Below the pieces are notes generated by a model. That model was not told the DNA's origin, did no database searches, and worked only from the letters and a program-made list of their open reading frames with translations. Both the position numbers and the translations under genes were made by a program. From Pseudomonas morbosilactucae (GTDB lineage: Bacteria; Pseudomonadota; Gammaproteobacteria; Pseudomonadales; Pseudomonadaceae): 64,000 nucleotides of DNA. The DNA lies in the NCBI RefSeq assembly GCF_023241715.1, contig NZ_JALQCW010000028.1:1-64000 (forward strand). Direction: 5' to 3'. Of the stretch, positions 1-64,000 are shown piece by piece. Every line of letters starts with the position of its first letter. Position 1 is the first letter of the stretch.

Positions 1-147
1 GAGCAACTGATGCTCAAGCAATGCCCCGGAGTGTTCTGCGCCGGGGAAATGCTCGACTGGGAAGCCCCCACCGGCGGCTACCTGCTGACGGCCTGCTTTG
101 CAGCGGACGCCGGGCGGATTGGGGATGTTGGAGTGGGTGAGGGGTAG
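1..147 (+). CDS. C-terminal fragment of NAD(P)/FAD-dependent oxidoreductase (HI0933/BaiN-like flavoprotein)
   Basis: Only the last 48 residues are in the window; the start lies upstream. The visible stretch [15 protein letters not shown] is the conserved C-terminal FAD-contacting segment of the HI0933-like flavoproteins (TIGR03862 type), whose substrate is unknown. The reading frame ends at a TAG at 145-147, but the last residues after CFA do not look like the family. Adding one base near 101 and one near 115 would restore an ending that reads [16 protein letters not shown] and stops at 152-154, so this tail probably carries two single-base deletions. Family assignment is from recognised motif; the frameshift reading is inference. 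Confidence 0.6.
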
Positions 148-149
148 GC

Positions 150-305
150 GTTGAGCTGCAAGGCTGCAAGCTACAAGCTGCAAGCTGCAAGCTGCAAGTG
201 GCTAGCGGCTTGCGGCAGATGACTGAGGGGAGAACCAGAGTGATGAACTCACATGCACCGGCTTCAGCTTGCGGCTTGCTGCTGAAAGCTTGCAGCTGTG
301 ACAAG
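150..305. repeat. Degenerate AAGCTGCAAGC-type intergenic repeats
   Basis: The gap before the LysR gene contains tandem and inverted copies of a GCTGCAAGCT-like unit (for example around 155-200 and, as CAGCTTGCGGCTTGC, around 265-300). The direct and inverted blocks could fold into a long imperfect hairpin. The same repeat family recurs at 10355-10437 and 61525-61610. Such low-complexity repeats are common between Pseudomonas genes; no function is assigned. Confidence 0.6.
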
Positions 306-310
306 CCGCC

Positions 311-1174
311 ATGCTGAGTGCCGAGCTGAAAGCTTTTTACATGGTCGCCCGCCTGGGCAGCATTACCCTGGCGGCGAAAAAGCTCGGCCTTAGCCAACCG
401 ACGGTCACCACTCAGATTCGCCAGCTGGAAAGCCGCTATTCGGTGGAGCTGTTCTTCCGTGGCGGCCGTCGGCTGAGCCTCAGCGACGAAGGCGCGCGCC
501 TGCTGCCGATGGTCAAGGGGCTGTTGCAGCAGGAAGCCGACATTGAGTTTTTCCTGCGTAACAGTGGGCAGGTGCAAGGCACATTGCGCATCGCCGCCAC
601 GGCGCCGTATTACATTCTCGACCTGGTGAAGGCCTTCCGTGAACGCCTGCCCCAGGTCGAGGTGTCAGTGGAAATCGGCAATTCCCAGCAGGTGCTCGAA
701 GCCCTGGAAGACTACCGGGTGGATGTCGCCGCCTCATCCCAGTTCCTCGAAGACTCGCGGCTGGTTCGGCGGACCTTGGGCACCGATCCCCTGGTGCTGG
801 CGGTGCACCGCAACCACCCTTTGGCCAGCCTCAGCCACGTGCCGCTCAGCGCCCTGGCCGGGCACACCTTGCTGATGCGCGAACCGGGCTCCACCACCCG
901 CAGCCTGACCGAAGCCTTGCTCAACAATGCCCAGGTGAACCTGGGCCCATTGCTGGAGATTGGCAGCCGGGAGTCGATCCGCGAGGCGGTGCTGCGCAAT
1001 ATCGGCATCAGCCTGATTGCCCGCCAGGAAGTGCCCCACGACCCGCAACTGCGGGTGCTGACCATCGAGAACGCGCCACAGATCGCCGAGTACCTGTACT
1101 GCCTCAAGGAGCGCAAGCAGGCGCGCCTGCCGGCGGCGTTCCTGGGCCTGGCCCAAGAGATGGCCGGCTGCTGA
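311..1174 (+). CDS. LysR-family regulator of the aminoethylphosphonate cluster
   Basis: A 287-residue LysR-type transcriptional regulator. Residues 1-60 form the winged helix-turn-helix (LGSITLAAKKLGLSQPTVT), followed by a LysR substrate-binding domain to the end. It lies just upstream of, and on the same strand as, an ABC importer and two oxidative enzymes of the phosphonate type, which matches the family named aminoethylphosphonate-catabolism-associated LysR regulator (TIGR03339). It probably senses the imported phosphonate or a breakdown product and activates the downstream genes. The 100-base gap to the next gene presumably carries the operator, although no clear T-N11-A site was resolved by eye. 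Confidence 0.85.
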   Translation: MLSAELKAFYMVARLGSITLAAKKLGLSQPTVTTQIRQLESRYSVELFFRGGRRLSLSDEGARLLPMVKGLLQQEADIEFFLRNSGQVQGTLRIAATAPYYILDLVKAFRERLPQVEVSVEIGNSQQVLEALEDYRVDVAASSQFLEDSRLVRRTLGTDPLVLAVHRNHPLASLSHVPLSALAGHTLLMREPGSTTRSLTEALLNNAQVNLGPLLEIGSRESIREAVLRNIGISLIARQEVPHDPQLRVLTIENAPQIAEYLYCLKERKQARLPAAFLGLAQEMAGC

Positions 1175-1355
1175 ATGCCTTGTCGGCGTCGGTGCAGCGC
1201 TCGCTCAACCCAAATTCACCAATACCACTATCGGCAGCTTTTGCCTGATTGCCACGAGACCTACGCATTCGCTCCCTAGGATGGCCTGCATCTGCTTGAT
1301 GAGGTCCGTCCATGAACCACTCCACTGCAACTGCCCTGAGCAACCCCGCGCGCCG

Positions 1356-2387
1356 ATGAAAGTGCGGGGTGTCCAGAAGCGTTTTGGCGCCTTCACCGCC
1401 CTGGATAACGTGTCCCTGGACGTCGCGGCCGGCGAGCTGGTGTGCCTGCTGGGCCCGTCCGGCTGCGGCAAGACCACACTGCTGCGTTGCATCGCCGGCC
1501 TGGAGCACCAGGATCAGGGCGAGTTGTACCTGGGGGATCGGGACGTTTCGCTGCTGGCACCGCAAGCCCGGGACTATGGGATTCTGTTCCAGTCCTACGC
1601 GCTGTTTCCCAACCTCACGGTGGAAGCCAACATCGCCTACGGCCTGGCCGGCAGCGGCCGTGAGCAAGTGCGTCAGCGCGTGGCGCAGATGCTGGAACTG
1701 GTGGGCCTGACCGGCAGCGAAAAGAAATACCCCGGCCAGCTGTCCGGCGGTCAGCAGCAGCGCGTAGCCCTGGCTCGCGCCCTGGCCCCGGCACCCTCGC
1801 TGCTGTTGCTCGATGAGCCGATGTCGGCCCTGGATGCCCGGGTCCGCGAGCACTTGTGCACCGAGTTGCGCCAACTGCAACGGCGCCTGGGGATCACCAC
1901 GTTGATGGTCACCCACAATCAGGACGAAGCCATGCTGATGGCCGACCGCATCGCCGTGATGAACAACGGCAAGGTCGAGCAGTACGCCACGCCTCAGGAG
2001 ATCTACGACCGTCCCGCCACGCCCTTCGTCGCCGAGTTCGTCGGCCAGGGCAACTGGCTGCCCTTCAGCCGCAACAGTGACAGCCATGCCCAGGTGGGTG
2101 GGATGAATGTGCGCCTCGCCGAGAATTCGGCCAAGGCCGCTTCGGGGCGTCTGTTCTGCCGCCCCGAAGCCATCAGCGTGAACCCGCCGGTGCACGAGGA
2201 GAACCTGTTCCCGGCCAAGGTCCGCGACATCACCTTTCTCGGCAATCGCTGCCGCATGAGCTTCGAACTCGACCAATTGCCGGGGCACCCGTTGTTGGCC
2301 GAGTTGGCGCCGGAAGCCATGCCGCGCCTGGGTGGCCAGGCGATCTGGGTGGCCTTGCCGCCCCGCAGCCTCCAGGTGTTTGCCTGA
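1356..2387 (+). CDS. phnT: ABC transporter ATP-binding protein, 2-aminoethylphosphonate type
   Basis: ATPase of a putative 2-aminoethylphosphonate importer. It shows Walker A GPSGCGKTT, the signature LSGGQQQRVALARAL, Walker B LLLLDEPMSALD and the H-loop VTHNQDEAM, followed by a TOBE-like C-terminal domain. The start is problematic. ATG 1356 has no ribosome binding site, whereas ATG 1312 has a good one (GAGG at 1303-1306) but lies in another frame and meets a TGA that overlaps 1356. The peptide from 1312 (MNHSTATALSNPA...) looks like the genuine N-terminus of the family. Adding one G near 1347 would join both frames into a 358-residue protein from 1312. A start at 1281 in the same frame is also open but has poor codon use. 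Confidence 0.88.
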   Translation: MKVRGVQKRFGAFTALDNVSLDVAAGELVCLLGPSGCGKTTLLRCIAGLEHQDQGELYLGDRDVSLLAPQARDYGILFQSYALFPNLTVEANIAYGLAGSGREQVRQRVAQMLELVGLTGSEKKYPGQLSGGQQQRVALARALAPAPSLLLLDEPMSALDARVREHLCTELRQLQRRLGITTLMVTHNQDEAMLMADRIAVMNNGKVEQYATPQEIYDRPATPFVAEFVGQGNWLPFSRNSDSHAQVGGMNVRLAENSAKAASGRLFCRPEAISVNPPVHEENLFPAKVRDITFLGNRCRMSFELDQLPGHPLLAELAPEAMPRLGGQAIWVALPPRSLQVFA

Positions 2388-2388
2388 G

Positions 2389-4113
2389 ATGGCCGCTGAA
2401 ATGACCCTGCCGCTGCCCGCCAAACGGACGCGCCAGGCTTCCCGTGCCGAGTTCGGCGACCGGCTGTTCGTGGTCGGCGGCAAGTGGCTGTGGCTGTTGC
2501 TGCTGGGGATCGCCGTGCTGCTGCCGCTGCTGGCGATCTTCTGGCGTGGCTTCAGTGCCGAAGCCGGGCAGGGCGGTGGCTGGCTGGCGGCCCGTGAACT
2601 GGTGGCCAGCGCCAATTTCCACTGGTTGCTGGGCAACAGCCTGAAAGTCTCCCTCAGCGTGGCCGCCATCGTGGTGCCCCTGGCGTATCTGTTCGCCTAC
2701 GCCCTGCAACGCACGCTGATTCCCGGAAAGAGGCTGTGGCGCGGCCTGTCGCTGCTGCCGCTGATGGCCCCGTCGATGCTGCCGGGCATTGCCCTGGTCT
2801 ACCTGTTCGGCAACCAAGGGATGCTGCGTGGCCTGTTCACCGAGAACATCTACGGCTTCTGGGGCATTGTCCTTGGCGAAGTCATCTACACCTTTCCCCA
2901 CGCCTTGATGATCCTGCTCTCGGCCCTGTCCCTGGCGGATGCGCGGCTGTTCGATGCGGCGTCGAGCATGGGCGCCAGCCCCGCCAAGGCGTTTCGCAGC
3001 ATCACCTGGCCCGCCACCCGGCAAGCGGTGTTCGCCGCCTTCTGCCTGGTGTTCACCCTGACCATCACCGACTTCGGCGTGCCCGTGGTGGTGGGCGGTG
3101 ATTATCAGGTCCTGGCCCTGGAAGCCTACAAGGCTGTGGTGGGCCAGCAGCAGTTCGGGCGCGGGGCCTTGATCGGCATGGTGCTGTTGCTGCCGGCGCT
3201 GTTTAGCTTCGGTGTCGATGCCTGGCTGCGCCGCCGTCACGGCGATTCCATGAGCGGCCGTGCCCAGGTATTCAAACCGGCAGCCTCGCGGCGACGCGAC
3301 GCTTGCTACCTGGCCATCGTGCTGCTGATCTGCGCGGCCTTGTTGCTGGTGTTCGGCATGGCGGTGTATTCCTCCCTGGTGAAATTCTGGCCGTACAACC
3401 TGTCGCTGTCGCTGAACCACTACCAGTTCAACGACACCGCCGGTGGCGGCTGGCTGGCTTACCGCAACAGCCTGACCATGGCCCTGTGCACCGCGCTGAT
3501 CGGTAGCGTGCTGATCTTCACGGGGGCCTACCTGATGGAGAAAACCTCCGGCCAGCGCGGCCTGAACCTGGCGCTGCGCATGCTCAGCTTCGTGCCCATG
3601 GCCGTGCCCGGTCTGGTGCTGGGCCTGGGCTACGTTTTTTTCTTCAACCTCAACGGCAACCCGCTGCATGTGTTCTACGGCAGCATGGCCCTGCTGGTGG
3701 TGTGCACCATTGCCCACTACCTGACCACCGCGCAGATGACCGCCACCACCGCCCTGCGCCAGTTGGATGCCGAATTCGAGGCCGCCGCGCTGTCCCTCAA
3801 GGCGCCGCTGTACCGGCACTACCTGCGGGTCACGCTGCCGATTTGTCTGCCGGCGCTGCTGGACATCGTGCGCTACCTGTTCGTCTCGGCCATGACCACG
3901 GTGTCGGCGGCGATCTTCCTCTACAGCCCGGACACCATCCTTGCCGCCGTCGCCGTGCTGAACATGGACGACGCCGGCAACGTCGGCGGCGCCGCGGCGA
4001 TGTCGACCCTGATCCTGTTCACCTCCGCCGGCGTCTCGCTGCTTCTGGCCTGGGCGTCCCGCGGGCTGCTGCGCCGCTCCCAGGCCTGGCGGCAGACCGC
4101 CCCGGGCCACTGA
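2389..4113 (+). CDS. phnU: ABC transporter permease, fused two-domain, 2-aminoethylphosphonate type
   Basis: A 574-residue inner-membrane permease. It is built from two homologous binding-protein-dependent transport domains, each with about six membrane segments and an EAA-like loop (first: DAASSMGASPAKAF; second: AALSLKAPLYRHYLRV). A single gene therefore supplies both transmembrane halves of the importer, as in the PhnU2/FbpB-like family. The start at ATG 2389 lies one base after the ATPase stop codon, which implies translational coupling; ATG 2401 is an alternative. It is placed between the ATPase and binding-protein genes of the same transporter. Substrate specificity is inferred from context and family. 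Confidence 0.87.
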   Translation: MAAEMTLPLPAKRTRQASRAEFGDRLFVVGGKWLWLLLLGIAVLLPLLAIFWRGFSAEAGQGGGWLAARELVASANFHWLLGNSLKVSLSVAAIVVPLAYLFAYALQRTLIPGKRLWRGLSLLPLMAPSMLPGIALVYLFGNQGMLRGLFTENIYGFWGIVLGEVIYTFPHALMILLSALSLADARLFDAASSMGASPAKAFRSITWPATRQAVFAAFCLVFTLTITDFGVPVVVGGDYQVLALEAYKAVVGQQQFGRGALIGMVLLLPALFSFGVDAWLRRRHGDSMSGRAQVFKPAASRRRDACYLAIVLLICAALLLVFGMAVYSSLVKFWPYNLSLSLNHYQFNDTAGGGWLAYRNSLTMALCTALIGSVLIFTGAYLMEKTSGQRGLNLALRMLSFVPMAVPGLVLGLGYVFFFNLNGNPLHVFYGSMALLVVCTIAHYLTTAQMTATTALRQLDAEFEAAALSLKAPLYRHYLRVTLPICLPALLDIVRYLFVSAMTTVSAAIFLYSPDTILAAVAVLNMDDAGNVGGAAAMSTLILFTSAGVSLLLAWASRGLLRRSQAWRQTAPGH

Positions 4114-4161
4114 TGCCTTGCTCACTCACCCTCTGATCCGCACTCACTAAGGAACCGCACC

Positions 4162-5187
4162 ATGTTCAAGCCCCTGGCTCTTGCCGCTGCCGTCCTCTCT
4201 GCTGTCAGCCTGAACGCCTTTGCTGCGAAAACCGAGCTGACGGTCTACACCGCCCTCGAAGCCGAACAATTGAAGTCCTACAAGCAGGCCTTCGAAAAGG
4301 CCAACCCGGACGTGGAGATCAAGTGGGTGCGTGATTCCACCGGGATCATCACCGCCAAGCTGCTGGCGGAAAAAGCCCGGCCACAGGCGGACGCGGTCTG
4401 GGGCCTGGCCGCTTCCAGCCTGGCGATCCTTGACCAGCAGGGCATGCTGCAAAGCTACGCGCCCAAGGACCTGGGCAAGATCGGCGGCAACTACCGCGAT
4501 GCCGCCAACCCGCCGGCCTGGGTCGGCATGGACGTCTGGGCCGCGACCATCTGCTTCAACACCGTGGAGGCCGAAAAGCAGGGCCTGACCAAACCGGTGA
4601 GTTGGCAGGACCTGACCAAGCCCGAGTACAAGGGCAAGATCGTCATGCCTAACCCGGCGTCCTCGGGCACTGGCTTCCTTGATGTCAGCGCCTGGCTGCA
4701 GACCTTCGGCGAGAAGCAGGGCTGGCAGTACATGGACGATCTGCACCAGAACATCGGCCAGTACGTCCACTCCGGTTCCAAGCCGTGCAAGCTGGCCGCC
4801 GCCGGTGAGTTCCCGATTGGTATTTCCTTTGAGTACCCGGCCGTGCAGCTCAAGCGCCAGGGTGCGCCGCTGGACATCGTCCTGCCGAAGGAAGGCCTGG
4901 GCTGGGAAATCGAAGCCACGGCGGTGATCAAGGGCACCCCCCATGAAGAGGCGGCGAAGAAGCTCGCCGACTTCTCTGCCAGCCCCGAAGCCATGGAGCT
5001 GTACAAGGAAAACTTCGCCGTGCTGGCCCAGCCCGGCATCGCCAAGCCGCAGACCGAACTGCCGGCGGACTACGAGCAGCGCCTGATCAAGAACGACTTT
5101 GCCTGGGCCTCGAAGAACCGCGACGAGATCCTCGCCGAATGGCGCAAGCGCTATGACGGCAAGTCGGAAAAGGTCGCCAAGCAGTAA
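4162..5187 (+). CDS. phnS: Periplasmic 2-aminoethylphosphonate-binding protein
   Basis: A 341-residue solute-binding protein with a typical Sec signal peptide (MFKPLALAAAVLSAVSLNAFA, cleavage after about residue 21). The rest is a periplasmic-binding-protein type II fold of the iron/phosphonate-binding class, starting ELTVYTALEAEQL. It is preceded by an AAGGA ribosome binding site. It lies 48 bases after the permease gene and is the third gene of the importer. The family is the putative PhnS2 aminoethylphosphonate-binding type. The ligand has not been shown here and could be a related aminophosphonate. Confidence 0.87.
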   Translation: MFKPLALAAAVLSAVSLNAFAAKTELTVYTALEAEQLKSYKQAFEKANPDVEIKWVRDSTGIITAKLLAEKARPQADAVWGLAASSLAILDQQGMLQSYAPKDLGKIGGNYRDAANPPAWVGMDVWAATICFNTVEAEKQGLTKPVSWQDLTKPEYKGKIVMPNPASSGTGFLDVSAWLQTFGEKQGWQYMDDLHQNIGQYVHSGSKPCKLAAAGEFPIGISFEYPAVQLKRQGAPLDIVLPKEGLGWEIEATAVIKGTPHEEAAKKLADFSASPEAMELYKENFAVLAQPGIAKPQTELPADYEQRLIKNDFAWASKNRDEILAEWRKRYDGKSEKVAKQ

Positions 5188-5197
5188 CCGATCAATC

Positions 5198-5223
5198 GCC
5201 TTCGCCGGCAAGCCGGCGAAGGC
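5198..5223. repeat. REP-type perfect palindrome after the binding-protein gene
   Basis: A 12-bp perfect stem, GCCTTCGCCGGC and its complement, surrounds an AA loop. It lies between the binding-protein gene and the FAD oxidoreductase. It is a single REP unit; in this position it may stabilise the upstream mRNA, so that binding protein is made in excess over the downstream enzymes. Confidence 0.75.
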
Positions 5224-5246
5224 GCTTCCCCTCCAGGACACCCCTC

Positions 5247-6380
5247 ATGACCCATCACAGCGATCTACTGATCGTCGGCGCCGGCATCCTCGGTCTGTCC
5301 CACGCTTATGCGGCCGCCAAGCGCGGTTTGCGGGTGCGGGTTTTCGAGCGCAGCGCCACGCCCCTGGGCGCCTCGGTGCGCAACTTCGGCCAGGCCCTGG
5401 TCACCGGCCAACCGCCGGGCATCATGCTGGAGCTGGCCCGCGCCAGCCGGGAGATCTGGGCCGACTGGCAACAACTGGCGGGCCTGCCGCTCAAGCGCAA
5501 CGGTTCCTACCTGTTCGCCCGCAGTGAAGCCGAAGGGCATTTGCTGGAAGCCTTCTGTGCCGGCCGTGCCCGCGAGCATGGCTATCGGGTTGAACTGCTT
5601 CAGGGCGCGGCCTTGAACGATCTGTATGGCGGCCAGTTCCGCCATCACCGCGCGGCACTCCACGGCCTGGACGACCAGCAGCTGTACTCCCGGGAAGCCA
5701 TCCCGGCGTTGATCGACTACCTGCGGCGCGACCTGGGTGTGGCGTTTCACTTCTCGACCCTGGTGCGGGATATCGAGCCGGGGCAACTGCACAGCACCGC
5801 CGGGAGCTTCCGCGCGCCACGCATCGTGCTGTGTTCGGGGCATGATTATCAGACCCTGCTGGCCGAGCAGATCGCCGCCTTGCAACCGCAGATCTGTCGC
5901 TTGCAGATGCTGCGCGCCCGGCCCCAGGTCAACTTGAACCTGCAACACGCGTTGCTCACCGGCTTGAGCTGCGTGCATTACGGGGCCTTTGCCGATTTGC
6001 CGGAAGCGGCGGCGGTGCAGGCGCAGATCCTCACTGAGGCGCCCCACTTGCACGAACACGGCATCCACCTGCTGATCAGCCCGACCCCTTATGGCGAGTT
6101 GATCATCGGTGATTCCCACGATTACGGCAGGGATCCATCGCCGTTCAACGCCGAACAGGTGGATAACTGGTTGATCGAGCTGGCCGAACACACCCTGGGC
6201 TGCAAGGTCCAGGTGGTGGAGCGCTGGCAGGGCGTTTATGGCGCGCGCGGGCCCGCGCCGTTCTCGTTCCTGGAGGCGGCGCCCGGGGTGCATGCGGCGC
6301 TGATGCACACCGGGGTGGGCATGAGTGTTGGCCCGGCGATGGCCGAGCGCAATATCGCCCGGGTGCTGGGGGAGGCGTGA
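5247..6380 (+). CDS. FAD-dependent amine oxidoreductase of phosphonate operons (TIGR03364-like)
   Basis: A 377-residue DAO-type flavoenzyme. The dinucleotide motif GAGILG sits at residues 11-16, followed by the ribose-binding acidic residue in VFER. The family is recurrent in phosphonate gene clusters (TIGR03364). Published work, as I recall it, assigns members called PbfC/PbfD to oxidation of aminoethylphosphonate or its N-methyl form to phosphonoacetaldehyde. No aminoethylphosphonate transaminase (phnW) or phosphonatase (phnX) is visible here, so this enzyme may replace PhnW. The stop overlaps the start of the next gene (TGATG), which suggests the two proteins are made together. Confidence 0.82.
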   Translation: MTHHSDLLIVGAGILGLSHAYAAAKRGLRVRVFERSATPLGASVRNFGQALVTGQPPGIMLELARASREIWADWQQLAGLPLKRNGSYLFARSEAEGHLLEAFCAGRAREHGYRVELLQGAALNDLYGGQFRHHRAALHGLDDQQLYSREAIPALIDYLRRDLGVAFHFSTLVRDIEPGQLHSTAGSFRAPRIVLCSGHDYQTLLAEQIAALQPQICRLQMLRARPQVNLNLQHALLTGLSCVHYGAFADLPEAAAVQAQILTEAPHLHEHGIHLLISPTPYGELIIGDSHDYGRDPSPFNAEQVDNWLIELAEHTLGCKVQVVERWQGVYGARGPAPFSFLEAAPGVHAALMHTGVGMSVGPAMAERNIARVLGEA

Positions 6381-6934
6381 TGAACCGACAGCAACAGGTG
6401 ATTGCCGAGGTGTTCGGCCTGTACGAGCGCTTTGGCGATTACGACTACATCGGCGAACCGGTGTCGCAGATCGAGCACATGTCCCAGGCGGCGCAACTGG
6501 CCATCGCCGAAGGGTATGACGACGAAGTGGTGCTGGCGGCGTTCTTCCACGATATCGGGCACATCTGCCAGCAGGATGCCGAGAACATGGGCGGTTTTGG
6601 CGTGGCCAGCCATGAGCGCCTGGGGGCGGATTATCTGCGCCGTGCCGGGTTCGGCGAGCGGCTGGTGCGGCTGGTGGAATACCACGTCCAGGCCAAGCGC
6701 TACCTGACCTTCAAAGACCCCGGCTACTACCAGCGCTTGAGCGAGGCCAGCCGACGCACCCTGGCGTATCAGGGCGGGGTGATGAGCGCAGCAGAGGCGG
6801 CTGCGTTCGAGCTAGATCCCTTGTGTGCGGTGAGCCTGCGCATGCGCCACTGGGACGAGCAGGCCAAGGACATGTGGGTGCCGGTGATGGACTTGCAGAT
6901 CCTCAAGGACAAGGCCTTGGCGGTGTTGGCTTGA
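6380..6934 (+). CDS. PhnZ-like HD-domain mixed-valent diiron oxygenase, phosphonate operon type
   Basis: A 184-residue HD-domain protein of the phosphonate-degradation HDIG family (TIGR03276). The metal ligands are visible: H33, H57-D58 and H61 (FFHDIGH), H78 and H102. Y23 and E26 in DYIGE match, with the same spacing, Tyr24 and Glu27 that gate the active site of PhnZ, which cleaves 1-hydroxy-2-aminoethylphosphonate to glycine and phosphate. ATG 6380 overlaps the upstream stop and follows GGGGGAGG; a GTG at 6377 is possible. No PhnY-type hydroxylase lies beside it, so the hydroxylated substrate must be imported or made elsewhere. The reaction is inferred from conserved residues. Confidence 0.82.
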   Translation: MNRQQQVIAEVFGLYERFGDYDYIGEPVSQIEHMSQAAQLAIAEGYDDEVVLAAFFHDIGHICQQDAENMGGFGVASHERLGADYLRRAGFGERLVRLVEYHVQAKRYLTFKDPGYYQRLSEASRRTLAYQGGVMSAAEAAAFELDPLCAVSLRMRHWDEQAKDMWVPVMDLQILKDKALAVLA

Positions 6935-6952
6935 GGGCCCTTACGGACCTTG

Positions 6953-6980
6953 TAGGAGCCGGCTTGCCGGCGAAGGCGAT
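6953..6980. repeat. REP element
   Basis: Single REP palindrome (GTAGGAGCCGGCTTGCCGGC core) between the convergent HD-oxygenase and DUF3482 genes; it overlaps the space where both transcripts end. Confidence 0.7.
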
Positions 6981-8369
6981 CTACGCCTCCACCACCAGGG
7001 TTTCAGCCAGCGCCTCGATCTGCTCCTGGCGCTCGGCCTGGCTCAGGCGCGCTTGGGGATTGAGGGATGACCACTGGGGATGGGCCCGGGCCTTGCTCAG
7101 GGCGTCGGGCAGTTTGCCCTCGCGCCAGCTTTTATCCTCGGGCGTGGCCAACTGGATGTGCTCCATCGCCGCATGCCCGCGCAGGTTCAGGGCCTGTACC
7201 AGTTGGCGCTGGCGCAGGGCCAAGAGGCGCAGCACGCTGTCATCCACGGTCAGCTCGCGCTGGCCCTTGAGCTTGCCCAGCAGGCGGCTGCCATAACTGC
7301 GGGCGGTTTGCAGCGCGCCGCCGGCAATGGCCCCGGCCAGGGCCGCGGCGCCCAGGGTCAGGCCGCCCACCAGCAAGTCCACGCCGGCTCCGGCTGCCGC
7401 ACCTGCGGCAATCCCACTGCCCACACGCACCCCCAGTTGCTTGAGGGTTTCGGGGTTGAACAGGTCATCGCCCCAGCGCCCGTCCAGCAGCGGCAAGTCA
7501 CGGGCTGCCGCGTCCTCGGGGCGGAAGGCGTACAGCTTGAGCAGGGCCTCGACGCAGCGCTGCTCGCGTTGGCGAATGGCCTGGCGCAACTCGCTGATGG
7601 CGGCTTGTTCCAGGGCCGCATCGCTGACCACGCTGCGGCGGCAGGCGGCGCAGTCCACCAGCAATTCGGCGATCAGCCGCGCGGCGCTGTGCCGGCGAGC
7701 CTGGCGCTGGGCTTGTTGATCGTCGATCAGCCGTTGCAGTTGCGGGCGGGCGCTTTCCAACAGCAGGGCCAGGCTTTCATACAGGCGCCGTTCACCGTCT
7801 TCCGGCGGCGCCACACTGTCGAACCGCACCAGGGCATGCAGGCCCAGGCGAGCCAGGGCTTCGCGCCAATCCGGCTCGCGGTGCTGGTCGCTGCTGACGA
7901 AGTTGAGCACCGGCAGCAAGGGTTTGCCGCAGCTGGCCAGCACTTGCAGCTCATCGCGGTACTTGGCCAGCACCGGCTCCCGGGCGTCGATCACGTAAAG
8001 GCCGGCATCGGAGGCCAGCAACTGGCGCAGGACCTTGGCTTCCTGTTCGAAGCGCTGCCGGGCTTCGCTGCCGTCGAGAAACCGCGCCAGCCGTGCCGGG
8101 CCATCCAGGCGTTCGCCGGGGCGATCCAGGCGCTCCAGGTAGTCCAGCAGGGCAATGGCGTCTTCCAGCCCGGGCGTGTCATACAGCTCCAGCAGGGCCT
8201 GGCCCTCCACCGACAGGCGCGCGCCTTCCACGTGTCGGGTGGTGCTCGGGCGATGGGAGACTTCGCCAAAGCCCACGTCCCGGGTCAGGGTGCGCAGCAG
8301 CGAGGTCTTGCCGACATTGGTGTGGCCGACCACCGCCAGTTTCAGCGGGGTGTTGCGGGCATCAGTCAT
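6981..8369 (-). CDS. GTPase with DUF3482 domain
   Basis: A 462-residue protein. The N-terminal GTPase domain has the P-loop GHTNVGKTS near residues 15-23 and the G3 motif DTPGLED, followed by a DUF3482 domain with a glycine/alanine-rich hydrophobic stretch (GSGIAAGAAAGAGVDLL) that may enter the membrane. The start at 8369 was chosen because it overlaps the end of the upstream DUF2868 gene by 8 bases and is immediately followed by recognisable GTPase sequence. It is co-transcribed with that membrane protein, a pairing common in Pseudomonas. Its cellular role is unknown. Confidence 0.85.
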   Translation of the reverse strand: MTDARNTPLKLAVVGHTNVGKTSLLRTLTRDVGFGEVSHRPSTTRHVEGARLSVEGQALLELYDTPGLEDAIALLDYLERLDRPGERLDGPARLARFLDGSEARQRFEQEAKVLRQLLASDAGLYVIDAREPVLAKYRDELQVLASCGKPLLPVLNFVSSDQHREPDWREALARLGLHALVRFDSVAPPEDGERRLYESLALLLESARPQLQRLIDDQQAQRQARRHSAARLIAELLVDCAACRRSVVSDAALEQAAISELRQAIRQREQRCVEALLKLYAFRPEDAAARDLPLLDGRWGDDLFNPETLKQLGVRVGSGIAAGAAAGAGVDLLVGGLTLGAAALAGAIAGGALQTARSYGSRLLGKLKGQRELTVDDSVLRLLALRQRQLVQALNLRGHAAMEHIQLATPEDKSWREGKLPDALSKARAHPQWSSLNPQARLSQAERQEQIEALAETLVVEA

Positions 8370-9741
8370 GACCGGTCTCCAGCCAGTTGAGAGGGGCGCA
8401 GTCGGCGAATGGCAGTTCCAGTTGTTGCAGGGCGGCGTGCCAATCCCCCAGGCGTTCGGCATCCAGGGCCTGGCCGGGGGGCGCCTGCAGCAGCCAGATA
8501 CGGGTGGCGCTGGCATTGCGCGCCAGCTCCGCGATCAGCGCCAGGCTGCCGCGATCCGGCGAGCGTCGGGGGTCACAAGCGATGACCAGGCGGGCCGGAG
8601 GGAAGCGGTTCATCTGTTCCAGCAGCGTGAGCCGCGACTCGCGGCTGTCGAGGATTCCGGCGTCGCTCACTCCCGGCGGTAGGCTGGGTGGCCAGGGGTG
8701 TTGATCGTCCAGTTCGATGGCGACCAGCAAGGCCCCGGTGCTGTCCTCTCGGCCGGTGCCCGTGGCGATTTGCGGCAGCTGTTGCGGCGCGGCGTCGTTC
8801 ACACCCAGGCGTTCACTGCTGGGCATCAGGCGTTCGCGCAGCTGGCTGTAGCCTGGCAGCTTGAGGTCCAGTTGCAGGCGGGCCAGCCCGTGCTTCCAGC
8901 GCCAGCGGCAGAACAGCATCAGCACCAGGCGTGGCAGCACGCCGTAGATCACCACCAGCACCACCAGCCAGATGGCCCAGGACTGGCGGATCAGCTCGGT
9001 GTTGTAGACGTCCCGGGTGCTGGCCTGAATGGTCGCCACGCTGGGGGCGCCGAGGCCCAGGCCCCGGGGCAGGGTGCTGAGGACGTTGGTAATGGCAACG
9101 AAGGCATCGGCGCCCAGCAAGGTACTTTCCCAGACAAAGCTGTAACGGTGGGTGGTCAGCAGCAACAGCAGCATGACCACGGCGCTGGACAGGGCCAGGC
9201 ACCACAGGCCGTTGACCAGGGTGCCGAGGGCCCAGCGGTTGAGTTTGCGCCGTTGCAGCAACAGCAGCAGGGCCGGCGGCAATTGCGCGGCCTTGGCGTC
9301 GCGGGAGAACTTCTCGCTGAGCCACAGCCACAGGCGACCCAGGCTGGCGCCGTGTTCACCGGCGAACAGCAGGCCCAGCAGCCAGCCCAGCAACAGGATC
9401 AAGTTGATGCCCAGCAAACTCCCCAGGGCCCAGAACACATTCACCGGCTGCTGGGTATTGCCCAGGGCACTGAAGGCCAGGCCGGCGCCACTGAGCACGG
9501 CCAGTACTGCCAGGACCAGCAAGGCCAGGCGCGCGCCTTGCAGCCAGTGCAGCAGGGCACTGTGCAGGCCGTCGCGCTGGGCCAGCCACAGGGCGCGGTG
9601 TTGGATGCGCGTGGCCAGGTCGCCGCCCTGGCTGCGGGCCAGGCGGTTGGCTTCCTGATCGTCCAGTGGCCCGGCGTGTTCTTCCCGCAGGCGCACGGTT
9701 TCGGTCAGCCACAGTCGTTGCAGGGGAGTCAGTGCAGTCAC
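8362..9741 (-). CDS. DUF2868 membrane protein
   Basis: A 459-residue protein with a soluble N-terminus of about 65 residues and several hydrophobic segments (ALLVLAVLAVLSGAGLAFSAL, the LLGINLILLLGWLLGLLFA region, and others to about residue 270). A C-terminal cytoplasmic region of about 170 residues follows. It matches the uncharacterised DUF2868 family. The gene overlaps the DUF3482 GTPase gene, so the two probably act as a membrane anchor and GTPase pair. It is divergent from folA, with 96 bases between the start codons. Confidence 0.85.
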   Translation of the reverse strand: MTALTPLQRLWLTETVRLREEHAGPLDDQEANRLARSQGGDLATRIQHRALWLAQRDGLHSALLHWLQGARLALLVLAVLAVLSGAGLAFSALGNTQQPVNVFWALGSLLGINLILLLGWLLGLLFAGEHGASLGRLWLWLSEKFSRDAKAAQLPPALLLLLQRRKLNRWALGTLVNGLWCLALSSAVVMLLLLLTTHRYSFVWESTLLGADAFVAITNVLSTLPRGLGLGAPSVATIQASTRDVYNTELIRQSWAIWLVVLVVIYGVLPRLVLMLFCRWRWKHGLARLQLDLKLPGYSQLRERLMPSSERLGVNDAAPQQLPQIATGTGREDSTGALLVAIELDDQHPWPPSLPPGVSDAGILDSRESRLTLLEQMNRFPPARLVIACDPRRSPDRGSLALIAELARNASATRIWLLQAPPGQALDAERLGDWHAALQQLELPFADCAPLNWLETGHD

Positions 9742-9802
9742 GCGTTATTCCATCGCTCAAAGGTGCGCTGAGCATAACTGCTGCAGCGGCGGTCGGGTGA
9801 AG

Positions 9803-9830
9803 TTGCCAGGCCCCGGCCCTCTGGTATCCT
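9803..9830 (+). promoter_or_regulatory. Candidate folA promoter
   Basis: TTGCCA at 9803-9808 and TATCCT at 9825-9830 are spaced by 16 bases, a fair sigma-70 match. Transcription would start about 3-6 bases before the folA ATG at 9838, giving a very short leader. Inferred by eye only. Confidence 0.4.
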
Positions 9831-9837
9831 CGCCGGC

Positions 9838-10350
9838 ATGAAAAAAACTCTCCCCCTCAGTCTGATCGCGGCCCTCGGTGAAAACCGCGTGATCGGCATC
9901 GACAACAGCATGCCCTGGCACTTGCCGGGGGATTTCAAATACTTCAAGGCCACCACCCTCGGCAAGCCGATCATCATGGGTCGCAAGACCTGGGATTCCC
10001 TCGGTCGCCCATTGCCGGGGCGCTTGAACATCGTGGTCAGTCGTCAGACCGATCTGGTGCTCGAAGGTGCCGAGGTTTTTCCGTCCTTGGAGGCCGCCGT
10101 CGAGCGCGCCGAAGCCTGGGCCCTGGAGCAGGGCGTGGAGGAACTGATGTTGATCGGCGGCGCCCAGTTATATGCCCAGGGCCTGGAGCAGGCGGATCGC
10201 CTGTACCTGACGCGGGTAGCACTGAGCCCGGAAGGGGATGCCTGGTTTCCAGCGTTCGATCTGGACCAATGGCAATTGGTGTCGGACGTACCGAATCCGT
10301 CGGAAGGGGACAAACCGGCGTACAGCTTTGAGGTGTGGGAGAGGAGCTGA
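9838..10350 (+). CDS. folA: Dihydrofolate reductase
   Basis: A 170-residue cytosolic enzyme that reduces dihydrofolate to tetrahydrofolate with NADPH, supplying one-carbon carriers for thymidylate and purine synthesis. The family motifs are clear: SLIAALGENRVIG at the N-terminus, PWHLPGDFK with the substrate-binding acid, GRKTWDSLGRPLPGR for NADPH, and IGGAQLY. Its length is normal. It is a single gene facing away from DUF2868 and converging on the cystine symporter. The trimethoprim-target residues appear ordinary. Confidence 0.97.
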   Translation: MKKTLPLSLIAALGENRVIGIDNSMPWHLPGDFKYFKATTLGKPIIMGRKTWDSLGRPLPGRLNIVVSRQTDLVLEGAEVFPSLEAAVERAEAWALEQGVEELMLIGGAQLYAQGLEQADRLYLTRVALSPEGDAWFPAFDLDQWQLVSDVPNPSEGDKPAYSFEVWERS

Positions 10351-10354
10351 AAGA

Positions 10355-10437
10355 CACAAGCCGTAAGCTGCAAGCGGCAAGTAGAAGCTGACGGGCTCGT
10401 TCTTGCAGCTTGTGGCTTACAGCTTGCTGCTGTTTTT
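10355..10437. repeat. Inverted AAGCTGCAAGC repeat between folA and the symporter gene
   Basis: CAAGCCGTAAGCTGCAAG near 10357-10374 is answered by an imperfect inverted copy (CTTGCAGCTTGTGGCTTAC) near 10404-10422, then a run of seven T. It lies between convergent genes and could serve as a terminator in the plus direction. It belongs to the same repeat family as the blocks at 150-305 and 61525-61610. Confidence 0.55.
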
Positions 10438-11829
10438 TTACGCCTGCTTCAACTCCGAATGCTCATCGGCGTCCAGCAGCGCTTTGTCGGTTTGCTGCAT
10501 CACCTGGCTGGTGATGGCGCCGGCGGTTATCGAGCCGCTGACGTTCAGCGCGGTGCGGCCCATGTCGATCAGGGGCTCCACGGAAATCAGCAAGGCCACC
10601 AGAGACACCGGCAAGCCCATGGCCGGCAGCACGATCAGCGCGGCAAAGGTCGCGCCCCCGCCCACACCGGCCACACCGGCTGAGCTCAAGGTCACAATCG
10701 CCACCAGGGTGGCAATCCACAGCGGGTCCAGGGGGTTGATGCCCACCGTGGGTGCCACCATCACCGCGAGCATCGCCGGGTACAGGCCGGCACAGCCGTT
10801 CTGGCCAATGGTCGCGCCGAACGAAGCGGCGAAGCTGGCGATGGACGATGGGATGCCCAGGCGCTGGGTCTGGGCTTCGATGCTCAGCGGGATGGTCGCG
10901 GCGCTGGAGCGGCTGGTAAAGGCGAAGGTCAGCACCGGCCAGATCTTGCGGAAAAAGCGCAGCGGGTTGATCCCCGCCAGGGCCACCAGCAGGCCGTGGA
11001 CCACGAACATCAGGCCCAGGCCCAGGTACGACACCAGCACAAAACTGCCGAGCTTGATGATGTCCTGCAGGTTCGAACCGGCCACCACCTTGGTCATCAG
11101 CGCCAGCACGCCATAGGGCGTGAGCTTCATCACCAGGCGCACCAGGCGGGTGACCCAGGCTTGCAGGGTGTCGATGGCGTTGAGCACTTTCTGGCCTTTG
11201 TCGGCATCGTCCTTGAGCAACTGCAAGGCGGCGACCCCGAGGAAGGCGGCGAAGATCACCACGCTGATGATCGAGGTGGGCTTGGCCCGGGCCAGGTCGG
11301 CAAAGGGGTTCTGCGGAATGAACGACAGCAGCAGCTGCGGCACGTTGAGGTCGGCGACCTTGCCCGCGTAGTCACTCTGGATCACTTGCAGGCGGGCCAT
11401 TTCCTGGGTCCCCGCCACCAGCCCTTCGGCGGTCAGGCCGAACAGGTTGGTCAGGCTGATGCCCACCAGTGCCGCGATGGCGGTGGTGAACAGCAGGGTG
11501 CCGATGGTCAGGAAGCTGATTTTGCCCAGGGACGAGGCGTTGTGCAGGCGCGCCACGGCGCTGAGGATCGAGGCGAATACCAGCGGGATGACGATCATTT
11601 GCAGCAACTGAACGTAACCGTTGCCCACCAGGTCGAACCAGCCGATGGAGGCTTTGAGCACCGGGTTGCCAGCGCCGTAGATGGCGTGCAACGCCGCGCC
11701 GAAGAGCACCCCGAGCACCAGGGCCAAGAGCACTTTTTTGGCCAGGCTCCAGGAGCTGTGGCGGGTTTGTGCCAGGCCCAGCAACAGGGCGAGGAACACC
11801 AGCAGATTGAGGATCAGCGGCAGATTCAT
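10438..11829 (-). CDS. tcyP: L-cystine/dicarboxylate:cation symporter (TcyP/YdjN-like)
   Basis: A 463-residue inner-membrane sodium/proton symporter of the DAACS family. Multiple hydrophobic segments span the whole length, and the serine-rich reentrant loop [19 protein letters not shown] with the [10 protein letters not shown] segment is characteristic of the cystine branch (YdjN/TcyP). The start at 11829 was chosen because the sequence becomes membrane-protein-like only from there. It most likely imports L-cystine for sulfur supply, although substrate cannot be settled from sequence alone. It is a monocistronic gene divergent from pchP, with 242 bases between the starts. Confidence 0.82.
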
Positions 11830-12071
11830 TGAGGCTCCGATTAAGAGGTGTGCCCATCGCGTGTGCCCGCGATGGCGAACCGGAAACTCTAACAGCTTGA
11901 TATATAAAGAATTAATAACGAGATTGAATAGCCCCTGTCGTTTTTGGAATAAGCCGTTGACGCCCAGGCACATGCGGTTGGCGCTCAGGGGAAACAGGCG
12001 GTCGTGTGCAGACGAGGACTGTCACACGGATTTGTTAGCGTCGAACGCTTTCACTCAGGGAGAAAATATCG
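11830..12071. other. Intergenic region between the symporter and pchP
   Basis: A divergent promoter region of 242 bases. It holds an AT-rich stretch (about 11895-11930) suitable for the symporter promoter. An AGGGAGAAAA segment at 12057-12066 just before pchP can serve as its ribosome binding site. No open frame or RNA gene was recognised. Confidence 0.4.
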
Positions 12072-13127
12072 ATGAAACGTACTCCGAAATTCCTGGCGGT
12101 TGCACTCTGCCTGGGCCTCGCCGGCCAGGCCTTTGCCACCGAGTTGAAACACTGGCCGCAGGAGCAGGCCAAGCAGTTGGACGCGATGATCGCGGCCAAT
12201 GCCAACAAGGGTAACTACGCGGTGTTCGACATGGACAACACCAGTTACCGCTACGACCTCGAAGAGTCCTTGCTGCCCTTTATGGAGAACAAGGGCCTGA
12301 TCACCCGGGAAACCCTCGACCCGTCCCTCAAGCTGATGCCCTTCAAGGACACCGCCGAGCACAAGGAAAGCCTGTTCAGCTACTACTACCGCCTGTGTGA
12401 AGTCGACGACATGGTCTGCTACCCCTGGGTCGCCCAGGTGTTCTCGGGCTTCACCCTCAAGGAACTCAAGGGCTATGTCGACGAGTTGATGGCGTCGGGC
12501 AAGCCGGTGTCGAGCACCTACTACGACGGCGACGTGGTCAAGACCATCGAGGTCAACCCGCCCAAGGTCTTCACCGGCCAGACCGAGCTGTACAACAAGC
12601 TGATGGAGAACGGCATCGAGGTCTATGTGATGACCGCCGCCTCCGAAGAGCTGGTGCGCATGGTCGCCTCCGATCCCAAGTACGGTTACAACGTCAAACC
12701 GCAGAACGTGATCGGCGTGACCACCCTGCTCAAGGACCGCAAGACCGGCGAGCTGACCACCGCGCGCAAGCAGATCAGCAACGGCAAGTATGACGAGAAG
12801 GCCAACCTCGGCCTGGAACTGACCCCTTACCTGTGGACCCCGGCGACCTGGATGGCCGGTAAGCATGCGGCGATCCTGACTTACATCGACGAGTGGAAAA
12901 AACCGGTGCTGGTGGGCGGTGACACCCCGACCAGCGATGGCTACATGCTGTTCCACGATGTGGACGTGGCCAAAGGCGGCATCCACCTGTGGATCAACCG
13001 CAAGGACAAGTACATGACCCAGCTCAACGGCATGATGGCCAAGCACGCCGCGGCCCAGGCCAAGGAAGGGCTGCCCGTCACCGCCGACAAGAACTGGGTC
13101 ATCGTCAAACCTGAAGACATCCAGTAA
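12072..13127 (+). CDS. pchP: Phosphorylcholine phosphatase, periplasmic HAD enzyme
   Basis: A 351-residue secreted HAD-superfamily phosphatase that releases choline and phosphate from phosphorylcholine. A signal peptide ends at about residue 22 (AGQAFA). The HAD nucleophile motif DMDNT is at 53-57, which becomes D31/D33/T35 after cleavage, exactly the numbering reported for P. aeruginosa PchP. Other motifs are VMTAAS (motif II) and the lysine/GGDTPTSD segment near the C-terminus (motifs III/IV). It serves choline and phosphate scavenging, working with phospholipase C. In P. aeruginosa it is controlled by GbdR; no such site was identified here. Confidence 0.9.
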   Translation: MKRTPKFLAVALCLGLAGQAFATELKHWPQEQAKQLDAMIAANANKGNYAVFDMDNTSYRYDLEESLLPFMENKGLITRETLDPSLKLMPFKDTAEHKESLFSYYYRLCEVDDMVCYPWVAQVFSGFTLKELKGYVDELMASGKPVSSTYYDGDVVKTIEVNPPKVFTGQTELYNKLMENGIEVYVMTAASEELVRMVASDPKYGYNVKPQNVIGVTTLLKDRKTGELTTARKQISNGKYDEKANLGLELTPYLWTPATWMAGKHAAILTYIDEWKKPVLVGGDTPTSDGYMLFHDVDVAKGGIHLWINRKDKYMTQLNGMMAKHAAAQAKEGLPVTADKNWVIVKPEDIQ

Positions 13128-13145
13128 CCGCCTCGGCCCACCTAT

Positions 13146-13228
13146 GTAGGAGCCGGCTTGCCGGCGATAAGGCCCCCGTATTTGGCGCTACCCTTGGGGG
13201 CGCCATCGCTGGCAAGCCAGCTCCTACA
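13146..13228. repeat. REP doublet (REPIN-like)
   Basis: Two REP units in opposite orientation, GTAGGAGCCGGCTTGCCGG at 13146-13164 and GCTGGCAAGCCAGCTCCTAC at 13208-13227, flank a 40-base centre. The pair can form a long hairpin downstream of pchP. Confidence 0.75.
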
Positions 13229-13339
13229 GGGGGGGAGAATGTTTCAACTTGTGACAGATAAAGGCCCTCTGCCATAATCGCCGCCGCTTAACGCCGCGGC
13301 TTGTTCCTTGCGTGCTGGGCTCCCTTCCGACTGCGCGTA

Positions 13340-14752
13340 ATGGAATACGTTGTGAGCTACCTCTCGATCGAATTCGGCCTCTGCTTCATCCTGTTCTTTG
13401 TCCTGTATTGGAGCCTGTGCTGGAGTCTGCGATTGCAGAACCTGCTGTTGCTGGCGGCCAGTTACGGCATCCTCGCCAGTTTCAGCCTGGACTTCCTCTA
13501 CATCCTGCTGGGCTACAGCGCCCTGGTGTATGGGCTTGGCCACCTGGCTCGGCGTTACCCCGGACGCACTTTCGTCAACGGCTTGATCCTGCTGCTGGTG
13601 CTCGGTTGCTTCTACCTGTTCAAGTACCAGGACTTCTTTACCAGCAGCGTGCAGGCCGGCCTGGCCCAGTTCGGGCTTGAAGTGTCACTGCCGTTACTGG
13701 AAGTGCTGCTGCCGGTGGGGCTGTCGTTCTACACCTTCCATTCGGTCAGCTACCTGGTATCGATCAACCGGGGCGAGATGCAACCCGGCTCACCCCTGGA
13801 CCTGGCCCTGTACCTGGCGTTCTTCCCCAGCCTGATCGCCGGCCCGGTGAACCGCGCCAGCCACATGCTGCCGCAGATTCGTCCGCCGCAACTGCGTGAG
13901 GTGTTGGAACCCCAACGCGCCCTGGGCTTGATTGCCCTGGCGGTGGTGAAGCTGTTTTTCCTCAGTTCCTGGCTGGCCAACGAATGGGTCGACCCGGTGT
14001 TCGACAGCCCGGTGAGCTTCAGCGCCGAACAGATCCTGCGCAGCGTCTACGGCTATTCGTTCCTGATCTACTTCAACTTCAGCGGCTACACCGACCTGGT
14101 GACTGGCATTGCCCTGTTGCTGGGCTTTCGCCTGCCGCAGAACTTCAACTACCCCTACGCCGCGCGCAACCTCAAAGAATTCTGGGGGCGCTGGCACATC
14201 AGCCTGTCGACCTTTATCCGCGACTACGTCTACATCCCCCTGGGGGGCAATCGCCGTGGCGTATGGCGTGGCAACCTGAACATGCTGCTGGCCATGCTGA
14301 TTTCCGGGCTGTGGCACGGCGCCAGCGCTAACTTCATTATCTGGGGCGCGCTGCACGGTGTCGGGTTGGCGCTCTACAAACTCTGCAGTTCCTGGTTGCC
14401 GGAGCGCTCGAGTGGCCTGGTCGGCGACCTGTTGGCGCGCCTGCTGACTTTCCACTACGTGGCCTTGGCCTGGATCTTCTTCCGCTGCGCCACCTTCAGC
14501 GACGCTCTGGACATGTTCGCCGGCCTGGGCGGCCTGTCCCTGGCCGGGCTGGCCCGTGACGGTGCGGTGTTGTTGGGCTGCCTGCTGTTCGTGGCCTTCT
14601 ACCCCCTTGTCGTGGCGCTGCTGCGCCGGGTGTTCGAGGCCAGTACCCGCCTGCCGTGGCTGCTGTATCCGCTGCCGGTGGGGCTGTTTATAGGTTTGGT
14701 CATTTTTGCTTCACCGTCGGGCGTGCCGGGGTTTATCTATGCCAGTTTCTAA
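13340..14752 (+). CDS. MBOAT-family O-acyltransferase (AlgI/PatA-like)
   Basis: A 470-residue polytopic inner-membrane acyltransferase that would move acetyl groups from the cytoplasm to the periplasm. MBOAT landmarks are present: FKYQDFF near the N-terminus, NFNYPYAARNLKEFWGRWH, and the active-site region LWHGASANF with H326 and a second histidine at H339 (WGALHG). ATG 13340 was chosen; GTG 13352 is an alternative. The stop overlaps the next gene by 14 bases, and two SGNH-type periplasmic proteins follow. This is the composition of extracytoplasmic O-acetylation systems (AlgI with AlgJ/X, PatA with PatB). No glycosyltransferase lies nearby, so the acceptor polymer is unknown. Confidence 0.85.
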   Translation: MEYVVSYLSIEFGLCFILFFVLYWSLCWSLRLQNLLLLAASYGILASFSLDFLYILLGYSALVYGLGHLARRYPGRTFVNGLILLLVLGCFYLFKYQDFFTSSVQAGLAQFGLEVSLPLLEVLLPVGLSFYTFHSVSYLVSINRGEMQPGSPLDLALYLAFFPSLIAGPVNRASHMLPQIRPPQLREVLEPQRALGLIALAVVKLFFLSSWLANEWVDPVFDSPVSFSAEQILRSVYGYSFLIYFNFSGYTDLVTGIALLLGFRLPQNFNYPYAARNLKEFWGRWHISLSTFIRDYVYIPLGGNRRGVWRGNLNMLLAMLISGLWHGASANFIIWGALHGVGLALYKLCSSWLPERSSGLVGDLLARLLTFHYVALAWIFFRCATFSDALDMFAGLGGLSLAGLARDGAVLLGCLLFVAFYPLVVALLRRVFEASTRLPWLLYPLPVGLFIGLVIFASPSGVPGFIYASF

Positions 14753-15902
14753 GCGTTCTTCCTTGCTGCGCCGCCACACCGGCGCCGCCAAAGTGCTGTA
14801 CGCCATCCTGGTCATCAGCCTGATGCTGTTCTGGTTCAACCAGAACTCCATTCGCCTGTACTGCCAGCAGAAGTATCACGACGGCTGTGACATCCCGGCG
14901 CTGTCGCAAAACCCCGAGTGGCGCCTGGGGGGCCAACTCAACCAGCAGTTGGAGGAGGCCCGCGTGGCTTTCTTCGGCCGTTTCGACGTGAACCTGGTGG
15001 CCCAGGCGCAGGCCGCGTCCGAGGATGAACCCCTGGCGCCGTTGCCGAGCCTGGCGGTCGAGCCTGAGCCGCAGCCCGAGCCGCAGCATGAAGCTGGCCA
15101 TCAAGCCGCGCATCAAGCGACACACGAGCCGACACACGAGACCGTGCCGGTCGCCCATGGGCTGCCTGCGCCGGACGTCGAAGCGCCGGCGCCGGCCACC
15201 GTGGTGGAGACCTCGCACCCGGCACCGCCGGCCCTGCCGCTGGTGGTCACCCTGGCGGAAGGTGATGAAGTGTTTTTTGTCGGCGACTCGCTGATGCAGG
15301 GCGTGGCGCCACACATGGCCAACACCCTGCGCAAACGCTACAACGTGAAAAGCACCAACCTCAGCCGGCAGAGCACCGGGCTGGCCTACCCCAACTTCTT
15401 CAACTGGCCCAAGACGGTCGAGAGCACCTTGGCGGCCAACCCGAAGATCCGCCTGATGGTGATTTTCCTGGGGCCCAACGACCCTTGGGACATGCCCGAT
15501 GGCAAAGGCAAGCCGTTCTTGCGCTTCAAACACCCGGACTGGGAAGTGGCCTACCGGCAACGCATCGACTCGATCCTCGACGTTGCCCGTGACCGCGGCG
15601 TGCAGGTGATCTGGGTCGGCCCGCCGAACATGGAAAAAGCCAAGCTGTCGGCGGCTATGGCGTACTTGAATGAGCTCTATAAAAGCCAGATCGAGCTTTA
15701 CCACCAGCACTTTGTCTCGGCCAACCGGATCCTGGGCTATGAAAACGACACGTTTTCCTATTACCTGACCGCCAACGGCCAGAAGAAGGTCAAGACCCGC
15801 GTTGACGACGGCATCCATTTCACCCCCACGGGGCAGAAGTTGATCGCCGAGGGGGTGCTGTCCCTGATCCAATTTCCCACCCCACAATTGACGGAGCACT
15901 GA
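14739..15902 (+). CDS. Membrane-anchored SGNH/GDSL acyltransferase or esterase (DUF459-like)
   Basis: A 387-residue protein. A short basic cytoplasmic N-terminus precedes one membrane segment at about residues 18-34 (VLYAILVISLMLFWF). A Pro/Glu/His/Thr-rich linker at about 97-165 follows, then an SGNH domain. Catalytic blocks are visible: GDSLMQG with S184, GPNDPW, and DGIHFTP with D357 and H360. The topology (one anchor, periplasmic SGNH domain) fits a PatB/AlgJ-like transferase accepting acetyl from the upstream MBOAT protein. ATG 14739 overlaps the MBOAT stop; a start at 14706 in the same frame is less likely. Transferase versus hydrolase activity cannot be decided from sequence. Confidence 0.82.
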   Translation: MPVSKRSSLLRRHTGAAKVLYAILVISLMLFWFNQNSIRLYCQQKYHDGCDIPALSQNPEWRLGGQLNQQLEEARVAFFGRFDVNLVAQAQAASEDEPLAPLPSLAVEPEPQPEPQHEAGHQAAHQATHEPTHETVPVAHGLPAPDVEAPAPATVVETSHPAPPALPLVVTLAEGDEVFFVGDSLMQGVAPHMANTLRKRYNVKSTNLSRQSTGLAYPNFFNWPKTVESTLAANPKIRLMVIFLGPNDPWDMPDGKGKPFLRFKHPDWEVAYRQRIDSILDVARDRGVQVIWVGPPNMEKAKLSAAMAYLNELYKSQIELYHQHFVSANRILGYENDTFSYYLTANGQKKVKTRVDDGIHFTPTGQKLIAEGVLSLIQFPTPQLTEH

Positions 15903-15903
15903 C

Positions 15904-17130
15904 ATGGGCCGACTGCAGGGCGTCGCGCTGTTGCTGAGCATTACTTTGCTGTGCAGCTGCAGCCCGACTGCCGAAGTCCAGGCGACGCCGGCCACGCTCC
16001 AGGGCAAGGCAGGAGCGAGTGCGAAGAAACCTCAACCGGTGCTGGGCAGTGACCCCAACCTCGCGGGCCTGGCGCGCAAACTCAAGACCTCTGACCGCAC
16101 GCCTATCAGCATTGTCCAGTTGGGCGATTCGCACACGGCGGCCGATCTGTTCAGCGGCGAAATGCGCCGGTTGCTGCAAGCCCAATACGGTGATGGCGGC
16201 ATCGGTTTCATTGCCGCAACACCGGTGCCCGGTACGCGCTATGAGCGGGTGATCCTCAACGTTGCCAAGCGCCAATGGTCGCTGGTGTCGGCGCGCAATC
16301 AACAAAGCAACCAGTTCCCCCTGGGCGGCTACCTGTCATTGCCGATGACCCCGGGCGCCCGGGTCAACATCGCCGAACGCCAGCCCAGCACCCAGCAATA
16401 TCGGATCTCCGCGCTGTACTCGGCCACCAGCAACAGCAGCCTGAATGCCCGGGACAACCGCAACAAGGCCAGCCGCATGCTCGCCGCGACCGGTGGGCAA
16501 TGGCGCTTCAGCCCGCCGTTCAACAACCTGACATTGCCGGCAGACTTCAGCGTCGGCAGTGACCAGGGGCTGGCCCTGGGCGGTTGGAACATCCTCGCCC
16601 AGAAGAGCGCCGGGGTGATTTATTCGTCCCTGGGCATCAACGGCGCCCGACTGGACGTGCAAGACAAGTGGCAGCCGGGCTGGATGGACAGTCTCAAGGC
16701 ACTGCGCCCGGACATGGTGGTGCTGGCCTATGGCACCAACGAGGCCTTTGATGACGACCTGGACCTGGCCCTGTACCGCAGCCAGTTGCAGGACAAGGTC
16801 AACCTGCTGCGCCAGAACCTGCCCAAGGCGGTGATTGTGCTGGTGGGCCCGCCGGACTCGATCAAGCGCCGCGGCGCCGGCAGTTGCGCCGCCGCTCAGC
16901 CCCAGCCGTTGCGCCAGGTGATTCAGATCCAGAAGGACATGGCCCAGCGCAACCGCACGCTGTTCTGGGACTGGCAGGCCTTTATGGGCGGTGACTGCTC
17001 CATCCGCCAATGGCAGGCCAGCGAGCTGGCGCGCAATGACCTGGTGCACCTGAGCGCCGAGGGTTACCGCAAAAGCGCCGACGGTTTGTACCGCTACCTG
17101 CGCGGACAACTGGGCGAACGCATGCCCTAA
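15904..17130 (+). CDS. SGNH/GDSL hydrolase, probable lipoprotein (Ape1-like)
   Basis: A 408-residue exported protein. The N-terminus MGRLQGVALLLSITLLCSC ends in a lipobox-like LCSC, so it is probably a lipoprotein. SGNH blocks are present: VQLGDSHTA with S76, YGTNEAF, and DLVHLSAEGY with D379 and H382. The GDSH form, the nearby YGDGGIGF segment and the D-x-x-H spacing are those I associate with the Ape1-type peptidoglycan O-acetylesterases. ATG follows the previous stop by one base, so the three genes form one operon. It may remove or edit acetyl groups added by the two upstream proteins. Function is inferred. Confidence 0.8.
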   Translation: MGRLQGVALLLSITLLCSCSPTAEVQATPATLQGKAGASAKKPQPVLGSDPNLAGLARKLKTSDRTPISIVQLGDSHTAADLFSGEMRRLLQAQYGDGGIGFIAATPVPGTRYERVILNVAKRQWSLVSARNQQSNQFPLGGYLSLPMTPGARVNIAERQPSTQQYRISALYSATSNSSLNARDNRNKASRMLAATGGQWRFSPPFNNLTLPADFSVGSDQGLALGGWNILAQKSAGVIYSSLGINGARLDVQDKWQPGWMDSLKALRPDMVVLAYGTNEAFDDDLDLALYRSQLQDKVNLLRQNLPKAVIVLVGPPDSIKRRGAGSCAAAQPQPLRQVIQIQKDMAQRNRTLFWDWQAFMGGDCSIRQWQASELARNDLVHLSAEGYRKSADGLYRYLRGQLGERMP

Positions 17131-17134
17131 GCCT

Positions 17135-17211
17135 TGTGGGCGCTGGCTTGCCAACGATTGGCGCTCAGCTTGAGGGCTTATCGCCGGCAAGCCGGCTCCT
17201 ACGCAGGGGTG
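17135..17211. repeat. REP doublet
   Basis: Two diverged REP units in opposite orientation (CGCTGGCTTGCC around 17141-17152 and TCGCCGGCAAGCCGGCTCCT around 17181-17200) follow the SGNH lipoprotein gene. Confidence 0.65.
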
Positions 17212-17235
17212 TGTTGAGGTGATGGTTGCTGAAAA

Positions 17236-17264
17236 AAAATGCCCCGCACTTGGCGGGGCATTTT
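17236..17264. terminator. Bidirectional intrinsic terminator
   Basis: A 12-bp stem AAAATGCCCCGC / GCGGGGCATTTT with a 5-base loop, with A-run on one side and T-run on the other, sits between the convergent SGNH operon and ilvD. It can end both transcripts. Confidence 0.85.
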
Positions 17265-17283
17265 CATTTCCGGGCGAGGGTGA

Positions 17284-19125
17284 TTACAGGCCGTCGAGCA
17301 TGGCCTTGTTGCGCACGGCGCCCTTGTCGGCGCTGGTGGCCAGCAGGGCGTAGGCCTTCAACGCGGTGGTCACTTTACGTGGACGCTTCTCGACCGGTTT
17401 CCAGCCTTTCTTGTCCTGTTCGATCCGGCGTGCGGCCAGTTCTTCGTCGCTGATCAACAGGTTGATCGAGCGGTTCGGAATGTCGATCAGTACCTTGTCG
17501 CCGTCCTGCACCAGGCCGATGGCACCGCCAGCAGCGGCTTCTGGAGACGCGTGGCCGATGGACAGGCCCGAGGTGCCGCCAGAGAAACGGCCGTCGGTCA
17601 GCAGGGCACAGGCTTTGCCCAGCCCCTTGGACTTCAGGTACGACGTCGGGTACAGCATTTCCTGCATGCCCGGGCCGCCTTTCGGGCCTTCGTAACGGAT
17701 GATCACGATGTCGCCGGCCTTCACTTCGTCGGCGAGGATGCCGCGCACGGCGCTGTCCTGGCTTTCGAAGATCTTGGCGTTGCCTTCGAACACGTGGATC
17801 GACTCGTCGACGCCAGCGGTTTTCACCACGCAGCCGTCCAGGGCAATGTTGCCGTAGAGCACGGCCAGGCCGCCTTCTTTGGAGTAGGCGTGTTCGACGC
17901 TGCGGATGCAGCCGTTTTCACGGTCGTCGTCCAGGGTTTCCCAACGGGTCGACTGGCTGAATGCGGTCTGGGTCGGGATGCCTGCCGGGCCAGCCTTGAA
18001 GAAGTGATGCACGGCTTCGTCGGTGGTCTGGGTGATGTCCCACTTGGCGATGCCTTCGGCCATGGAGGTGCTGTGCACGGTCGGCAGGTCGGTGTGCAGC
18101 AGGCCGCCACGGGCCAGGGAACCGAGGATGCTGAAGATGCCGCCGGCGCGGTGCACGTCTTCCATGTGGTACTTCTGGATGTTCGGCGCGACTTTGCACA
18201 GTTGCGGCACGTGGCGCGAAAGACGGTCGATGTCGCGCAGGTCGAAATCGATCTCGGCTTCCTGGGCGGCGGCCAGCAAGTGCAGGATGGTGTTGGTGGA
18301 ACCGCCCATGGCGATGTCCAGGGTCATGGCGTTTTCGAACGCCTTGAAGTTGGCAATGTTGCGCGGCAACACCGACACATCGTTGTCGCCGTAGTAGCGC
18401 TTGCACAGCTCGACAATGGTGCGCCCGGCCTGCAGGAACAGCTGCTCGCGGTCGCTGTGGGTGGCCAGGGTCGAACCGTTGCCCGGCAGGGCGAGCCCCA
18501 AGGCTTCCACCAGGCAGTTCATCGAGTTGGCGGTGAACATGCCGGAGCACGAACCGCACGTCGGGCAGGCGCTGCGCTCGTACTCGGCAACCTTCTCGTC
18601 AGAAGCGCTGGAGTCGGCGGCGATCACCATGGCGTCCACCAGGTCGAGGCCGTGGGAAGCGAGCTTGGTCTTGCCGGCTTCCATTGGGCCGCCAGAAACG
18701 AAGATCACCGGGATGTTCAGGCGCAGGGCGGCCATCAGCATGCCAGGGGTGATCTTGTCGCAGTTGGAGATGCAGACGATGGCGTCGGCGCAGTGGGCGT
18801 TGACCATGTACTCGACGGAGTCGGCGATGATCTCGCGGCTCGGCAGCGAATACAGCATGCCGTCGTGGCCCATGGCGATGCCGTCGTCCACGGCGATGGT
18901 GTTGAATTCCTTGGCCACGCCACCGGCCCGTTCGATTTCCCGGGCGACCAGTTGGCCCAGGTCTTTCAGGTGCACGTGGCCCGGTACGAACTGGGTGAAG
19001 GAGTTGGCAATGGCGATGATCGGCTTCTTGAAGTCGTCATCTTTCATCCCCGTGGCGCGCCACAGTGCGCGGGCGCCGGCCATGTTGCGGCCGTGGGTGG
19101 ATGTTTTCGAGCGGTAATCAGGCAT
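17284..19125 (-). CDS. ilvD: Dihydroxy-acid dehydratase
   Basis: A 613-residue iron-sulfur enzyme dehydrating 2,3-dihydroxy-isovalerate and 2,3-dihydroxy-3-methylvalerate in valine and isoleucine synthesis. The cluster-binding cysteines lie in [12 protein letters not shown] and [17 protein letters not shown], and the substrate serine lies in the C-terminal [20 protein letters not shown] segment. The start at 19125 ([18 protein letters not shown]) is the family-typical one; the upstream open extension to 19413 is not coding. It is monocistronic, with a shared terminator downstream. Confidence 0.97.
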
Positions 19126-19423
19126 GGAGCACTCCGGGCGGCTAATCAGGGAACAAATGGGGAGTGAGCTTCTATTGACCTTGGGAACACTCAGAAATGG
19201 CCGTGTGTCCGAAAGCTGCCGATGACGCCGCGGGATCGCCGCGCGCCTCAGCCTGAGCTCATAAACCCGCCGGGGGATGAATGGCGATGAATCCGCCGAT
19301 TCTACACCGCTGGCGTCAGGAAGGAACGTTGTGGCCGCTCTGCGGTTTGCGATCGCCTGCTGCCGGGTGGTGGGACGCTGGGTTAGACTGCGCGCCCCCC
19401 GATCACACTCCAATGGAACTGGA
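19126..19423. other. Divergent intergenic region between ilvD and the DUF4153-type cluster
   Basis: Nearly 300 bases without a convincing gene. The frame open upstream of 19424 has no ribosome binding site and poor protein character. Promoters for both directions should be here. No leader peptide rich in branched-chain residues or attenuator was seen before ilvD. Confidence 0.4.
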
Positions 19424-20002
19424 ATGTCTGCGACGCTTCGAACCTTGAGATTTTACCTGGCCATGGGGCTGACCCAGGGCCTGTTGTTGATGGCTGTCTG
19501 GCTCTCCAACACAGAGTCCGTCGGGGTAATGGCCGCGAGCAGCGCGGGGCTGTTGATGGGCGGCGGCCTGTTGCAACTGCTGCCGGAACGTCGCAGCCAT
19601 GGGCGGACCTGGTTGGCGGCGGGGGGCTTGGCCCTGGTGGCGGCAGGCCTGGTCCTGGCGTGTCGCGGGCTGCCGTTGACCTTACTGGTGCTGAGCAGCG
19701 TGGCGGCGGGGCTGGTCCTGCTGACCCTGATCAGTGCGGCCGTGTTGCCGGGGCTGGCGCACTTCTGGCGGCGTTTCTTGGGTCTCGGGCTATGGGTGGC
19801 GCTGGCCTTGCCATTGCCCTGGCTCGCCCAGGCCCTGTTCAAAGCCTGGACCCGCAGCCATTACCGCGACCCGTTCAAGGGCGGTTGGGAGGGGCTGGTG
19901 TTCTTTGCCGGGCCAACCCTGGCGTTCTCCCTGGGCCTGTTCCTGATCGGCCTGTGCGGTGCTGCGGTGTTACGGCGTCACACTATGGCGGCGAGCCACT
20001 AG
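19424..20002 (+). CDS. Hypothetical multi-spanning membrane protein
   Basis: A 192-residue, very hydrophobic protein with five or six likely membrane segments and a polar, histidine-bearing C-terminus. The opening [16 protein letters not shown] resembles the first segment of the two following proteins (FYIAIALVQGALLSV, FYLVIALVQGLLFVS), so it may be a short or diverged relative. The start at 19424 follows an AACTGGA sequence; the earlier in-frame ATG at 19277 is not supported. It probably forms an operon with the next two genes. I do not recognise a function. Confidence 0.6.
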
Positions 20003-20015
20003 TGCTGCCGGTCTT

Positions 20016-21882
20016 CACAAAAGGATTTGCAATGCCCGTGCTGAATCGCTCCCTGTTGTTCTATATCGCCATCGCTCTGGTCCAGGGGGCGCTGCTGAGC
20101 GTTAGCCTGTCCTTGCGCCGGATCGAACTCTATACCTTCGTCGGCACGCTGGCGGTGGTGGCCGGGATCAACCTGCAACTGCTCGGCAGTGACGTGCGCC
20201 AGCGTGGCACCTGGGCTCTGGTCGTGGGCTTGAGCCTGTTGCTGGCCGGGCTGTCCGGCTGGGTAATGATCCACGATGCCTACGGCTGGATGGGGAGCCT
20301 TTGGCCGTTCATGTGGCTGGTGCTGACCTACATCGGCACCGCGTTTATCCTCAGTTGGCCGACTCGCGAGGGCCATCGCCCGCGCTATCAAGATCTGTTC
20401 CGGCACGCCTGGAACAATGCGTTCATCGTGCTCCTGGCGCTGCTGGTGACCCTGGCTTTCAGCCTGCTGCTGTGGTTGTGCGGGCGTCTGTTCAGCATTC
20501 TTGGCGTGCCCCAGCTGGGCGATCTGTTTACCTCGTCGTACTTCCTCTGTTTCAGCCTGCCCCTGTTTTTTTCCCTGGGCATGCGCATGGGTCGTGAAAA
20601 CGAAAAGGTCATTGGCCTGCTGCGGGGCATCCTGCTGACGGTGTGCCGTTATTTGTTGCCACTCAGCGCGCTGATCACCGTGATTTTCAGCCTGGCGTTG
20701 GTGTTCAGTGGCCTGCAGCCGATCTGGGCCACGGGCTATTCGACGCCAATCCTGCTGGTGCTGGTGGGTTCGGTGCTGCTGTTGCTCAATGGTGTGTTCC
20801 AGGACGGTCGGCAAGCCCTGCCTTATCCGCGCCCGTTGTTGCGCCTGGTTGAACTGAGCCTGCTGTGCCTGCCGTTGCTGGCGGGGTTGGCGACTTACTC
20901 CAGCTGGTTGCGCGTCGAGCAATATGGCTTGTCCCCGCAACGATTCCTGGGCGTGCTGCTGACGCTGGTGGTGGGCGCCTATGCCTTGGCGGCCGCCTGG
21001 GCGGTGGTGTTGCGCTCCCAGCCCTGGCTCAACAGCCTGCGCATCAGTAACCCGTTGTTGGCGGTGCTTTGCTGTGCCCTGTTGCTGGCGCTGAATACGC
21101 CGCTGCTCAATCCCCTGCGCCTGAGCGCCGAGGATCAAGTTGGGCGCCTGCGGTCGGGCGCCCTCAAGCCGGAAGCCTTCGATGTCCGGGCCTTGCGGTT
21201 TGACCTGGGCAAGCCCGGCGAGCAGGCGTTCGATGCCTTGCGGGCCGATCTTGAGCAGGGGCGCATCCTGGACGCCGATGGGCGTGAGGCCTTGCGCAGG
21301 CGGATCGGCGTTGAGGCCCAGAGTTATAAGGAGCAATACACCGAGGAGCAAGCACGGCGGCGGCAATTGCCCCTGGAGTGGCTGGGGCCCAAGCCGCCGG
21401 GCAGCGAGCAGTTTGTCGAGCTCAGCCTGGAATCCGGTTCCCCGTGCGAGACCCATGGCTGTGCCCTGTGGGCGGTGGACCTGGACTTGGACGGGCAAGC
21501 CGAAGTGGTTGCCCTGGCCCTTGAGGTAGCCGCCGACACCGAGAGTTCGTCGCGCATTTATGCCCGGCGCGAGGATGGCCTCTGGGTGGAAAACGGCGAG
21601 CTGCTTTGGGGCCAGATGCGCGGCGTCATGGACGTGAAGGTGCTGATCGAAGACATTCGCAAAGGCCGGGTCAAGGTGACCCAGCCGCGTTATCAGCAAT
21701 TGCAGTCCAGCGACATGTTGCTCACGCCGTTGCTGCGCGAGTAATGGATTGAGGCCGCCACCCTGGCGGTCGATGGTTTAAGCACCTGGCTCCCCTTGCG
21801 TGGGGCCGGTGCTGGTCGACCACGGGCCATTGGCCCTAGACTTCGTGCCCTCGCACGCTCCCACAAAAGGATTTGCAATGCC
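20016..21882 (+). repeat. Duplicated 21-base leader and start of the DUF4153 genes
   Basis: The 21 bases at 20016-20036 (CACAAAAGGATTTGCAATGC and the next base) recur exactly at 21862-21882. They include ribosome binding site, spacer and start codon of both genes, which shows that the duplication included the translation signal. Confidence 0.8.
20032..21744 (+). CDS. DUF4153 membrane protein, copy 1
   Basis: A 570-residue protein with about ten to twelve membrane segments in the first 360 residues. A soluble, charged C-terminal domain of about 200 residues (from about 375) ends with the calcium-site-like repeat WAVDLDLDGQAEVV. It matches the DUF4153 family of unknown function. The start at 20032 follows an AAAAGGA ribosome binding site that is identical to the one before copy 2. 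Membrane-region identity with copy 2 is high even at DNA level, whereas the C-terminal domains differ more. Confidence 0.8.
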   Translation: MPVLNRSLLFYIAIALVQGALLSVSLSLRRIELYTFVGTLAVVAGINLQLLGSDVRQRGTWALVVGLSLLLAGLSGWVMIHDAYGWMGSLWPFMWLVLTYIGTAFILSWPTREGHRPRYQDLFRHAWNNAFIVLLALLVTLAFSLLLWLCGRLFSILGVPQLGDLFTSSYFLCFSLPLFFSLGMRMGRENEKVIGLLRGILLTVCRYLLPLSALITVIFSLALVFSGLQPIWATGYSTPILLVLVGSVLLLLNGVFQDGRQALPYPRPLLRLVELSLLCLPLLAGLATYSSWLRVEQYGLSPQRFLGVLLTLVVGAYALAAAWAVVLRSQPWLNSLRISNPLLAVLCCALLLALNTPLLNPLRLSAEDQVGRLRSGALKPEAFDVRALRFDLGKPGEQAFDALRADLEQGRILDADGREALRRRIGVEAQSYKEQYTEEQARRRQLPLEWLGPKPPGSEQFVELSLESGSPCETHGCALWAVDLDLDGQAEVVALALEVAADTESSSRIYARREDGLWVENGELLWGQMRGVMDVKVLIEDIRKGRVKVTQPRYQQLQSSDMLLTPLLRE

Positions 21883-23554
21883 TGCGCCGAACCACTCGCT
21901 GTTGTTTTACCTGGTCATCGCCCTGGTCCAGGGGCTGTTGTTTGTCAGTGGCCAGATGCATGACGTGCCTGCACTGGCCTTTGCCTGCTGCACCTTGGCC
22001 GTGGTGGGCGGGGTCAACTTGCAACTGCTTGGCCGGGCCGCCTGGCAACGGGGCACCTGGTGCCTGGTCATCGCCTTGAGCCTGCTGATGGCCGGGTTCA
22101 GCCTGTCGTTGTATGCGACAGAAAACTACAGCTGGTTATGGGCTCGCTGGCACCTGGCATCGGTGGTGCTGCTGTACATCGGCACGGCCTTTATTCTCAG
22201 CTGGCCGACCCGCGAAGGCCTGTGCCCGCGTTACCAGGACCTGTTCCGGCACGCCTGGAACAACGCCTTTATCGTGTTGCTGGCCAGCCTGGTGACTTTG
22301 GCCTTCTTCCTGTTGCTGTGGTTGTGCGGCAAGTTGTTCTCGATCCTGGGCATGCCCCAACTGAGCCAACTGTTCGCCTCACGCTACTTTCTGTCATTCA
22401 GCGTTCCGCTGTTCTTCTCCCTGGGCATGCGCATGGGCCTGGAGAACGAAAAGGTCATCGGCCTGCTGCGGGGCATCCTGCTGACGGTGTGCCGTTACCT
22501 GTTGCCGCTCAGCGCGCTGATTGCCGTGATCTTCACCCTGGCCCTGGTGTTCAGTGGCCTGCAGCCGATCTGGGACACCGGGTATTCCACGGCCATCCTG
22601 CTGTGCTTGGTGGCCGCCAACCTGTTTCTGCTCAACGGTGTGTTCCAGGACGGCGAGCAGGATGCGGGTTACGCCCGGCCGCTGAAGTTCCTGGTCAACG
22701 CCAGTCTGTTCTGCCAACCCTTGCTGGTGCTGCTGGGCGGCTATTCGACGTGGTTGCGTATTGATCAATACGGCCTGACGCCCCAGCGTTTCCTGGCCAT
22801 GCTCCTGGTTATCCTGGCCCTGGTGCACAGCCTGGCGGCATTGTGGGCGGTGCTGGCCCGGCAGCCGGTCTGGCTGGGCAGCCTGCGGCGCAGCAACCCG
22901 TGGATTGCGGTGTTGAGCTTTGTGGTGCTGATCCTGGTGTTCACGCCGCTGCTGAACCCGCTGGCGTTCAGTGCTCGCAGCCAGGTCGAGCGTGTGGTGA
23001 ATGGCCTGACGCCGGTGGAGGAATTCGATGCCCGATTGCTGCGCTACCACCTGGGCCAGCCGGGCGAGGAGCAGTTCGAGGCGCTGCTCAAGCGTGTGCA
23101 GGAGGGGCAGGTGCTTGATGAGGCTGGCCGCCAGCGCCTGGCGGAACGGATGCAGGAGTCAACGACCCAGCGTTGGGCGCAGGAAGAAGAAAAGCCCAAA
23201 GTCGAATGGTTGAGCCCGGAGCCGGAGGGCAGCGGGCAGATTCTCCAGTCCCAGGGAGCCGACAATCAGTGCGGCCGGCGCGGTTGTGTGGCCTGGGCGG
23301 TGGACCTGGACAGCGACGGTCATGACGAAGTCTTGCTGATTTCCAAGAACCAGTGGGCGTCCTCTGCGGCGCTGTTTGTGCAGCAAAAGCCCGGTGTGTG
23401 GCAGGAAGCGGGCAAGCTGGAAGGCCTGCAGGATACGCCGCTGCTGATCGAACAGATCCGTCGCGGCACAGCCACCTTGGTGACGCCGCGCTACAAAGTC
23501 CCGAAAGTGGACGGGGTAGAGTTGAACTTGAGGCTCTACAACCTGCGCGACTGA
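21878..23554 (+). CDS. DUF4153 membrane protein, copy 2
   Basis: A 558-residue tandem paralogue of the preceding gene, with the same architecture: a multi-spanning membrane region, then a soluble domain ending in WAVDLDSDGHDEVL. The segments FILSWPTREG, YQDLFRHAWNNAFIVLLA and NEKVIGLLRGILLTVCRYL are nearly identical between copies. The gap between copies (21745-21877) holds its own copy of the leader sequence. Function is unknown; retention of both copies suggests different partners through the C-terminal domains. Confidence 0.8.
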   Translation: MPAPNHSLLFYLVIALVQGLLFVSGQMHDVPALAFACCTLAVVGGVNLQLLGRAAWQRGTWCLVIALSLLMAGFSLSLYATENYSWLWARWHLASVVLLYIGTAFILSWPTREGLCPRYQDLFRHAWNNAFIVLLASLVTLAFFLLLWLCGKLFSILGMPQLSQLFASRYFLSFSVPLFFSLGMRMGLENEKVIGLLRGILLTVCRYLLPLSALIAVIFTLALVFSGLQPIWDTGYSTAILLCLVAANLFLLNGVFQDGEQDAGYARPLKFLVNASLFCQPLLVLLGGYSTWLRIDQYGLTPQRFLAMLLVILALVHSLAALWAVLARQPVWLGSLRRSNPWIAVLSFVVLILVFTPLLNPLAFSARSQVERVVNGLTPVEEFDARLLRYHLGQPGEEQFEALLKRVQEGQVLDEAGRQRLAERMQESTTQRWAQEEEKPKVEWLSPEPEGSGQILQSQGADNQCGRRGCVAWAVDLDSDGHDEVLLISKNQWASSAALFVQQKPGVWQEAGKLEGLQDTPLLIEQIRRGTATLVTPRYKVPKVDGVELNLRLYNLRD

Positions 23555-23566
23555 GCAGGCGAGCAA

Positions 23567-23595
23567 AAAAATCCCGGCACATGGCCGGGATTTTT
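23567..23595. terminator. Bidirectional intrinsic terminator
   Basis: Stem AAAAATCCCGGC / GCCGGGATTTTT with a 5-base loop lies between the convergent DUF4153 copy 2 and rlmI genes, with A and T runs suitable for both directions. Confidence 0.85.
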
Positions 23596-23610
23596 GCATC
23601 AGGGCTGCAC

Positions 23611-24807
23611 TCAGCTGTTAGGCAGCAGGCGGCAGGTGATGCTCTTGATATAGCGGGTTTCCTGGATGGCCGGGTGCACCGGGTGATCCGGGCCTTGGCC
23701 GCCGCGTTCCAGCATCTGGATATTGCGGTCCAGGTGACGGGCGCTGGTCAGCAGGATGTTCTGCAGGTCGTCTTCCGGCAAATGCATGGAGCACGAAGCG
23801 CTGACCAGGATGCCGTCCTTGCTCAGCAGGCGCATGGCTTGCTCGTTCAGGCGGCGGTAGGCGCCTTCGCCGTTCTTCATGTCTTTCTTGCGTTTGATGA
23901 AGGCGGGCGGGTCGGCGACGATCACGTCGAAACGCTCTTCGCTGGCCTTGAGTTCTTTCAGGGCTTCGAACACGTCGCCTTCGATGCAGGTCATCTTCTC
24001 GGCCACGCCGTTCAGCGCCGCGTTGCGCTCGACGCCGTCGAGGGCGAAGGCGGATGCGTCGACGCAGAACACTTCACTGGCGCCAAACGCCGCCGCTTGC
24101 ACGCCCCAGCCGCCAATGTAGCTGTACAGGTCGAGTACGCGCTTGCCTTTGGCGTAGGGCGCCAGGCGAGCGCGGTTCATGCGGTGGTCGTAGAACCAGC
24201 CGGTTTTCTGACCCTGGATCACCGGGGCTTCGAACTTCACGCCGTTTTCTTCCAGGGCAACCCACTCCGGCACCAGGCCGAATACGGTTTCCACGTAACG
24301 CTCCAGGCCTTCGGCATCACGCGCGGCGGAGTCGTTCTTGAACAGGATGCCGCTGGGCTTGAGCACCTGGACCAGGGCGGCGATCACGTCGTCCTTGTGC
24401 GCTTCCATGGTCGCGGAGGCGAGCTGCACCACCAGGATGTCGCCGAAGCGGTCCACCACCAGGCCCGGCAGCAGGTCGGAGTCACCGTAGACCAGGCGGT
24501 AGAACGGCTTGTCGAACAGGCGCTCACGCAGGGATAGGGCCACGTTGATGCGGTGCACCAGCAGCGATTTGTCCAGGGCCAGCTTGGCATCGCGGGACAG
24601 CAGGCGAGCGCAGATCAGGTTGTTCGGGCTCATGGCCACGATCCCCAGCGGCTTGCCGCCGGCGGCTTCCAGGACTGCCTGGTCGCCTGCCTTGAAGCCG
24701 TGGAGCGGGGTGGCGGCTACATCGATTTCGTTGCTGTAGACCCACAGGTGACCGGCGCGCAGGCGGCGATCGGCATTGGCTTTGAGGCGCAGGCTTGGCA
24801 GGGACAT
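23611..24807 (-). CDS. rlmI: 23S rRNA (cytosine-1962-C5)-methyltransferase
   Basis: A 398-residue class I SAM methyltransferase of the RlmI/RlmK family. A PUA RNA-binding domain covers about residues 1-75 (LKANADRRLRAGHLWVYSNEI), then comes an RFM-type catalytic domain. It has SAM motif LDLYSYIGGWGVQAA, DPPAF (motif IV) and the catalytic cysteine in SASCSMHL. Length agrees with E. coli RlmI (396). It is monocistronic and modifies the large ribosomal subunit RNA. Confidence 0.9.
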   Translation of the reverse strand: MSLPSLRLKANADRRLRAGHLWVYSNEIDVAATPLHGFKAGDQAVLEAAGGKPLGIVAMSPNNLICARLLSRDAKLALDKSLLVHRINVALSLRERLFDKPFYRLVYGDSDLLPGLVVDRFGDILVVQLASATMEAHKDDVIAALVQVLKPSGILFKNDSAARDAEGLERYVETVFGLVPEWVALEENGVKFEAPVIQGQKTGWFYDHRMNRARLAPYAKGKRVLDLYSYIGGWGVQAAAFGASEVFCVDASAFALDGVERNAALNGVAEKMTCIEGDVFEALKELKASEERFDVIVADPPAFIKRKKDMKNGEGAYRRLNEQAMRLLSKDGILVSASCSMHLPEDDLQNILLTSARHLDRNIQMLERGGQGPDHPVHPAIQETRYIKSITCRLLPNS

Positions 24808-24970
24808 GACGTCGCTCCGGGAAAAAAGGGCGCGAGTATAACCCGTTAGCGATCAGGCGCGTGGGTGGCTGGACCTGTGGTGGTGGGGCGGTTGTGTAAA
24901 GTTCCTGTCCATGTGGGCCACTTTTGCGCGTTAGGGGTTAGAATCGCCGCCTATTCCAGAGTGTGTACTT

Positions 24971-25837
24971 ATGTCCCAAGAACTCTCCGAAGAGCAGATT
25001 CAGCAAGCCCTGCAAGGTATCAGCGTGCCGCCTCAACCGCAGATCATGGTGGATTTGCAGATGGAGCAGTACATGCCCGACCCCGACCTGGAGGTGATCG
25101 CCAAGCTGATCTCCCAGGACCCTGGCCTGTCCGGCGCCTTGTTGAAGATCGTCAACTCGCCGTATTACGGCTTGAGCAACAAGATTGCCTCGATCCAGCG
25201 CGCGGTGAACTTGCTGGGCAGCCGCTCGATCATCAACCTGATCAACGCGCAGTCGATCAAGGGCGAGATGAGCGACGAGACCATCGTCACCCTCAACCGC
25301 TTCTGGGACACCGCCCAGGACGTCGCCATGACTTGCCTGACCCTGGCCAAGCGCACCGGCTCCCAGGCCATCGACGAAGCCTACGCCTTAGGGTTGTTTC
25401 ACGATTGTGGCGTGCCGCTGATGCTCAAGCGCTTCCCCAACTACATGACTGTGCTGGAAGAAGCCTACGGCAGCGCCGGGCCGCAGAACCGCGTGGTGGA
25501 CACCGAGAACCGGGCGTTCAACACCAACCATGCGGTGGTCGGCTATTACACCGCCAAGTCCTGGCGCCTGCCGGAGCACGTGACCAACGCCATCGCCAAT
25601 CACCACAATGCCCTGGCGATCTTCAGCGACGAGTCCTCGCGCAACAGCCAACTGAAGAACCTGCTGGCGATCCTCAAGATGGCCGAGCACATCTGTGCGT
25701 CCTACCGGGTGCTGGGCAACCAGTCCGAGGACCATGAGTGGCAGGCTGTCGGGCCGCTGGTGCTGGATTATGTCGGGCTGTCGGACTACGACTTCGAGAA
25801 CCTCAAGGAAACCGTGCGCGAACTGGGCGCGCACTGA
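24971..25837 (+). CDS. HDOD domain protein
   Basis: A 288-residue single-domain HDOD protein (residues about 20-220; PPQPQIMVDLQM..., ALLKIVNSPYYGL, AVNLLGSRSIINL). HDOD domains resemble HD phosphohydrolases but usually lack the metal-ligand set and act in signalling. No fused GGDEF, EAL or receiver domain is present. It lies 33 bases before mutM on the same strand, so the two may be co-transcribed. The role is unknown. Confidence 0.85.
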   Translation: MSQELSEEQIQQALQGISVPPQPQIMVDLQMEQYMPDPDLEVIAKLISQDPGLSGALLKIVNSPYYGLSNKIASIQRAVNLLGSRSIINLINAQSIKGEMSDETIVTLNRFWDTAQDVAMTCLTLAKRTGSQAIDEAYALGLFHDCGVPLMLKRFPNYMTVLEEAYGSAGPQNRVVDTENRAFNTNHAVVGYYTAKSWRLPEHVTNAIANHHNALAIFSDESSRNSQLKNLLAILKMAEHICASYRVLGNQSEDHEWQAVGPLVLDYVGLSDYDFENLKETVRELGAH

Positions 25838-25870
25838 TTCTTTACCGCTTGCCGAGTCTCTGAGGGGCCC

Positions 25871-26683
25871 ATGCCTGAATTACCCGAAGTCGAAACCACC
25901 CGGCGCGGTATCGCGCCGCACCTGGAGGGGCAGCGCGTCAGCCGCGTGATCGTGCGTGACCGGCGCTTGCGCTGGCCGATCCCCGAAGACCTGGATGTGC
26001 GCCTGTCCGGGCAGCGCATTGTGCTGGTGGAGCGGCGGGCCAAGTACCTGCTGATCCAGGCCGAGGTCGGCACCCTGATCAGCCACCTGGGCATGTCCGG
26101 CAACCTGCGCCTGGTGGAAGCCGGGCTGCCGGCGGCCAAGCACGAGCATGTGGACATCGAACTGGAGTCGGGCCTGGCCCTGCGCTACACCGATCCCCGG
26201 CGCTTTGGCGCGATGCTCTGGAGCCTGGACCCGCTCAACCACGAGTTGCTGGTGCGCCTGGGGCCGGAGCCGCTGACGGACCTGTTCGATGGCGAACGCC
26301 TCTACCAGCTGTCCCGAGGGCGTTCCATGGCGGTCAAGCCGTTCATCATGGACAACGCAGTGGTGGTCGGGGTGGGCAATATCTACGCGACCGAGGCCCT
26401 GTTCGCCGCTGGCATCGACCCGCGTCGCGAAGCTAAGGGCATTTCCCGGGCGCGGTACTTGAAGCTGGCGATCGAGATCAAGCGCATCCTGGCGGCGGCC
26501 ATCGAGCGGGGCGGCACCACCTTGCGCGACTTTATCGGTGGCGACGGCCAGCCGGGCTACTTCCAGCAGGAACTGTTCGTCTACGGGCGTGGCGGGGAGC
26601 ACTGCAAGGTCTGTGGTACAGGCCTGCGGGAGATCAAACTGGGGCAGCGGGCCAGCGTTTATTGCCCGCGTTGCCAGAGCTGA
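25871..26683 (+). CDS. mutM: Formamidopyrimidine-DNA glycosylase
   Basis: A 270-residue base-excision repair enzyme removing 8-oxoguanine and formamidopyrimidines, with AP-lyase activity. The start [13 protein letters not shown] supplies the catalytic Pro2 and Glu3; K in RRAKYLL is the minor-groove lysine. The C-terminal zinc finger has four cysteines (CKVCG...YCPRC). Length is typical. It converges on fdx across a REP pair. Confidence 0.97.
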
Positions 26684-26689
26684 AAACGC

Positions 26690-26750
26690 TTCGCCGACAC
26701 GTCGGCTCCTACAAAGGGTGGTGTCTGTAGGGGCCGGCTTGCCGGCGAAA
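26690..26750. repeat. REP doublet
   Basis: A degenerate unit (CGCCGACACGTCGGCTCCTAC, split at 26692-26712) and a well-conserved unit (GTAGGGGCCGGCTTGCCGGC, 26727-26746) lie between convergent mutM and fdx. Confidence 0.65.
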
Positions 26751-26774
26751 ATGTTCTAAAAGACGGCAAATGCC

Positions 26775-27684
<910 letters not shown>

Positions 27685-27726
27685 TTACGGAAGAAAGCAC
27701 TATAGACGCGACGAATAAGCGTCTTT

Positions 27727-29322
27727 TCAAGGATTTTTCAGGCGTTCGGCCAAGGCCGTGGCCAGTTGCGCGGTCAGCCCATAGACCGACAGCTGGGGGT
27801 TGGCGCCGATGCTGGTGGGAAACAGCGAGCCATCGTGAATCGACAAGTTCTGCAGTTGGTGGTGGCGCCCCAGGCTGTCGGTGACGGCATTTTTCGGGTT
27901 TTCGCCCATGGCGCAACCGCCCATGACGTGGGCGCTGCCCAGGCGGGTGCGGTACAGCTCCAGGCTCAGGCCGTCGATCATGCTTTTGGCCTCGGCCAGG
28001 GTTTTGACGAAGTGTGCGTCGCTGTGCAGCGGCATCACTGCCTTGGCGCCGCCGGCGAACTGGATCTGCGCCATGCTGTGGAAGGCCCGGCGCAGGCCGT
28101 CCCAGGTGTAGGGCGACACCGGGTAGTCGAGCACCGGGGTGTTGTCGCTGCGCAATTCGACGCTACCGCCGATGCTGTCGGGGTGAAAGCCGTCCCGCAG
28201 CAGCGCCAGCATGGCGTGGGTGTGGGGCAGTTGTTCCATTCTCAGGGCGCTCTGGGGGCCGAAGCCGCCCAACAAGGTGCTGGCCAGGGCCGGTTGCAGG
28301 GGTGGTACTTCGAGCTTGTAGGACATTTTTCCGGTGGTGCCGTCCAGCCATTGGAAGTGGTCGGAGTAGATCGACTGCGGCGCGCCGTAGAACGGGTTGA
28401 TCACCTCATCGAACTGCCCGGCGGAGAAGTTCACCAAATGCAGGAAGGTCCGCTTGCCCAGGCGCGAGTGAGGGTCGGGTGCGTCGGAGCGCAATAGCAG
28501 GGCCGGGCTGTTGATGCCGCCGCCGGACAGCACGTAGTGCCTGGCTTTGACTGTGATACGGCGCGCGGTGGGGGCCACGCAGCGTGAGTCCATGGCCATG
28601 CATTCCAGGCCGCTGACCTTGTCATCCTTGATCTGCAGGCGCTCCGCCCGCGCCAGGTACAGCAACTCGCCGCCGTGCTCCAGGGTGGCCGGGATGGTGG
28701 TCACCAGCATGGATTGCTTGGCATTGGTCGGGCAGCCCAGGCCGCAATAACCCAGGTTCCAGCAGCCGCGCACGTTGCGCGGGATCACGTGCCAGCTGTA
28801 GCCGAGCTGTTCGCAGCCTTTGCGGACCACGTCGTTGTTGGCGTTGGGAGGAATCATCCAGGGGGCGACGCCGAGACGTTGCTCCATCTTCTCGAACCAG
28901 GGCGCCATTTCGCTGCTGCTGTGGCCTTTCACGTCGTGCTCCGCGGCCCAATGCTCCAGGGTCGGGTCCGGGGTGCGAAAGCTCGATGTCCAGTTGATCA
29001 ACGTGGTGCCGCCCACGGCGCGGCCCTGGAGGATGGTGATGGCGCCGTCCTTGCTCATGCGCCCGATGCCTTCCTGATAAAGGCTGGTGTAGGCCTGGTC
29101 TTCGAGCATCTTGAAATCGCTGCTGGTTTTCAGCGGGCCTTCCTCAATCAACAGCACCTTGTAGCCGGCGGCGCTGAGGATTTCCGCGGTGGTCCCGCCG
29201 CCGGCGCCGCTGCCGATGATGGCGACGTCGGCTTCCAGGGTCAGGTCCTGTTCGAGTTGTGAGGCGTTGTAGGTTTTCCAGCCGCGGGCCAGGCCTTCGC
29301 GGAACAGATCAGGGACGGGCAT
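27727..29322 (-). CDS. laoA: GMC-family long-chain alcohol dehydrogenase
   Basis: A 531-residue FAD enzyme of the glucose-methanol-choline oxidoreductase family. The Rossmann motif GSGAGGGTTAEIL is near residue 36-48, followed by GRAVGGTTLINW. The C-terminal GGCAMGENPKNAV plus IHDGSLFPTSIGANPQ carries the catalytic histidine region. Together with the next two upstream genes and divergent laoR it matches the P. aeruginosa laoABCR locus needed for growth on long-chain alcohols such as dodecanol from SDS. It is the last gene of the laoC-laoB-laoA transcript. Confidence 0.88.
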   Translation of the reverse strand: MPVPDLFREGLARGWKTYNASQLEQDLTLEADVAIIGSGAGGGTTAEILSAAGYKVLLIEEGPLKTSSDFKMLEDQAYTSLYQEGIGRMSKDGAITILQGRAVGGTTLINWTSSFRTPDPTLEHWAAEHDVKGHSSSEMAPWFEKMEQRLGVAPWMIPPNANNDVVRKGCEQLGYSWHVIPRNVRGCWNLGYCGLGCPTNAKQSMLVTTIPATLEHGGELLYLARAERLQIKDDKVSGLECMAMDSRCVAPTARRITVKARHYVLSGGGINSPALLLRSDAPDPHSRLGKRTFLHLVNFSAGQFDEVINPFYGAPQSIYSDHFQWLDGTTGKMSYKLEVPPLQPALASTLLGGFGPQSALRMEQLPHTHAMLALLRDGFHPDSIGGSVELRSDNTPVLDYPVSPYTWDGLRRAFHSMAQIQFAGGAKAVMPLHSDAHFVKTLAEAKSMIDGLSLELYRTRLGSAHVMGGCAMGENPKNAVTDSLGRHHQLQNLSIHDGSLFPTSIGANPQLSVYGLTAQLATALAERLKNP

Positions 29323-29367
29323 ATCGGGCGCTCTCTTTTTATTGTGGTGTCGCAGCCATGGCGCGGG

Positions 29368-29913
29368 TCAGACCGTGGGCGGGCCTGGATAACCGCAATG
29401 GGCCCAGGATTCGGCGCGGCTGTACCAGGCCATCATCACCAGTTGCAGCAGCGAGGCGTGGCCCATGCGCAGCAGGGACAAGGCGCTGTTTTCCCAGCGC
29501 TGGAGAAAGCGCCGGATGTCCTCGGCGCTGGCGTTTTCCCAACGGCCCCAGATGCCGGTCAGGGGCCCGCGCGTCACGGCCATGCCCAGTACGTCGAACA
29601 GTTGGCGGGTGAGCTTGAGCATCTCTGGCGACAGGTGATCCAGGGCGTTGTCCAGGCATTTGAGGGTGCCTTCGATGGCCGCCGGCATTGCCGTGGCCGT
29701 GACTGCACCGTCGAGCATCACCGGGACCAGCGCCCGCAGAAATGGCAGGTCGCCACTGCGCAGGTTGGCGAAGCCGCTGGCTGGGGTGCTGGCGGAACAG
29801 CCGCTGAGGCTGGCACCGAGACCAGCCGTGGCGAGGAAGGCACTGGCGCAGAGGCCGATTTTCAGCAGGCCGCGCCGTGACAGCGCGGGTGATTCAGACA
29901 GGCTTGGGGTCAT
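29368..29913 (-). CDS. laoB: LaoB-like Tat-exported accessory protein
   Basis: A 181-residue protein with a twin-arginine signal (SRRGLLKIGLCASAFLATAG) and a possible lipobox (LSGC) after it. The remainder is an alpha-helical domain with no recognised motif. It lies between the aldehyde and alcohol dehydrogenase genes, so by synteny with the P. aeruginosa lao locus it is LaoB, thought to assist the alcohol dehydrogenase. ATG 29913 was chosen. A TTG at 29958 overlapping the laoC stop would add 15 residues; neither has a strong ribosome binding site. Confidence 0.75.
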   Translation of the reverse strand: MTPSLSESPALSRRGLLKIGLCASAFLATAGLGASLSGCSASTPASGFANLRSGDLPFLRALVPVMLDGAVTATAMPAAIEGTLKCLDNALDHLSPEMLKLTRQLFDVLGMAVTRGPLTGIWGRWENASAEDIRRFLQRWENSALSLLRMGHASLLQLVMMAWYSRAESWAHCGYPGPPTV

Positions 29914-29954
29914 TGTTGTTATTACCCGATGGTTATTACCCGGCGAGGTGCTGG

Positions 29955-31385
29955 TCAACGAATGAACAGCTTCTGGATCAGTTTCTGGATGGCGTTGCCG
30001 TAAGGCGGGTAAATCAGGCGCGCCGCATTCAAGCGTTGCTTGGTCAGCACGCCCTTGGCCTTGCTGAAGGTCAAGAAGCCTTCATGGCCGTGGTAGTGGC
30101 CCATGCCGGACTGGCCAATGCCGCCGAAGGGCAGGTCGTCCTGGGCCACGTGCAGCAAGGTGTCGTTGAGACAGACGCCGCCGGAGTGGGTCTCGTTGAG
30201 CACCCGGTTCTGCTCGCCCTTGTCATAGCCGAAGTAATACAGCGCCAGGGGCCTTGGGCGCTGGTTGATGTAGGCAAAGGCCTGGTCCAGGGTCTTGTAG
30301 GGCACCACGGGCAGGATCGGGCCGAAGATTTCGTCCTGCATCACCGTCATGTCGTCGCTGACGTTGAGCAGCAGGCTGTGGCCCATGCGCCGCTCCTGGT
30401 TCTGCTCGAAGATCGGCATCAGCAACGCGCCCTTGCCGGTGGCGTCGCTGAGGTAGCTGTTGAGCCGGGCCAGTTGCCGGGGGTTGATGATCGCGGTGTA
30501 GTCCGGGTTGTCCTGGAGCTTGGGATAGAAGCCGCGCACGGCCTTGCGGTAGGCCTCGACGAAGGCGCCGATGCGGTCTTCCGGCACCAGCACGTAGTCG
30601 GGGGCCACGCAGGTCTGCCCGGCGTTGAGGGTCTTGCCGAAGGCGATGCGCTCGGCGGCGTCCTTGAGGGGCACGTCGCTGGAGACGATGGCCGGGGACT
30701 TGCCGCCCAGTTCCAGGGTCACCGGGGTCAGGTTCTCGGCGGCGGCACGCATCACGTGTTTGCCGATGCTGGTGGCACCGGTGAACAGCAGGTGATCAAA
30801 GCGCAGCCTGGAAAAGGCCATGCCCACTTCCGCCTCGCCCAGCACCACGCACACCAGGTCTTCGGGAAAGATCCGCGCCAGCAGGCTCTTGAGCAACTGG
30901 CCGGTGGCCGGGGTCGACTCGCTGAGCTTGAGCATCACCCGGTTGCCGGCGGCCAGCGCGCCCACCAGCGGGCCAATGGCCAGGTACAGCGGGTAGTTCC
31001 ACGGCACGATGACCCCAACCACCCCCAACGGTTGGTAGATGACCTTGGCCGAGGCGGGCTGAAACGCCAGGCCGACCTTGCGCCGCGAGGCTTTCATCCA
31101 GCCCTTGAGGTGTTTGTTGGCGTAGTGGATGCCGTGCAGGCTGGGCATCAGTTCGGCAAGCAGGGTTTCATCGGCGCTGCGGTTGCTGAAGTCCTGGCTG
31201 ATGGCGTCGATCAGCGCCTGGCGTTCGTTGCTGAGCAGGGTCGAGAGGCTTTTGAGCCACTGCTGGCGTTGCGCCGCAGGGGGCATGGGGTTGGCCGCGT
31301 AGGCTTGGCGCTGGGCGGCAAACAGCGTGTCGAGCGCGTCCGGGTGCTGATGGGAATCCTGTAGGTAAGCGATTTCGGCAGGCAT
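29955..31385 (-). CDS. laoC: Fatty/coniferyl-type aldehyde dehydrogenase
   Basis: A 476-residue NAD(P)-dependent aldehyde dehydrogenase. It shows PWNYPLYLAIGPLVGALAAGN, the general-base glutamate in LELGGKSP and the nucleophile cysteine in NAGQTCVAPDYV. It belongs to the coniferyl-aldehyde/CalB-like branch, without a C-terminal peroxisome-type extension. First gene of laoCBA, it would oxidise the aldehyde from LaoA to a fatty acid. A promoter and palindrome directly upstream (31416-31444) indicate TetR-type repression. TGGAG lies 7 bases before the ATG. Confidence 0.88.
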   Translation of the reverse strand: MPAEIAYLQDSHQHPDALDTLFAAQRQAYAANPMPPAAQRQQWLKSLSTLLSNERQALIDAISQDFSNRSADETLLAELMPSLHGIHYANKHLKGWMKASRRKVGLAFQPASAKVIYQPLGVVGVIVPWNYPLYLAIGPLVGALAAGNRVMLKLSESTPATGQLLKSLLARIFPEDLVCVVLGEAEVGMAFSRLRFDHLLFTGATSIGKHVMRAAAENLTPVTLELGGKSPAIVSSDVPLKDAAERIAFGKTLNAGQTCVAPDYVLVPEDRIGAFVEAYRKAVRGFYPKLQDNPDYTAIINPRQLARLNSYLSDATGKGALLMPIFEQNQERRMGHSLLLNVSDDMTVMQDEIFGPILPVVPYKTLDQAFAYINQRPRPLALYYFGYDKGEQNRVLNETHSGGVCLNDTLLHVAQDDLPFGGIGQSGMGHYHGHEGFLTFSKAKGVLTKQRLNAARLIYPPYGNAIQKLIQKLFIR

Positions 31386-31415
31386 GGACGGCTCCAGTGA
31401 TTTGGGGGTGGCTAG

Positions 31416-31444
31416 TTTTTAGAGTTTATACTCTAATTTGTCAA
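31416..31444 (-). promoter_or_regulatory. laoCBA promoter with embedded LaoR-type operator
   Basis: On the minus strand, a perfect TTGACA (31439-31444) and TAAAAA (31416-31421) are 17 bases apart. An 18-base palindrome, TTAGAGT-TTAT-ACTCTAA at 31419-31436, fills the spacer and the start of the -10. It is the textbook position for a TetR-family repressor, and laoR is the divergent gene next to it. Transcription would begin about 24 bases before the laoC ATG. Seen directly; the binding itself is inference. Confidence 0.75.
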
Positions 31445-31532
31445 ATTCTACTCCAGACGGTCTGCGATTTATCCGGTCGAGGATAGGTCGTAAGATGCCG
31501 ACCAGCCTTTTCAGTGAGTAAAGCTCAAGCCC

Positions 31533-32204
31533 ATGGCCCCACGGATCAAAACTCGCGAACGCATCGTCCAGAACAGCCTCGAGCTGTTCAATCAGTTGGG
31601 CGAACGCACTGTCAGCACCAACCATATTGCGGCGCATATGGCGATCTCCCCGGGCAACCTGTACTACCACTTCCCCAATAAGCAGGCGATCATCGCCGTG
31701 CTGTTCCAGGAGTACGAAACCCTAGTGGACAGCTTCCTGCGCCCGCCCCAGGAGCGTCCGGTGACTGTGGAAGACAAGCGCCATTACCTGCAGGCGCTGC
31801 TGGTCGGCATGTGGCGATACCGTTTCTTGCACCGTGACCTGGAGCACCTGCTCGACAGCGACCCCGAGCTGGCGGCGCGTTATCAACGCTTCTCCCAGCG
31901 CTGCCTGGTCCAGGGCGCGGCCATCTACGAGCGGTTCGTCGAGGCCGATATCCTGGCCATGGACAAGGTGCAGATCGAAGCCCTGACCCTCAATGCCTGG
32001 ATCATCCTCACGTCCTGGGTGCGCTTTCTGTGCACCACCCGGGAAAACTCCGCCCACCTCAGTGAACAAGCGATGAAGCGTGGGGTTTACCAAGTGCTGG
32101 TGCTGGAGGCCGGGTTTGTCACCGAGCAGGCCCGGGAGGCGGTCAAGCGTCTGTTCGAGGAGTTTTATGTGCCCCTGGCCCAGGCGCTGGAAGAAGTGCA
32201 GTAG
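31533..32204 (+). CDS. laoR: TetR-family regulator of the lao genes
   Basis: A 223-residue TetR regulator. The N-terminal helix-turn-helix (VSTNHIAAHMAISPGNLYYHFPNK) covers residues about 25-48, followed by a helical ligand domain typical of regulators responding to fatty compounds. It is divergent from laoCBA and, by synteny with P. aeruginosa LaoR, represses it. The operator at 31419-31436 is about 100 bases from its own start, so autoregulation is possible. Confidence 0.85.
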   Translation: MAPRIKTRERIVQNSLELFNQLGERTVSTNHIAAHMAISPGNLYYHFPNKQAIIAVLFQEYETLVDSFLRPPQERPVTVEDKRHYLQALLVGMWRYRFLHRDLEHLLDSDPELAARYQRFSQRCLVQGAAIYERFVEADILAMDKVQIEALTLNAWIILTSWVRFLCTTRENSAHLSEQAMKRGVYQVLVLEAGFVTEQAREAVKRLFEEFYVPLAQALEEVQ

Positions 32205-32237
32205 GATCAATCCCTGACCCATTCACAGGAGCCCGCT

Positions 32238-33092
32238 ATGCCCATTGCGCAACTGATCAGCCCGCTTGCCCTGGACCAGAGGAAAGAGCAGCCCGGCCTG
32301 GTGATTCTGGACTGCCGCTTTGCCCTGGAGGACCCCGACTACGGGCAGCGCAGCTATAGCGAAGGGCATATTGCCGGGGCGCATTTTGCCGACCTGGAGC
32401 GTGACCTCAGCGGGCCGGTGAGCAAGGGCCTGACCGGGCGCCACCCGTTGCCCCAGGCGGAGCCATTGCTGGCGCGCCTGCGGGCCTGGGGCATCGAGGC
32501 GAACAGCGACATCGTGCTGTATGACGACGGTCCCGGCGCCTTTGCCGCACGGGCCTGGTGGTTGCTGGCCTGGCTGGGCAAGCGCGATGGCGTGTTTATC
32601 CTCGATGGCGGCCTCAAGGCGTGGCACGGCGCCGGCTTGCCCCTGAGCCTGGATGCCCCGTCCAGTGTGCCCGGCAGCTTTGTCGGCCAGCCCGACAACC
32701 GCTTGCTGCTCAGCGCCGAACAACTGCAGCAGCGCCTGGGCCAGCCGGAGCTGACCTTGCTCGATGCCCGTGCCTTGCCGCGTTTTCGCGGTGAAGTCGA
32801 GCCGATCGACCCCGTGGCCGGGCATATTCCCGGTGCCCAATGTGCAGCCTTCAGCGACAACCTGGGCAGCGACGGGCGCTTCCTACCGGCGGAGCAGCTC
32901 AAGCAGCGCTTCGCCGCCCAGTTGGGCAATCGTTCGGTGGACGGGCTGGTGGCCTATTGCGGCTCGGGCGTGACCGCCTGCCACAACCTGTTTGCCCTGT
33001 GCCTGGCGGGTTACCCCTTGGCGCAGCTGTACGCGGGTTCTTGGAGCGAGTGGATCACCGACCCCCAGCGAGCCATCGCCACCGGTGACTGA
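32238..33092 (+). CDS. sseA: 3-mercaptopyruvate sulfurtransferase, SseA-like rhodanese
   Basis: A 284-residue tandem-rhodanese protein: an inactive N-terminal domain (about 10-140) and a catalytic C-terminal domain with active-site loop CGSGVTAC. The CGSGVT loop is the mark of mercaptopyruvate sulfurtransferases rather than thiosulfate-specific rhodaneses. It transfers sulfur from 3-mercaptopyruvate to thiophilic acceptors. It starts 33 bases after laoR with an AGGAG site, so it may share that transcript. Confidence 0.87.
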   Translation: MPIAQLISPLALDQRKEQPGLVILDCRFALEDPDYGQRSYSEGHIAGAHFADLERDLSGPVSKGLTGRHPLPQAEPLLARLRAWGIEANSDIVLYDDGPGAFAARAWWLLAWLGKRDGVFILDGGLKAWHGAGLPLSLDAPSSVPGSFVGQPDNRLLLSAEQLQQRLGQPELTLLDARALPRFRGEVEPIDPVAGHIPGAQCAAFSDNLGSDGRFLPAEQLKQRFAAQLGNRSVDGLVAYCGSGVTACHNLFALCLAGYPLAQLYAGSWSEWITDPQRAIATGD

Positions 33093-33127
33093 ACCCATGA
33101 TGGCGCGGCGCCAAGGGCCGCCGGTTC

Positions 33128-33955
33128 CTAGAGCACGGCGGCGCGATAGGCCGCTGGCGCCACGCCATACACCTGCTTGAACTGCCGGCTGAGGTGACTC
33201 TGGTCGGCGAAGCCCAATTGAGTTGCCACTTCCAGCGGCAGGCAGCCGTCGCGTAACAGTGCCCGGGCTTTGGCGATCCGTTGCTGCATCAGCCAGGTAT
33301 GGGGTGGAACCCCGGTGGCGCGGCGAAACACCCGGGCGAAGTGAAAGGGCGACAGATTTACCGCTGCGCCCAGCTCTTCCAGGGACGGCGGGGCCGCCAA
33401 TTGGGCGCGCAACAACTCTTTGGCCTGGACGATGGCCCGGTGTTCCTGCCCCGGTTGCCGCGGGCTGTTGACCCCGGCATGACGCTGCAACAGCTGAAGC
33501 ATCATTTCCCGCCACAGGGTTTGCTGCTGCAGGGCAGTGGCCGGGCTTTCCAGCAGGTGGTGCAGGCGGCAGAACCCGCTGACCAGGTCCGGGTCGCGGT
33601 ACAGGGTGGCGCCGAAGGCCGGCAGCGGGTCGCTGGGCAGTTCCAGCTCGTCGAGCAGGGTCACGATCTGCTGGTTATCCGGGTAAAACGCCCGGTACAG
33701 CCAGCCGTTCTCGGTGCCTTTGGCGCCGGTGTGCAATTCGTCCGGGTTGATCAGCACCAGGGTGCCGCTGCCCGCCAAGTGTTCCGCGCCGCGATAACGG
33801 TAGCGTTGGGCGCCGGCCATGATCATGCCGATCACGAAACCATCGTGAACGTGGGGCACGAAGCGCTGCTCGATGTAGCGCGCTGACAGCAATTCGACCC
33901 CCGCCAGCGGTGCGCTTTGCCAGAACCGGATGGATTCGCCCTGAGTGCCGTCCAT
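33128..33955 (-). CDS. AraC-family transcriptional regulator
   Basis: A 275-residue regulator. An AraC-type cupin ligand-binding domain (about 15-150; FVPHVHDGFVIGMIMAG) is followed by two helix-turn-helix motifs in the C-terminal 100 residues (SLEELGAAVNLSPFHFARVFRRATG and the PLEVATQLGFADQSHLSRQFK region). Its target is not evident; it is 4 bases downstream of the YheT-type hydrolase gene and probably co-transcribed with it. It converges on sseA. Confidence 0.87.
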   Translation of the reverse strand: MDGTQGESIRFWQSAPLAGVELLSARYIEQRFVPHVHDGFVIGMIMAGAQRYRYRGAEHLAGSGTLVLINPDELHTGAKGTENGWLYRAFYPDNQQIVTLLDELELPSDPLPAFGATLYRDPDLVSGFCRLHHLLESPATALQQQTLWREMMLQLLQRHAGVNSPRQPGQEHRAIVQAKELLRAQLAAPPSLEELGAAVNLSPFHFARVFRRATGVPPHTWLMQQRIAKARALLRDGCLPLEVATQLGFADQSHLSRQFKQVYGVAPAAYRAAVL

Positions 33956-33958
33956 GGG

Positions 33959-35002
33959 TCAGTGCCGCTCCAGGCCGGCCAGCCACTCTGGAATCCGCCG
34001 CTCCAGGTAGTAACCGGGGTGTTGCAGCGAGCCCTCGACAAAGCCCACGTGTCCGCCCTTGGTCTGCAACTCGAACTCAGTGCTGGGCGACAATTCCTCG
34101 GCCAGCGGCAGGCTGTGGGGGAAGACAAAGGGATCGTCCGCTGCCTGGATGATCAGGGTCGGGCTGTGGATCTGCCCGAGGAAATAACGGCTGGACGCGC
34201 GGCGGTAGTAATCCGTGGCGTCGGTAAAGCCGTGCAGCGGTGCGGTGACCCGGCCGTCGAAATCCCAGAAGGTACGCATCTTCTCCAGGGAGCCGAGGTT
34301 GGCCAGGGTGGCCAGGCCCTCATGGCGCCCGTCGTGCTGGAAGCGGCGTTGCTTGTCCCTGATATAGGCCAGCATCTGGCGCATGAAGTGCGCTTGGTAG
34401 ACCTTGGAGAACCCCTGGCCGATACGGTCCGCGCACTGGTCCAGGCGAAACGGCACCGACACCGCCACTGCACCCCGCAGCGGGCTGTCGGCGGCCCGTT
34501 CCCCCAGGTACTTGAGCAGCACATTGCCGCCCAGGGAGTAGCCCACGGCGTACAACGGCGCCAGTGGCCGTTGGGCCCGCAGGTGATCGATGGCGGCGGC
34601 CAGGTCTTCGCTGGCGCCGGAGTGATAGCTGCGGGGCAACAGGTTGGGCTCGCCGGAGCAGCCGCGCCAATTCAGTGCCGCACTGGCCCAGCCTCGAGTC
34701 GCCAGGGCTTTTTGCAGGCCCGCCACGTACGGCGAGTTGGACGAGCCGGTCAGGCCATGCAGCACCAGCACCAAGGGCGCGTCCGCCGTATGCGGGCCGT
34801 GCCAGTCCAGGTCGAGAAAATCGCCGTCTTCGAGCCACAGGCGCTCACGCGGGCGTTCCAGGTGCGTGGTTTTGCGCCACAACGGGCCCCACAGGGTCTG
34901 CAGGTGCGGGTTGCCGAGGCCGAAGGCAGGAGAGAAGGGGGCGGCAGGCGATAGGGGCACGGTGATTCTCAAGGGCAGCGGTGCGCAGCAGGCTGCGCAC
35001 AT
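33959..35002 (-). CDS. YheT-family alpha/beta hydrolase
   Basis: A protein of up to 347 residues with an alpha/beta-hydrolase fold. It has the oxyanion segment LVLHGLTGSSNS, nucleophile elbow GYSLGGN, acid in ADDPF and histidine in GGHVGF. The opening PAFGLGNPHLQTLWG is the family signature. The true start may be the GTG at 34960 or TTG at 34972 rather than ATG 35002, because the first dozen residues are unlike the family and fall in a small hairpin. Substrate unknown. Confidence 0.85.
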   Translation of the reverse strand: MCAACCAPLPLRITVPLSPAAPFSPAFGLGNPHLQTLWGPLWRKTTHLERPRERLWLEDGDFLDLDWHGPHTADAPLVLVLHGLTGSSNSPYVAGLQKALATRGWASAALNWRGCSGEPNLLPRSYHSGASEDLAAAIDHLRAQRPLAPLYAVGYSLGGNVLLKYLGERAADSPLRGAVAVSVPFRLDQCADRIGQGFSKVYQAHFMRQMLAYIRDKQRRFQHDGRHEGLATLANLGSLEKMRTFWDFDGRVTAPLHGFTDATDYYRRASSRYFLGQIHSPTLIIQAADDPFVFPHSLPLAEELSPSTEFELQTKGGHVGFVEGSLQHPGYYLERRIPEWLAGLERH

Positions 35003-35018
35003 GTTTCAGGCCGATGGG

Positions 35019-35639
35019 TTAACCGGCGGTGTCTGCCATACGTTGCCACAACGCGTAATACACCTGCCCGGATTTTTGCTCACGATGCAGGCGCCAGGTC
35101 CCGGGCAGGCCCAGGGTAGAGGGCGCGGTTTCGCTTTCGGTATAAATCCAGGCGTTGTCAGCCAGCCAGCCACGCTCTTCCAGCAGGGCGCAGGCGGCAG
35201 GCAGCAGGTTCTGGTTGAACGGCGGGTCGAGGAAGGCCAGGTCGAACGGTGTTGCCGGCTGGCTTTCCAGGTAGCGCAGGGCGTCGGCGGTCTGCGCCTG
35301 GCCCACGGTGCAACGCAGGGTGCCCAGGTGCTCGCGCAGGCTGGAGATCGCGACGTTGCTGCTGTCCAGGGCCAGGCCCGAGGCGGCGCCGCGGGACAGG
35401 GCTTCAAGGAACACCGCGCCGCTGCCGGCGAACAGATCGATGATCTTGGCCCCGGCTACATAAGGCGCCAGCCAGTTGAACAGGGTTTCCCGCACCCGGT
35501 CCGGGGTGGGGCGCAGGCCCGGCAGGTCGGGGAAGCTCAGCTTACGGCTGCGCCATTCGCCGCCGATGATGCGCAGGTTGCCCACACCGTTGTGCTGGTT
35601 GTGAACGGGTTTCTTGCTGGGATGCGGTGAACGGGCCAT
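35019..35639 (-). CDS. rsmD: 16S rRNA (guanine-966-N2)-methyltransferase
   Basis: A 206-residue SAM enzyme modifying G966 of 16S rRNA. It shows RIIGGEWRSRKL, SAM motif IDLFAGSGAVFLEALSRGA and the catalytic FLDPPF. ATG 35639 is the family start. If the upstream M16 gene is corrected for a missing base, its TGA overlaps this ATG (TGATG), which fits translational coupling; as sequenced, that gene runs 98 bases into rsmD in another frame. Confidence 0.93.
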   Translation of the reverse strand: MARSPHPSKKPVHNQHNGVGNLRIIGGEWRSRKLSFPDLPGLRPTPDRVRETLFNWLAPYVAGAKIIDLFAGSGAVFLEALSRGAASGLALDSSNVAISSLREHLGTLRCTVGQAQTADALRYLESQPATPFDLAFLDPPFNQNLLPAACALLEERGWLADNAWIYTESETAPSTLGLPGTWRLHREQKSGQVYYALWQRMADTAG

Positions 35640-37128
35640 CAATGCTCCGGAACCCCGAGCGTTGCTCGGCGGGTTTATCAGTAGGGGCCGGCAACGGCTT
35701 TTGTGCAACGGTAGGGCCGGCCGTGACGATGACCATCTTGTCGACGCTCAGGTGTTTGTTCTGCGCGGTCGTGACCTGTTCCACCGTGAGCGCCTGGGAT
35801 TGGCGCATGAAGTCTTCGAGGTAGCTCAGCGGCAGGTTGTAGAAGCCCATGGCGCCCAGTTGCCCGACGATGTCGGCGTTGCTGGCGGTGGACAGCGGGA
35901 AGCTGCCGGCCAGTTCGCGCTTGGCGTCGTCCAGTTCTTTCTGGGTCGGGCCGGTCTTGAGGTAGTCGGCGAGGACGTCCTGCACCAGTTTCAGGGTGCC
36001 TTCGCTCATCTCGGCGCGGGTTTGCAGGTTGATCATGAACGGGCCGCGGGCCTGCATCGGGGTGAAGCCCGAGTAGACGCCGTAGGTCAGGCCGCGTTTT
36101 TCCCGGACTTCGCTCATCAGGCGGGTGCCGAAGCCACCGCCGCCGAGGATCTGGTTACCCAGGGACACGGCCGCGTAGTCCGGGTCGTCACGGTCGATGC
36201 CCAGTTGCGCCAGCATCAGGCTGGTCTGGCTGGATGGGAACTCGATATGACCGATGCTCGCCTTGGGTTCGCTGGGCTGGGCGATCTTCGCCAGGGCCGG
36301 GCCCTTGGGCAGGGCAGCCGATACCTGGGCGGCGACGGCTTCAGCGTCGCTGCGGGACAGGTCGCCAACCAGGGCGATCACCACGTTGCCAGCGGCGTAG
36401 GCCTTGGCGTGGAATGCACGCAGTTGGTCGAGGCTGATGCCCGGAACACTTTTCGCGGTGCCATCGCTGGCATGGGCGTAAGGGTGATCGCCGTACAGGC
36501 GCTTCATCAGCTCCAGGCTGGCCAGCTTGCCGGGGTTCTGCTTCTGGTATTCGAAACCGGCGAGCATCTGGTTCTTGATCCGCGCCAGGGAGTCGGCAGG
36601 GAAGGTCGGTTTGCCCACGACTTCGGCGAACAGCTTCAGGGCCGGCTCGCGCTTATCCACCGCGCTCAAGCTGCGCAGGGAGGCCACGGCCATGTCTTTA
36701 TAGGCACCGTTGCCGAAGTCCGCGCCCAGGCCTTCAAAGCCCTGGGCGATGGCGCCGACGTCTTTGCCGGCCACACCTTCGTTGAGCATGGCGTTGGTCA
36801 GCAGGGCCAGGCCCTGGGCGTTGCCATCCTGGCTGCTGCCGGCGGAGAAGATCAGGCGCAGGTCGAACATCGGCAGTTCGCGGGCTTCGACGAACAGCAC
36901 CTTGGCGCCTTCGGCGGTGTTCCAGGTCTGCACATTCAGGTTGCGATGGCTGGGCGCCTTGCCGTCCAGTTCGGCCAGGGATTGCAGCTTCTGGCTGCTC
37001 TTGGCCTGGTCCAGGGCCTGGCTGGCCTTGGACTCGCTGGAGCGCAACAGGTACAGGCCGGCGGCAATGATCAGGGCCAGCAGCGCCAGGCCGAGCAGGA
37101 TCGGGGATGCAGTCTTGCGCTTATTCAT
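35542..37128 (-). CDS. M16 peptidase-family protein, inactive-type subunit, apparent C-terminal frameshift
   Basis: A membrane-anchored periplasmic protein: KRKTASPILLGLALLALIIA is an N-terminal anchor, followed by M16 insulinase-like domains. The zinc motif HxxEH is replaced by LLTNAML, as expected for the non-catalytic partner of the adjacent M16 protease. As sequenced it is 528 residues, but the last 36 or so after AEQRSG are unlike the family and overlap rsmD. One extra base near 35660 would give AEQPLGVPEH and a stop that overlaps the rsmD ATG, for 496 residues. Start 37128 overlaps the upstream gene by 8 bases. Confidence 0.8.
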   Translation of the reverse strand: MNKRKTASPILLGLALLALIIAAGLYLLRSSESKASQALDQAKSSQKLQSLAELDGKAPSHRNLNVQTWNTAEGAKVLFVEARELPMFDLRLIFSAGSSQDGNAQGLALLTNAMLNEGVAGKDVGAIAQGFEGLGADFGNGAYKDMAVASLRSLSAVDKREPALKLFAEVVGKPTFPADSLARIKNQMLAGFEYQKQNPGKLASLELMKRLYGDHPYAHASDGTAKSVPGISLDQLRAFHAKAYAAGNVVIALVGDLSRSDAEAVAAQVSAALPKGPALAKIAQPSEPKASIGHIEFPSSQTSLMLAQLGIDRDDPDYAAVSLGNQILGGGGFGTRLMSEVREKRGLTYGVYSGFTPMQARGPFMINLQTRAEMSEGTLKLVQDVLADYLKTGPTQKELDDAKRELAGSFPLSTASNADIVGQLGAMGFYNLPLSYLEDFMRQSQALTVEQVTTAQNKHLSVDKMVIVTAGPTVAQKPLPAPTDKPAEQRSGFRSIDGPFTASQQETRSQPAQRCGQPAHHRRRMAQP

Positions 37129-38476
37129 GAGCGGACTCCTCAGGCAATACATGGGCCACGCTCAGGCGTTCGCGGGTGAAATAGGTCCGGGCAGCTTTCT
37201 GGATGTCTTCCGGGGTCACGCTCTGCAGTTCTGCCAGTTCGGTGTCCATCAGCTTCCAGGACAGGCCGACGGTTTCCAGTTGGCCGATGGAGCTGGCCTG
37301 GCTGGTGATGGAGTCACGTTCGAAAACCAGGCCGGCGATGACCTGGGCGCGCACGCGTTCCAGCTCCTCGGCGCTCGGCGGGGTGGTTTTCAACTGCTCC
37401 AGCATGCGCCACAGGCCGGCTTCTGCCTGGGCGATGGTTTTTTTCTTCTGGCTGTTGGGGGTGGCCGAGAGCATGAACAGGCTGTCGCCCCGGGTGTAGG
37501 TGTCATAGCGTGTGGAACCGCCGGACAGCAGCTCTTCGCCGCGCTCCAGTTGGGTCGGAATGCGCGCGCTGTAGCCGCCGTCGAGCAGAGCCGAGGCCAG
37601 GCGCAGGGCGTTGACCGAGCGCTTGTCTTCGGCGGTGGCGATGCTTGGCACGTTGAAGGCCAGCATCAGGCTCGGCAGTTGGGTTTTCACGTGCAGGGTG
37701 ATCTGGCGCTCGCCGGGTTCGGCCAGTTCCATGGGGATCTTCGCAGCGGGCACATCACGCTTGGGAATCGGGCCGAAGTAACGCTGGGCCAGGGTTTTCA
37801 CCTCGTCCGGGGTGACGTCGCCGACCACCACCAGGGTGGCGTTGTTCGGCACGTACCAGGACTGGTACCAGTGGCGCAGCTCCTCGACTTTCATGCGATT
37901 GAGGTCGGCCATCCAGCCGATGGTCGGCGTGTGGTAGCCGCTGGCCGGGTAAGCCATGGCCTTGAAGCGCTCGTAGGCCTTGGACATCGGCTTGTCATCG
38001 GTGCGCAGGCGACGTTCTTCCTTGATGACTTCGATTTCGCGGGCGAACTCGTCGGCCGGCAGGCGCAAGCTGGCCATGCGATCGGCTTCCAGCTCGAAGG
38101 CGACGCCCAGGCGGTCGCGGGCCAGTACTTGGTAGTAGGCGGTGAAATCGTCGCTGGTGAAGGCGTTTTCTTCGGCGCCCAGGTCCCGCAGGATCAGCGA
38201 GGCTTCGCCGGGGCCGACCTTTTCGCTGCCTTTGAACATCATGTGTTCCAGGGCATGGGACAAACCAGTCTGGCCCGGGGTTTCGTAGCTGGAGCCGACC
38301 TTGTACCAGACCTGGGAGACCACAACCGGCGCGCGATGGTCTTCGCGCACGACCACTTTGAGGCCGTTATCCAGGGTGAATTCATGCGTGGGTTGGGGGG
38401 CGGCAGCCAAAGCTGAAAGGGGCAGACAAACTGTGCTGAGCAGCAGGCCTGCAGCGCGGCGGGCTAGAGCATTCAT
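37121..38476 (-). CDS. M16 zinc metallopeptidase, periplasmic
   Basis: A 451-residue PqqL/insulinase-type protease. A signal peptide (to about residue 25, LPLSALAA) is followed by the zinc-binding HALEH motif at about 74-78 and the downstream glutamate in FELEADR, then a second M16 domain with the conserved R-Y segment. It pairs with the downstream inactive homologue, a common two-gene arrangement in which both subunits form the proteolytic chamber. It is divergent from ftsY. Confidence 0.88.
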   Translation of the reverse strand: MNALARRAAGLLLSTVCLPLSALAAAPQPTHEFTLDNGLKVVVREDHRAPVVVSQVWYKVGSSYETPGQTGLSHALEHMMFKGSEKVGPGEASLILRDLGAEENAFTSDDFTAYYQVLARDRLGVAFELEADRMASLRLPADEFAREIEVIKEERRLRTDDKPMSKAYERFKAMAYPASGYHTPTIGWMADLNRMKVEELRHWYQSWYVPNNATLVVVGDVTPDEVKTLAQRYFGPIPKRDVPAAKIPMELAEPGERQITLHVKTQLPSLMLAFNVPSIATAEDKRSVNALRLASALLDGGYSARIPTQLERGEELLSGGSTRYDTYTRGDSLFMLSATPNSQKKKTIAQAEAGLWRMLEQLKTTPPSAEELERVRAQVIAGLVFERDSITSQASSIGQLETVGLSWKLMDTELAELQSVTPEDIQKAARTYFTRERLSVAHVLPEESAHE

Positions 38477-38820
38477 TCGTTTTTAAACCTGTTGGGCTGC
38501 CCGCTTGGTCTTAGCGTCGGCGGGCGAGGAGGTGCTAGGATACTGATCCGTTTTGGCGGCGGCCACGCCTATCGGGCCTTTGTGCCGGGTCAGGTTGTAT
38601 GGGTTTGCTGCGGAAGGTCGGTTTTTATCAGCTAAACTTCGCTTTTTCGCCGATTTTGCCGTTCCAGTCCTGAGTGAAATCGATCTTTGAAGCGCCCGTT
38701 GGCACTTCAACAAAATGTTGCGCGTGAACAAGCTGGATTAAACGCAGTCTGTTCTGCATCGAATATTTATTTACCGAGGCGCCACCTTGGCGCATCGCTA
38801 CCTTGAGATAGCCGTCCTCC
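38477..38820. other. Divergent region between the M16 protease and ftsY
   Basis: 344 bases with promoters expected in both directions. It contains relatively AT-rich stretches (about 38620-38650 and 38755-38775). The open frames that cross it are not protein-like. No RNA gene was recognised. Confidence 0.4.
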
Positions 38821-40331
<1,511 letters not shown>

Positions 40332-40335
<4 letters not shown>

Positions 40336-41003
40336 TTCGTTTCGAACAGGTCGGTAAACGCTATCCGAACGGTCACGTCGGCTTGCATGAGCTGAGCTTT
40401 CGAGTCCGTCGCGGCGAGTTTCTGTTTGTCACCGGGCACTCCGGTGCCGGTAAAAGTACCTTGCTGCGCCTGCTGCTAGCCATGGAGCGCCCCACCAGCG
40501 GCAAGTTGTTGCTGGCCGGGCAGGACCTGGGGCAGATCAGCAACGCGCAGATTCCTTTTCTGCGTCGGCAGATCGGTGTGGTGTTCCAGAACCACCAGCT
40601 GTTGTTCGATCGCACCGTGTTCAACAACGTCGCCTTGCCGCTGCAAATCCTCGGCCTGTCCAAGGCGGAAATCGCCAAACGTGTGGATTCGGCCCTGGAG
40701 CGCGTGGCGCTGTCGGACAAGACCGATCTGTTCCCGGGGGACCTCTCCACCGGCCAGCAGCAGCGTGTCGGTATCGCCCGCGCCATCGTCCATCGCCCGG
40801 CCTTGCTGCTGGCGGATGAACCCACGGGTAACCTCGACCCGCGCCTGGCGGCGGAAATCATGGGGGTGTTCGAAGACATCAATCGCCTGGGCACCAGCGT
40901 ATTGATCGCCAGCCACGACCTGGCGCTGATCGCGCGCATGCGCCATCGCATGCTGACCCTGCAACGCGGTCGCTTGATCGGCGATGGGGAGGCCGGCGTA
41001 TGA
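40332..41003 (+). CDS. ftsE: Cell division ATP-binding protein
   Basis: A 223-residue ABC ATPase that, with FtsX, links divisome assembly to septal cell-wall hydrolysis. It shows Walker A GHSGAGKST, signature LSTGQQQRVGIARAIV, Walker B LLLADEPTGNLD and an H-loop SHD. It overlaps ftsY (ATGA) and ftsX by 4 bases, giving tight coupling. Confidence 0.96.
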
Positions 41004-42022
41004 GTGCCACTCGCACCCCTAAAGTGGCTGAGCGCGTAGCGCCCAAAGCCTCCGACCCGCAACCGTCGAAGAAAAAACACGACGAAGACGACGGCCCGGA
41101 TTTCGGCACCTTGTTGCGTGCCTGGATTGAAAGCCATCGCGCCAGCTTGCTGGACAGCCTGCGGCGCCTGGGCAAGCAGCCGATCGGCAGCTTCTTTACC
41201 TGCCTGGTGATGGCCGTGGCCCTGAGTTTGCCCATGGGTCTGTCGCTGTTGCTGAACAACGTCGAGCGCCTGGGCGGTTCCTGGCAGCGGGCGGCGCAGA
41301 TTTCCCTGTACCTTGAGCTGGATGCCAGCGCCACCGAGGGCGAGCAGCTCAGTCAGCAGATCAAAGGCCTGCCGGGTGTGGCGGATGCCGAGTTCATCAG
41401 CAAGGACATGGCCCTGCAGGAATTCCAGCAGCAGTCCGGCCTGGGCGAGGCCTTGCGCGAGCTGCCGCACAACCCGCTGCCGGGCGTGGTGCTGGTGACC
41501 CCGGATGAAGTCGACAAGCCAACCCTGGAAGCCTTGCGTCAGCGCCTGGCGGATATGCCCAAGGTGCAACTGGCGCAGCTGGACCTGGTCTGGGTCGAGC
41601 GGCTGGCGGCGATCCTCAAGCTGGGAGACCGTTTTGTCTTCGGCCTGACGGTGCTGTTGGTGTCTGCATTACTTTTGGTGATAGGCAATACCATTCGTCT
41701 TCATATTGAAAACCGCCGCATCGAGATAGAAGTGATTAAACTCGTCGGCGGTACAGACAGCTATGTGCGGCGTCCCTTCCTTTATATGGGGGCGTTGTAC
41801 GGCTTCGGTGCCGGGCTTCTGTCCTGGGGCGTCCTGGCGTTCGGCCTCAACTGGCTGAACGATGCGGTCGTCGGGCTGGCCGGTTTGTACGGCAGTGATT
41901 TCGCCCTCGCGGGTGTGCCGGTCGCAGATGGTCTGTCGCTCTTGCTAGGCGCGGTGCTGTTGGGTTATATCGGTGCGTGGATTGCGGTGGCCCGTCACCT
42001 GAGGGAACTGGCACCGAAGTAA
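41000..42022 (+). CDS. ftsX: Cell division protein FtsX
   Basis: A 340-residue membrane partner of FtsE. A charged cytoplasmic N-terminus of about 55 residues is followed by four membrane segments (first PIGSFFTCLVMAVALSLPM, the last near the C-terminus), with a periplasmic loop between segments one and two that would contact septal amidase activators. Last gene of ftsYEX. Confidence 0.95.
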   Translation: MSATRTPKVAERVAPKASDPQPSKKKHDEDDGPDFGTLLRAWIESHRASLLDSLRRLGKQPIGSFFTCLVMAVALSLPMGLSLLLNNVERLGGSWQRAAQISLYLELDASATEGEQLSQQIKGLPGVADAEFISKDMALQEFQQQSGLGEALRELPHNPLPGVVLVTPDEVDKPTLEALRQRLADMPKVQLAQLDLVWVERLAAILKLGDRFVFGLTVLLVSALLLVIGNTIRLHIENRRIEIEVIKLVGGTDSYVRRPFLYMGALYGFGAGLLSWGVLAFGLNWLNDAVVGLAGLYGSDFALAGVPVADGLSLLLGAVLLGYIGAWIAVARHLRELAPK

Positions 42023-42059
42023 TGTCTTTTTGCTTGTATTGACCTTTCAGCATTTATGG

Positions 42060-42086
42060 GAACTTGTTCTGCGGTTCCCGGTCAAT
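42060..42086 (+). promoter_or_regulatory. Candidate AlgU/sigma-E-type promoter of rpoH
   Basis: GAACTT at 42060-42065 and TCAAT at 42082-42086 are separated by 16 bases, close to the sigma-E/AlgU pattern GAACTT-N16-TCnnA. The start codon of rpoH lies about 45 bases past the predicted transcription start. An AlgU-dependent rpoH promoter is known in P. aeruginosa. A possible sigma-70 -35 (TTGACC) is at 42039-42044. Confidence 0.6.
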
Positions 42087-42135
42087 TTTCGCAGTGCTGA
42101 ACTGCACGAGTTATGTGAGTCGGAGGTTTTTTCGT

Positions 42136-42990
42136 ATGACCACTTCTTTGCAACCTGCTTATGCCTTGGTTCCAGGCGCAAACCTGGAAGCCTACGTGCA
42201 CACGGTGAACAGCATTCCATTGCTGACCCCTGAGCAGGAGCGTGAACTGGCCGAGAGTCTCTACTATGAGCAGGATCTTGAGGCGGCTCGGCAGATGGTG
42301 CTCGCCCACCTGCGTTTTGTTGTACATATCGCCCGTAGCTATTCCGGCTACGGTTTGGCCCAGGCTGACCTGATTCAGGAAGGCAACGTTGGCCTGATGA
42401 AAGCCGTGAAGCGCTTCAACCCGGAAATGGGTGTGCGCTTGGTGTCCTTTGCTGTGCACTGGATCAAGGCGGAAATCCACGAGTTCATCCTGCGTAACTG
42501 GCGCATCGTGAAAGTGGCGACCACCAAGGCCCAGCGCAAACTGTTCTTCAACCTGCGCAGCCAGAAGAAACGCCTGGCCTGGTTGAACAACGAAGAAGTC
42601 CACCGCGTGGCCGAAAGCCTCGGTGTTGAGCCGCGTGAAGTGCGCGAGATGGAAAGTCGCCTGACCGGCCAGGACATGGCCTTCGACCCCGCTGCGGAAG
42701 CGGACGACGACAGCGCCTTCCAATCGCCGGCCAACTACCTGGAAGACCACCGTTACGACCCGGCGCGCCAACTGGAAGATGCCGACTGGACCGACAACTC
42801 TACCAGCAACTTGCACGAAGCCCTGGAAGTGCTGGACGACCGCAGCCGCGACATCCTCTATCAGCGCTGGCTGGCGGAAGAGAAAGCCACGCTGCACGAC
42901 CTGGCACAGAAGTACAACGTGTCGGCCGAGCGGATTCGCCAGCTTGAGAAAAGCGCGATGAACAAGCTGAAGCTATCGATTGCCGCGTAA
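42136..42990 (+). CDS. rpoH: RNA polymerase sigma-32 factor
   Basis: A 284-residue heat-shock sigma factor. The RpoH box QRKLFFNLR at 133-141 identifies it; region 2 ([28 protein letters not shown]) and region 4 helix-turn-helix ([19 protein letters not shown]) are intact. ATG 42136 follows GGAGG at 42122-42126 by nine bases, so the longer upstream frame is not used. It directs chaperone and protease genes. A strong terminator follows. Confidence 0.97.
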
Positions 42991-43005
42991 GCCGCAACGC
43001 GTAAA

Positions 43006-43038
43006 AAAAACGCCCCGATCATTGATCGGGGCGTTTTT
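43006..43038 (+). terminator. rpoH intrinsic terminator
   Basis: A 15-bp stem AAAAACGCCCCGATC with its complement and a 3-base loop, ending in a run of T, lies 16 bases after the rpoH stop. Confidence 0.9.
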
Positions 43039-43061
43039 GTTTCCGGCCCACGCTGTGACCT

Positions 43062-43145
43062 TGTGGGAGCGGGCTTACCAGCGATAGCGCCAACAGATTC
43101 AAGGCCAACCTCAAGGGCTTTATCGCCGACAAGCCGGCTCCTGCG
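43062..43145. repeat. REP doublet
   Basis: Opposed REP-like units TGTGGGAGCGGGCTTACCAG (43062-43081) and CGCCGACAAGCCGGCTCCTG (43124-43143) separate convergent rpoH and mtgA. Confidence 0.65.
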
Positions 43146-43146
43146 G

Positions 43147-43869
43147 TTAGTTGGTCCAGGGCGCTGTGCGTGAATCATTCAGCTTGCTGAGGTACTCGGC
43201 GCCGCCCAATTGGCTCATTTGCCGCCGAATCCAGCCTGCGCGCTGCAGGACATAGGTGCTGGGATGCCCGGCGCTCCAGACCCGCGGGTTAGGCAGCACC
43301 GCCGCCAGCAAGCTGGCCTGTTGGCGTGTCAGTGAGGCCGCGCTGACGCCAAAGTGGTGCCGTGCTGCCGCTTCGGCGCCAAACACGCCTTCATCCCACT
43401 CCACACTGTTGAGGTAAACCTCAAGAATCCGCTGCTTGGGCCAGAAGATTTCGATCAGCCCGGTAAACCAGGCTTCAAGGCCCTTGCGCAGCCAACTGCG
43501 CCCCGACCACAGGAATAGGTTTTTCGACACTTGCTGGCTCAGGGTGCTGGCGCCGCGGATCGAGCCGCCGCGCTCGTTGTGGGCAAGGGCTGCCTGGATG
43601 GCGTCGATATCGAAGCCCCAGTGCTCGGGAAACTTCTGGTCCTCACCGGCGATCACCGCCACCTTGATGTTGTCGGAAATCTCATCCCAGGGTTTCCAGG
43701 TGCGTTGCAGGTCAATGGGCTCGCCATCGAACCACGACTCGACCTTGCGCTCGACCATCAGCGCCGTGCCCGGAGGCGGCACCACGCGAAACACCAGGAC
43801 CAGCAAGATGCTGCCCGCTACAAACCAGAGCAGGGCTTTAGTGAGGCGACGAAAGAGTAAACGCAGCAT
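43147..43869 (-). CDS. mtgA: Monofunctional biosynthetic peptidoglycan transglycosylase
   Basis: A 240-residue glycosyltransferase-51 enzyme that polymerises lipid II. One N-terminal membrane anchor (LLWFVAGSILLVLVF) precedes the catalytic domain. Motif 1 GEDQKFPEHWGFD contains the catalytic glutamate; motif 2 is GGSIRGASTLSQQVSKNLFL and motif 3 RKGLEAWFTGLIE. ATG 43869 (MLRLLFRRL) is family-like; longer in-frame starts are not supported. Confidence 0.93.
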   Translation of the reverse strand: MLRLLFRRLTKALLWFVAGSILLVLVFRVVPPPGTALMVERKVESWFDGEPIDLQRTWKPWDEISDNIKVAVIAGEDQKFPEHWGFDIDAIQAALAHNERGGSIRGASTLSQQVSKNLFLWSGRSWLRKGLEAWFTGLIEIFWPKQRILEVYLNSVEWDEGVFGAEAAARHHFGVSAASLTRQQASLLAAVLPNPRVWSAGHPSTYVLQRAGWIRRQMSQLGGAEYLSKLNDSRTAPWTN

Positions 43870-43944
43870 AGAGATGGCTTGGCCGAACCCGTGGAAGCGG
43901 GCCATTATACAGACCCTGCCCGATGATTCTGACTGGAGTTCCCC

Positions 43945-44325
43945 ATGTTGCGTGGCTTCTTGATGCTGGCCGCCTTTTTCGGCTTTACCGGTGTCGCCCT
44001 CGGCGCATTTGCCGCCCACGGCCTGAAGAGTCGGCTCAGCGCCGAGTACCTGGCGATTTTCCACACCGGCGTCACCTATCAGCTCGTGCACACCCTGGCC
44101 CTGTTCGGCGTAGCCCTGCTGGCCACCCATATCCCCGGGCGCCTGGTGACCTGGGCCGGGGTGTCGTTCGTGATCGGTATCCTGCTGTTCTCCGGCAGCC
44201 TGTACCTGCTGACCCTGACCGGCATCAGCAAGCTGGGCATCGTCACCCCGTTTGGCGGCCTGGCCTTCCTGCTTGGCTGGTTCTTCCTGGGCCTTGCCGC
44301 CTGGCGCCTACAGCTCGCCGCCTGA
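43945..44325 (+). CDS. DUF423 (YgdD-like) membrane protein
   Basis: A 126-residue protein with four membrane segments. The family motif GAFAAHGLK near the N-terminus, FHTGVTYQLVHTLAL and GISKLGIVTPFGG identify the DUF423/YgdD family of the inner membrane. Function unknown. It is divergent from mtgA. Confidence 0.87.
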   Translation: MLRGFLMLAAFFGFTGVALGAFAAHGLKSRLSAEYLAIFHTGVTYQLVHTLALFGVALLATHIPGRLVTWAGVSFVIGILLFSGSLYLLTLTGISKLGIVTPFGGLAFLLGWFFLGLAAWRLQLAA

Positions 44326-44334
44326 CGCTTGTAG

Positions 44335-44364
44335 CTGACCTTTGGGTCACGATCGGGCTAGAAT
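44335..44364 (+). promoter_or_regulatory. Candidate thiS promoter
   Basis: CTGACC (44335-44340) and TAGAAT (44359-44364) with an 18-base spacer precede thiS by about 30 bases. No thiamine-pyrophosphate riboswitch fold was recognised here. Confidence 0.4.
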
Positions 44365-44396
44365 GCTGGCCCCTAAAAATGATGGCGGCCTCGAGC

Positions 44397-44597
44397 ATGC
44401 GCATTCAGTTGAACGGTGAATCCTTTGAACTCCCTGACGGCGAGACCGTTGCGGGCCTGCTGACCCGCCTGGAACTGACCGGGCGGCGGATCGCGGTAGA
44501 GCTCAACCTGGATATCGTTCCGCGCAGCCAGCACGGCGAAACCCTCCTTAAAGAGGGTGACCAAATCGAAGTGGTCCACGCCATCGGCGGCGGCTAG
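44397..44597 (+). CDS. thiS: Thiamine biosynthesis sulfur carrier protein
   Basis: A 66-residue ubiquitin-like sulfur carrier whose C-terminal Gly-Gly (HAIGGG) is thiocarboxylated and donates sulfur to the thiazole ring through ThiG. ATG 44397 gives the usual length; ATG 44379 is open as well. thiG follows at 69 bases. Confidence 0.93.
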
Positions 44598-44665
44598 CCC
44601 CTTGGGCCCAGGCCCCGCATAGCGCAAGAATTCTGCAAGAACCTCACCCCAACAGAGGATTTCCG

Positions 44666-45460
44666 ATGAGCAATGTTCGTAGCGACAAGCCCTTCGTCCT
44701 GGCCGGTCGTACCTACCAGTCACGTTTGCTGGTAGGCACCGGCAAGTACCGCGATATGGAAGAAACCCGCCTGGCCATCGAAGCCTCGGGTGCCGAGATC
44801 GTGACCGTGGCCGTGCGCCGCACCAACATCGGTCAAAACCCGGGTGAGCCGAACCTGCTGGATATCCTGCCGCCGGATCGCTACACCATCCTGCCCAACA
44901 CCGCCGGCTGCTATGACGCCGTGGAAGCTGTGCGCACCTGCCGCCTGGCCCGCGAGCTGCTGGACGGCCACAACCTGGTCAAGCTGGAAGTGCTGGCCGA
45001 CCAGAAGACCCTGTTCCCCAACGTCCTGGAAACCCTCAAGGCCGCCGAAGTGCTGGTCAAGGAAGGTTTCGACGTGATGGTGTACACCAGCGATGACCCG
45101 ATCATCGCTCGCCAACTGGCGGAAATGGGCTGCATCGCGGTCATGCCGCTGGCGGGCCTGATCGGCACGGGCCTGGGGATCTGCAACCCTTACAACCTGC
45201 AGATCATCCTCGAAGAAGCCAAGGTCCCGGTGCTGGTGGATGCCGGTGTCGGTACCGCCTCCGACGCCACCATCGCCATGGAACTGGGATGTGAAGCGGT
45301 GCTGATGAACTCCGCCATCGCCCACGCCCAGCAGCCGATTTTGATGGCCGAAGCCATGAAACATGCGATTGTCGCGGGCCGCCTGGCGTACCTCGCCGGC
45401 CGCATGCCGAAAAAACTCTATGCCAGCGCCTCTTCGCCGCTGGATGGTCTGATCAAGTAA
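44666..45460 (+). CDS. thiG: Thiazole synthase
   Basis: A 264-residue TIM-barrel enzyme forming the thiazole phosphate of thiamine from deoxyxylulose phosphate, dehydroglycine and ThiS thiocarboxylate. It shows [24 protein letters not shown] with the Schiff-base lysine region, and phosphate-binding [11 protein letters not shown]. It starts after an AGAGGA site and is followed within 10 bases by trmB. Confidence 0.96.
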
Positions 45461-45469
45461 GAGCCATTG

Positions 45470-46195
45470 ATGACTGAATCAAACGACACGCCTATCCAGC
45501 CGGAAGCCGGCGACGAGCGCCAGCACCGCCGCATAAAGAGTTTTGTGATGCGTGCCGGGCGCATGACCGAAGGCCAGCAAAAAGGCCTGGAGCAGGGCGC
45601 GCCACTGTTCGTGCTGCCCCTGGCCGACGCGCCGGTGGATTTCGACCAGGTGTTCGGCCGTTCGGCCCCGCGCTCCCTGGAAATCGGCTTCGGCATGGGC
45701 CACTCGCTGCTGGAAATGGCTGCGGCGGCGCCGGAGCAGGACTTTATTGGCGTGGAAGTTCACCGCCCGGGTGTCGGCGCGCTGCTCAATGGCGTGCTGA
45801 CCCAGGGCCTGAGCAACCTGCGGGTCTATGATTGCGACGCCATTGAAGTGCTCAACCGTTGCATCGCGGACAACAGCCTGGATCGCTTGATGCTGTTTTT
45901 CCCCGACCCTTGGCACAAGAGCCGTCATCACAAGCGTCGCATCGTCCAGGCTTCCTTCGCCGAGCTGGTGCGCAGCAAGCTCAAGGTCGGCGGCATTCTG
46001 CACATGGCTACCGACTGGGAGCCCTACGCCGAATACATGCTGGAAGTGATGAACGTGGCCCCGGGTTACCGTAACCTGGCCGAGGACGGCAAATGCGTGC
46101 CGCGCCCGACCGAACGCCCGATCACCAAGTTTGAGCGTCGCGGCGAACGCCTGGGCCACGGCGTGTGGGACCTGAAGTTCGAAAAGCTGGCTTAA
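45470..46195 (+). CDS. trmB: tRNA (guanine-46-N7)-methyltransferase
   Basis: A 241-residue SAM enzyme methylating G46 of tRNA. It has [15 protein letters not shown] (SAM motif I) and the family mark [15 protein letters not shown], with the C-terminal [15 protein letters not shown] 45470 was preferred to the TTG at 45467. It is in the thiS-thiG transcript. Confidence 0.96.
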
Positions 46196-46206
46196 CGAGC
46201 CAGCCC

Positions 46207-46277
46207 CTGTAGGCGCCGGCTTGCCGGCGAAGGGGCCCGTGAGGACGCCTTCGCCAGCAAGCAAGCTGGCCCCTACA
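46207..46277. repeat. REP doublet overlapping the end of kptA
   Basis: Units TGTAGGCGCCGGCTTGCCGG (46208-46227) and TTCGCCAGCAAGCAAGCTGG (46250-46269) are opposed. The TAG stop of kptA (46273-46275 on the minus strand) lies inside the outer arm of the second unit. Confidence 0.7.
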
Positions 46278-46821
46278 ACGTGCTGATAAAGCTCACCGGC
46301 ACCTGGTCGGTCAGCCACACCCCATTCTCTGCCTGATAGAACTTGAAGCCCTGGGCCTGCATGGCCTGCGCATCGATCTGCAGCAGCACCACCTTGCCGT
46401 AACGCTGGCCCACGGCCTTGGCGGTTTCGATCTCCTGGGACAGGTGCACGTGATGCCGTGAACCCGGAATCAGCCCCTGCTCATTGATCGAATCCATAAA
46501 ACGGCTGGCCGTGCCGTGGTAGAGAATGGCCGGTGGCTGTTTTTCGTCCAATTGCAGCTGCACGCTGTTACTGGAGTGGCCTTGCACTGCGCGGATGCGC
46601 TGGCCGTCGGCCGAAAGCGCAAAGCGCTTCTTGTCGTTGCTCTCCACCACTTGTTCGATCAACGCCCGAGTCAGTGCCCGACCGTCTTGCGCCGCGCCGC
46701 CGATCAGCGCGTCGATATCGCCCCAGCCCTCACTGTCCAGTTCCAGGCCAATGGCCTGGGGTTCATGGCGCAGCACGTAGCTGAGGAACTTGCTGGTGTC
46801 GTCGATGATTTTCTTGCTCAT
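46273..46821 (-). CDS. kptA: RNA 2'-phosphotransferase, Tpt1/KptA family
   Basis: A 182-residue member of the Tpt1 family, which moves an internal RNA 2'-phosphate to NAD+, giving ADP-ribose 1'',2''-cyclic phosphate. Conserved features are LSYVLRHEP near the N-terminus, YHGT, and RHHVHLS in the C-terminal half. Start 46821 was chosen because AAGGA lies five bases before it; ATG 46827 overlaps that site. Bacteria generally lack the yeast-type tRNA splicing that makes its classic substrate, so the native role is open. No RNA ligase gene is adjacent. Confidence 0.87.
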   Translation of the reverse strand: MSKKIIDDTSKFLSYVLRHEPQAIGLELDSEGWGDIDALIGGAAQDGRALTRALIEQVVESNDKKRFALSADGQRIRAVQGHSSNSVQLQLDEKQPPAILYHGTASRFMDSINEQGLIPGSRHHVHLSQEIETAKAVGQRYGKVVLLQIDAQAMQAQGFKFYQAENGVWLTDQVPVSFISTL

Positions 46822-46867
46822 GCTCATCCTTGATAGCGGGTATCCCCGCTCACGTCCCCGCGCCGCC

Positions 46868-46890
46868 TTAGGAGGCGGCTTGCCGGCGAT
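46868..46890. repeat. REP element
   Basis: Single unit with core GGCGGCTTGCCGGCGAT between kptA and the DUF3392 gene. Confidence 0.55.
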
Positions 46891-46904
46891 CAAACTCTGA
46901 CGAA

Positions 46905-47228
46905 TCAGCGACGATCCGCCACCACGCCAATCAGCACCAACACCACCAGCAACACCGGTGCCAGGCTGTAGTTGTTGAACTGGCTCAGGCCACGAACGAT
47001 CCACGGGGTGGCGTAGATCAGTGCCAGGCCGCTGCCGATCATGCACAGCAGGGCCATCAGAGGTACCCGCAGGGCGCCGGCGACGCCGCCCAGGCGTTGC
47101 TCGACCCAGCCTTTGATATCAGCGCCGAACAGCACCAGCAGGCAGCCCACCAGGGCCAGGGAAATTTCCGAAAGGTTGCTGCGGCTCCAGCGAGACACGG
47201 TGGCGAGCAGATCGAGTACCAAATCCAT
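46905..47228 (-). CDS. DUF3392 membrane protein
   Basis: A 107-residue protein with three membrane segments (ISLALVGCLLVLFGA, VPLMALLCMIGSGLALIYA and LAPVLLVVLVLIGVV). It matches the small gammaproteobacterial DUF3392 family. Nine bases separate it from hemW upstream, so it is probably co-transcribed. Function unknown. Confidence 0.8.
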   Translation of the reverse strand: MDLVLDLLATVSRWSRSNLSEISLALVGCLLVLFGADIKGWVEQRLGGVAGALRVPLMALLCMIGSGLALIYATPWIVRGLSQFNNYSLAPVLLVVLVLIGVVADRR

Positions 47229-47237
47229 TCGATTTCC

Positions 47238-48440
47238 TTAGATCAGAAAGTGTTGCAGCAGGTCATTGAGGAAGAGTTGGCCACGGGCCGTAGCCGCCAG
47301 GCGTGACGGTTCGACCTGCAACAAGCCACTTTGTTCGGCATCGCGACGGGCTTCGCCCAGGCTGTCCAGGGACAGGCCGGTGCGCTCGGCGAACAGTGCC
47401 GCATCGACGCCATCGGTCAGGCGCAGGGCGTTCATCAGGAACTCGAACGGCAGCTCTTCATTGGCCAGGGCTTTTTCCCCGGCTTTGAAGGTTTTGGCCG
47501 GGTTCAGGTAATCCTTGGGCAGGCGGGTTTTCCACGTGCGCACGATGCGCCCGTCCGGATGGCTGAGCTTGCCGTGGGCGCCGGCACCGATGCCGATGAA
47601 ATCGCCGAAGCTCCAGTAGTTGAGGTTGTGCCGCGCTGCTCGCCCAGGCTGGGCATAGGCCGAGACTTCATACTGGGCGTAGCCGTGCTCAGCCAACAGC
47701 GCCTGGCCGGCTTCCTGGATGTCCCACAGGGTGTCGTCTTCCGGCAGCACCGGCGGCTGGTTCCAGAACACCGTGTTGGGTTCCAGGGTCAGTTGGTACC
47801 AGGACAGATGGGTCGGGCGCATGGCGATGGCCTGGCGCAGGTCGTCGAGGGCGTCTTCCAGGGACTGGTCGGGCAGGCCGTGCATCAGGTCCAGGTTGAA
47901 GTTGTCGAAGCCGGCCTGGCGCGCCATGTCGGCAGCGCGGATCGCTTCGGCACCGTTGTGGATCCGGCCCAGGGCCTTGAGCTTCTGCTCCTGGAAGCTC
48001 TGGATGCCGATCGACAGGCGGTTGATGCCCAGGGCGCGGTAAGCGGTGAATTTTTCTTGCTCGAAGGTCCCGGGGTTGGCTTCCAGGGTGATCTCGATGT
48101 CGCTGGCAAACGCAATGCGTTGCTCCACCCCTTCCAGCAGGCGACCCAGGGCCGCCGCACTGAACAGGCTGGGCGTGCCGCCACCGAAGAAGATCGAACT
48201 CAGCTCACGGCCGTAGACCGCGTGCAGGTCCTGGTCGAGGTCGGCCAGCAGCGCGTCGATGTACGCTTCTTCCGGCAGCTCGGGGCTGGCGGTGTGGGAG
48301 TTGAAATCGCAGTAAGGGCATTTGCGTACACACCACGGAATATGGATGTACAGCGCCAGGGGCGGTAGTTGGGGCAGGGCCGCTCGAGGGGTGGGTGCGC
48401 TGCCGTGAATCAGCGGCGGCGCAGAGGCGTCTTTGGTCAT
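47238..48440 (-). CDS. hemW: Radical SAM haem chaperone
   Basis: A 400-residue radical SAM protein of the HemN-like family. The cluster motif CVRKCPYC is at about residues 37-44, with FGGGTPSLF following and a HemN C-terminal domain. HemW binds haem and delivers it to respiratory enzymes; it is not coproporphyrinogen oxidase despite old names, and lacks the CxxxCxxCxC form of true HemN. Start 48440 overlaps rdgB by 4 bases. Confidence 0.93.
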
Positions 48441-49033
48441 TGCAGACCCAGGCGTTGACGCAGGATAGCCATGGCGCGGGCACGGTGGCTGATCTGGTTC
48501 TTGTCGCCGGGGCTCAGCTCGGCGCTGGAGCAATCACGCTCCGGAACCCAGAACAACGGGTCGTAGCCAAAGCCGTGCTCGCCGCTGGCGGCGTGGAGGA
48601 TACGCCCGTGCCACAGACCTTCGCAGAGGATCGGCAGTGGGTCGTCGGCATGCCGAACCAAAGCCAGCACGCAGACGAACTGGGCGCCGCGCTCGGCATC
48701 CGGCACTTCTTTCAGGGCCTCCAGCAACTTGGCGTTGTTCGCCGCATCGCCCTGGCCATCGGCATAACGCGCGGAATAGATGCCCGGCGCGCCACCGAGG
48801 AAGTCCACCGCCAGGCCCGAATCATCCGCCAGGGCCGGCAGGCCGGAAATCCGCGAGGCGTTGCGGGCCTTGAGGATTGCGTTCTCGACGAACGACAGGC
48901 CGGTCTCTTCCGGTTCAACCTGACTGAACTCACCGATCGAGCGCAATTGCACCGAGGCGCCGAGCATGGCCTGGAGTTCTTTGAGTTTGCCGGCGTTATG
49001 GCTGGCCAGTACGAGTTGGGTGAGGTTCATCAT
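48437..49033 (-). CDS. rdgB: dITP/XTP pyrophosphatase
   Basis: A 198-residue Ham1-family enzyme cleaning inosine and xanthosine triphosphates from the nucleotide pool. It shows [20 protein letters not shown] and the C-terminal SHRARA segment. ATG 49033 overlaps the upstream stop; ATG 49030 is equally possible. Confidence 0.95.
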
Positions 49034-49464
49034 TCGCCTGGGAAAAGCTCTTGGTTGAAACTGAAGCTGTGGGTATCGCCGCCAGTTTGCACATTGATGG
49101 TAAAGGTTCGGGTTTCCTGCTGTTCCACCGGGAACTGGGCGATGTAATAGATCGCGCCCTGCTCGGTGACCTGCTTGAAGTTCAGGGGCAGGCTCTTGCT
49201 GGTCAGGTCCTTGATGGTGCCGCTGACCTGGGCGATGGCCGGGGTGCCTGCCTTGATCACCGAGACATTGATCACGCCCTGGTTCTTGCTGCGAATCAAC
49301 TCGGCAGCCTTGGCGACGTCCGGTTGCAAGTAGGTGGAGTTGAAGGTGTTGTAGTGCACGGTGATGTCACCGAACACTTCCTTGCGCTCGCCCTTGATCG
49401 CATCGGCAGCGAGCGCCGACATGCTCAGGCAGGCTGCCAATAGAAAAGTCACCAAGCGACCCAT
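49030..49464 (-). CDS. DUF4426 periplasmic protein
   Basis: A 144-residue exported protein with signal peptide ([16 protein letters not shown]) and a beta-rich DUF4426 domain. ATG 49464 was selected because GAGGAG lies seven bases before it; ATG 49479 overlaps that site. It sits between the metW and rdgB genes on one transcript. Function unknown. Confidence 0.8.
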
Positions 49465-49491
49465 GGTCGTTCTCCTCATGCAAAAGGGGGG

Positions 49492-50112
49492 TTATACCGC
49501 GACCTTGTGTTCTTGCAGGCCGGGGCTGCTTACCCGGTAGATACCGATCTCACCTAACAGGTTAGGCCATAGCTTACTGGCCCACCCGTGCCGGTGTTGT
49601 TGATCGACGGCAAGTCGGTCGAGCACCCGGGCTTCGCGTCCACGGCACAGGGCTTCGAAATCCTCGAAGGTGCAGAAGTGGATGTTCGGCGTGTTGTACC
49701 AGGTGTACGGGAGGAACTCCGACACCGGCATGCGGCCCTTGCTGGCCAGGTACCAGCGGCAGCGCCAGTGACCGAAGTTGGGGAAGGTGATGATGCACTG
49801 GCGGCCGACCCGGAGCATTTCGTCGAGGATCCGGTCCGGGTAGTGCACGGCTTGCAGGGCCTGGGTCATGACCACGATGTCGAAGCTGTTGCTGGCAAAG
49901 TTGCCCAGGCCCTTGTCCAGGTCCTGCTCGATCACGTTGATGCCCTTGGCCACGCAATCGGCGATGTTGTCCGGGTCGTTTTCCAGGCCGTAGCCGGTGA
50001 CTTGCTTGTGCTCCTGCAGCCAGCTCAGCAGCTCGCCGTTACCGCAGCCCAGGTCGAGGACGCGGCTGCCGGCGGGGATCCATTCCTGGATGATTTCCAG
50101 ATCGGCTCTCAT
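49492..50112 (-). CDS. metW: Methionine biosynthesis protein
   Basis: A 206-residue SAM-methyltransferase-like protein with motif VLDLGCGNGELL. MetW acts with MetX in the acylation step that starts methionine synthesis in bacteria with the MetX route. It begins seven bases after metX, forming a metX-metW pair. Confidence 0.94.
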   Translation of the reverse strand: MRADLEIIQEWIPAGSRVLDLGCGNGELLSWLQEHKQVTGYGLENDPDNIADCVAKGINVIEQDLDKGLGNFASNSFDIVVMTQALQAVHYPDRILDEMLRVGRQCIITFPNFGHWRCRWYLASKGRMPVSEFLPYTWYNTPNIHFCTFEDFEALCRGREARVLDRLAVDQQHRHGWASKLWPNLLGEIGIYRVSSPGLQEHKVAV

Positions 50113-50119
50113 CGTGTCC

Positions 50120-51259
50120 TCACAGGGTTATGCGGTTCATGTAGTGACTAAAGGCCTGCAGGTAACGCGGGATCGGAATCAGGAAGGCATCGTGCCCCTG
50201 GGGCGCGTCGATCTCCAGGTAGCAGACATCCTTGCGTGCGGCCATCAGCGCGTCCACCAGCTCCCGGGAGCGGGCCGGGGAGAAGCGCCAGTCGGTGGTG
50301 AAGGACATCACGCAGAACTTGGCGGTGGCGTCGGCGAAGGTTTTCGCCAGGTCATCGTTGCAGTTGGCCGCCGGGTCGAAGTAATCCAGGGCCTTGGTCA
50401 TCAGCAGGTAGGTGTTGGCGTCGAAACGCCCGGAGAACTCTTCACCCTGATAACGCAGGTAGCTTTCCACCTGGAACTCGACACTGTGGAAGTCGTAGTT
50501 GAGCTTCTCGCTCTTCAGGCCACGGCCGAATTTTTCGCCCATGGAGTCATCGGACAGGTAGGTGATGTGCCCGACCATGCGCGCGAGCATCAGCCCGCGT
50601 TTGGGGATCACGCCTTGTTCCTGGAACGAACCGCCGTGGAACTCGGGGTCTGTCAGGATCGCCTGGCGCGCCACTTCGTTGAAGGCAATGTTCTGCGCCG
50701 AGAGTTTGGGGGCCGAGGCGATGGCCAGGCAATGGCGTACCCGGTCCGGGTAGGTGATGGTCCATTGCAGGGCCTGCATGCCGCCGAGGCTGCCGCCGAT
50801 CACGGCTGCCCATTGGCCGATACCCAGGCGATCCGCCAGGCGTGCCTGGCTGTGCACCCAGTCTTCCACGGTCAGCACCGGGAAGTCGGCGCCAAAGGGC
50901 TTGCCGGTTTCCGGGTTGAGGCTGCTGGGTCCGGTGGAGCCGTTGCAGCCGCCGAGGTTGTTCAGACTGACCACAAAGAATTTGCGGGTATCGATGGGCT
51001 TGCCAGGGCCGATGCAGCTGTCCCACCAACCGGGCTTGCGGTCGTCGACGCTGTGGTAGCCGGCGGCGTGGTGATGGCCGGAGAGGGCATGGCAAATCAG
51101 CACGGCATTGCTCGCCGTGGCGTTGAGCTGGCCGTAGGTTTCGTAGATCAGATCGTAGGCTGGCAGCGCACGGCCGCAGGCCAGGGCCAGGGGCTCGCTG
51201 AAATGGGCTATTTGCGGTGTGACCAGACCAACAGAATCGGGGGGGAAGGCAGTTGGCAT
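50120..51259 (-). CDS. metX: Homoserine O-succinyltransferase/acetyltransferase
   Basis: A 379-residue alpha/beta-hydrolase-fold acyltransferase activating homoserine for methionine synthesis. The nucleophile elbow GGSLGGMQ, the acid and the terminal histidine in QGHDAFL are intact. Pseudomonas MetX enzymes paired with MetW generally use succinyl-CoA; the acyl donor cannot be proven here. ATG 51259 (MPTAFPPDS) gives the usual length. Confidence 0.94.
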
Positions 51260-51363
51260 CGACCCTGCTCTCATTCAAATGAGGCGTAAGTCTAAAGACC
51301 ACTGCCCCCAGCGGCAAGCAAAGCCCGGGCCGGCGTTTTATTGTCCAAAACGACGGGGATCAT

Positions 51364-51447
51364 CTAGGAGCCGGCTTGCCGGCGAAGGGCCTTCGGATAG
51401 GGCGGCAATCTGGGCGACACCCTCGCTGGCAAGCCAGCTTCTACAGG
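51364..51447. repeat. REP doublet
   Basis: Opposed units CTAGGAGCCGGCTTGCCGGC (51364-51383) and TCGCTGGCAAGCCAGCTTCT (51423-51442) in the gap between yggU and metX. Confidence 0.7.
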
Positions 51448-51468
51448 TGCGGAGTGGCGTGGTGAGTA

Positions 51469-51762
51469 TCAGGTGGGGCGTGTCAGGCCTGGCAGGTCCG
51501 GGAGTTTTTTCGGCGCTTGCAAGCGCACGCGCTTTTGCCGGTTCAACTCGCCACTGACCAGGCTGACATTGCTCTTGGGGATACCGAAGGCCTTGGCCAG
51601 GAACGCCATCAGGTGCGCGTTGGCCTTGCCTTCCACCGGGGGCGCGGTCAGGCGGATCTTCAGGCGTTCCCCATGCAGGCCAGCGAACTCGTCGCTGCTG
51701 GCCTTGGGTTGCAGGTGACAATCGAGCAGCAGATCGTCACCGTCCCAGCGGAAATAACTCAT
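51469..51762 (-). CDS. yggU: DUF167 family protein YggU
   Basis: A 97-residue small basic protein of the UPF0235/DUF167 family (LTAPPVEGKANAHLMAFLAK motif). Last gene of the yggS-proC-yggT-yggU group, separated from yggT by 9 bases. Function unknown. Confidence 0.88.
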   Translation of the reverse strand: MSYFRWDGDDLLLDCHLQPKASSDEFAGLHGERLKIRLTAPPVEGKANAHLMAFLAKAFGIPKSNVSLVSGELNRQKRVRLQAPKKLPDLPGLTRPT

Positions 51763-51771
51763 GGGTCGGCG

Positions 51772-52362
51772 TCAGATCAGCAGACGGAGGATTTCCGGCA
51801 TCATGGTCATCGCCGCGAGGTTGTTGATCACCAGCATGTCCAGCAGCTTGAGCACCATGAACGCCAGGATCGGCGAGATATCCAGGCCGCCCATGCTCGG
51901 CAGGATGCGCCGGAACGGCGCCAGGGCCGGTTCGCAGATCTGGTTCACCAGTTCGGCGCCAGGGTTGTGGCTGCCGGGGGCGACCCAGGACAGGATCACG
52001 CTGATGATCAGGGCGAAGAAGAAAATCTTCAGGAACAGCGCGGTCACACCGATCAGCGACCAGACCAGCAACTGCAGCGGATTGCCGGTGGTGCCGTAGG
52101 TCAGCAGCAGGGTCAGTGCCATCAGTGCCAGTTGCACCAGGATCGCCAGGACCAGGGACGACATATCCAGGCCGAATACACTGGGAATGATCCGACGCAT
52201 TGGCTTGAGCAGCGGTTGAGTGGCGCGCACGGCGAACTGGCACAGCGGGTTGTAGAAGTTGGCGCGGACCAGTTGCAGCACAAAACGCAGCAGCACGATC
52301 AGCAGGTACAGGCTGCCCAGGGTTTGCAGCACGTACACCGCCGCAGTATTCAATCCAATCAT
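51772..52362 (-). CDS. yggT: YggT family membrane protein
   Basis: A 196-residue protein with two YggT repeats, each having a membrane hairpin (CQFAVRATQPLLKPMRRIIP and EPALAPFRRILP mark them). Start 52362 is six bases after AGGAG; ATG 52365 is adjacent. It is implicated in envelope/turgor functions in other bacteria, but its role here is unproven. Confidence 0.88.
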   Translation of the reverse strand: MIGLNTAAVYVLQTLGSLYLLIVLLRFVLQLVRANFYNPLCQFAVRATQPLLKPMRRIIPSVFGLDMSSLVLAILVQLALMALTLLLTYGTTGNPLQLLVWSLIGVTALFLKIFFFALIISVILSWVAPGSHNPGAELVNQICEPALAPFRRILPSMGGLDISPILAFMVLKLLDMLVINNLAAMTMMPEILRLLI

Positions 52363-52373
52363 CATCGGCTCCT

Positions 52374-53192
52374 TTATTGGCCCAGTTGTTCGGCCATTTC
52401 GGCCGAGCGGTGCGCGGCGGCACCCAATGCTTTTTCCACCAGGGCTTCGAAACCATTGGCCTGGAACGACTTGATCGCCGCTTCGGTGGTGCCGGCGGGC
52501 GAGGTCACGCGGCGGCGCAGTTCGGCGGCGTCCACATCACTGGATACGGCCATGTGCGCGGCGCCCAGGGCGGTTTGCAGGGTCAGTTGGGCTGCGGTTT
52601 CCCGAGGCAGGCCGAGTTTCTCGCCAGCGGCGGTCATGGCTTCGATCAGCAGGAAGAAGTACGCCGGGCCGCTGCCGGAGACGGCGGTCACCGCATCCAG
52701 TTGTTGCTCCTGCTCCAGCCACAGGGCGATGCCCACGGCAGACAGCAAGTCTTCGGCCTGTTGCCGCTGGTGGGCACTGACCTCTTCGGTGGCGTACAGG
52801 CCGCTGACGCCCTGGCGCAGCAGCGCCGGGGTGTTGGGCATGCAGCGCACAATCGGTTGGTCGCCGAGCCAGTTGCGCATGCTGGCGCAGGTGATGCCGG
52901 CGGCGATGGACACCACCAACTGGTTGCCTTGCAGGTGCGGGCGCAGGTCCTGGCACACGGCTTTCATGGCCTGGGGCTTGACGGCCAGGACAATAACGTC
53001 CACGCCGAGGATGGCCTCGGCGTTGTCGGCAAACACGTCAATGCCGTGTTCGGCCTGGACCTTGGCGCGGGTTTCGGCGCCCGGGTCGCTGGCGCGGATC
53101 TGCGCCGCGTCCAGCCCTTTGGCCCGCAGGCCGCCGATCAAGCTGGCAGCCATGTTGCCAGCGCCGATAAAGGCGATACGAGTCTTGCTCAT
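52374..53192 (-). CDS. proC: Pyrroline-5-carboxylate reductase
   Basis: A 272-residue NAD(P)H-dependent enzyme making proline. N-terminal Rossmann motif IGAGNMAASLIGGL and C-terminal conserved SPAGTTEAAI segment are clear. It is 33 bases downstream of yggS. Confidence 0.95.
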   Translation of the reverse strand: MSKTRIAFIGAGNMAASLIGGLRAKGLDAAQIRASDPGAETRAKVQAEHGIDVFADNAEAILGVDVIVLAVKPQAMKAVCQDLRPHLQGNQLVVSIAAGITCASMRNWLGDQPIVRCMPNTPALLRQGVSGLYATEEVSAHQRQQAEDLLSAVGIALWLEQEQQLDAVTAVSGSGPAYFFLLIEAMTAAGEKLGLPRETAAQLTLQTALGAAHMAVSSDVDAAELRRRVTSPAGTTEAAIKSFQANGFEALVEKALGAAAHRSAEMAEQLGQ

Positions 53193-53225
53193 GACAGATC
53201 CTTATTAATAGAAGAGCCAGCCACG

Positions 53226-53924
53226 TCAGGGCTGGCCGTAGTCACGGGCGCCAAACAGCGCGGTACCGATCCGCACCCAGGTGGCGCCCTGGGCGATGGC
53301 CGCTTCGAGGTCGTGGCTCATGCCCATGGACAGTGTGTCGAGTGGCAGGTTGAGGCTGTCTTGCAGGTGCTTGTTCAAGGCACCGACGGCAGCAAAGGCG
53401 GCGTCCTGGGCGGCGCGATCTTCAGTCGGCTCGGGAATCGCCATCAGCCCGCGCAGCTTCAGGCGCGGCAAGGCGCTGATGGCGCTGGCCAGGGCAGGCA
53501 GGTCGGCAGGGGTGCAGCCGGACTTGCTGGCTTCACCACTGACGTTGACCTGAATACAGATGTTCAACGGCGGCAGCTCGGCTGGCCGTTGCTCGGACAA
53601 GCGTTGGGCAATCTTCAGGCGGTCCACGGAATGCACCCAGTCGAAATGTTCGGCAATAGAACGCGTCTTGTTCGACTGAATGGGGCCGATGAAGTGCCAG
53701 ATCAAGGGCAGGTCGCTCAACTCCTGCTGTTTGCCCAGGGCTTCCTGCAGGTAGTTCTCACCGAAGTCGCGAAGCCCGGCGGCGTAAGCCTCACGCAGGG
53801 CTTGCGAGGGTTTGGTCTTGCTCACCGCCAGCAGTTGCACGCTGTCTTCAGCGCGCTGTGCGGCCAGGCTCGCGGCACGGATGCGTGCGCCGACCAGGGC
53901 AATGTTGTCTGCTATCGTGGACAT
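53226..53924 (-). CDS. yggS: PLP homeostasis protein (YggS/PROSC)
   Basis: A 232-residue pyridoxal-phosphate-binding barrel without known catalysis, involved in vitamin B6 balance. The cofactor lysine is in AVSKTKP and the phosphate-binding segment MGMSHDLEAAI is intact. It is divergent from pilT with 57 bases between starts. Confidence 0.93.
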   Translation of the reverse strand: MSTIADNIALVGARIRAASLAAQRAEDSVQLLAVSKTKPSQALREAYAAGLRDFGENYLQEALGKQQELSDLPLIWHFIGPIQSNKTRSIAEHFDWVHSVDRLKIAQRLSEQRPAELPPLNICIQVNVSGEASKSGCTPADLPALASAISALPRLKLRGLMAIPEPTEDRAAQDAAFAAVGALNKHLQDSLNLPLDTLSMGMSHDLEAAIAQGATWVRIGTALFGARDYGQP

Positions 53925-53981
53925 TCGATCTGCGCCAGCGGGTTTGAGGTTGGCGGCATTCTACTGGAATTGCGGAACACT

Positions 53982-55016
53982 ATGGACATCACTGAGCTGT
54001 TGCTCCTGAGCGCTGCCCGGGGCGCCTCCGACCTGCATCTGTCCGCCGGGCTGGCACCCATGGTGCGCATCGATGGCGACATCCAGCCCCTCGACTGGCC
54101 GGTGCTGCAGCGACCCCAGGTACTGGCGCTGATTCACAGCCTGATGAGCGAGGCCCAGCGCCGGGAGTTCGAGGCCGTACAGGACCTCGACTTCGCTTAT
54201 GAGTTGGCCGCCGTGGGGCGCTTTCGGGTCAATGCGTTCCAGCATCAGCGCGGCGCCGGTGCGGTGTTGCGCAGCATCCCTTCGCGGGTGCCGAACCTGG
54301 ATCAACTAGGCCTGGGGCAAGTGTTTCGGCAGATTGCCGAAGTGCCTCGCGGGCTGGTGCTGGTCACCGGGCCCACTGGGTCGGGCAAATCCACCACCCT
54401 GGCGGCGATGATCGATCACCTGAACCAGACTCGGCGGCAACACATCCTCACCATCGAAGACCCCATCGAATTCATCCACCCGCCCAAGGGTTGCCTGGTG
54501 AACCAGCGCGAGGTGCACCGTGATACCCAGAGCTTTGCCACCGCCCTGCGCTCGGCCCTGCGGGAAGACCCGGATGTGATCCTGGTGGGGGAGTTGCGGG
54601 ACCTGGAAACCATCCGCCTGGCCCTGACGGCCGCCGAAACCGGGCACGTGGTATTGGCCACCCTGCACACCAGTTCGGCGGCGAAAACCATCGACCGGCT
54701 GGTGGATGTGTTCGCCGGTGATGAGCAAGCCATGGTGCGGTCGATGCTGGCGGAGTCGTTGCAGGCGGTGATTGCCCAGGTCTTGCTGAAGAAGGTTGGG
54801 GGTGGGCGCGTGGCGGCCCACGAGATCATGCTGGGCAGCCCGGCCATTCGTAACCTGATCCGTGAGGACAAGGTGGCGCAGATGTACTCGGCGATTCAAA
54901 CCAGCGGCCTGCTGGGCATGCGGACCCTGGACATGAGCTTGAAGGAGCTGCTGGGCAAAGGCTTGATCAGTCGCGAGCAGGCCCGTGAACAGGCGCGGGT
55001 GCCGGAGAGTTTCTGA
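53982..55016 (+). CDS. pilT: Type IV pilus retraction ATPase
   Basis: A 344-residue hexameric ATPase that depolymerises the pilus for twitching. It shows Walker A GPTGSGKSTTLAAM at about 130, the Asp box, Walker B VGELRDLETI, His box TLHTSSAAKTIDR and the C-terminal retraction signature region. The frame is open far upstream, but ATG 53982 (MDITELL) is the family start. pilU, usually next to it in P. aeruginosa, is absent here. Confidence 0.96.
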   Translation: MDITELLLLSAARGASDLHLSAGLAPMVRIDGDIQPLDWPVLQRPQVLALIHSLMSEAQRREFEAVQDLDFAYELAAVGRFRVNAFQHQRGAGAVLRSIPSRVPNLDQLGLGQVFRQIAEVPRGLVLVTGPTGSGKSTTLAAMIDHLNQTRRQHILTIEDPIEFIHPPKGCLVNQREVHRDTQSFATALRSALREDPDVILVGELRDLETIRLALTAAETGHVVLATLHTSSAAKTIDRLVDVFAGDEQAMVRSMLAESLQAVIAQVLLKKVGGGRVAAHEIMLGSPAIRNLIREDKVAQMYSAIQTSGLLGMRTLDMSLKELLGKGLISREQAREQARVPESF

Positions 55017-55039
55017 AGGGGGAAGAGAAGGGGCAAGCT

Positions 55040-55085
55040 TATCGCGGGTCGCCCGGCTCCGTGGGAGCTGGCGTACCGGCGATAG
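55040..55085. repeat. Degenerate REP doublet
   Basis: ATCGCGGGTCGCCCGGCTCC followed closely by GTGGGAGCTGGCGTACCGGC forms opposed REP-like units between convergent pilT and the C40 peptidase gene. Confidence 0.55.
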
Positions 55086-55106
55086 AGGCTTGAGGGGCGC
55101 CGCGTG

Positions 55107-55733
55107 TTAGCGCTGAACGACCCGCAGGGGTTCCTGTTCTTTCGGCAACACGCGCTTGGCCACCACGTAATGGCTCTGCCAGTAGGGCTTTTTCAGGGTG
55201 TCGATGGTCACGGCCTTGCCGCGGCGCGGGGCATGGATGAAGCGGTCGTTGCCCAGGTAGATGGCCACGTGGTTGACCTTGCGGCTCTTGATGTTGAAGA
55301 ACAGCAGGTCGCCCGGCTTCAGGTCCTTACGCTCGACTTTCTGCCCGTGGCCGCTGGCCATGGCGCTGGACGATCGTGGAAGGTCGATGGTGGCGACATC
55401 GTTGAAGGCGTATTTCACCAGGCCGCTGCAATCGAAGCCTTTGCTTGGGCTGCTACCGCCCCAACGGTAAGGTGTACCCAGCACGTTCACCGCACGGCTC
55501 AATACCGTGGTGCTCGGGCGGGCGCCTTTCTGCGGCAGGCTGACGGCGTCGACCTTGCTCAGGTGGGTAGGGCGTTTGACGGACTGTTTGGTGTTTTTGG
55601 CGGTGACCGGCGAAACATGGGATTTCGGGGTATAGCCATTAACATTGGGAAGTCGTTGCTCACGGTTGGTGGCGTGGGCGGCCAGTGGCATTAATAGGCA
55701 AATGGTTAGCCATGTCTTGAAAAATGGACGCAT
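55107..55733 (-). CDS. C40 (NlpC/P60) cell-wall endopeptidase
   Basis: A 208-residue exported hydrolase. Signal peptide (TWLTICLLMPLAAHA), a basic linker, then an NlpC/P60 domain with catalytic cysteine in FDCSGLVKYAF, histidine in NHVAIYLG and a third polar residue near FIHAPR. It likely cuts gamma-D-Glu-diaminopimelate bonds. ATG 55733 was chosen over 55763 because it begins the signal peptide. Confidence 0.88.
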   Translation of the reverse strand: MRPFFKTWLTICLLMPLAAHATNREQRLPNVNGYTPKSHVSPVTAKNTKQSVKRPTHLSKVDAVSLPQKGARPSTTVLSRAVNVLGTPYRWGGSSPSKGFDCSGLVKYAFNDVATIDLPRSSSAMASGHGQKVERKDLKPGDLLFFNIKSRKVNHVAIYLGNDRFIHAPRRGKAVTIDTLKKPYWQSHYVVAKRVLPKEQEPLRVVQR

Positions 55734-55983
55734 TAGGCAGGGCTCTTTTGGGTTAGCGCGCAACTTTATAACAGCTTTTCGGTCACTTCCGAGGCCGTTG
55801 GTCGATTCAACCTGGGGGTCAACTCCGGCAAAGCAGCGGCAATTTGACGCCTATCTTCGTCAGAACTCAGGCGGCATAAGGCTTTCACGGCGCAGAAGGT
55901 AACATTTTCCACGTGCCGGCCGCCCGTAAAAAAGTCACAAAGAAATTAAGAATATTTATCTATCACGCTCAAAGGGGTCGTTG
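55734..55983. other. Divergent intergenic region
   Basis: About 250 bases between the C40 peptidase and TM2 genes. It is AT-rich at 55925-55965, suited to promoters. No gene or structured RNA recognised. Confidence 0.4.
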
Positions 55984-56403
55984 ATGAATAGCTATCGGCA
56001 GGACGGTTCGGGGTCCGACACGCACAGCAAAGTGATCGGTTACCTGTTGTGGATTTTCGGTTTTACCGGGGCGCACCGTTTTTATTACGGCAAGCCGGTG
56101 ACCGGGACGATCTGGTTTTTTACCTTGGGGTTGTTGGGCATCGGTTGGCTGATCGACCTGTTCCTGATCCCGGCCATGGATCGCGAGGCAGACCTGCGCT
56201 TTACCGCGGGCCCAATCGAATACAGCGTTGCCTGGATACTGTTGACCTTTCTCGGGGTCTTTGGCGTGCATCGCATGTACCAGGGCAAGTGGCTCAGCGG
56301 CTTGCTCTACCTGGTAACGGGTGGGTTCTTGTTTCTGGGGGTGTTGTACGACTTCTGGACCCTGAACGACCAGGTGTCGGTGGAAAACGCCAAACGCCGT
56401 TAA
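55984..56403 (+). CDS. TM2 domain membrane protein
   Basis: A 139-residue protein with two TM2-like halves. The motif GFTGAHRFYYGKPVTG (first half) and the parallel GVFGVHRMYQGKWLSG (second half) each sit between membrane segments. ATG 55984 follows AAAGGGG; a TTG at 55981 was ignored. Function unknown. Confidence 0.82.
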   Translation: MNSYRQDGSGSDTHSKVIGYLLWIFGFTGAHRFYYGKPVTGTIWFFTLGLLGIGWLIDLFLIPAMDREADLRFTAGPIEYSVAWILLTFLGVFGVHRMYQGKWLSGLLYLVTGGFLFLGVLYDFWTLNDQVSVENAKRR

Positions 56404-56404
56404 C

Positions 56405-56450
56405 GGCGCAAGCCGGCCCCTTCTTGAGAGGAGCCGGCTTGCCGGCGAAA
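56405..56450. repeat. REP doublet
   Basis: CGGCGCAAGCCGGCCCCTTC and GAGGAGCCGGCTTGCCGGCG lie back to back between the convergent TM2 and pyrC' genes. Confidence 0.7.
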
Positions 56451-56466
56451 ACAGACGCCGCTGTCT

Positions 56467-57738
56467 TCAGCCCTGGTAGCTGATATGCCCGTCCACCAGG
56501 GTGTAGCGCACCACGCCCGGCAGGCTATGGCCGATGAACGGGCAGTTCTCGCCCTTGGACAGCCAGCGCTCACCGGCCACCGTGGAGCTGGCCGGGTCAA
56601 ACAGCACCAGATCTGCCGGAGCACCTACCGCCAGCTTGCCGGCTGGCAGGCGCAGCGCGTCGGCCGGGCCGGCGCTGAGGCGTGCGAGCAGGGTCGGTAA
56701 GTCCAGCAGGCCGTCTTCCACCAGCGTCAGGGCCAGGGGCAGCAGCAGTTCGACGCTGCTGATCCCCGGTTCCGTGGCGCCGAACGGTGCCAGCTTGGCG
56801 TCCCGCTCGTGGGGTTGGTGATGGCTGGAGATGGCTTGTACCACCCCGGACTTCACGGCTTCGCGCAGGCCATCGCGGTCGGCGCGCGAGCGCAGCGGCG
56901 GTTGCACGTGATACAGGCTGGAGAAGTCGATCAAGGCTTCGTCGGTGAGGATCAGCTGGTACAGCGCCACATCGGCGGTGACCGGCAGGCCGCGAGCCTG
57001 GGCCTGGGCGATCAGGGCAACGCCGCGAGCACTGGTCAACTGGCTGAAGTGGGCGCGCACGCCGCTTTGTTCCACCAGCAACAGGTCCCGGGCCAGGGCC
57101 ACGGTTTCGGCGGTTTCGGGAATGCCCGGCAAGCCGAGGAAGCTGGCGGTGGGGCCTTCATGGGCCAGGCCGCCGTCGGCCAGGTCGCGGTCCTGAGAGT
57201 GGAAAATCACTGTCAGGTCGAACGTGGCGGCGTATTCCAGGGCGCGGCACAGGGTGCGGGTGTTGCGGAAACTCTCCAGGCCGTTGCCGAAGGCCACACA
57301 ACCGGCGTCGCGCAAGGCAATCAGTTCTGCAAGCTGTTCGCCGTCCAGGCCTTTGCTCAGGGCGCCGATCGGGAAGACTTTGCTGTTGCCGGCCTCGCGG
57401 GCGCGGTCGAGGATCAGTTCGGCCACGGCCGAGGTGTCCAGCACCGGCTTGGTGCGCGGCGGGCAGCACAGGCTGGTGACGCCACCGGCAGCGGCGGCGT
57501 GGGTTTCGCTGGCGATGCTGCCTTTGCGGCTGTAGCCCGGTTCACGCAGGGAGACGCTGAGGTCCACCAGCCCGGGGGCGGCTACCAGGCCTTTGGCATC
57601 GATGTGTTCACTTGCACTGAAACCGGCCGGGGCCGCGCCGATGGCGACGATCTTGCCGGCTTCCAGGTGCAGGTCGGTGACTTGATCCAGGCCGCTGCTT
57701 GGATCGATGACGCGGGCGCCGAGAATGCTGAGCTTCAC
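56467..57738 (-). CDS. pyrC': Dihydroorotase-like non-catalytic subunit
   Basis: A 423-residue dihydroorotase homologue. The zinc-binding HxH of active enzymes (normally D-x-H-x-H) is replaced by S61-V62-S63 in [10 protein letters not shown], so it should be inactive. In Pseudomonas this PyrC' stabilises or assembles with aspartate transcarbamoylase. The gene overlaps pyrB by four bases. A functional dihydroorotase must be encoded elsewhere. Confidence 0.92.
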
Positions 57739-58739
57739 TGGGCGTTCTCCTGCTCGAATTGTCGCTGGGCGGTTTGCCCACTCATGGCCATGGACAGCAC
57801 CGCCATCCGTACCGCAATGCCGTAGGTCACCTGGTTGAGAATCACCGAGTGCGGACCGTCGGCCACCGCCGACTCGATTTCCACGCCGCGGTTGATCGGG
57901 CCCGGGTGCATGACGATGGCGTCCGGCTTGGCGCCGGCCAGGCGTGCGGTGGTCAGGCCGAACAGGCGGTAGAACTCGCCTTCACTGGGCAGCAGGCCGC
58001 CCTGCATGCGTTCGCGCTGCAGGCGCAGCATGATCACCACGTCGACGTCTTTCAGGCCTTCGGCCATGTCGGTGTAGACCTTTACGCCGTATTGCTCGAT
58101 GCCGATGGGCAGCAAGGTCTTGGGGGCGATCACACGGATGTCCGGGCAGCCCAGGGTTTTCAGGGCCAGCATGTTCGAGCGCGCCACCCGCGAGTGCAGG
58201 ATGTCGCCGACGATGGCCACCGAGAGGTTCTCGAAGCTGCCTTTGTGGCGGCGAATGGTCAGCATGTCGAGCATGCCCTGGGTCGGGTGCGCGTGCCGGC
58301 CGTCGCCGCCGTTGATGATGGCCACTTGTGGGCACACGTGTTCGGCGATGAAGTGCGCGGCGCCGGAATCGCCGTGGCGCACCACGAACATGTCGGCGGC
58401 CATGGCTTCCAGGTTGCGCAGGGTGTCGAGCAGGGTTTCCCCTTTGCTCGCCGACGAGGTGGACACGTTCAGGGTGATCACGTCCGCCGACAGGCGCTGG
58501 GCGGCCAGTTCAAAGGTGGTGCGGGTGCGGGTCGAGTTCTCGAAGAACACGTTGCAGATGGTCTTGCCGCGCAGCAGCGGGACCTTCTTCACCGCCCGGC
58601 CACCGACTTCGAGGAAGGAGTCGGCGGTGTCGAGGATTTCCGTCAGCAGCTCGCGTTGCAGGCCGTCGAGGGAGAGGAAGTGGCGCAGCTGGCCCTGATC
58701 GTTGAGCTGCAGCGGGCGCTTGGCGTCTAGAGGCGTCAT
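57735..58739 (-). CDS. pyrB: Aspartate carbamoyltransferase catalytic subunit
   Basis: A 334-residue enzyme condensing carbamoyl phosphate and aspartate in pyrimidine synthesis. It carries [15 protein letters not shown] and the [11 protein letters not shown] segment. The N-terminal extension relative to E. coli PyrB is as in other Pseudomonas, where it holds effector-binding functions in the PyrB-PyrC' dodecamer. It is preceded by pyrR at 25 bases. Confidence 0.96.
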
Positions 58740-58764
58740 CGCAATGGACTCTCAAAAGGGCGAG

Positions 58765-59271
58765 TTAGAGGGCGAGGTCTTGAAGCTCGAGTTGAAGCGG
58801 CGCAGGACCGGACAATTTTACCCGCTCGTGGGCGGCCAGCGACAGGGTCGCCCCCACCACATTGGGGCGGATCGGCAGTTCGCCGGCGTCCAGGTCCAGC
58901 AGGCAGACCAGGGTCACGCTGGCCGGTCGGCCGTAGTCGAAGAGCTCGTTCAGGGCCGCGCGGATGGTCCGGCCGCTCATCAGCACGTCGTCGATCAGCA
59001 CCAGGTGCTGGCCTTCGATCTCGAACGGCAGCTCGGACGGGCGCACTTGCGGGTGCAGGCCGTTCTGGCTGAAGTCATCGCGGTAGAAGGACACATCCAG
59101 CGTGCCCAGAGGCGCATTGCTGCCCAAGGCGTCCAGCAACGCCTGGGCGACCCAGACGCCACCGGTGCGAATGCCGATGAAGCGTGGCTCGCTGATATCG
59201 CGCTTGGCCAGGTGGGCATTGAGATCAGCGGCCATCTGGCTGATCAGTTCGGCGGGATTGGGCAGGCTCAT
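58765..59271 (-). CDS. pyrR: PyrR bifunctional regulator/uracil phosphoribosyltransferase
   Basis: A 168-residue phosphoribosyltransferase-fold protein. The PRPP-binding loop [15 protein letters not shown] is intact. In Gram-positives PyrR controls attenuation; in Pseudomonas its regulatory role is less direct. Start 59271 (MSLPNPAEL) fits the family; the frame is open upstream. Confidence 0.93.
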
Positions 59272-59383
59272 GGTTGCTCCTTCGTGGGCCCGCGCCGGCT
59301 GCGTGGAGCAGGGCGCGGGGCGGGTGTGATGGCCGGGAGGCGCGAAACATCGGTGCGCCACGCCTGTTACGGATTGGGCTGGA

Positions 59384-59821
59384 TCAGTGTTCGAACAGCG
59401 CTGAGTTCTCGTCGAGCCAGCCTTGCAGCAACAGGGCGGCGGCGATGGCATCGACCGGGTTGTCGCGGTAACTGCCTTTCTGCCCGCCTCGGGCCAGGCG
59501 CTCGCCCTTGGCCTCGAAGGTGGTCAGGCGTTCATCGTGGGTATAGAAGGGCAGGTTGTAGCGGCCGTTCAGGCGCCGGGCGAATTTTTCCGCACGGGCG
59601 CACATGTCGCTGGGGGTGCCGTCCATGTTCAGCGGCAGGCCCACCACCACGGCGTCGGGTTTCCATTCCTTGATCAGGGCTTCGACCTGATTCCAGTCGG
59701 GAATGCCGTTCTGCGCCTTGAGGGTGCACAGCTCGCGGGCCTGGCCGGTGATGACCTGGCCGACGGCCACGCCGATCTGCTTGGTGCCGTAGTCGAAGCC
59801 GAGAATCAGTCGCAGAGCCAT
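59384..59821 (-). CDS. ruvX: Holliday-junction resolvase-like RNase
   Basis: A 145-residue YqgF/RuvX protein with RNase-H fold; [14 protein letters not shown] carries the first catalytic acid, and the later VGLPLNMDG and DERLTT motifs complete the family. Involved in 16S rRNA 5'-end processing. It overlaps algH by a single base. Confidence 0.95.
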
Positions 59822-60390
59822 CAGGCGTGGCCCGCCTGAGTGGTGAGCAGGCTGAGGTTGACCCCCAGGTGCTTGGCGGCGGCTTCCAGGCGCAATTCGC
59901 TGCTGGTGTTGAACAGGATGTCGGCGTCGAACGGGCAGGTCAGCCAGGCGTTGTCCGCCAGTTCAGCCTCCAGTTGCCCGGCTTCCCAGCCGGCGTAGCC
60001 CAGGGCGATCAGGCTCTTGCTCGGGCCGATACCGTCGGCAATGGCGAACAGCACGTCCTGGGAGGTGGACAGCGACAACCCTTCAAGCTCCACCGTGGCC
60101 TGGTAGGTCGGGCCACTGGGGTGCAGGACAAAGCCCCGGTCGGTCTGCACGGGGCCGCCGCTGAAGATCGGCACATGCTGGCACAGCAGGGGCGGCTCGA
60201 TATCGGGGCGCAGTTGCTCAAGGATGTCGGCGAGGTTCAGGTCCTGCGGACGATTGATCACCAACCCCATGGCGCCACCGGCGTTGTGCTCGACCAGGTA
60301 GGTCAAGGTGTGCGCAAAGTTCGGGTCGGCCATATGGGGCATGGCGATCAGGAAGTGATGCTTGAGGTAGCTGGGGCTGACATTTTTCAT
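59821..60390 (-). CDS. algH: UPF0301 protein AlgH
   Basis: A 189-residue protein of the UPF0301/AlgH family (GAMGLVINRP, FSGGPVQTDRGFVLH, GYAGWEAGQLE). Its name comes from a link to alginate transcription in P. aeruginosa; the biochemical role is unknown. Start 60390 (MKNVSPSYLK). It precedes ruvX on one transcript. Confidence 0.93.
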   Translation of the reverse strand: MKNVSPSYLKHHFLIAMPHMADPNFAHTLTYLVEHNAGGAMGLVINRPQDLNLADILEQLRPDIEPPLLCQHVPIFSGGPVQTDRGFVLHPSGPTYQATVELEGLSLSTSQDVLFAIADGIGPSKSLIALGYAGWEAGQLEAELADNAWLTCPFDADILFNTSSELRLEAAAKHLGVNLSLLTTQAGHA

Positions 60391-60487
60391 GAGCGCTAGT
60401 GTGGCGTTGGCGGGCCCGGCTGACAAGCGCAACCACCTGGGTGAAGTGCCGTTGGCCAAGGAGGGCGTGATCGGGATTTGCGCCAAC

Positions 60488-60527
60488 CTGGCGGGCTCCA
60501 TCGTCGGCAGGCCGGCTCCTATATAGG
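60488..60527. repeat. REP-like element
   Basis: CTGGCGGGCTCCATCGTCGG and CAGGCCGGCTCCTATATAGG contain REP-like tails in the gap between tonB and algH; degenerate. Confidence 0.45.
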
Positions 60528-60546
60528 TGCGATGGCGTCCTGGAGA

Positions 60547-61446
60547 TCAGTTGCTGGACAGCTTGTCGCCCCGGGCGAAGCGCCAGGTGCGGATGATTTC
60601 CAGGCGGTCGATGTCCGACAGGTCGCCGGTAAAGGGGGCAAAGGGGGCGGCCAGGCGCACGATGCGCTGGGCGGCCTGGTCCAGCAATGGCTGGCCGGAC
60701 GACTCCAGCACCAGCACTTCATACAGCGAGCCGTCGCGGTTGATCGAGACCATCAGCCGCAGGTTGCCGTAGATCTGCTTGCGCCGGGCTTCGTCCGGGT
60801 AATTGAGGTTGCCGATGCGTTCGACCTTCTTGCGCCACTCGTCTTTGTACCAGGCGCCCTTGTCGCGCATGGTCGAGGCCGCGCTCAGGCGGTGGATGCG
60901 CGGGCGCTTGGCGTACAACTGCTGTTCCTGGGCCAGTTCGGCTTCCAGGCTGGCGATGTCGCTGGACAGCTGGGAGCTGTCGAACGTTGGAGTCGGGGGC
61001 TTGGCGGGCGCTTGGGTCTTGACCTCTTCACGCTGGGTGACGGTCTTTTTCGGCTTGGGCGCCGTCGTCGCGACCGCGGCCTTGGGTGCGGCCTCCTGGG
61101 CTTCGGGCTTCACCGGGGGCGGCGGGGTGACCTTGTTCACCTTGTTTTCCTGGAACGGCGCGACCTCGGTGGTCTTCGGAATGGCCTTTTTGTCCAGGGT
61201 GCCGCTGCCTTGCTGGTTTTCTTGGGCCAGGAAGTCAGCCTTCTTCGGCGCCACCTCGCTCTTGAAGGTGGCCAGGGTGATTTCAAGGGTCTTGCTGATC
61301 TGCTTGGGTTCGGCGAAGGAGAACCCCAGGCCGAGGATCAGCGCCAAGTGAACGAGCGCAGCGAGGAACAGGGTAAACCCCAGGCGATCGGCCGCGCGCA
61401 CGCCGCTATGGGCAAGCTCGGGTGGCAGATCGGACGGGAGGCTCAT
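60547..61446 (-). CDS. tonB: Energy transducer TonB
   Basis: A 299-residue periplasm-spanning protein. A membrane anchor (TLFLAALVHLALILGLGF) at about 27-45 is followed by a Pro/Lys/Glu-rich spacer and a C-terminal TonB domain (YPDEARRKQIYGNLRLMV). It corresponds in position to P. aeruginosa TonB3 (PA0406), linked to pilus assembly; no exbBD genes are nearby. Confidence 0.92.
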   Translation of the reverse strand: MSLPSDLPPELAHSGVRAADRLGFTLFLAALVHLALILGLGFSFAEPKQISKTLEITLATFKSEVAPKKADFLAQENQQGSGTLDKKAIPKTTEVAPFQENKVNKVTPPPPVKPEAQEAAPKAAVATTAPKPKKTVTQREEVKTQAPAKPPTPTFDSSQLSSDIASLEAELAQEQQLYAKRPRIHRLSAASTMRDKGAWYKDEWRKKVERIGNLNYPDEARRKQIYGNLRLMVSINRDGSLYEVLVLESSGQPLLDQAAQRIVRLAAPFAPFTGDLSDIDRLEIIRTWRFARGDKLSSN

Positions 61447-61524
61447 CAGCGGTTCGACATCACAGGAAGCATCACAAAACCAACATCGCGGGTTTCACAG
61501 GCGGCGCATGATAACGCAATGTTG

Positions 61525-61610
61525 GTTTCAAGCTGTGTGCTTCAAGCAACAAGCGACAAGCTGTGCATGATCCACATCAAGCTCGTGGCTTGCGGTTGGC
61601 GGCTTGCAGC
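61525..61610. repeat. AAGCTGCAAGC-family repeats
   Basis: Copies of CAAGCTGTG, CTTGCGGTTGGC and GCTTGCAGCTTCT lie at the end of gshB and in its downstream gap. Same family as at 150-305 and 10355-10437. The C-terminal codons of gshB overlap the repeat. Confidence 0.5.
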
Positions 61611-62547
61611 TTCTTCTCGATGGCATCCATCAGCAGCCCGCCAATGTTGGTGCCGAAGGCATTGTCGATTTCGCGGATGCAGGTCGGGCTGGTGACGTTA
61701 ATTTCCGTCAGGTGCTCGCCGATCACGTCGAGGCCGACGAACAGCAGGCCCTTCTCCCGCAGAGTCGGGCCGACTTGGGCGGCGATCCAACGGTCCTTGT
61801 CGCTCAGCGGGCGGGCTTCACCGCGACCGCCGGCGGCCAGGTTGCCACGGGTTTCACCAGCTGCCGGGATGCGCGCCAGGCAATAGTCCACAGGCTCGCC
61901 GTCGATCATCAGGATGCGCTTGTCGCCGTCCTTGATCGCCGGCAGGTAGGCCTGGCCCATGATCTGCTGGGTGCCCAGGGCGGTCAGGGTTTCCAGGATC
62001 ACCGAGAGGTTCGGGTCGCCGGCGCGGTGACGGAAAATCGAGGTGCCGCCCATGCCGTCCAGGGGCTTGAGAATCACATCGCCATGCTCGGCGGCGAAAT
62101 CACGCAGCACGTCGGCGCGGCGGCTGACCACGGTGGGCGGGGTGCACTGGGGGAACAAGGTGGCGAACAGCTTTTCATTGCAGTCGCGCAGGCTCTGGGG
62201 CTTGTTGACCACCAGTACGCCGTCACGCTCGGCCTGTTCCAGCAGGTAGGTGGAGTAGACGAATTCCATGTCGAACGGCGGATCCTTGCGCATCAGGATC
62301 ACGTCCAGGTCGCTCAGGGGACTGTCGATCTCGGCGTCCAGTTCGAACCATTTTTCCGGGTTGGCGAAGACTTGCAGTGGGCGCATCTTGCCCGGGCCAC
62401 ACCGGCGCCCTGGTACAGGTCACGCTGCTCCATATAGAACAGGGTCCAGCCGCGAGCCTGGGCGGCCAGCAGCATGGCCAGCGAGCTGTCCTTTTTATAG
62501 GAGATGCTGGCGATAGGGTCCATGACAATCCCGACGCGAACGCTCAT
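61577..62547 (-). pseudogene. gshB: Glutathione synthetase, split by a single-base frameshift
   Basis: ATP-grasp enzyme joining gamma-glutamylcysteine and glycine. The N-terminal 53 residues (MSVRVGIVMDPIASISYKK... to GVARAR, from ATG 62547) and the remainder (MRPLQVFANPEKW... to the stop at 61577) are both intact but in different frames. They meet at about 62386-62390. One added base there gives a normal protein of 323 residues. Both parts keep family motifs (RKDPPFDMEF, LKPLDGMGGTSIFR, EINVTSPTC), so this looks like a sequencing or very recent lesion rather than an old pseudogene. Confidence 0.85.
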
Positions 62548-62785
62548 GGGTTGTTTCCTCGAAAATTTAGTGGGGCGCAAGGCTTGAAAAGTGGCGTCAG
62601 AGTGGCGCCCGTGCGGTTCCCGGTCAAGGAAAAACCACCGCCTTGGTCGGCCGATAGATTGCATGGGGAGAGTGTGCTAAAAAGGCTCGCATGCCGTGCT
62701 CAGGCCTTGAACAACAAGGGTTTGGGGTCAGGCAACAAGGCACCGGCACCAATATCGATTCGCTGTGGCGATGGTAGAGCAGAAT
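62548..62785. other. Divergent region between gshB and pilG
   Basis: 238 bases holding divergent promoters; no gene recognised. The frames crossing it are extensions of flanking genes. Confidence 0.4.
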
Positions 62786-63190
62786 ATGGAACAGCATTCC
62801 AGCGCCTTGAAGGTCATGGTGATCGATGATTCGAAGACGATTCGCCGCACCGCAGAAACCCTGTTGAAGAACGTGGGCTGTGAAGTCATCACCGCGGTGG
62901 ACGGTTTCGAGGCCCTAGCGAAGATCGCCGACCACCGTCCCGGGATTATTTTCGTCGACATCATGATGCCCCGGCTCGATGGTTATCAGACCTGCGCCCT
63001 GATCAAGAACAACAGCGCGTTCAAGGCCACGCCGGTGATCATGCTGTCCTCCAAGGACGGCCTGTTCGACAAGGCCAAGGGGCGTATCGTGGGTTCTGAT
63101 CAATTTTTGACCAAGCCCTTTAGCAAGGAAGAACTGCTGAGCGCGATCAAGGCCCACGTTCCGGACTTCGTCGCGCTTTCGCCACAGTAG
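62786..63190 (+). CDS. pilG: Twitching motility response regulator PilG
   Basis: A 134-residue single-domain receiver of the Pil-Chp system. Phosphoacceptor aspartate in IIFVDIMMPRLDG, acidic pair DDSK at the N-terminus, and lysine in LTKPF. ATG 62786 (MEQHSS) matches the family; ATG 62765 lies upstream in frame. PilG promotes pilus extension. Confidence 0.94.
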   Translation: MEQHSSALKVMVIDDSKTIRRTAETLLKNVGCEVITAVDGFEALAKIADHRPGIIFVDIMMPRLDGYQTCALIKNNSAFKATPVIMLSSKDGLFDKAKGRIVGSDQFLTKPFSKEELLSAIKAHVPDFVALSPQ

Positions 63191-63246
63191 ACACGCACAT
63201 CGGCGACCGGCCAGCGGGCCGCGCGCTTATTCGTATGGGGAAGACC

Positions 63247-63612
63247 ATGGCTCGTATTCTGATCGTCGATGACTCGCCGACTGAAATGTACAAACTCACC
63301 GGCATGCTGGAAAAGCACGGTCATGAAGTGCTCAAGGCCGAGAACGGTGCCGATGGCGTGGCCCTGGCCCGCCAGGAAAAGCCCGACGCTGTCTTGATGG
63401 ACATCGTCATGCCCGGCCTCAACGGTTTCCAGGCGACTCGCCAACTGACCAAGGACGCCGAAACCAGCCACATCCCGGTGATCATCATCACCACCAAGGA
63501 CCAGGAAACCGACAAGGTCTGGGGCACCCGCCAGGGCGCCAAGGACTACCTGACCAAACCGGTGGATGAAGAGACCCTGATCAAGACCCTGAACAGCGTC
63601 CTGGCCGGCTGA
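63247..63612 (+). CDS. pilH: Twitching motility response regulator PilH
   Basis: A 121-residue receiver with aspartate in VLMDIVMPGLNG and lysine in YLTKPVDEE. Nearly identical in layout to P. aeruginosa PilH (121 residues). It works with PilG in the chemosensory control of pilus motors. ATG 63247 chosen over 63235. Confidence 0.95.
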   Translation: MARILIVDDSPTEMYKLTGMLEKHGHEVLKAENGADGVALARQEKPDAVLMDIVMPGLNGFQATRQLTKDAETSHIPVIIITTKDQETDKVWGTRQGAKDYLTKPVDEETLIKTLNSVLAG

Positions 63613-63623
63613 TCGCCCACGCC

Positions 63624-64000
63624 ATGTCCGAGTCGCAAACCGCCTTCGAGCTGCTGCTCGAGATCGATCAGCGCTGCCGCCTGCTGGCGGCCGACCTGCC
63701 GTCCCAGGAAACCCACCAGCACAGTTGGAGTGGTATCGGCTTTCGCCTGGGCGAGCACTGGTATGTGGCGCCGATGGGCGAGGTCAGCGAGGTCCTGCAT
63801 GAACCGCGCTACACCCTGTTGCCGGGGGTGAAGCCCTGGGTCAAGGGCGTGGCCAACCTGCGGGGGCGGCTGCTGCCACTGATGGACCTGTGCGGTTTCT
63901 TCGGCCATGAGCTGTCGCCCCTGCGCAAGCAGCGTCGGGTGCTGGTGGTGGAGTACAAGGAGCTGTTCGCCGGCTTGATGGTGGATGAAGTGGCGGGGTT
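63624..64000 (+). CDS. pilI: CheW-like adaptor PilI, partial
   Basis: The first 125 residues of a CheW-domain protein; the 3' end lies beyond the window. WYVAPMGEVSEVLHEPRYTLLPGV and VKGVANLRGRLLPLMDL are typical CheW strands. It couples the receptor PilJ to the kinase ChpA. ATG 63624 is 11 bases after the pilH stop. Confidence 0.93.
   Translation, partial: MSESQTAFELLLEIDQRCRLLAADLPSQETHQHSWSGIGFRLGEHWYVAPMGEVSEVLHEPRYTLLPGVKPWVKGVANLRGRLLPLMDLCGFFGHELSPLRKQRRVLVVEYKELFAGLMVDEVAG

Follow-up and report, generated by a model that had tools for sequence, protein, structure and literature searches.

Does this Pseudomonas encode a system for the O-acetylation of its peptidoglycan? The question is raised by three coupled genes in the window, the stretch of 64,000 nucleotides analysed here, which an earlier note made from the sequence alone had likened to PatA-PatB-Ape1. 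That note also stated that pseudomonads are not generally regarded as O-acetylating, and the literature agrees with it. A 2018 review names P. aeruginosa as non-O-acetylating, its table of species with O-acetyl-peptidoglycan (OAP) clusters includes no Pseudomonas, and "some Pseudomonads" are named among the non-O-acetylating bacteria elsewhere (PMC6783866). Among the matches listed in our literature search, which covered titles and abstract openings and reached subscription journals poorly, none reported such a cluster, or peptidoglycan carrying O-acetyl groups, for any Pseudomonas. We nevertheless conclude, with a probability of roughly 85%, that the locus is a genuine OAP cluster, patA-patB-ape1, given its homology, domains, key residues, gene order, conservation and predicted folds, the acceptor polymer being putative. 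The kind of system is thus not new; it is the genus that is under-recognised as a carrier of it.

The three same-strand genes described at 13340-17130 were reproduced in all their frames, together with every residue number given for them (Table 1). The first two genes overlap by 14 bases and the last two are spaced by a single base. These frames are not due to chance, since their Pfam matches are well over the cut-offs, their dN/dS is low, and the order patA-patB-ape1 is kept in all 45 Pseudomonas loci with patA (window counted). The values of dN/dS were 0.05-0.22 for patA and patB (8 pairs computed) and 0.02-0.22 across 12 gene pairs taken from complete clusters. The window follows the rule for Ape1a-type OAP clusters, i.e., pat - patB (ape2) - ape1 on one strand (PMC1199599). 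Pseudomonas chlororaphis 14D6 has all three proteins with identical sequences.

Table 1. Features of the locus and its flanks, in positions of the window.
Feature	Position	Strand	Description
inverted-repeat pair, REPIN-like	13138..13235	.	upstream of patA
promoter-like site	13249..13278	+	GTGACA, 16 nt, CATAAT, TG before second hexamer; about 60 bases upstream of patA
patA	13340..14752	+	MBOAT protein, 470 aa; H326; C-terminal acyl-shuttle motif FIYASF with Y467
patB	14739..15902	+	DUF459 SGNH protein, 387 aa; S184, S212, N247, D357, H360
ape1	15904..17130	+	SGNH esterase with Ape1_N domain, 408 aa; S76, N279, D379, H382
repeats	17132..17207	.	downstream of ape1; complementary to the repeats upstream of patA
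hairpin with T-rich tail	17240..17266	.	between ape1 and ilvD; seen in the sequence, absent from the automated element scan

The assignment of PatB is supported by its domain, its residues and its predicted fold. The protein matched DUF459 in Pfam with 222 bits (cut-off 27.2), and its sequence matched the structures of N. gonorrhoeae PatB at 1e-57. The model predicts an N-terminal helix (residues 9-33) and a low-confidence linker rich in Ala, Pro, Glu and His (around 85-169), followed by the SGNH domain. The fold search with this model returned 7tjb first (E 4.3e-22), and five PatB chains or entries led the list ahead of the next match at 8.5e-7. S184, D357 and H360 form the Ser-Asp-His triad, and these residues, S212 and N247 were present in 46 of 46 rows, window counted. 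S212 aligns with a Ser of NgPatB and an Asn of CjPatB, i.e., with the non-canonical block II residue that replaces Gly. NgPatB has a Ser at this position, where most SGNH enzymes have Gly (PMC12148441). The match to NF045704 reached 289.2 bits over 361 residues, under the cut-off of 580, and the protein was filed under DUF459/PatB instead because this naming threshold was missed. A Pfam search at E up to 1 found no ALGX domain in the SGNH proteins of the window.

Ape1 matched PF22753 (Ape1_N) with 62.8 bits (cut-off 27) and carries the GDSH and DxxH blocks of SGNH enzymes, with S76, D379 and H382. Its sequence matched a solved peptidoglycan O-acetylesterase, 4k3u, which we take to be a Neisseria protein, at 5e-52. 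The same structure came first in the fold search (E 2.1e-31, target TM 0.88), where five Ape1 chains preceded the next match at 2.7e-9. The N terminus has a lipobox-like LCSC, as do 41 of the 49 rows under a loose pattern. The acetylxylan esterase AxeA1 (NF042968) was rejected as an identity for this protein (18.8 bits for a cut-off of 700). Profile searches and structure prediction, the checks proposed in the earlier note, both place the two SGNH proteins with PatB and Ape1. They do not fall with unrelated lipases, the outcome that the note had named as refuting and that the fold searches reject, and the likeness first put forward as an analogy is one of homology.

PatA matched PF03062 (MBOAT) with 85.5 bits (cut-off 27), and reached no peptidoglycan-specific model in the NCBIfam-type profile search. 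H326 was present in 45 of 45 PatA rows, all of which end in FIYA[SG]F; these residue counts exclude L062 and L063, which are non-PatA MBOATs. The C-terminal residues 465-470 fit the FXYXXF acyl-shuttle motif with its Tyr (PMC12148441), a motif that is unspecific for PatA by itself because MBOATs of the AlgI and WssH types fit it too. In BLASTP, the window PatA scored 222-296 bits against ten PatA of other genera, 205 bits (35% identity) against the AlgI of its own genome, and 174 bits (32% identity) against its WssH. Judged by these pairwise scores, PatA by itself is weakly diagnostic, as AlgI lies not far under the PatA range. A quick tree placed it among the PatA proteins of named three-gene clusters and separated it from the AlgI- and WssH-type MBOATs of the genome (100% SH-aLRT). 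This tree compares 55 PatA rows with two non-PatA MBOATs, and excludes the PatA of Neisseria and Campylobacter. L014 (identical to the window), L064 (also identical), L024 (broken, at a contig end) and L030 (frameshifted) do not enter the trees.

The same data bear on whether the locus could be a third system of the AlgI/AlgJ or DltB/DltD kind that merely resembles OAP genes. PatA does match the DltB model TIGR04091 with 157.8 bits and DltB structures at around 4e-27, and over a third of its residues are shared with AlgI in the alignment just described, but this score is far under the cut-off of 375, and DltB/DltD was rejected on it. The tree splits PatA from AlgI and WssH, and the assignments of PatB and Ape1 are strong; we regard such a system as barely conceivable.

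A less remote alternative is that the PatAB-type pair adds acetyl to some other polymer, whether of the envelope or secreted, e.g., cellulose or LPS, and that the Ape1 homologue removes those esters. MBOAT-SGNH pairs are known to acetylate alginate and cellulose (PMC12148441), and WssH/WssI-like genes of the cellulose-acetylation type lie next to the cluster in two of the 46 PatB loci (L034 and L038). Yet the SGNH partner in the window belongs to DUF459, whereas those beside the other two MBOATs of the genome belong to the ALGX family, and it is peptidoglycan enzymes that supply the nearest domains and solved folds. The flanks of the other 44 PatB loci yielded no ORF of the ALGX-partner group; a few kb were covered at each locus (L024 ends at a contig end) and ORFs were grouped after a codon-composition filter. 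The genes proper to alginate and cellulose acetylation are ruled out as identities for the cluster by their different SGNH family, and the genome has its own copies of them on other contigs. The earlier remark that no exopolysaccharide genes lie nearby holds within the reach of our check, which took in the immediate neighbours: ilvD and the genes of a dicarboxylate symporter and a weakly HAD-like protein. An acceptor other than peptidoglycan is decidedly unlikely.

If the locus is an OAP cluster, PatA would take acetyl from cytoplasmic acetyl-CoA and pass it via H326 to Y467, the acetyl-Tyr step being modelled on work in Neisseria and Campylobacter. PatB, tethered by its single N-terminal helix and flexible linker, would receive the acetyl on S184 and, by analogy with the same genera, pass it on to peptidoglycan, at the C-6 hydroxyl of N-acetylmuramic acid. 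Ape1, periplasmic and probably lipid-anchored, would strip the acetyl, upon which lytic transglycosylases could act, as in the autolysin control proposed for those bacteria. The genes do not by themselves prove the modification, because Agrobacterium has related genes and only minimal peptidoglycan O-acetylation (PMC1199599).

We found Ape1_N in 49 of the 398 genomes drawn from the genus, about one in eight, and nearly all of these have the whole cluster (46 of the 49 encode a near-full-length DUF459 protein). Three have ape1 without patAB, and one (G108) has a frameshifted ape1 with intact patA and patB. This patchiness, these orphan esterases and this broken gene might suggest a vestigial cluster, with genes that are still recognisable and a modification that is absent in normal conditions. 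We consider this very improbable, as the window frames are all intact with their catalytic residues kept, and the low dN/dS of the 12 gene pairs also argues against it.

The cluster may occupy several sites. The HAD-like gene is present in 46 of 59 genomes, and among 14 loci hand-picked from these, two (G003 and G007) have the cluster at another site. The orphan ape1 rows may group with the HAD-ilvD clade, an arrangement that the test of tree topologies did not reject (p-AU 0.27). One might speculate that peptidoglycan O-acetylation is a real, overlooked and patchy Pseudomonas trait at four different chromosomal sites, and that some species (L035, L037, L043) lost the transferase pair and kept an altered esterase, a stand-alone Ape1 now stripping acetyl from peptidoglycan fragments of other cells or from another polymer; taken as a whole, this scenario is unlikely. 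A contig scan returned 13 named loci, which is no measure of the spread of the cluster because a single protein served as query. A plasmid search returned 23 records, ten of them listed, with identities below 60% throughout; it says little on mobility, as several of the records are megabase-sized.

The flanks carry further elements (Table 1). The promoter-like site matches the consensus only and has a second, overlapping register; the scan of the region gave three sites for 0.7 expected, two of which are these registers. The repeat pair upstream of patA resembles what is called a REPIN. The hairpin probably belongs with ilvD, because a matching stretch adjoins ilvD in relatives without the cluster.

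If the system is active, it would be expected to alter how sensitive the carrier species are to lysozyme, how they control their autolysins and how they release muropeptides. Pseudomonas then offers a natural comparison between related species with and without an OAP system.

Among known systems, the Neisseria OAP cluster (patA, patB formerly ape2, ape1) has the same three families and gene order as the window. Of the solved structures, that of N. gonorrhoeae PatB comes closest to the window PatB (43% identity in the fold alignment), whose block II Ser it shares, and 4k3u is the best match of Ape1 (30% identity). The lipobox-like N terminus differs from the signal peptidase I cleavage predicted for all but four listed Ape1 proteins (PMC1199599). 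The OAP clusters of Moraxella, including that of M. catarrhalis (L068), a species in the review table, have all three homologues in the same order; the identities of L068 to the window are around 36% (PatA), 39% (PatB) and 32% (Ape1). In Campylobacter jejuni, whose patA/patB/ape1 are the paradigm for the mechanism (PMC12148441, PMC5077204), the PatA tail FIYSSF resembles the FIYASF of the window and the folds match our models (E 2.2e-19 for PatB, 5.1e-27 for Ape1), but CjPatB has an Asn where the window has its block II Ser. AlgI-AlgJ/AlgX (alginate) and WssH-WssI (cellulose), both kinds being present elsewhere in the genome, share with the window the logic of an MBOAT and an SGNH protein and a tail of the FXYXXF type; their MBOATs in this genome have ALGX-family partners and the tail FLYFQF, whereas that of the window has a DUF459 partner and FIYASF.

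The three-gene cluster is a genuine member of the O-acetyl-peptidoglycan (OAP) family, from a genus to which this system is not commonly attributed. We assign the genes as patA-patB-ape1 with high confidence; by analogy with characterised systems, there is good, though not final, reason to regard peptidoglycan as the acceptor. The three frames of the earlier note, their coupling and every catalytic residue number proved exact on re-derivation (see the table). The end of patA runs 14 bases into patB, and between patB and ape1 there is a single base. About 60 bases 5' of patA is a sigma-70-like site (10/12, with TG; a consensus match only). Pairs of inverted repeats occur on both sides of the cluster, and four other loci (L022, L048, L058, L060) have several copies per side; we take these to be REPIN-like. 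A neighbouring protein of 351 aa, whose N terminus resembles a signal sequence, is well conserved (81-93% identity in 45 other genomes, 59 searched) and matched no Pfam family above cut-off.

Coordinates of the cluster and of nearby features in the window
Feature	Position	Strand	Length or remark
351-aa protein	12072-13127		
Inverted-repeat pairs	13138-13235		
patA	13340-14752	+	470 aa
patB	14739-15902	+	387 aa
PatB linker	14991-15245		residues 85-169
ape1	15904-17130	+	408 aa
Inverted-repeat pairs	17132-17207		

The third protein matched Ape1_N ("Peptidoglycan O-acetylesterase, N-terminal") with 62.8 bits (cut-off 27) and also carries a GDSL domain. Its matches among solved structures were 4k3u, titled "Peptidoglycan O-acetylesterase in action" (5e-52) and presumably a Neisseria protein, and the Campylobacter jejuni Ape1 structures 8gkd and 8gld (about 5e-31). 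S76 is invariant in 49/49 Pseudomonas rows, and D379 and H382 are present in all rows except L024 (broken frame) and L030 (frameshifted gene), i.e., in 47/49. The lipobox-like LCSC suggests that the window's Ape1 is lipid-anchored; a loose pattern for this motif matched 41 of the 49 rows, and three of the eight misses have GCS, which would pass a looser one. According to PMC1199599, signal peptidase I cleavage was predicted for most Ape1 proteins examined. In locus L030 (genome G108) ape1 is apparently split over two frames (about 6100-6924) next to intact patA and patB, which could reflect a sequencing error or real loss of the esterase.

PatB scored 222 bits with DUF459 (cut-off 27.2) and matched the solved PatB of Neisseria gonorrhoeae (1e-57) and C. 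jejuni (about 2e-41). It has the domain, the triad and the predicted fold of the family; with NCBIfam NF045704 it reached 289 bits, under the naming cut-off of 580. S184, S212, N247, D357 and H360 are invariant in the Pseudomonas alignment (46/46 rows). The Ala/Pro/Glu/His-rich linker varies from 41 to 108 residues across these rows, and Cys 42 and 50, N-terminal of it, are kept in 45/45 rows holding them. These profile matches bear out the likeness of the two SGNH proteins to PatB and Ape1 proposed in the earlier note. The alternative, that both would fold with unrelated lipases, is contradicted by the top Foldseek ranks of AlphaFold2 models built from 13-row alignments (mean pLDDT 76.3 for Ape1 and 70.0 for PatB, with PatB residues 82-164 below 50). 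Ranks 1-5 were all Ape1 chains for Ape1 (4k3u, E 2.1e-31, target TM 0.88; next match 2.7e-9) and PatB entries for PatB (7tjb, E 4.3e-22, 43% identity; next 8.5e-7); the fifth of the latter, 8gr2, bears the title C. jejuni esterase Cj0610c.

PatA matched PF03062 (MBOAT) with 85.5 bits (cut-off 27), and in NCBIfam reached only DltB, at 157.8 bits against a cut-off of 375. H326 and Y467 are invariant in 45/45 rows of the Pseudomonas alignment, from which L062 and L063 were excluded as non-PatA MBOATs. The C-terminal tail, FIYASF, fits the acyl-shuttle motif FXYXXF, and that of C. jejuni PatA is printed as FIYSSF in PMC12148441. The genome encodes three MBOATs, and the tail of the other two, FLYFQF, fits the motif too. 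One of them sits among ALGX-family and alginate lyase genes; the other has as neighbours an ALGX-family gene, a BcsC gene and, scoring below its cut-off, an AlgF-like gene. From this context we named them AlgI and WssH. Both separate from all 55 PatA rows at 100% SH-aLRT (quick tree). We rejected the reading of the cluster as alginate or cellulose acetylation genes, since its SGNH partner is of a different family and the genome has its own AlgI and WssH loci elsewhere. The separation is less clear by pairwise BLASTP (AlgI 205 bits, WssH 174, ten PatA of other genera 222-296), so that calling this protein PatA depends mainly on the tree, the tail motif and its partners.

Ape1_N was found in 49 of the 398 Pseudomonas genomes of the genus draw and in 3/398 genomes of the phylum draw, the window's included. 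In the former, 96 genomes matched DUF459 at E ≤ 0.001 (60 above the Pfam cut-off): 46 strongly (E ≤ 1.4e-60), all among the 49 with Ape1_N, and 50 weakly (best 1.1e-5), probably through other SGNH proteins. The 14 control genomes gave no Ape1_N and one DUF459 match (Bacteroides ihuae). The order patA-patB-ape1 occurs at 44 of the 48 other Pseudomonas sites, all fetched; at L024 the contig stops before patA, and L035, L037 and L043 hold ape1 alone. All three proteins of P. chlororaphis 14D6 are identical to the window's. A scan with one protein, which does not measure how widespread the cluster is, gave 13 named loci, all with these three genes, including, besides P. chlororaphis 14D6, P. fluorescens FW300-N2E3, Pseudomonas sp. 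MF4836, and Moraxella, Bordetella, Achromobacter, Thermomonas and Xanthomonas records.

The trees of the three proteins, which omit L014 (identical to the window), L064 (identical), L024 (broken at the contig end) and L030, place the Pseudomonas rows on one side and ten rows from other genera on the other, and all three recover the same four principal subclades. These correspond to four chromosomal settings (Pfam on 20 chosen proteins). Ten full clusters, the window's among them, and the three orphan ape1 lie between a HAD-like gene and ilvD. Another 28 are next to dxs, ispA or xseB genes, where L040 is also placed through a flanking ORF in common and L024 probably belongs. Four are followed by a gene for an aldehyde dehydrogenase, and two (L034 in G149 and L038 in G181) adjoin WssH/WssI-like genes of the cellulose-acetylation type. 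Support for the HAD-ilvD clade was 97/99 (PatB), 92/99 (Ape1) and 99 (PatA, quick tree). The HAD-like gene lies about 70-330 bases from ilvD in 11 of 14 genomes picked by hand. At L087 (1468-5524) and L092 (1368-5411) the gap is filled by genes that by eye resemble a FecI/FecR pair and one for a TonB-dependent receptor, and it therefore holds different genes by species; at L090, ilvD was not found within the stretch fetched.

The orphans (L035 in G158, L037 in G178, L043 in G214) lack patA and patB at the HAD-ilvD site, and their genomes have no strong DUF459 match. Their Ape1 form a single clade (100/100), which may derive from the HAD-ilvD clade (grouping not rejected, p-AU 0.27). Gly replaces Thr278, and the loose pattern found no lipobox-like motif in L037 and L043. 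Their dN/dS was 0.39 in a close pair (few changes) and 0.12 in a distant pair (dS saturated), versus 0.02-0.16 in four pairs from complete clusters, and constraint on orphan ape1 may therefore be relaxed.

Certain pseudomonads have been counted among bacteria without peptidoglycan O-acetylation, P. aeruginosa in a review statement and "some Pseudomonads" in PMC6783866. The table of OAP-cluster species in a 2018 review includes no Pseudomonas, and among the titles and abstract openings listed in literature searches, none described such a cluster or this modification in the genus. In the available text of PMC9239049, P. aeruginosa muropeptides show de-N-acetylation and O-acetylation is mentioned in the introduction alone; in that of PMC6719521 the term occurs in the reference list only. 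PMC1199599 gives an OAP gene-order rule and reports peptidoglycan O-acetylation for eight out of nine species carrying a cluster, with Agrobacterium at minimal levels. By analogy with work on Neisseria and Campylobacter (PMC12148441, PMC5077204), PatA would self-acetylate its tail Tyr from acetyl-CoA, PatB would take the acetyl onto its own Ser and pass it to peptidoglycan, and Ape1 would strip it off; according to these sources, loss of ape1 in C. jejuni leads to more O-acetylation and fewer anhydro-muropeptides. N. gonorrhoeae PatB has a Ser at a site where Gly is found in most SGNH enzymes, an exceptional replacement with one other case (PMC12148441). At this site the window's PatB carries Ser (S212) like its gonococcal counterpart, whereas C. 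jejuni PatB carries Asn.
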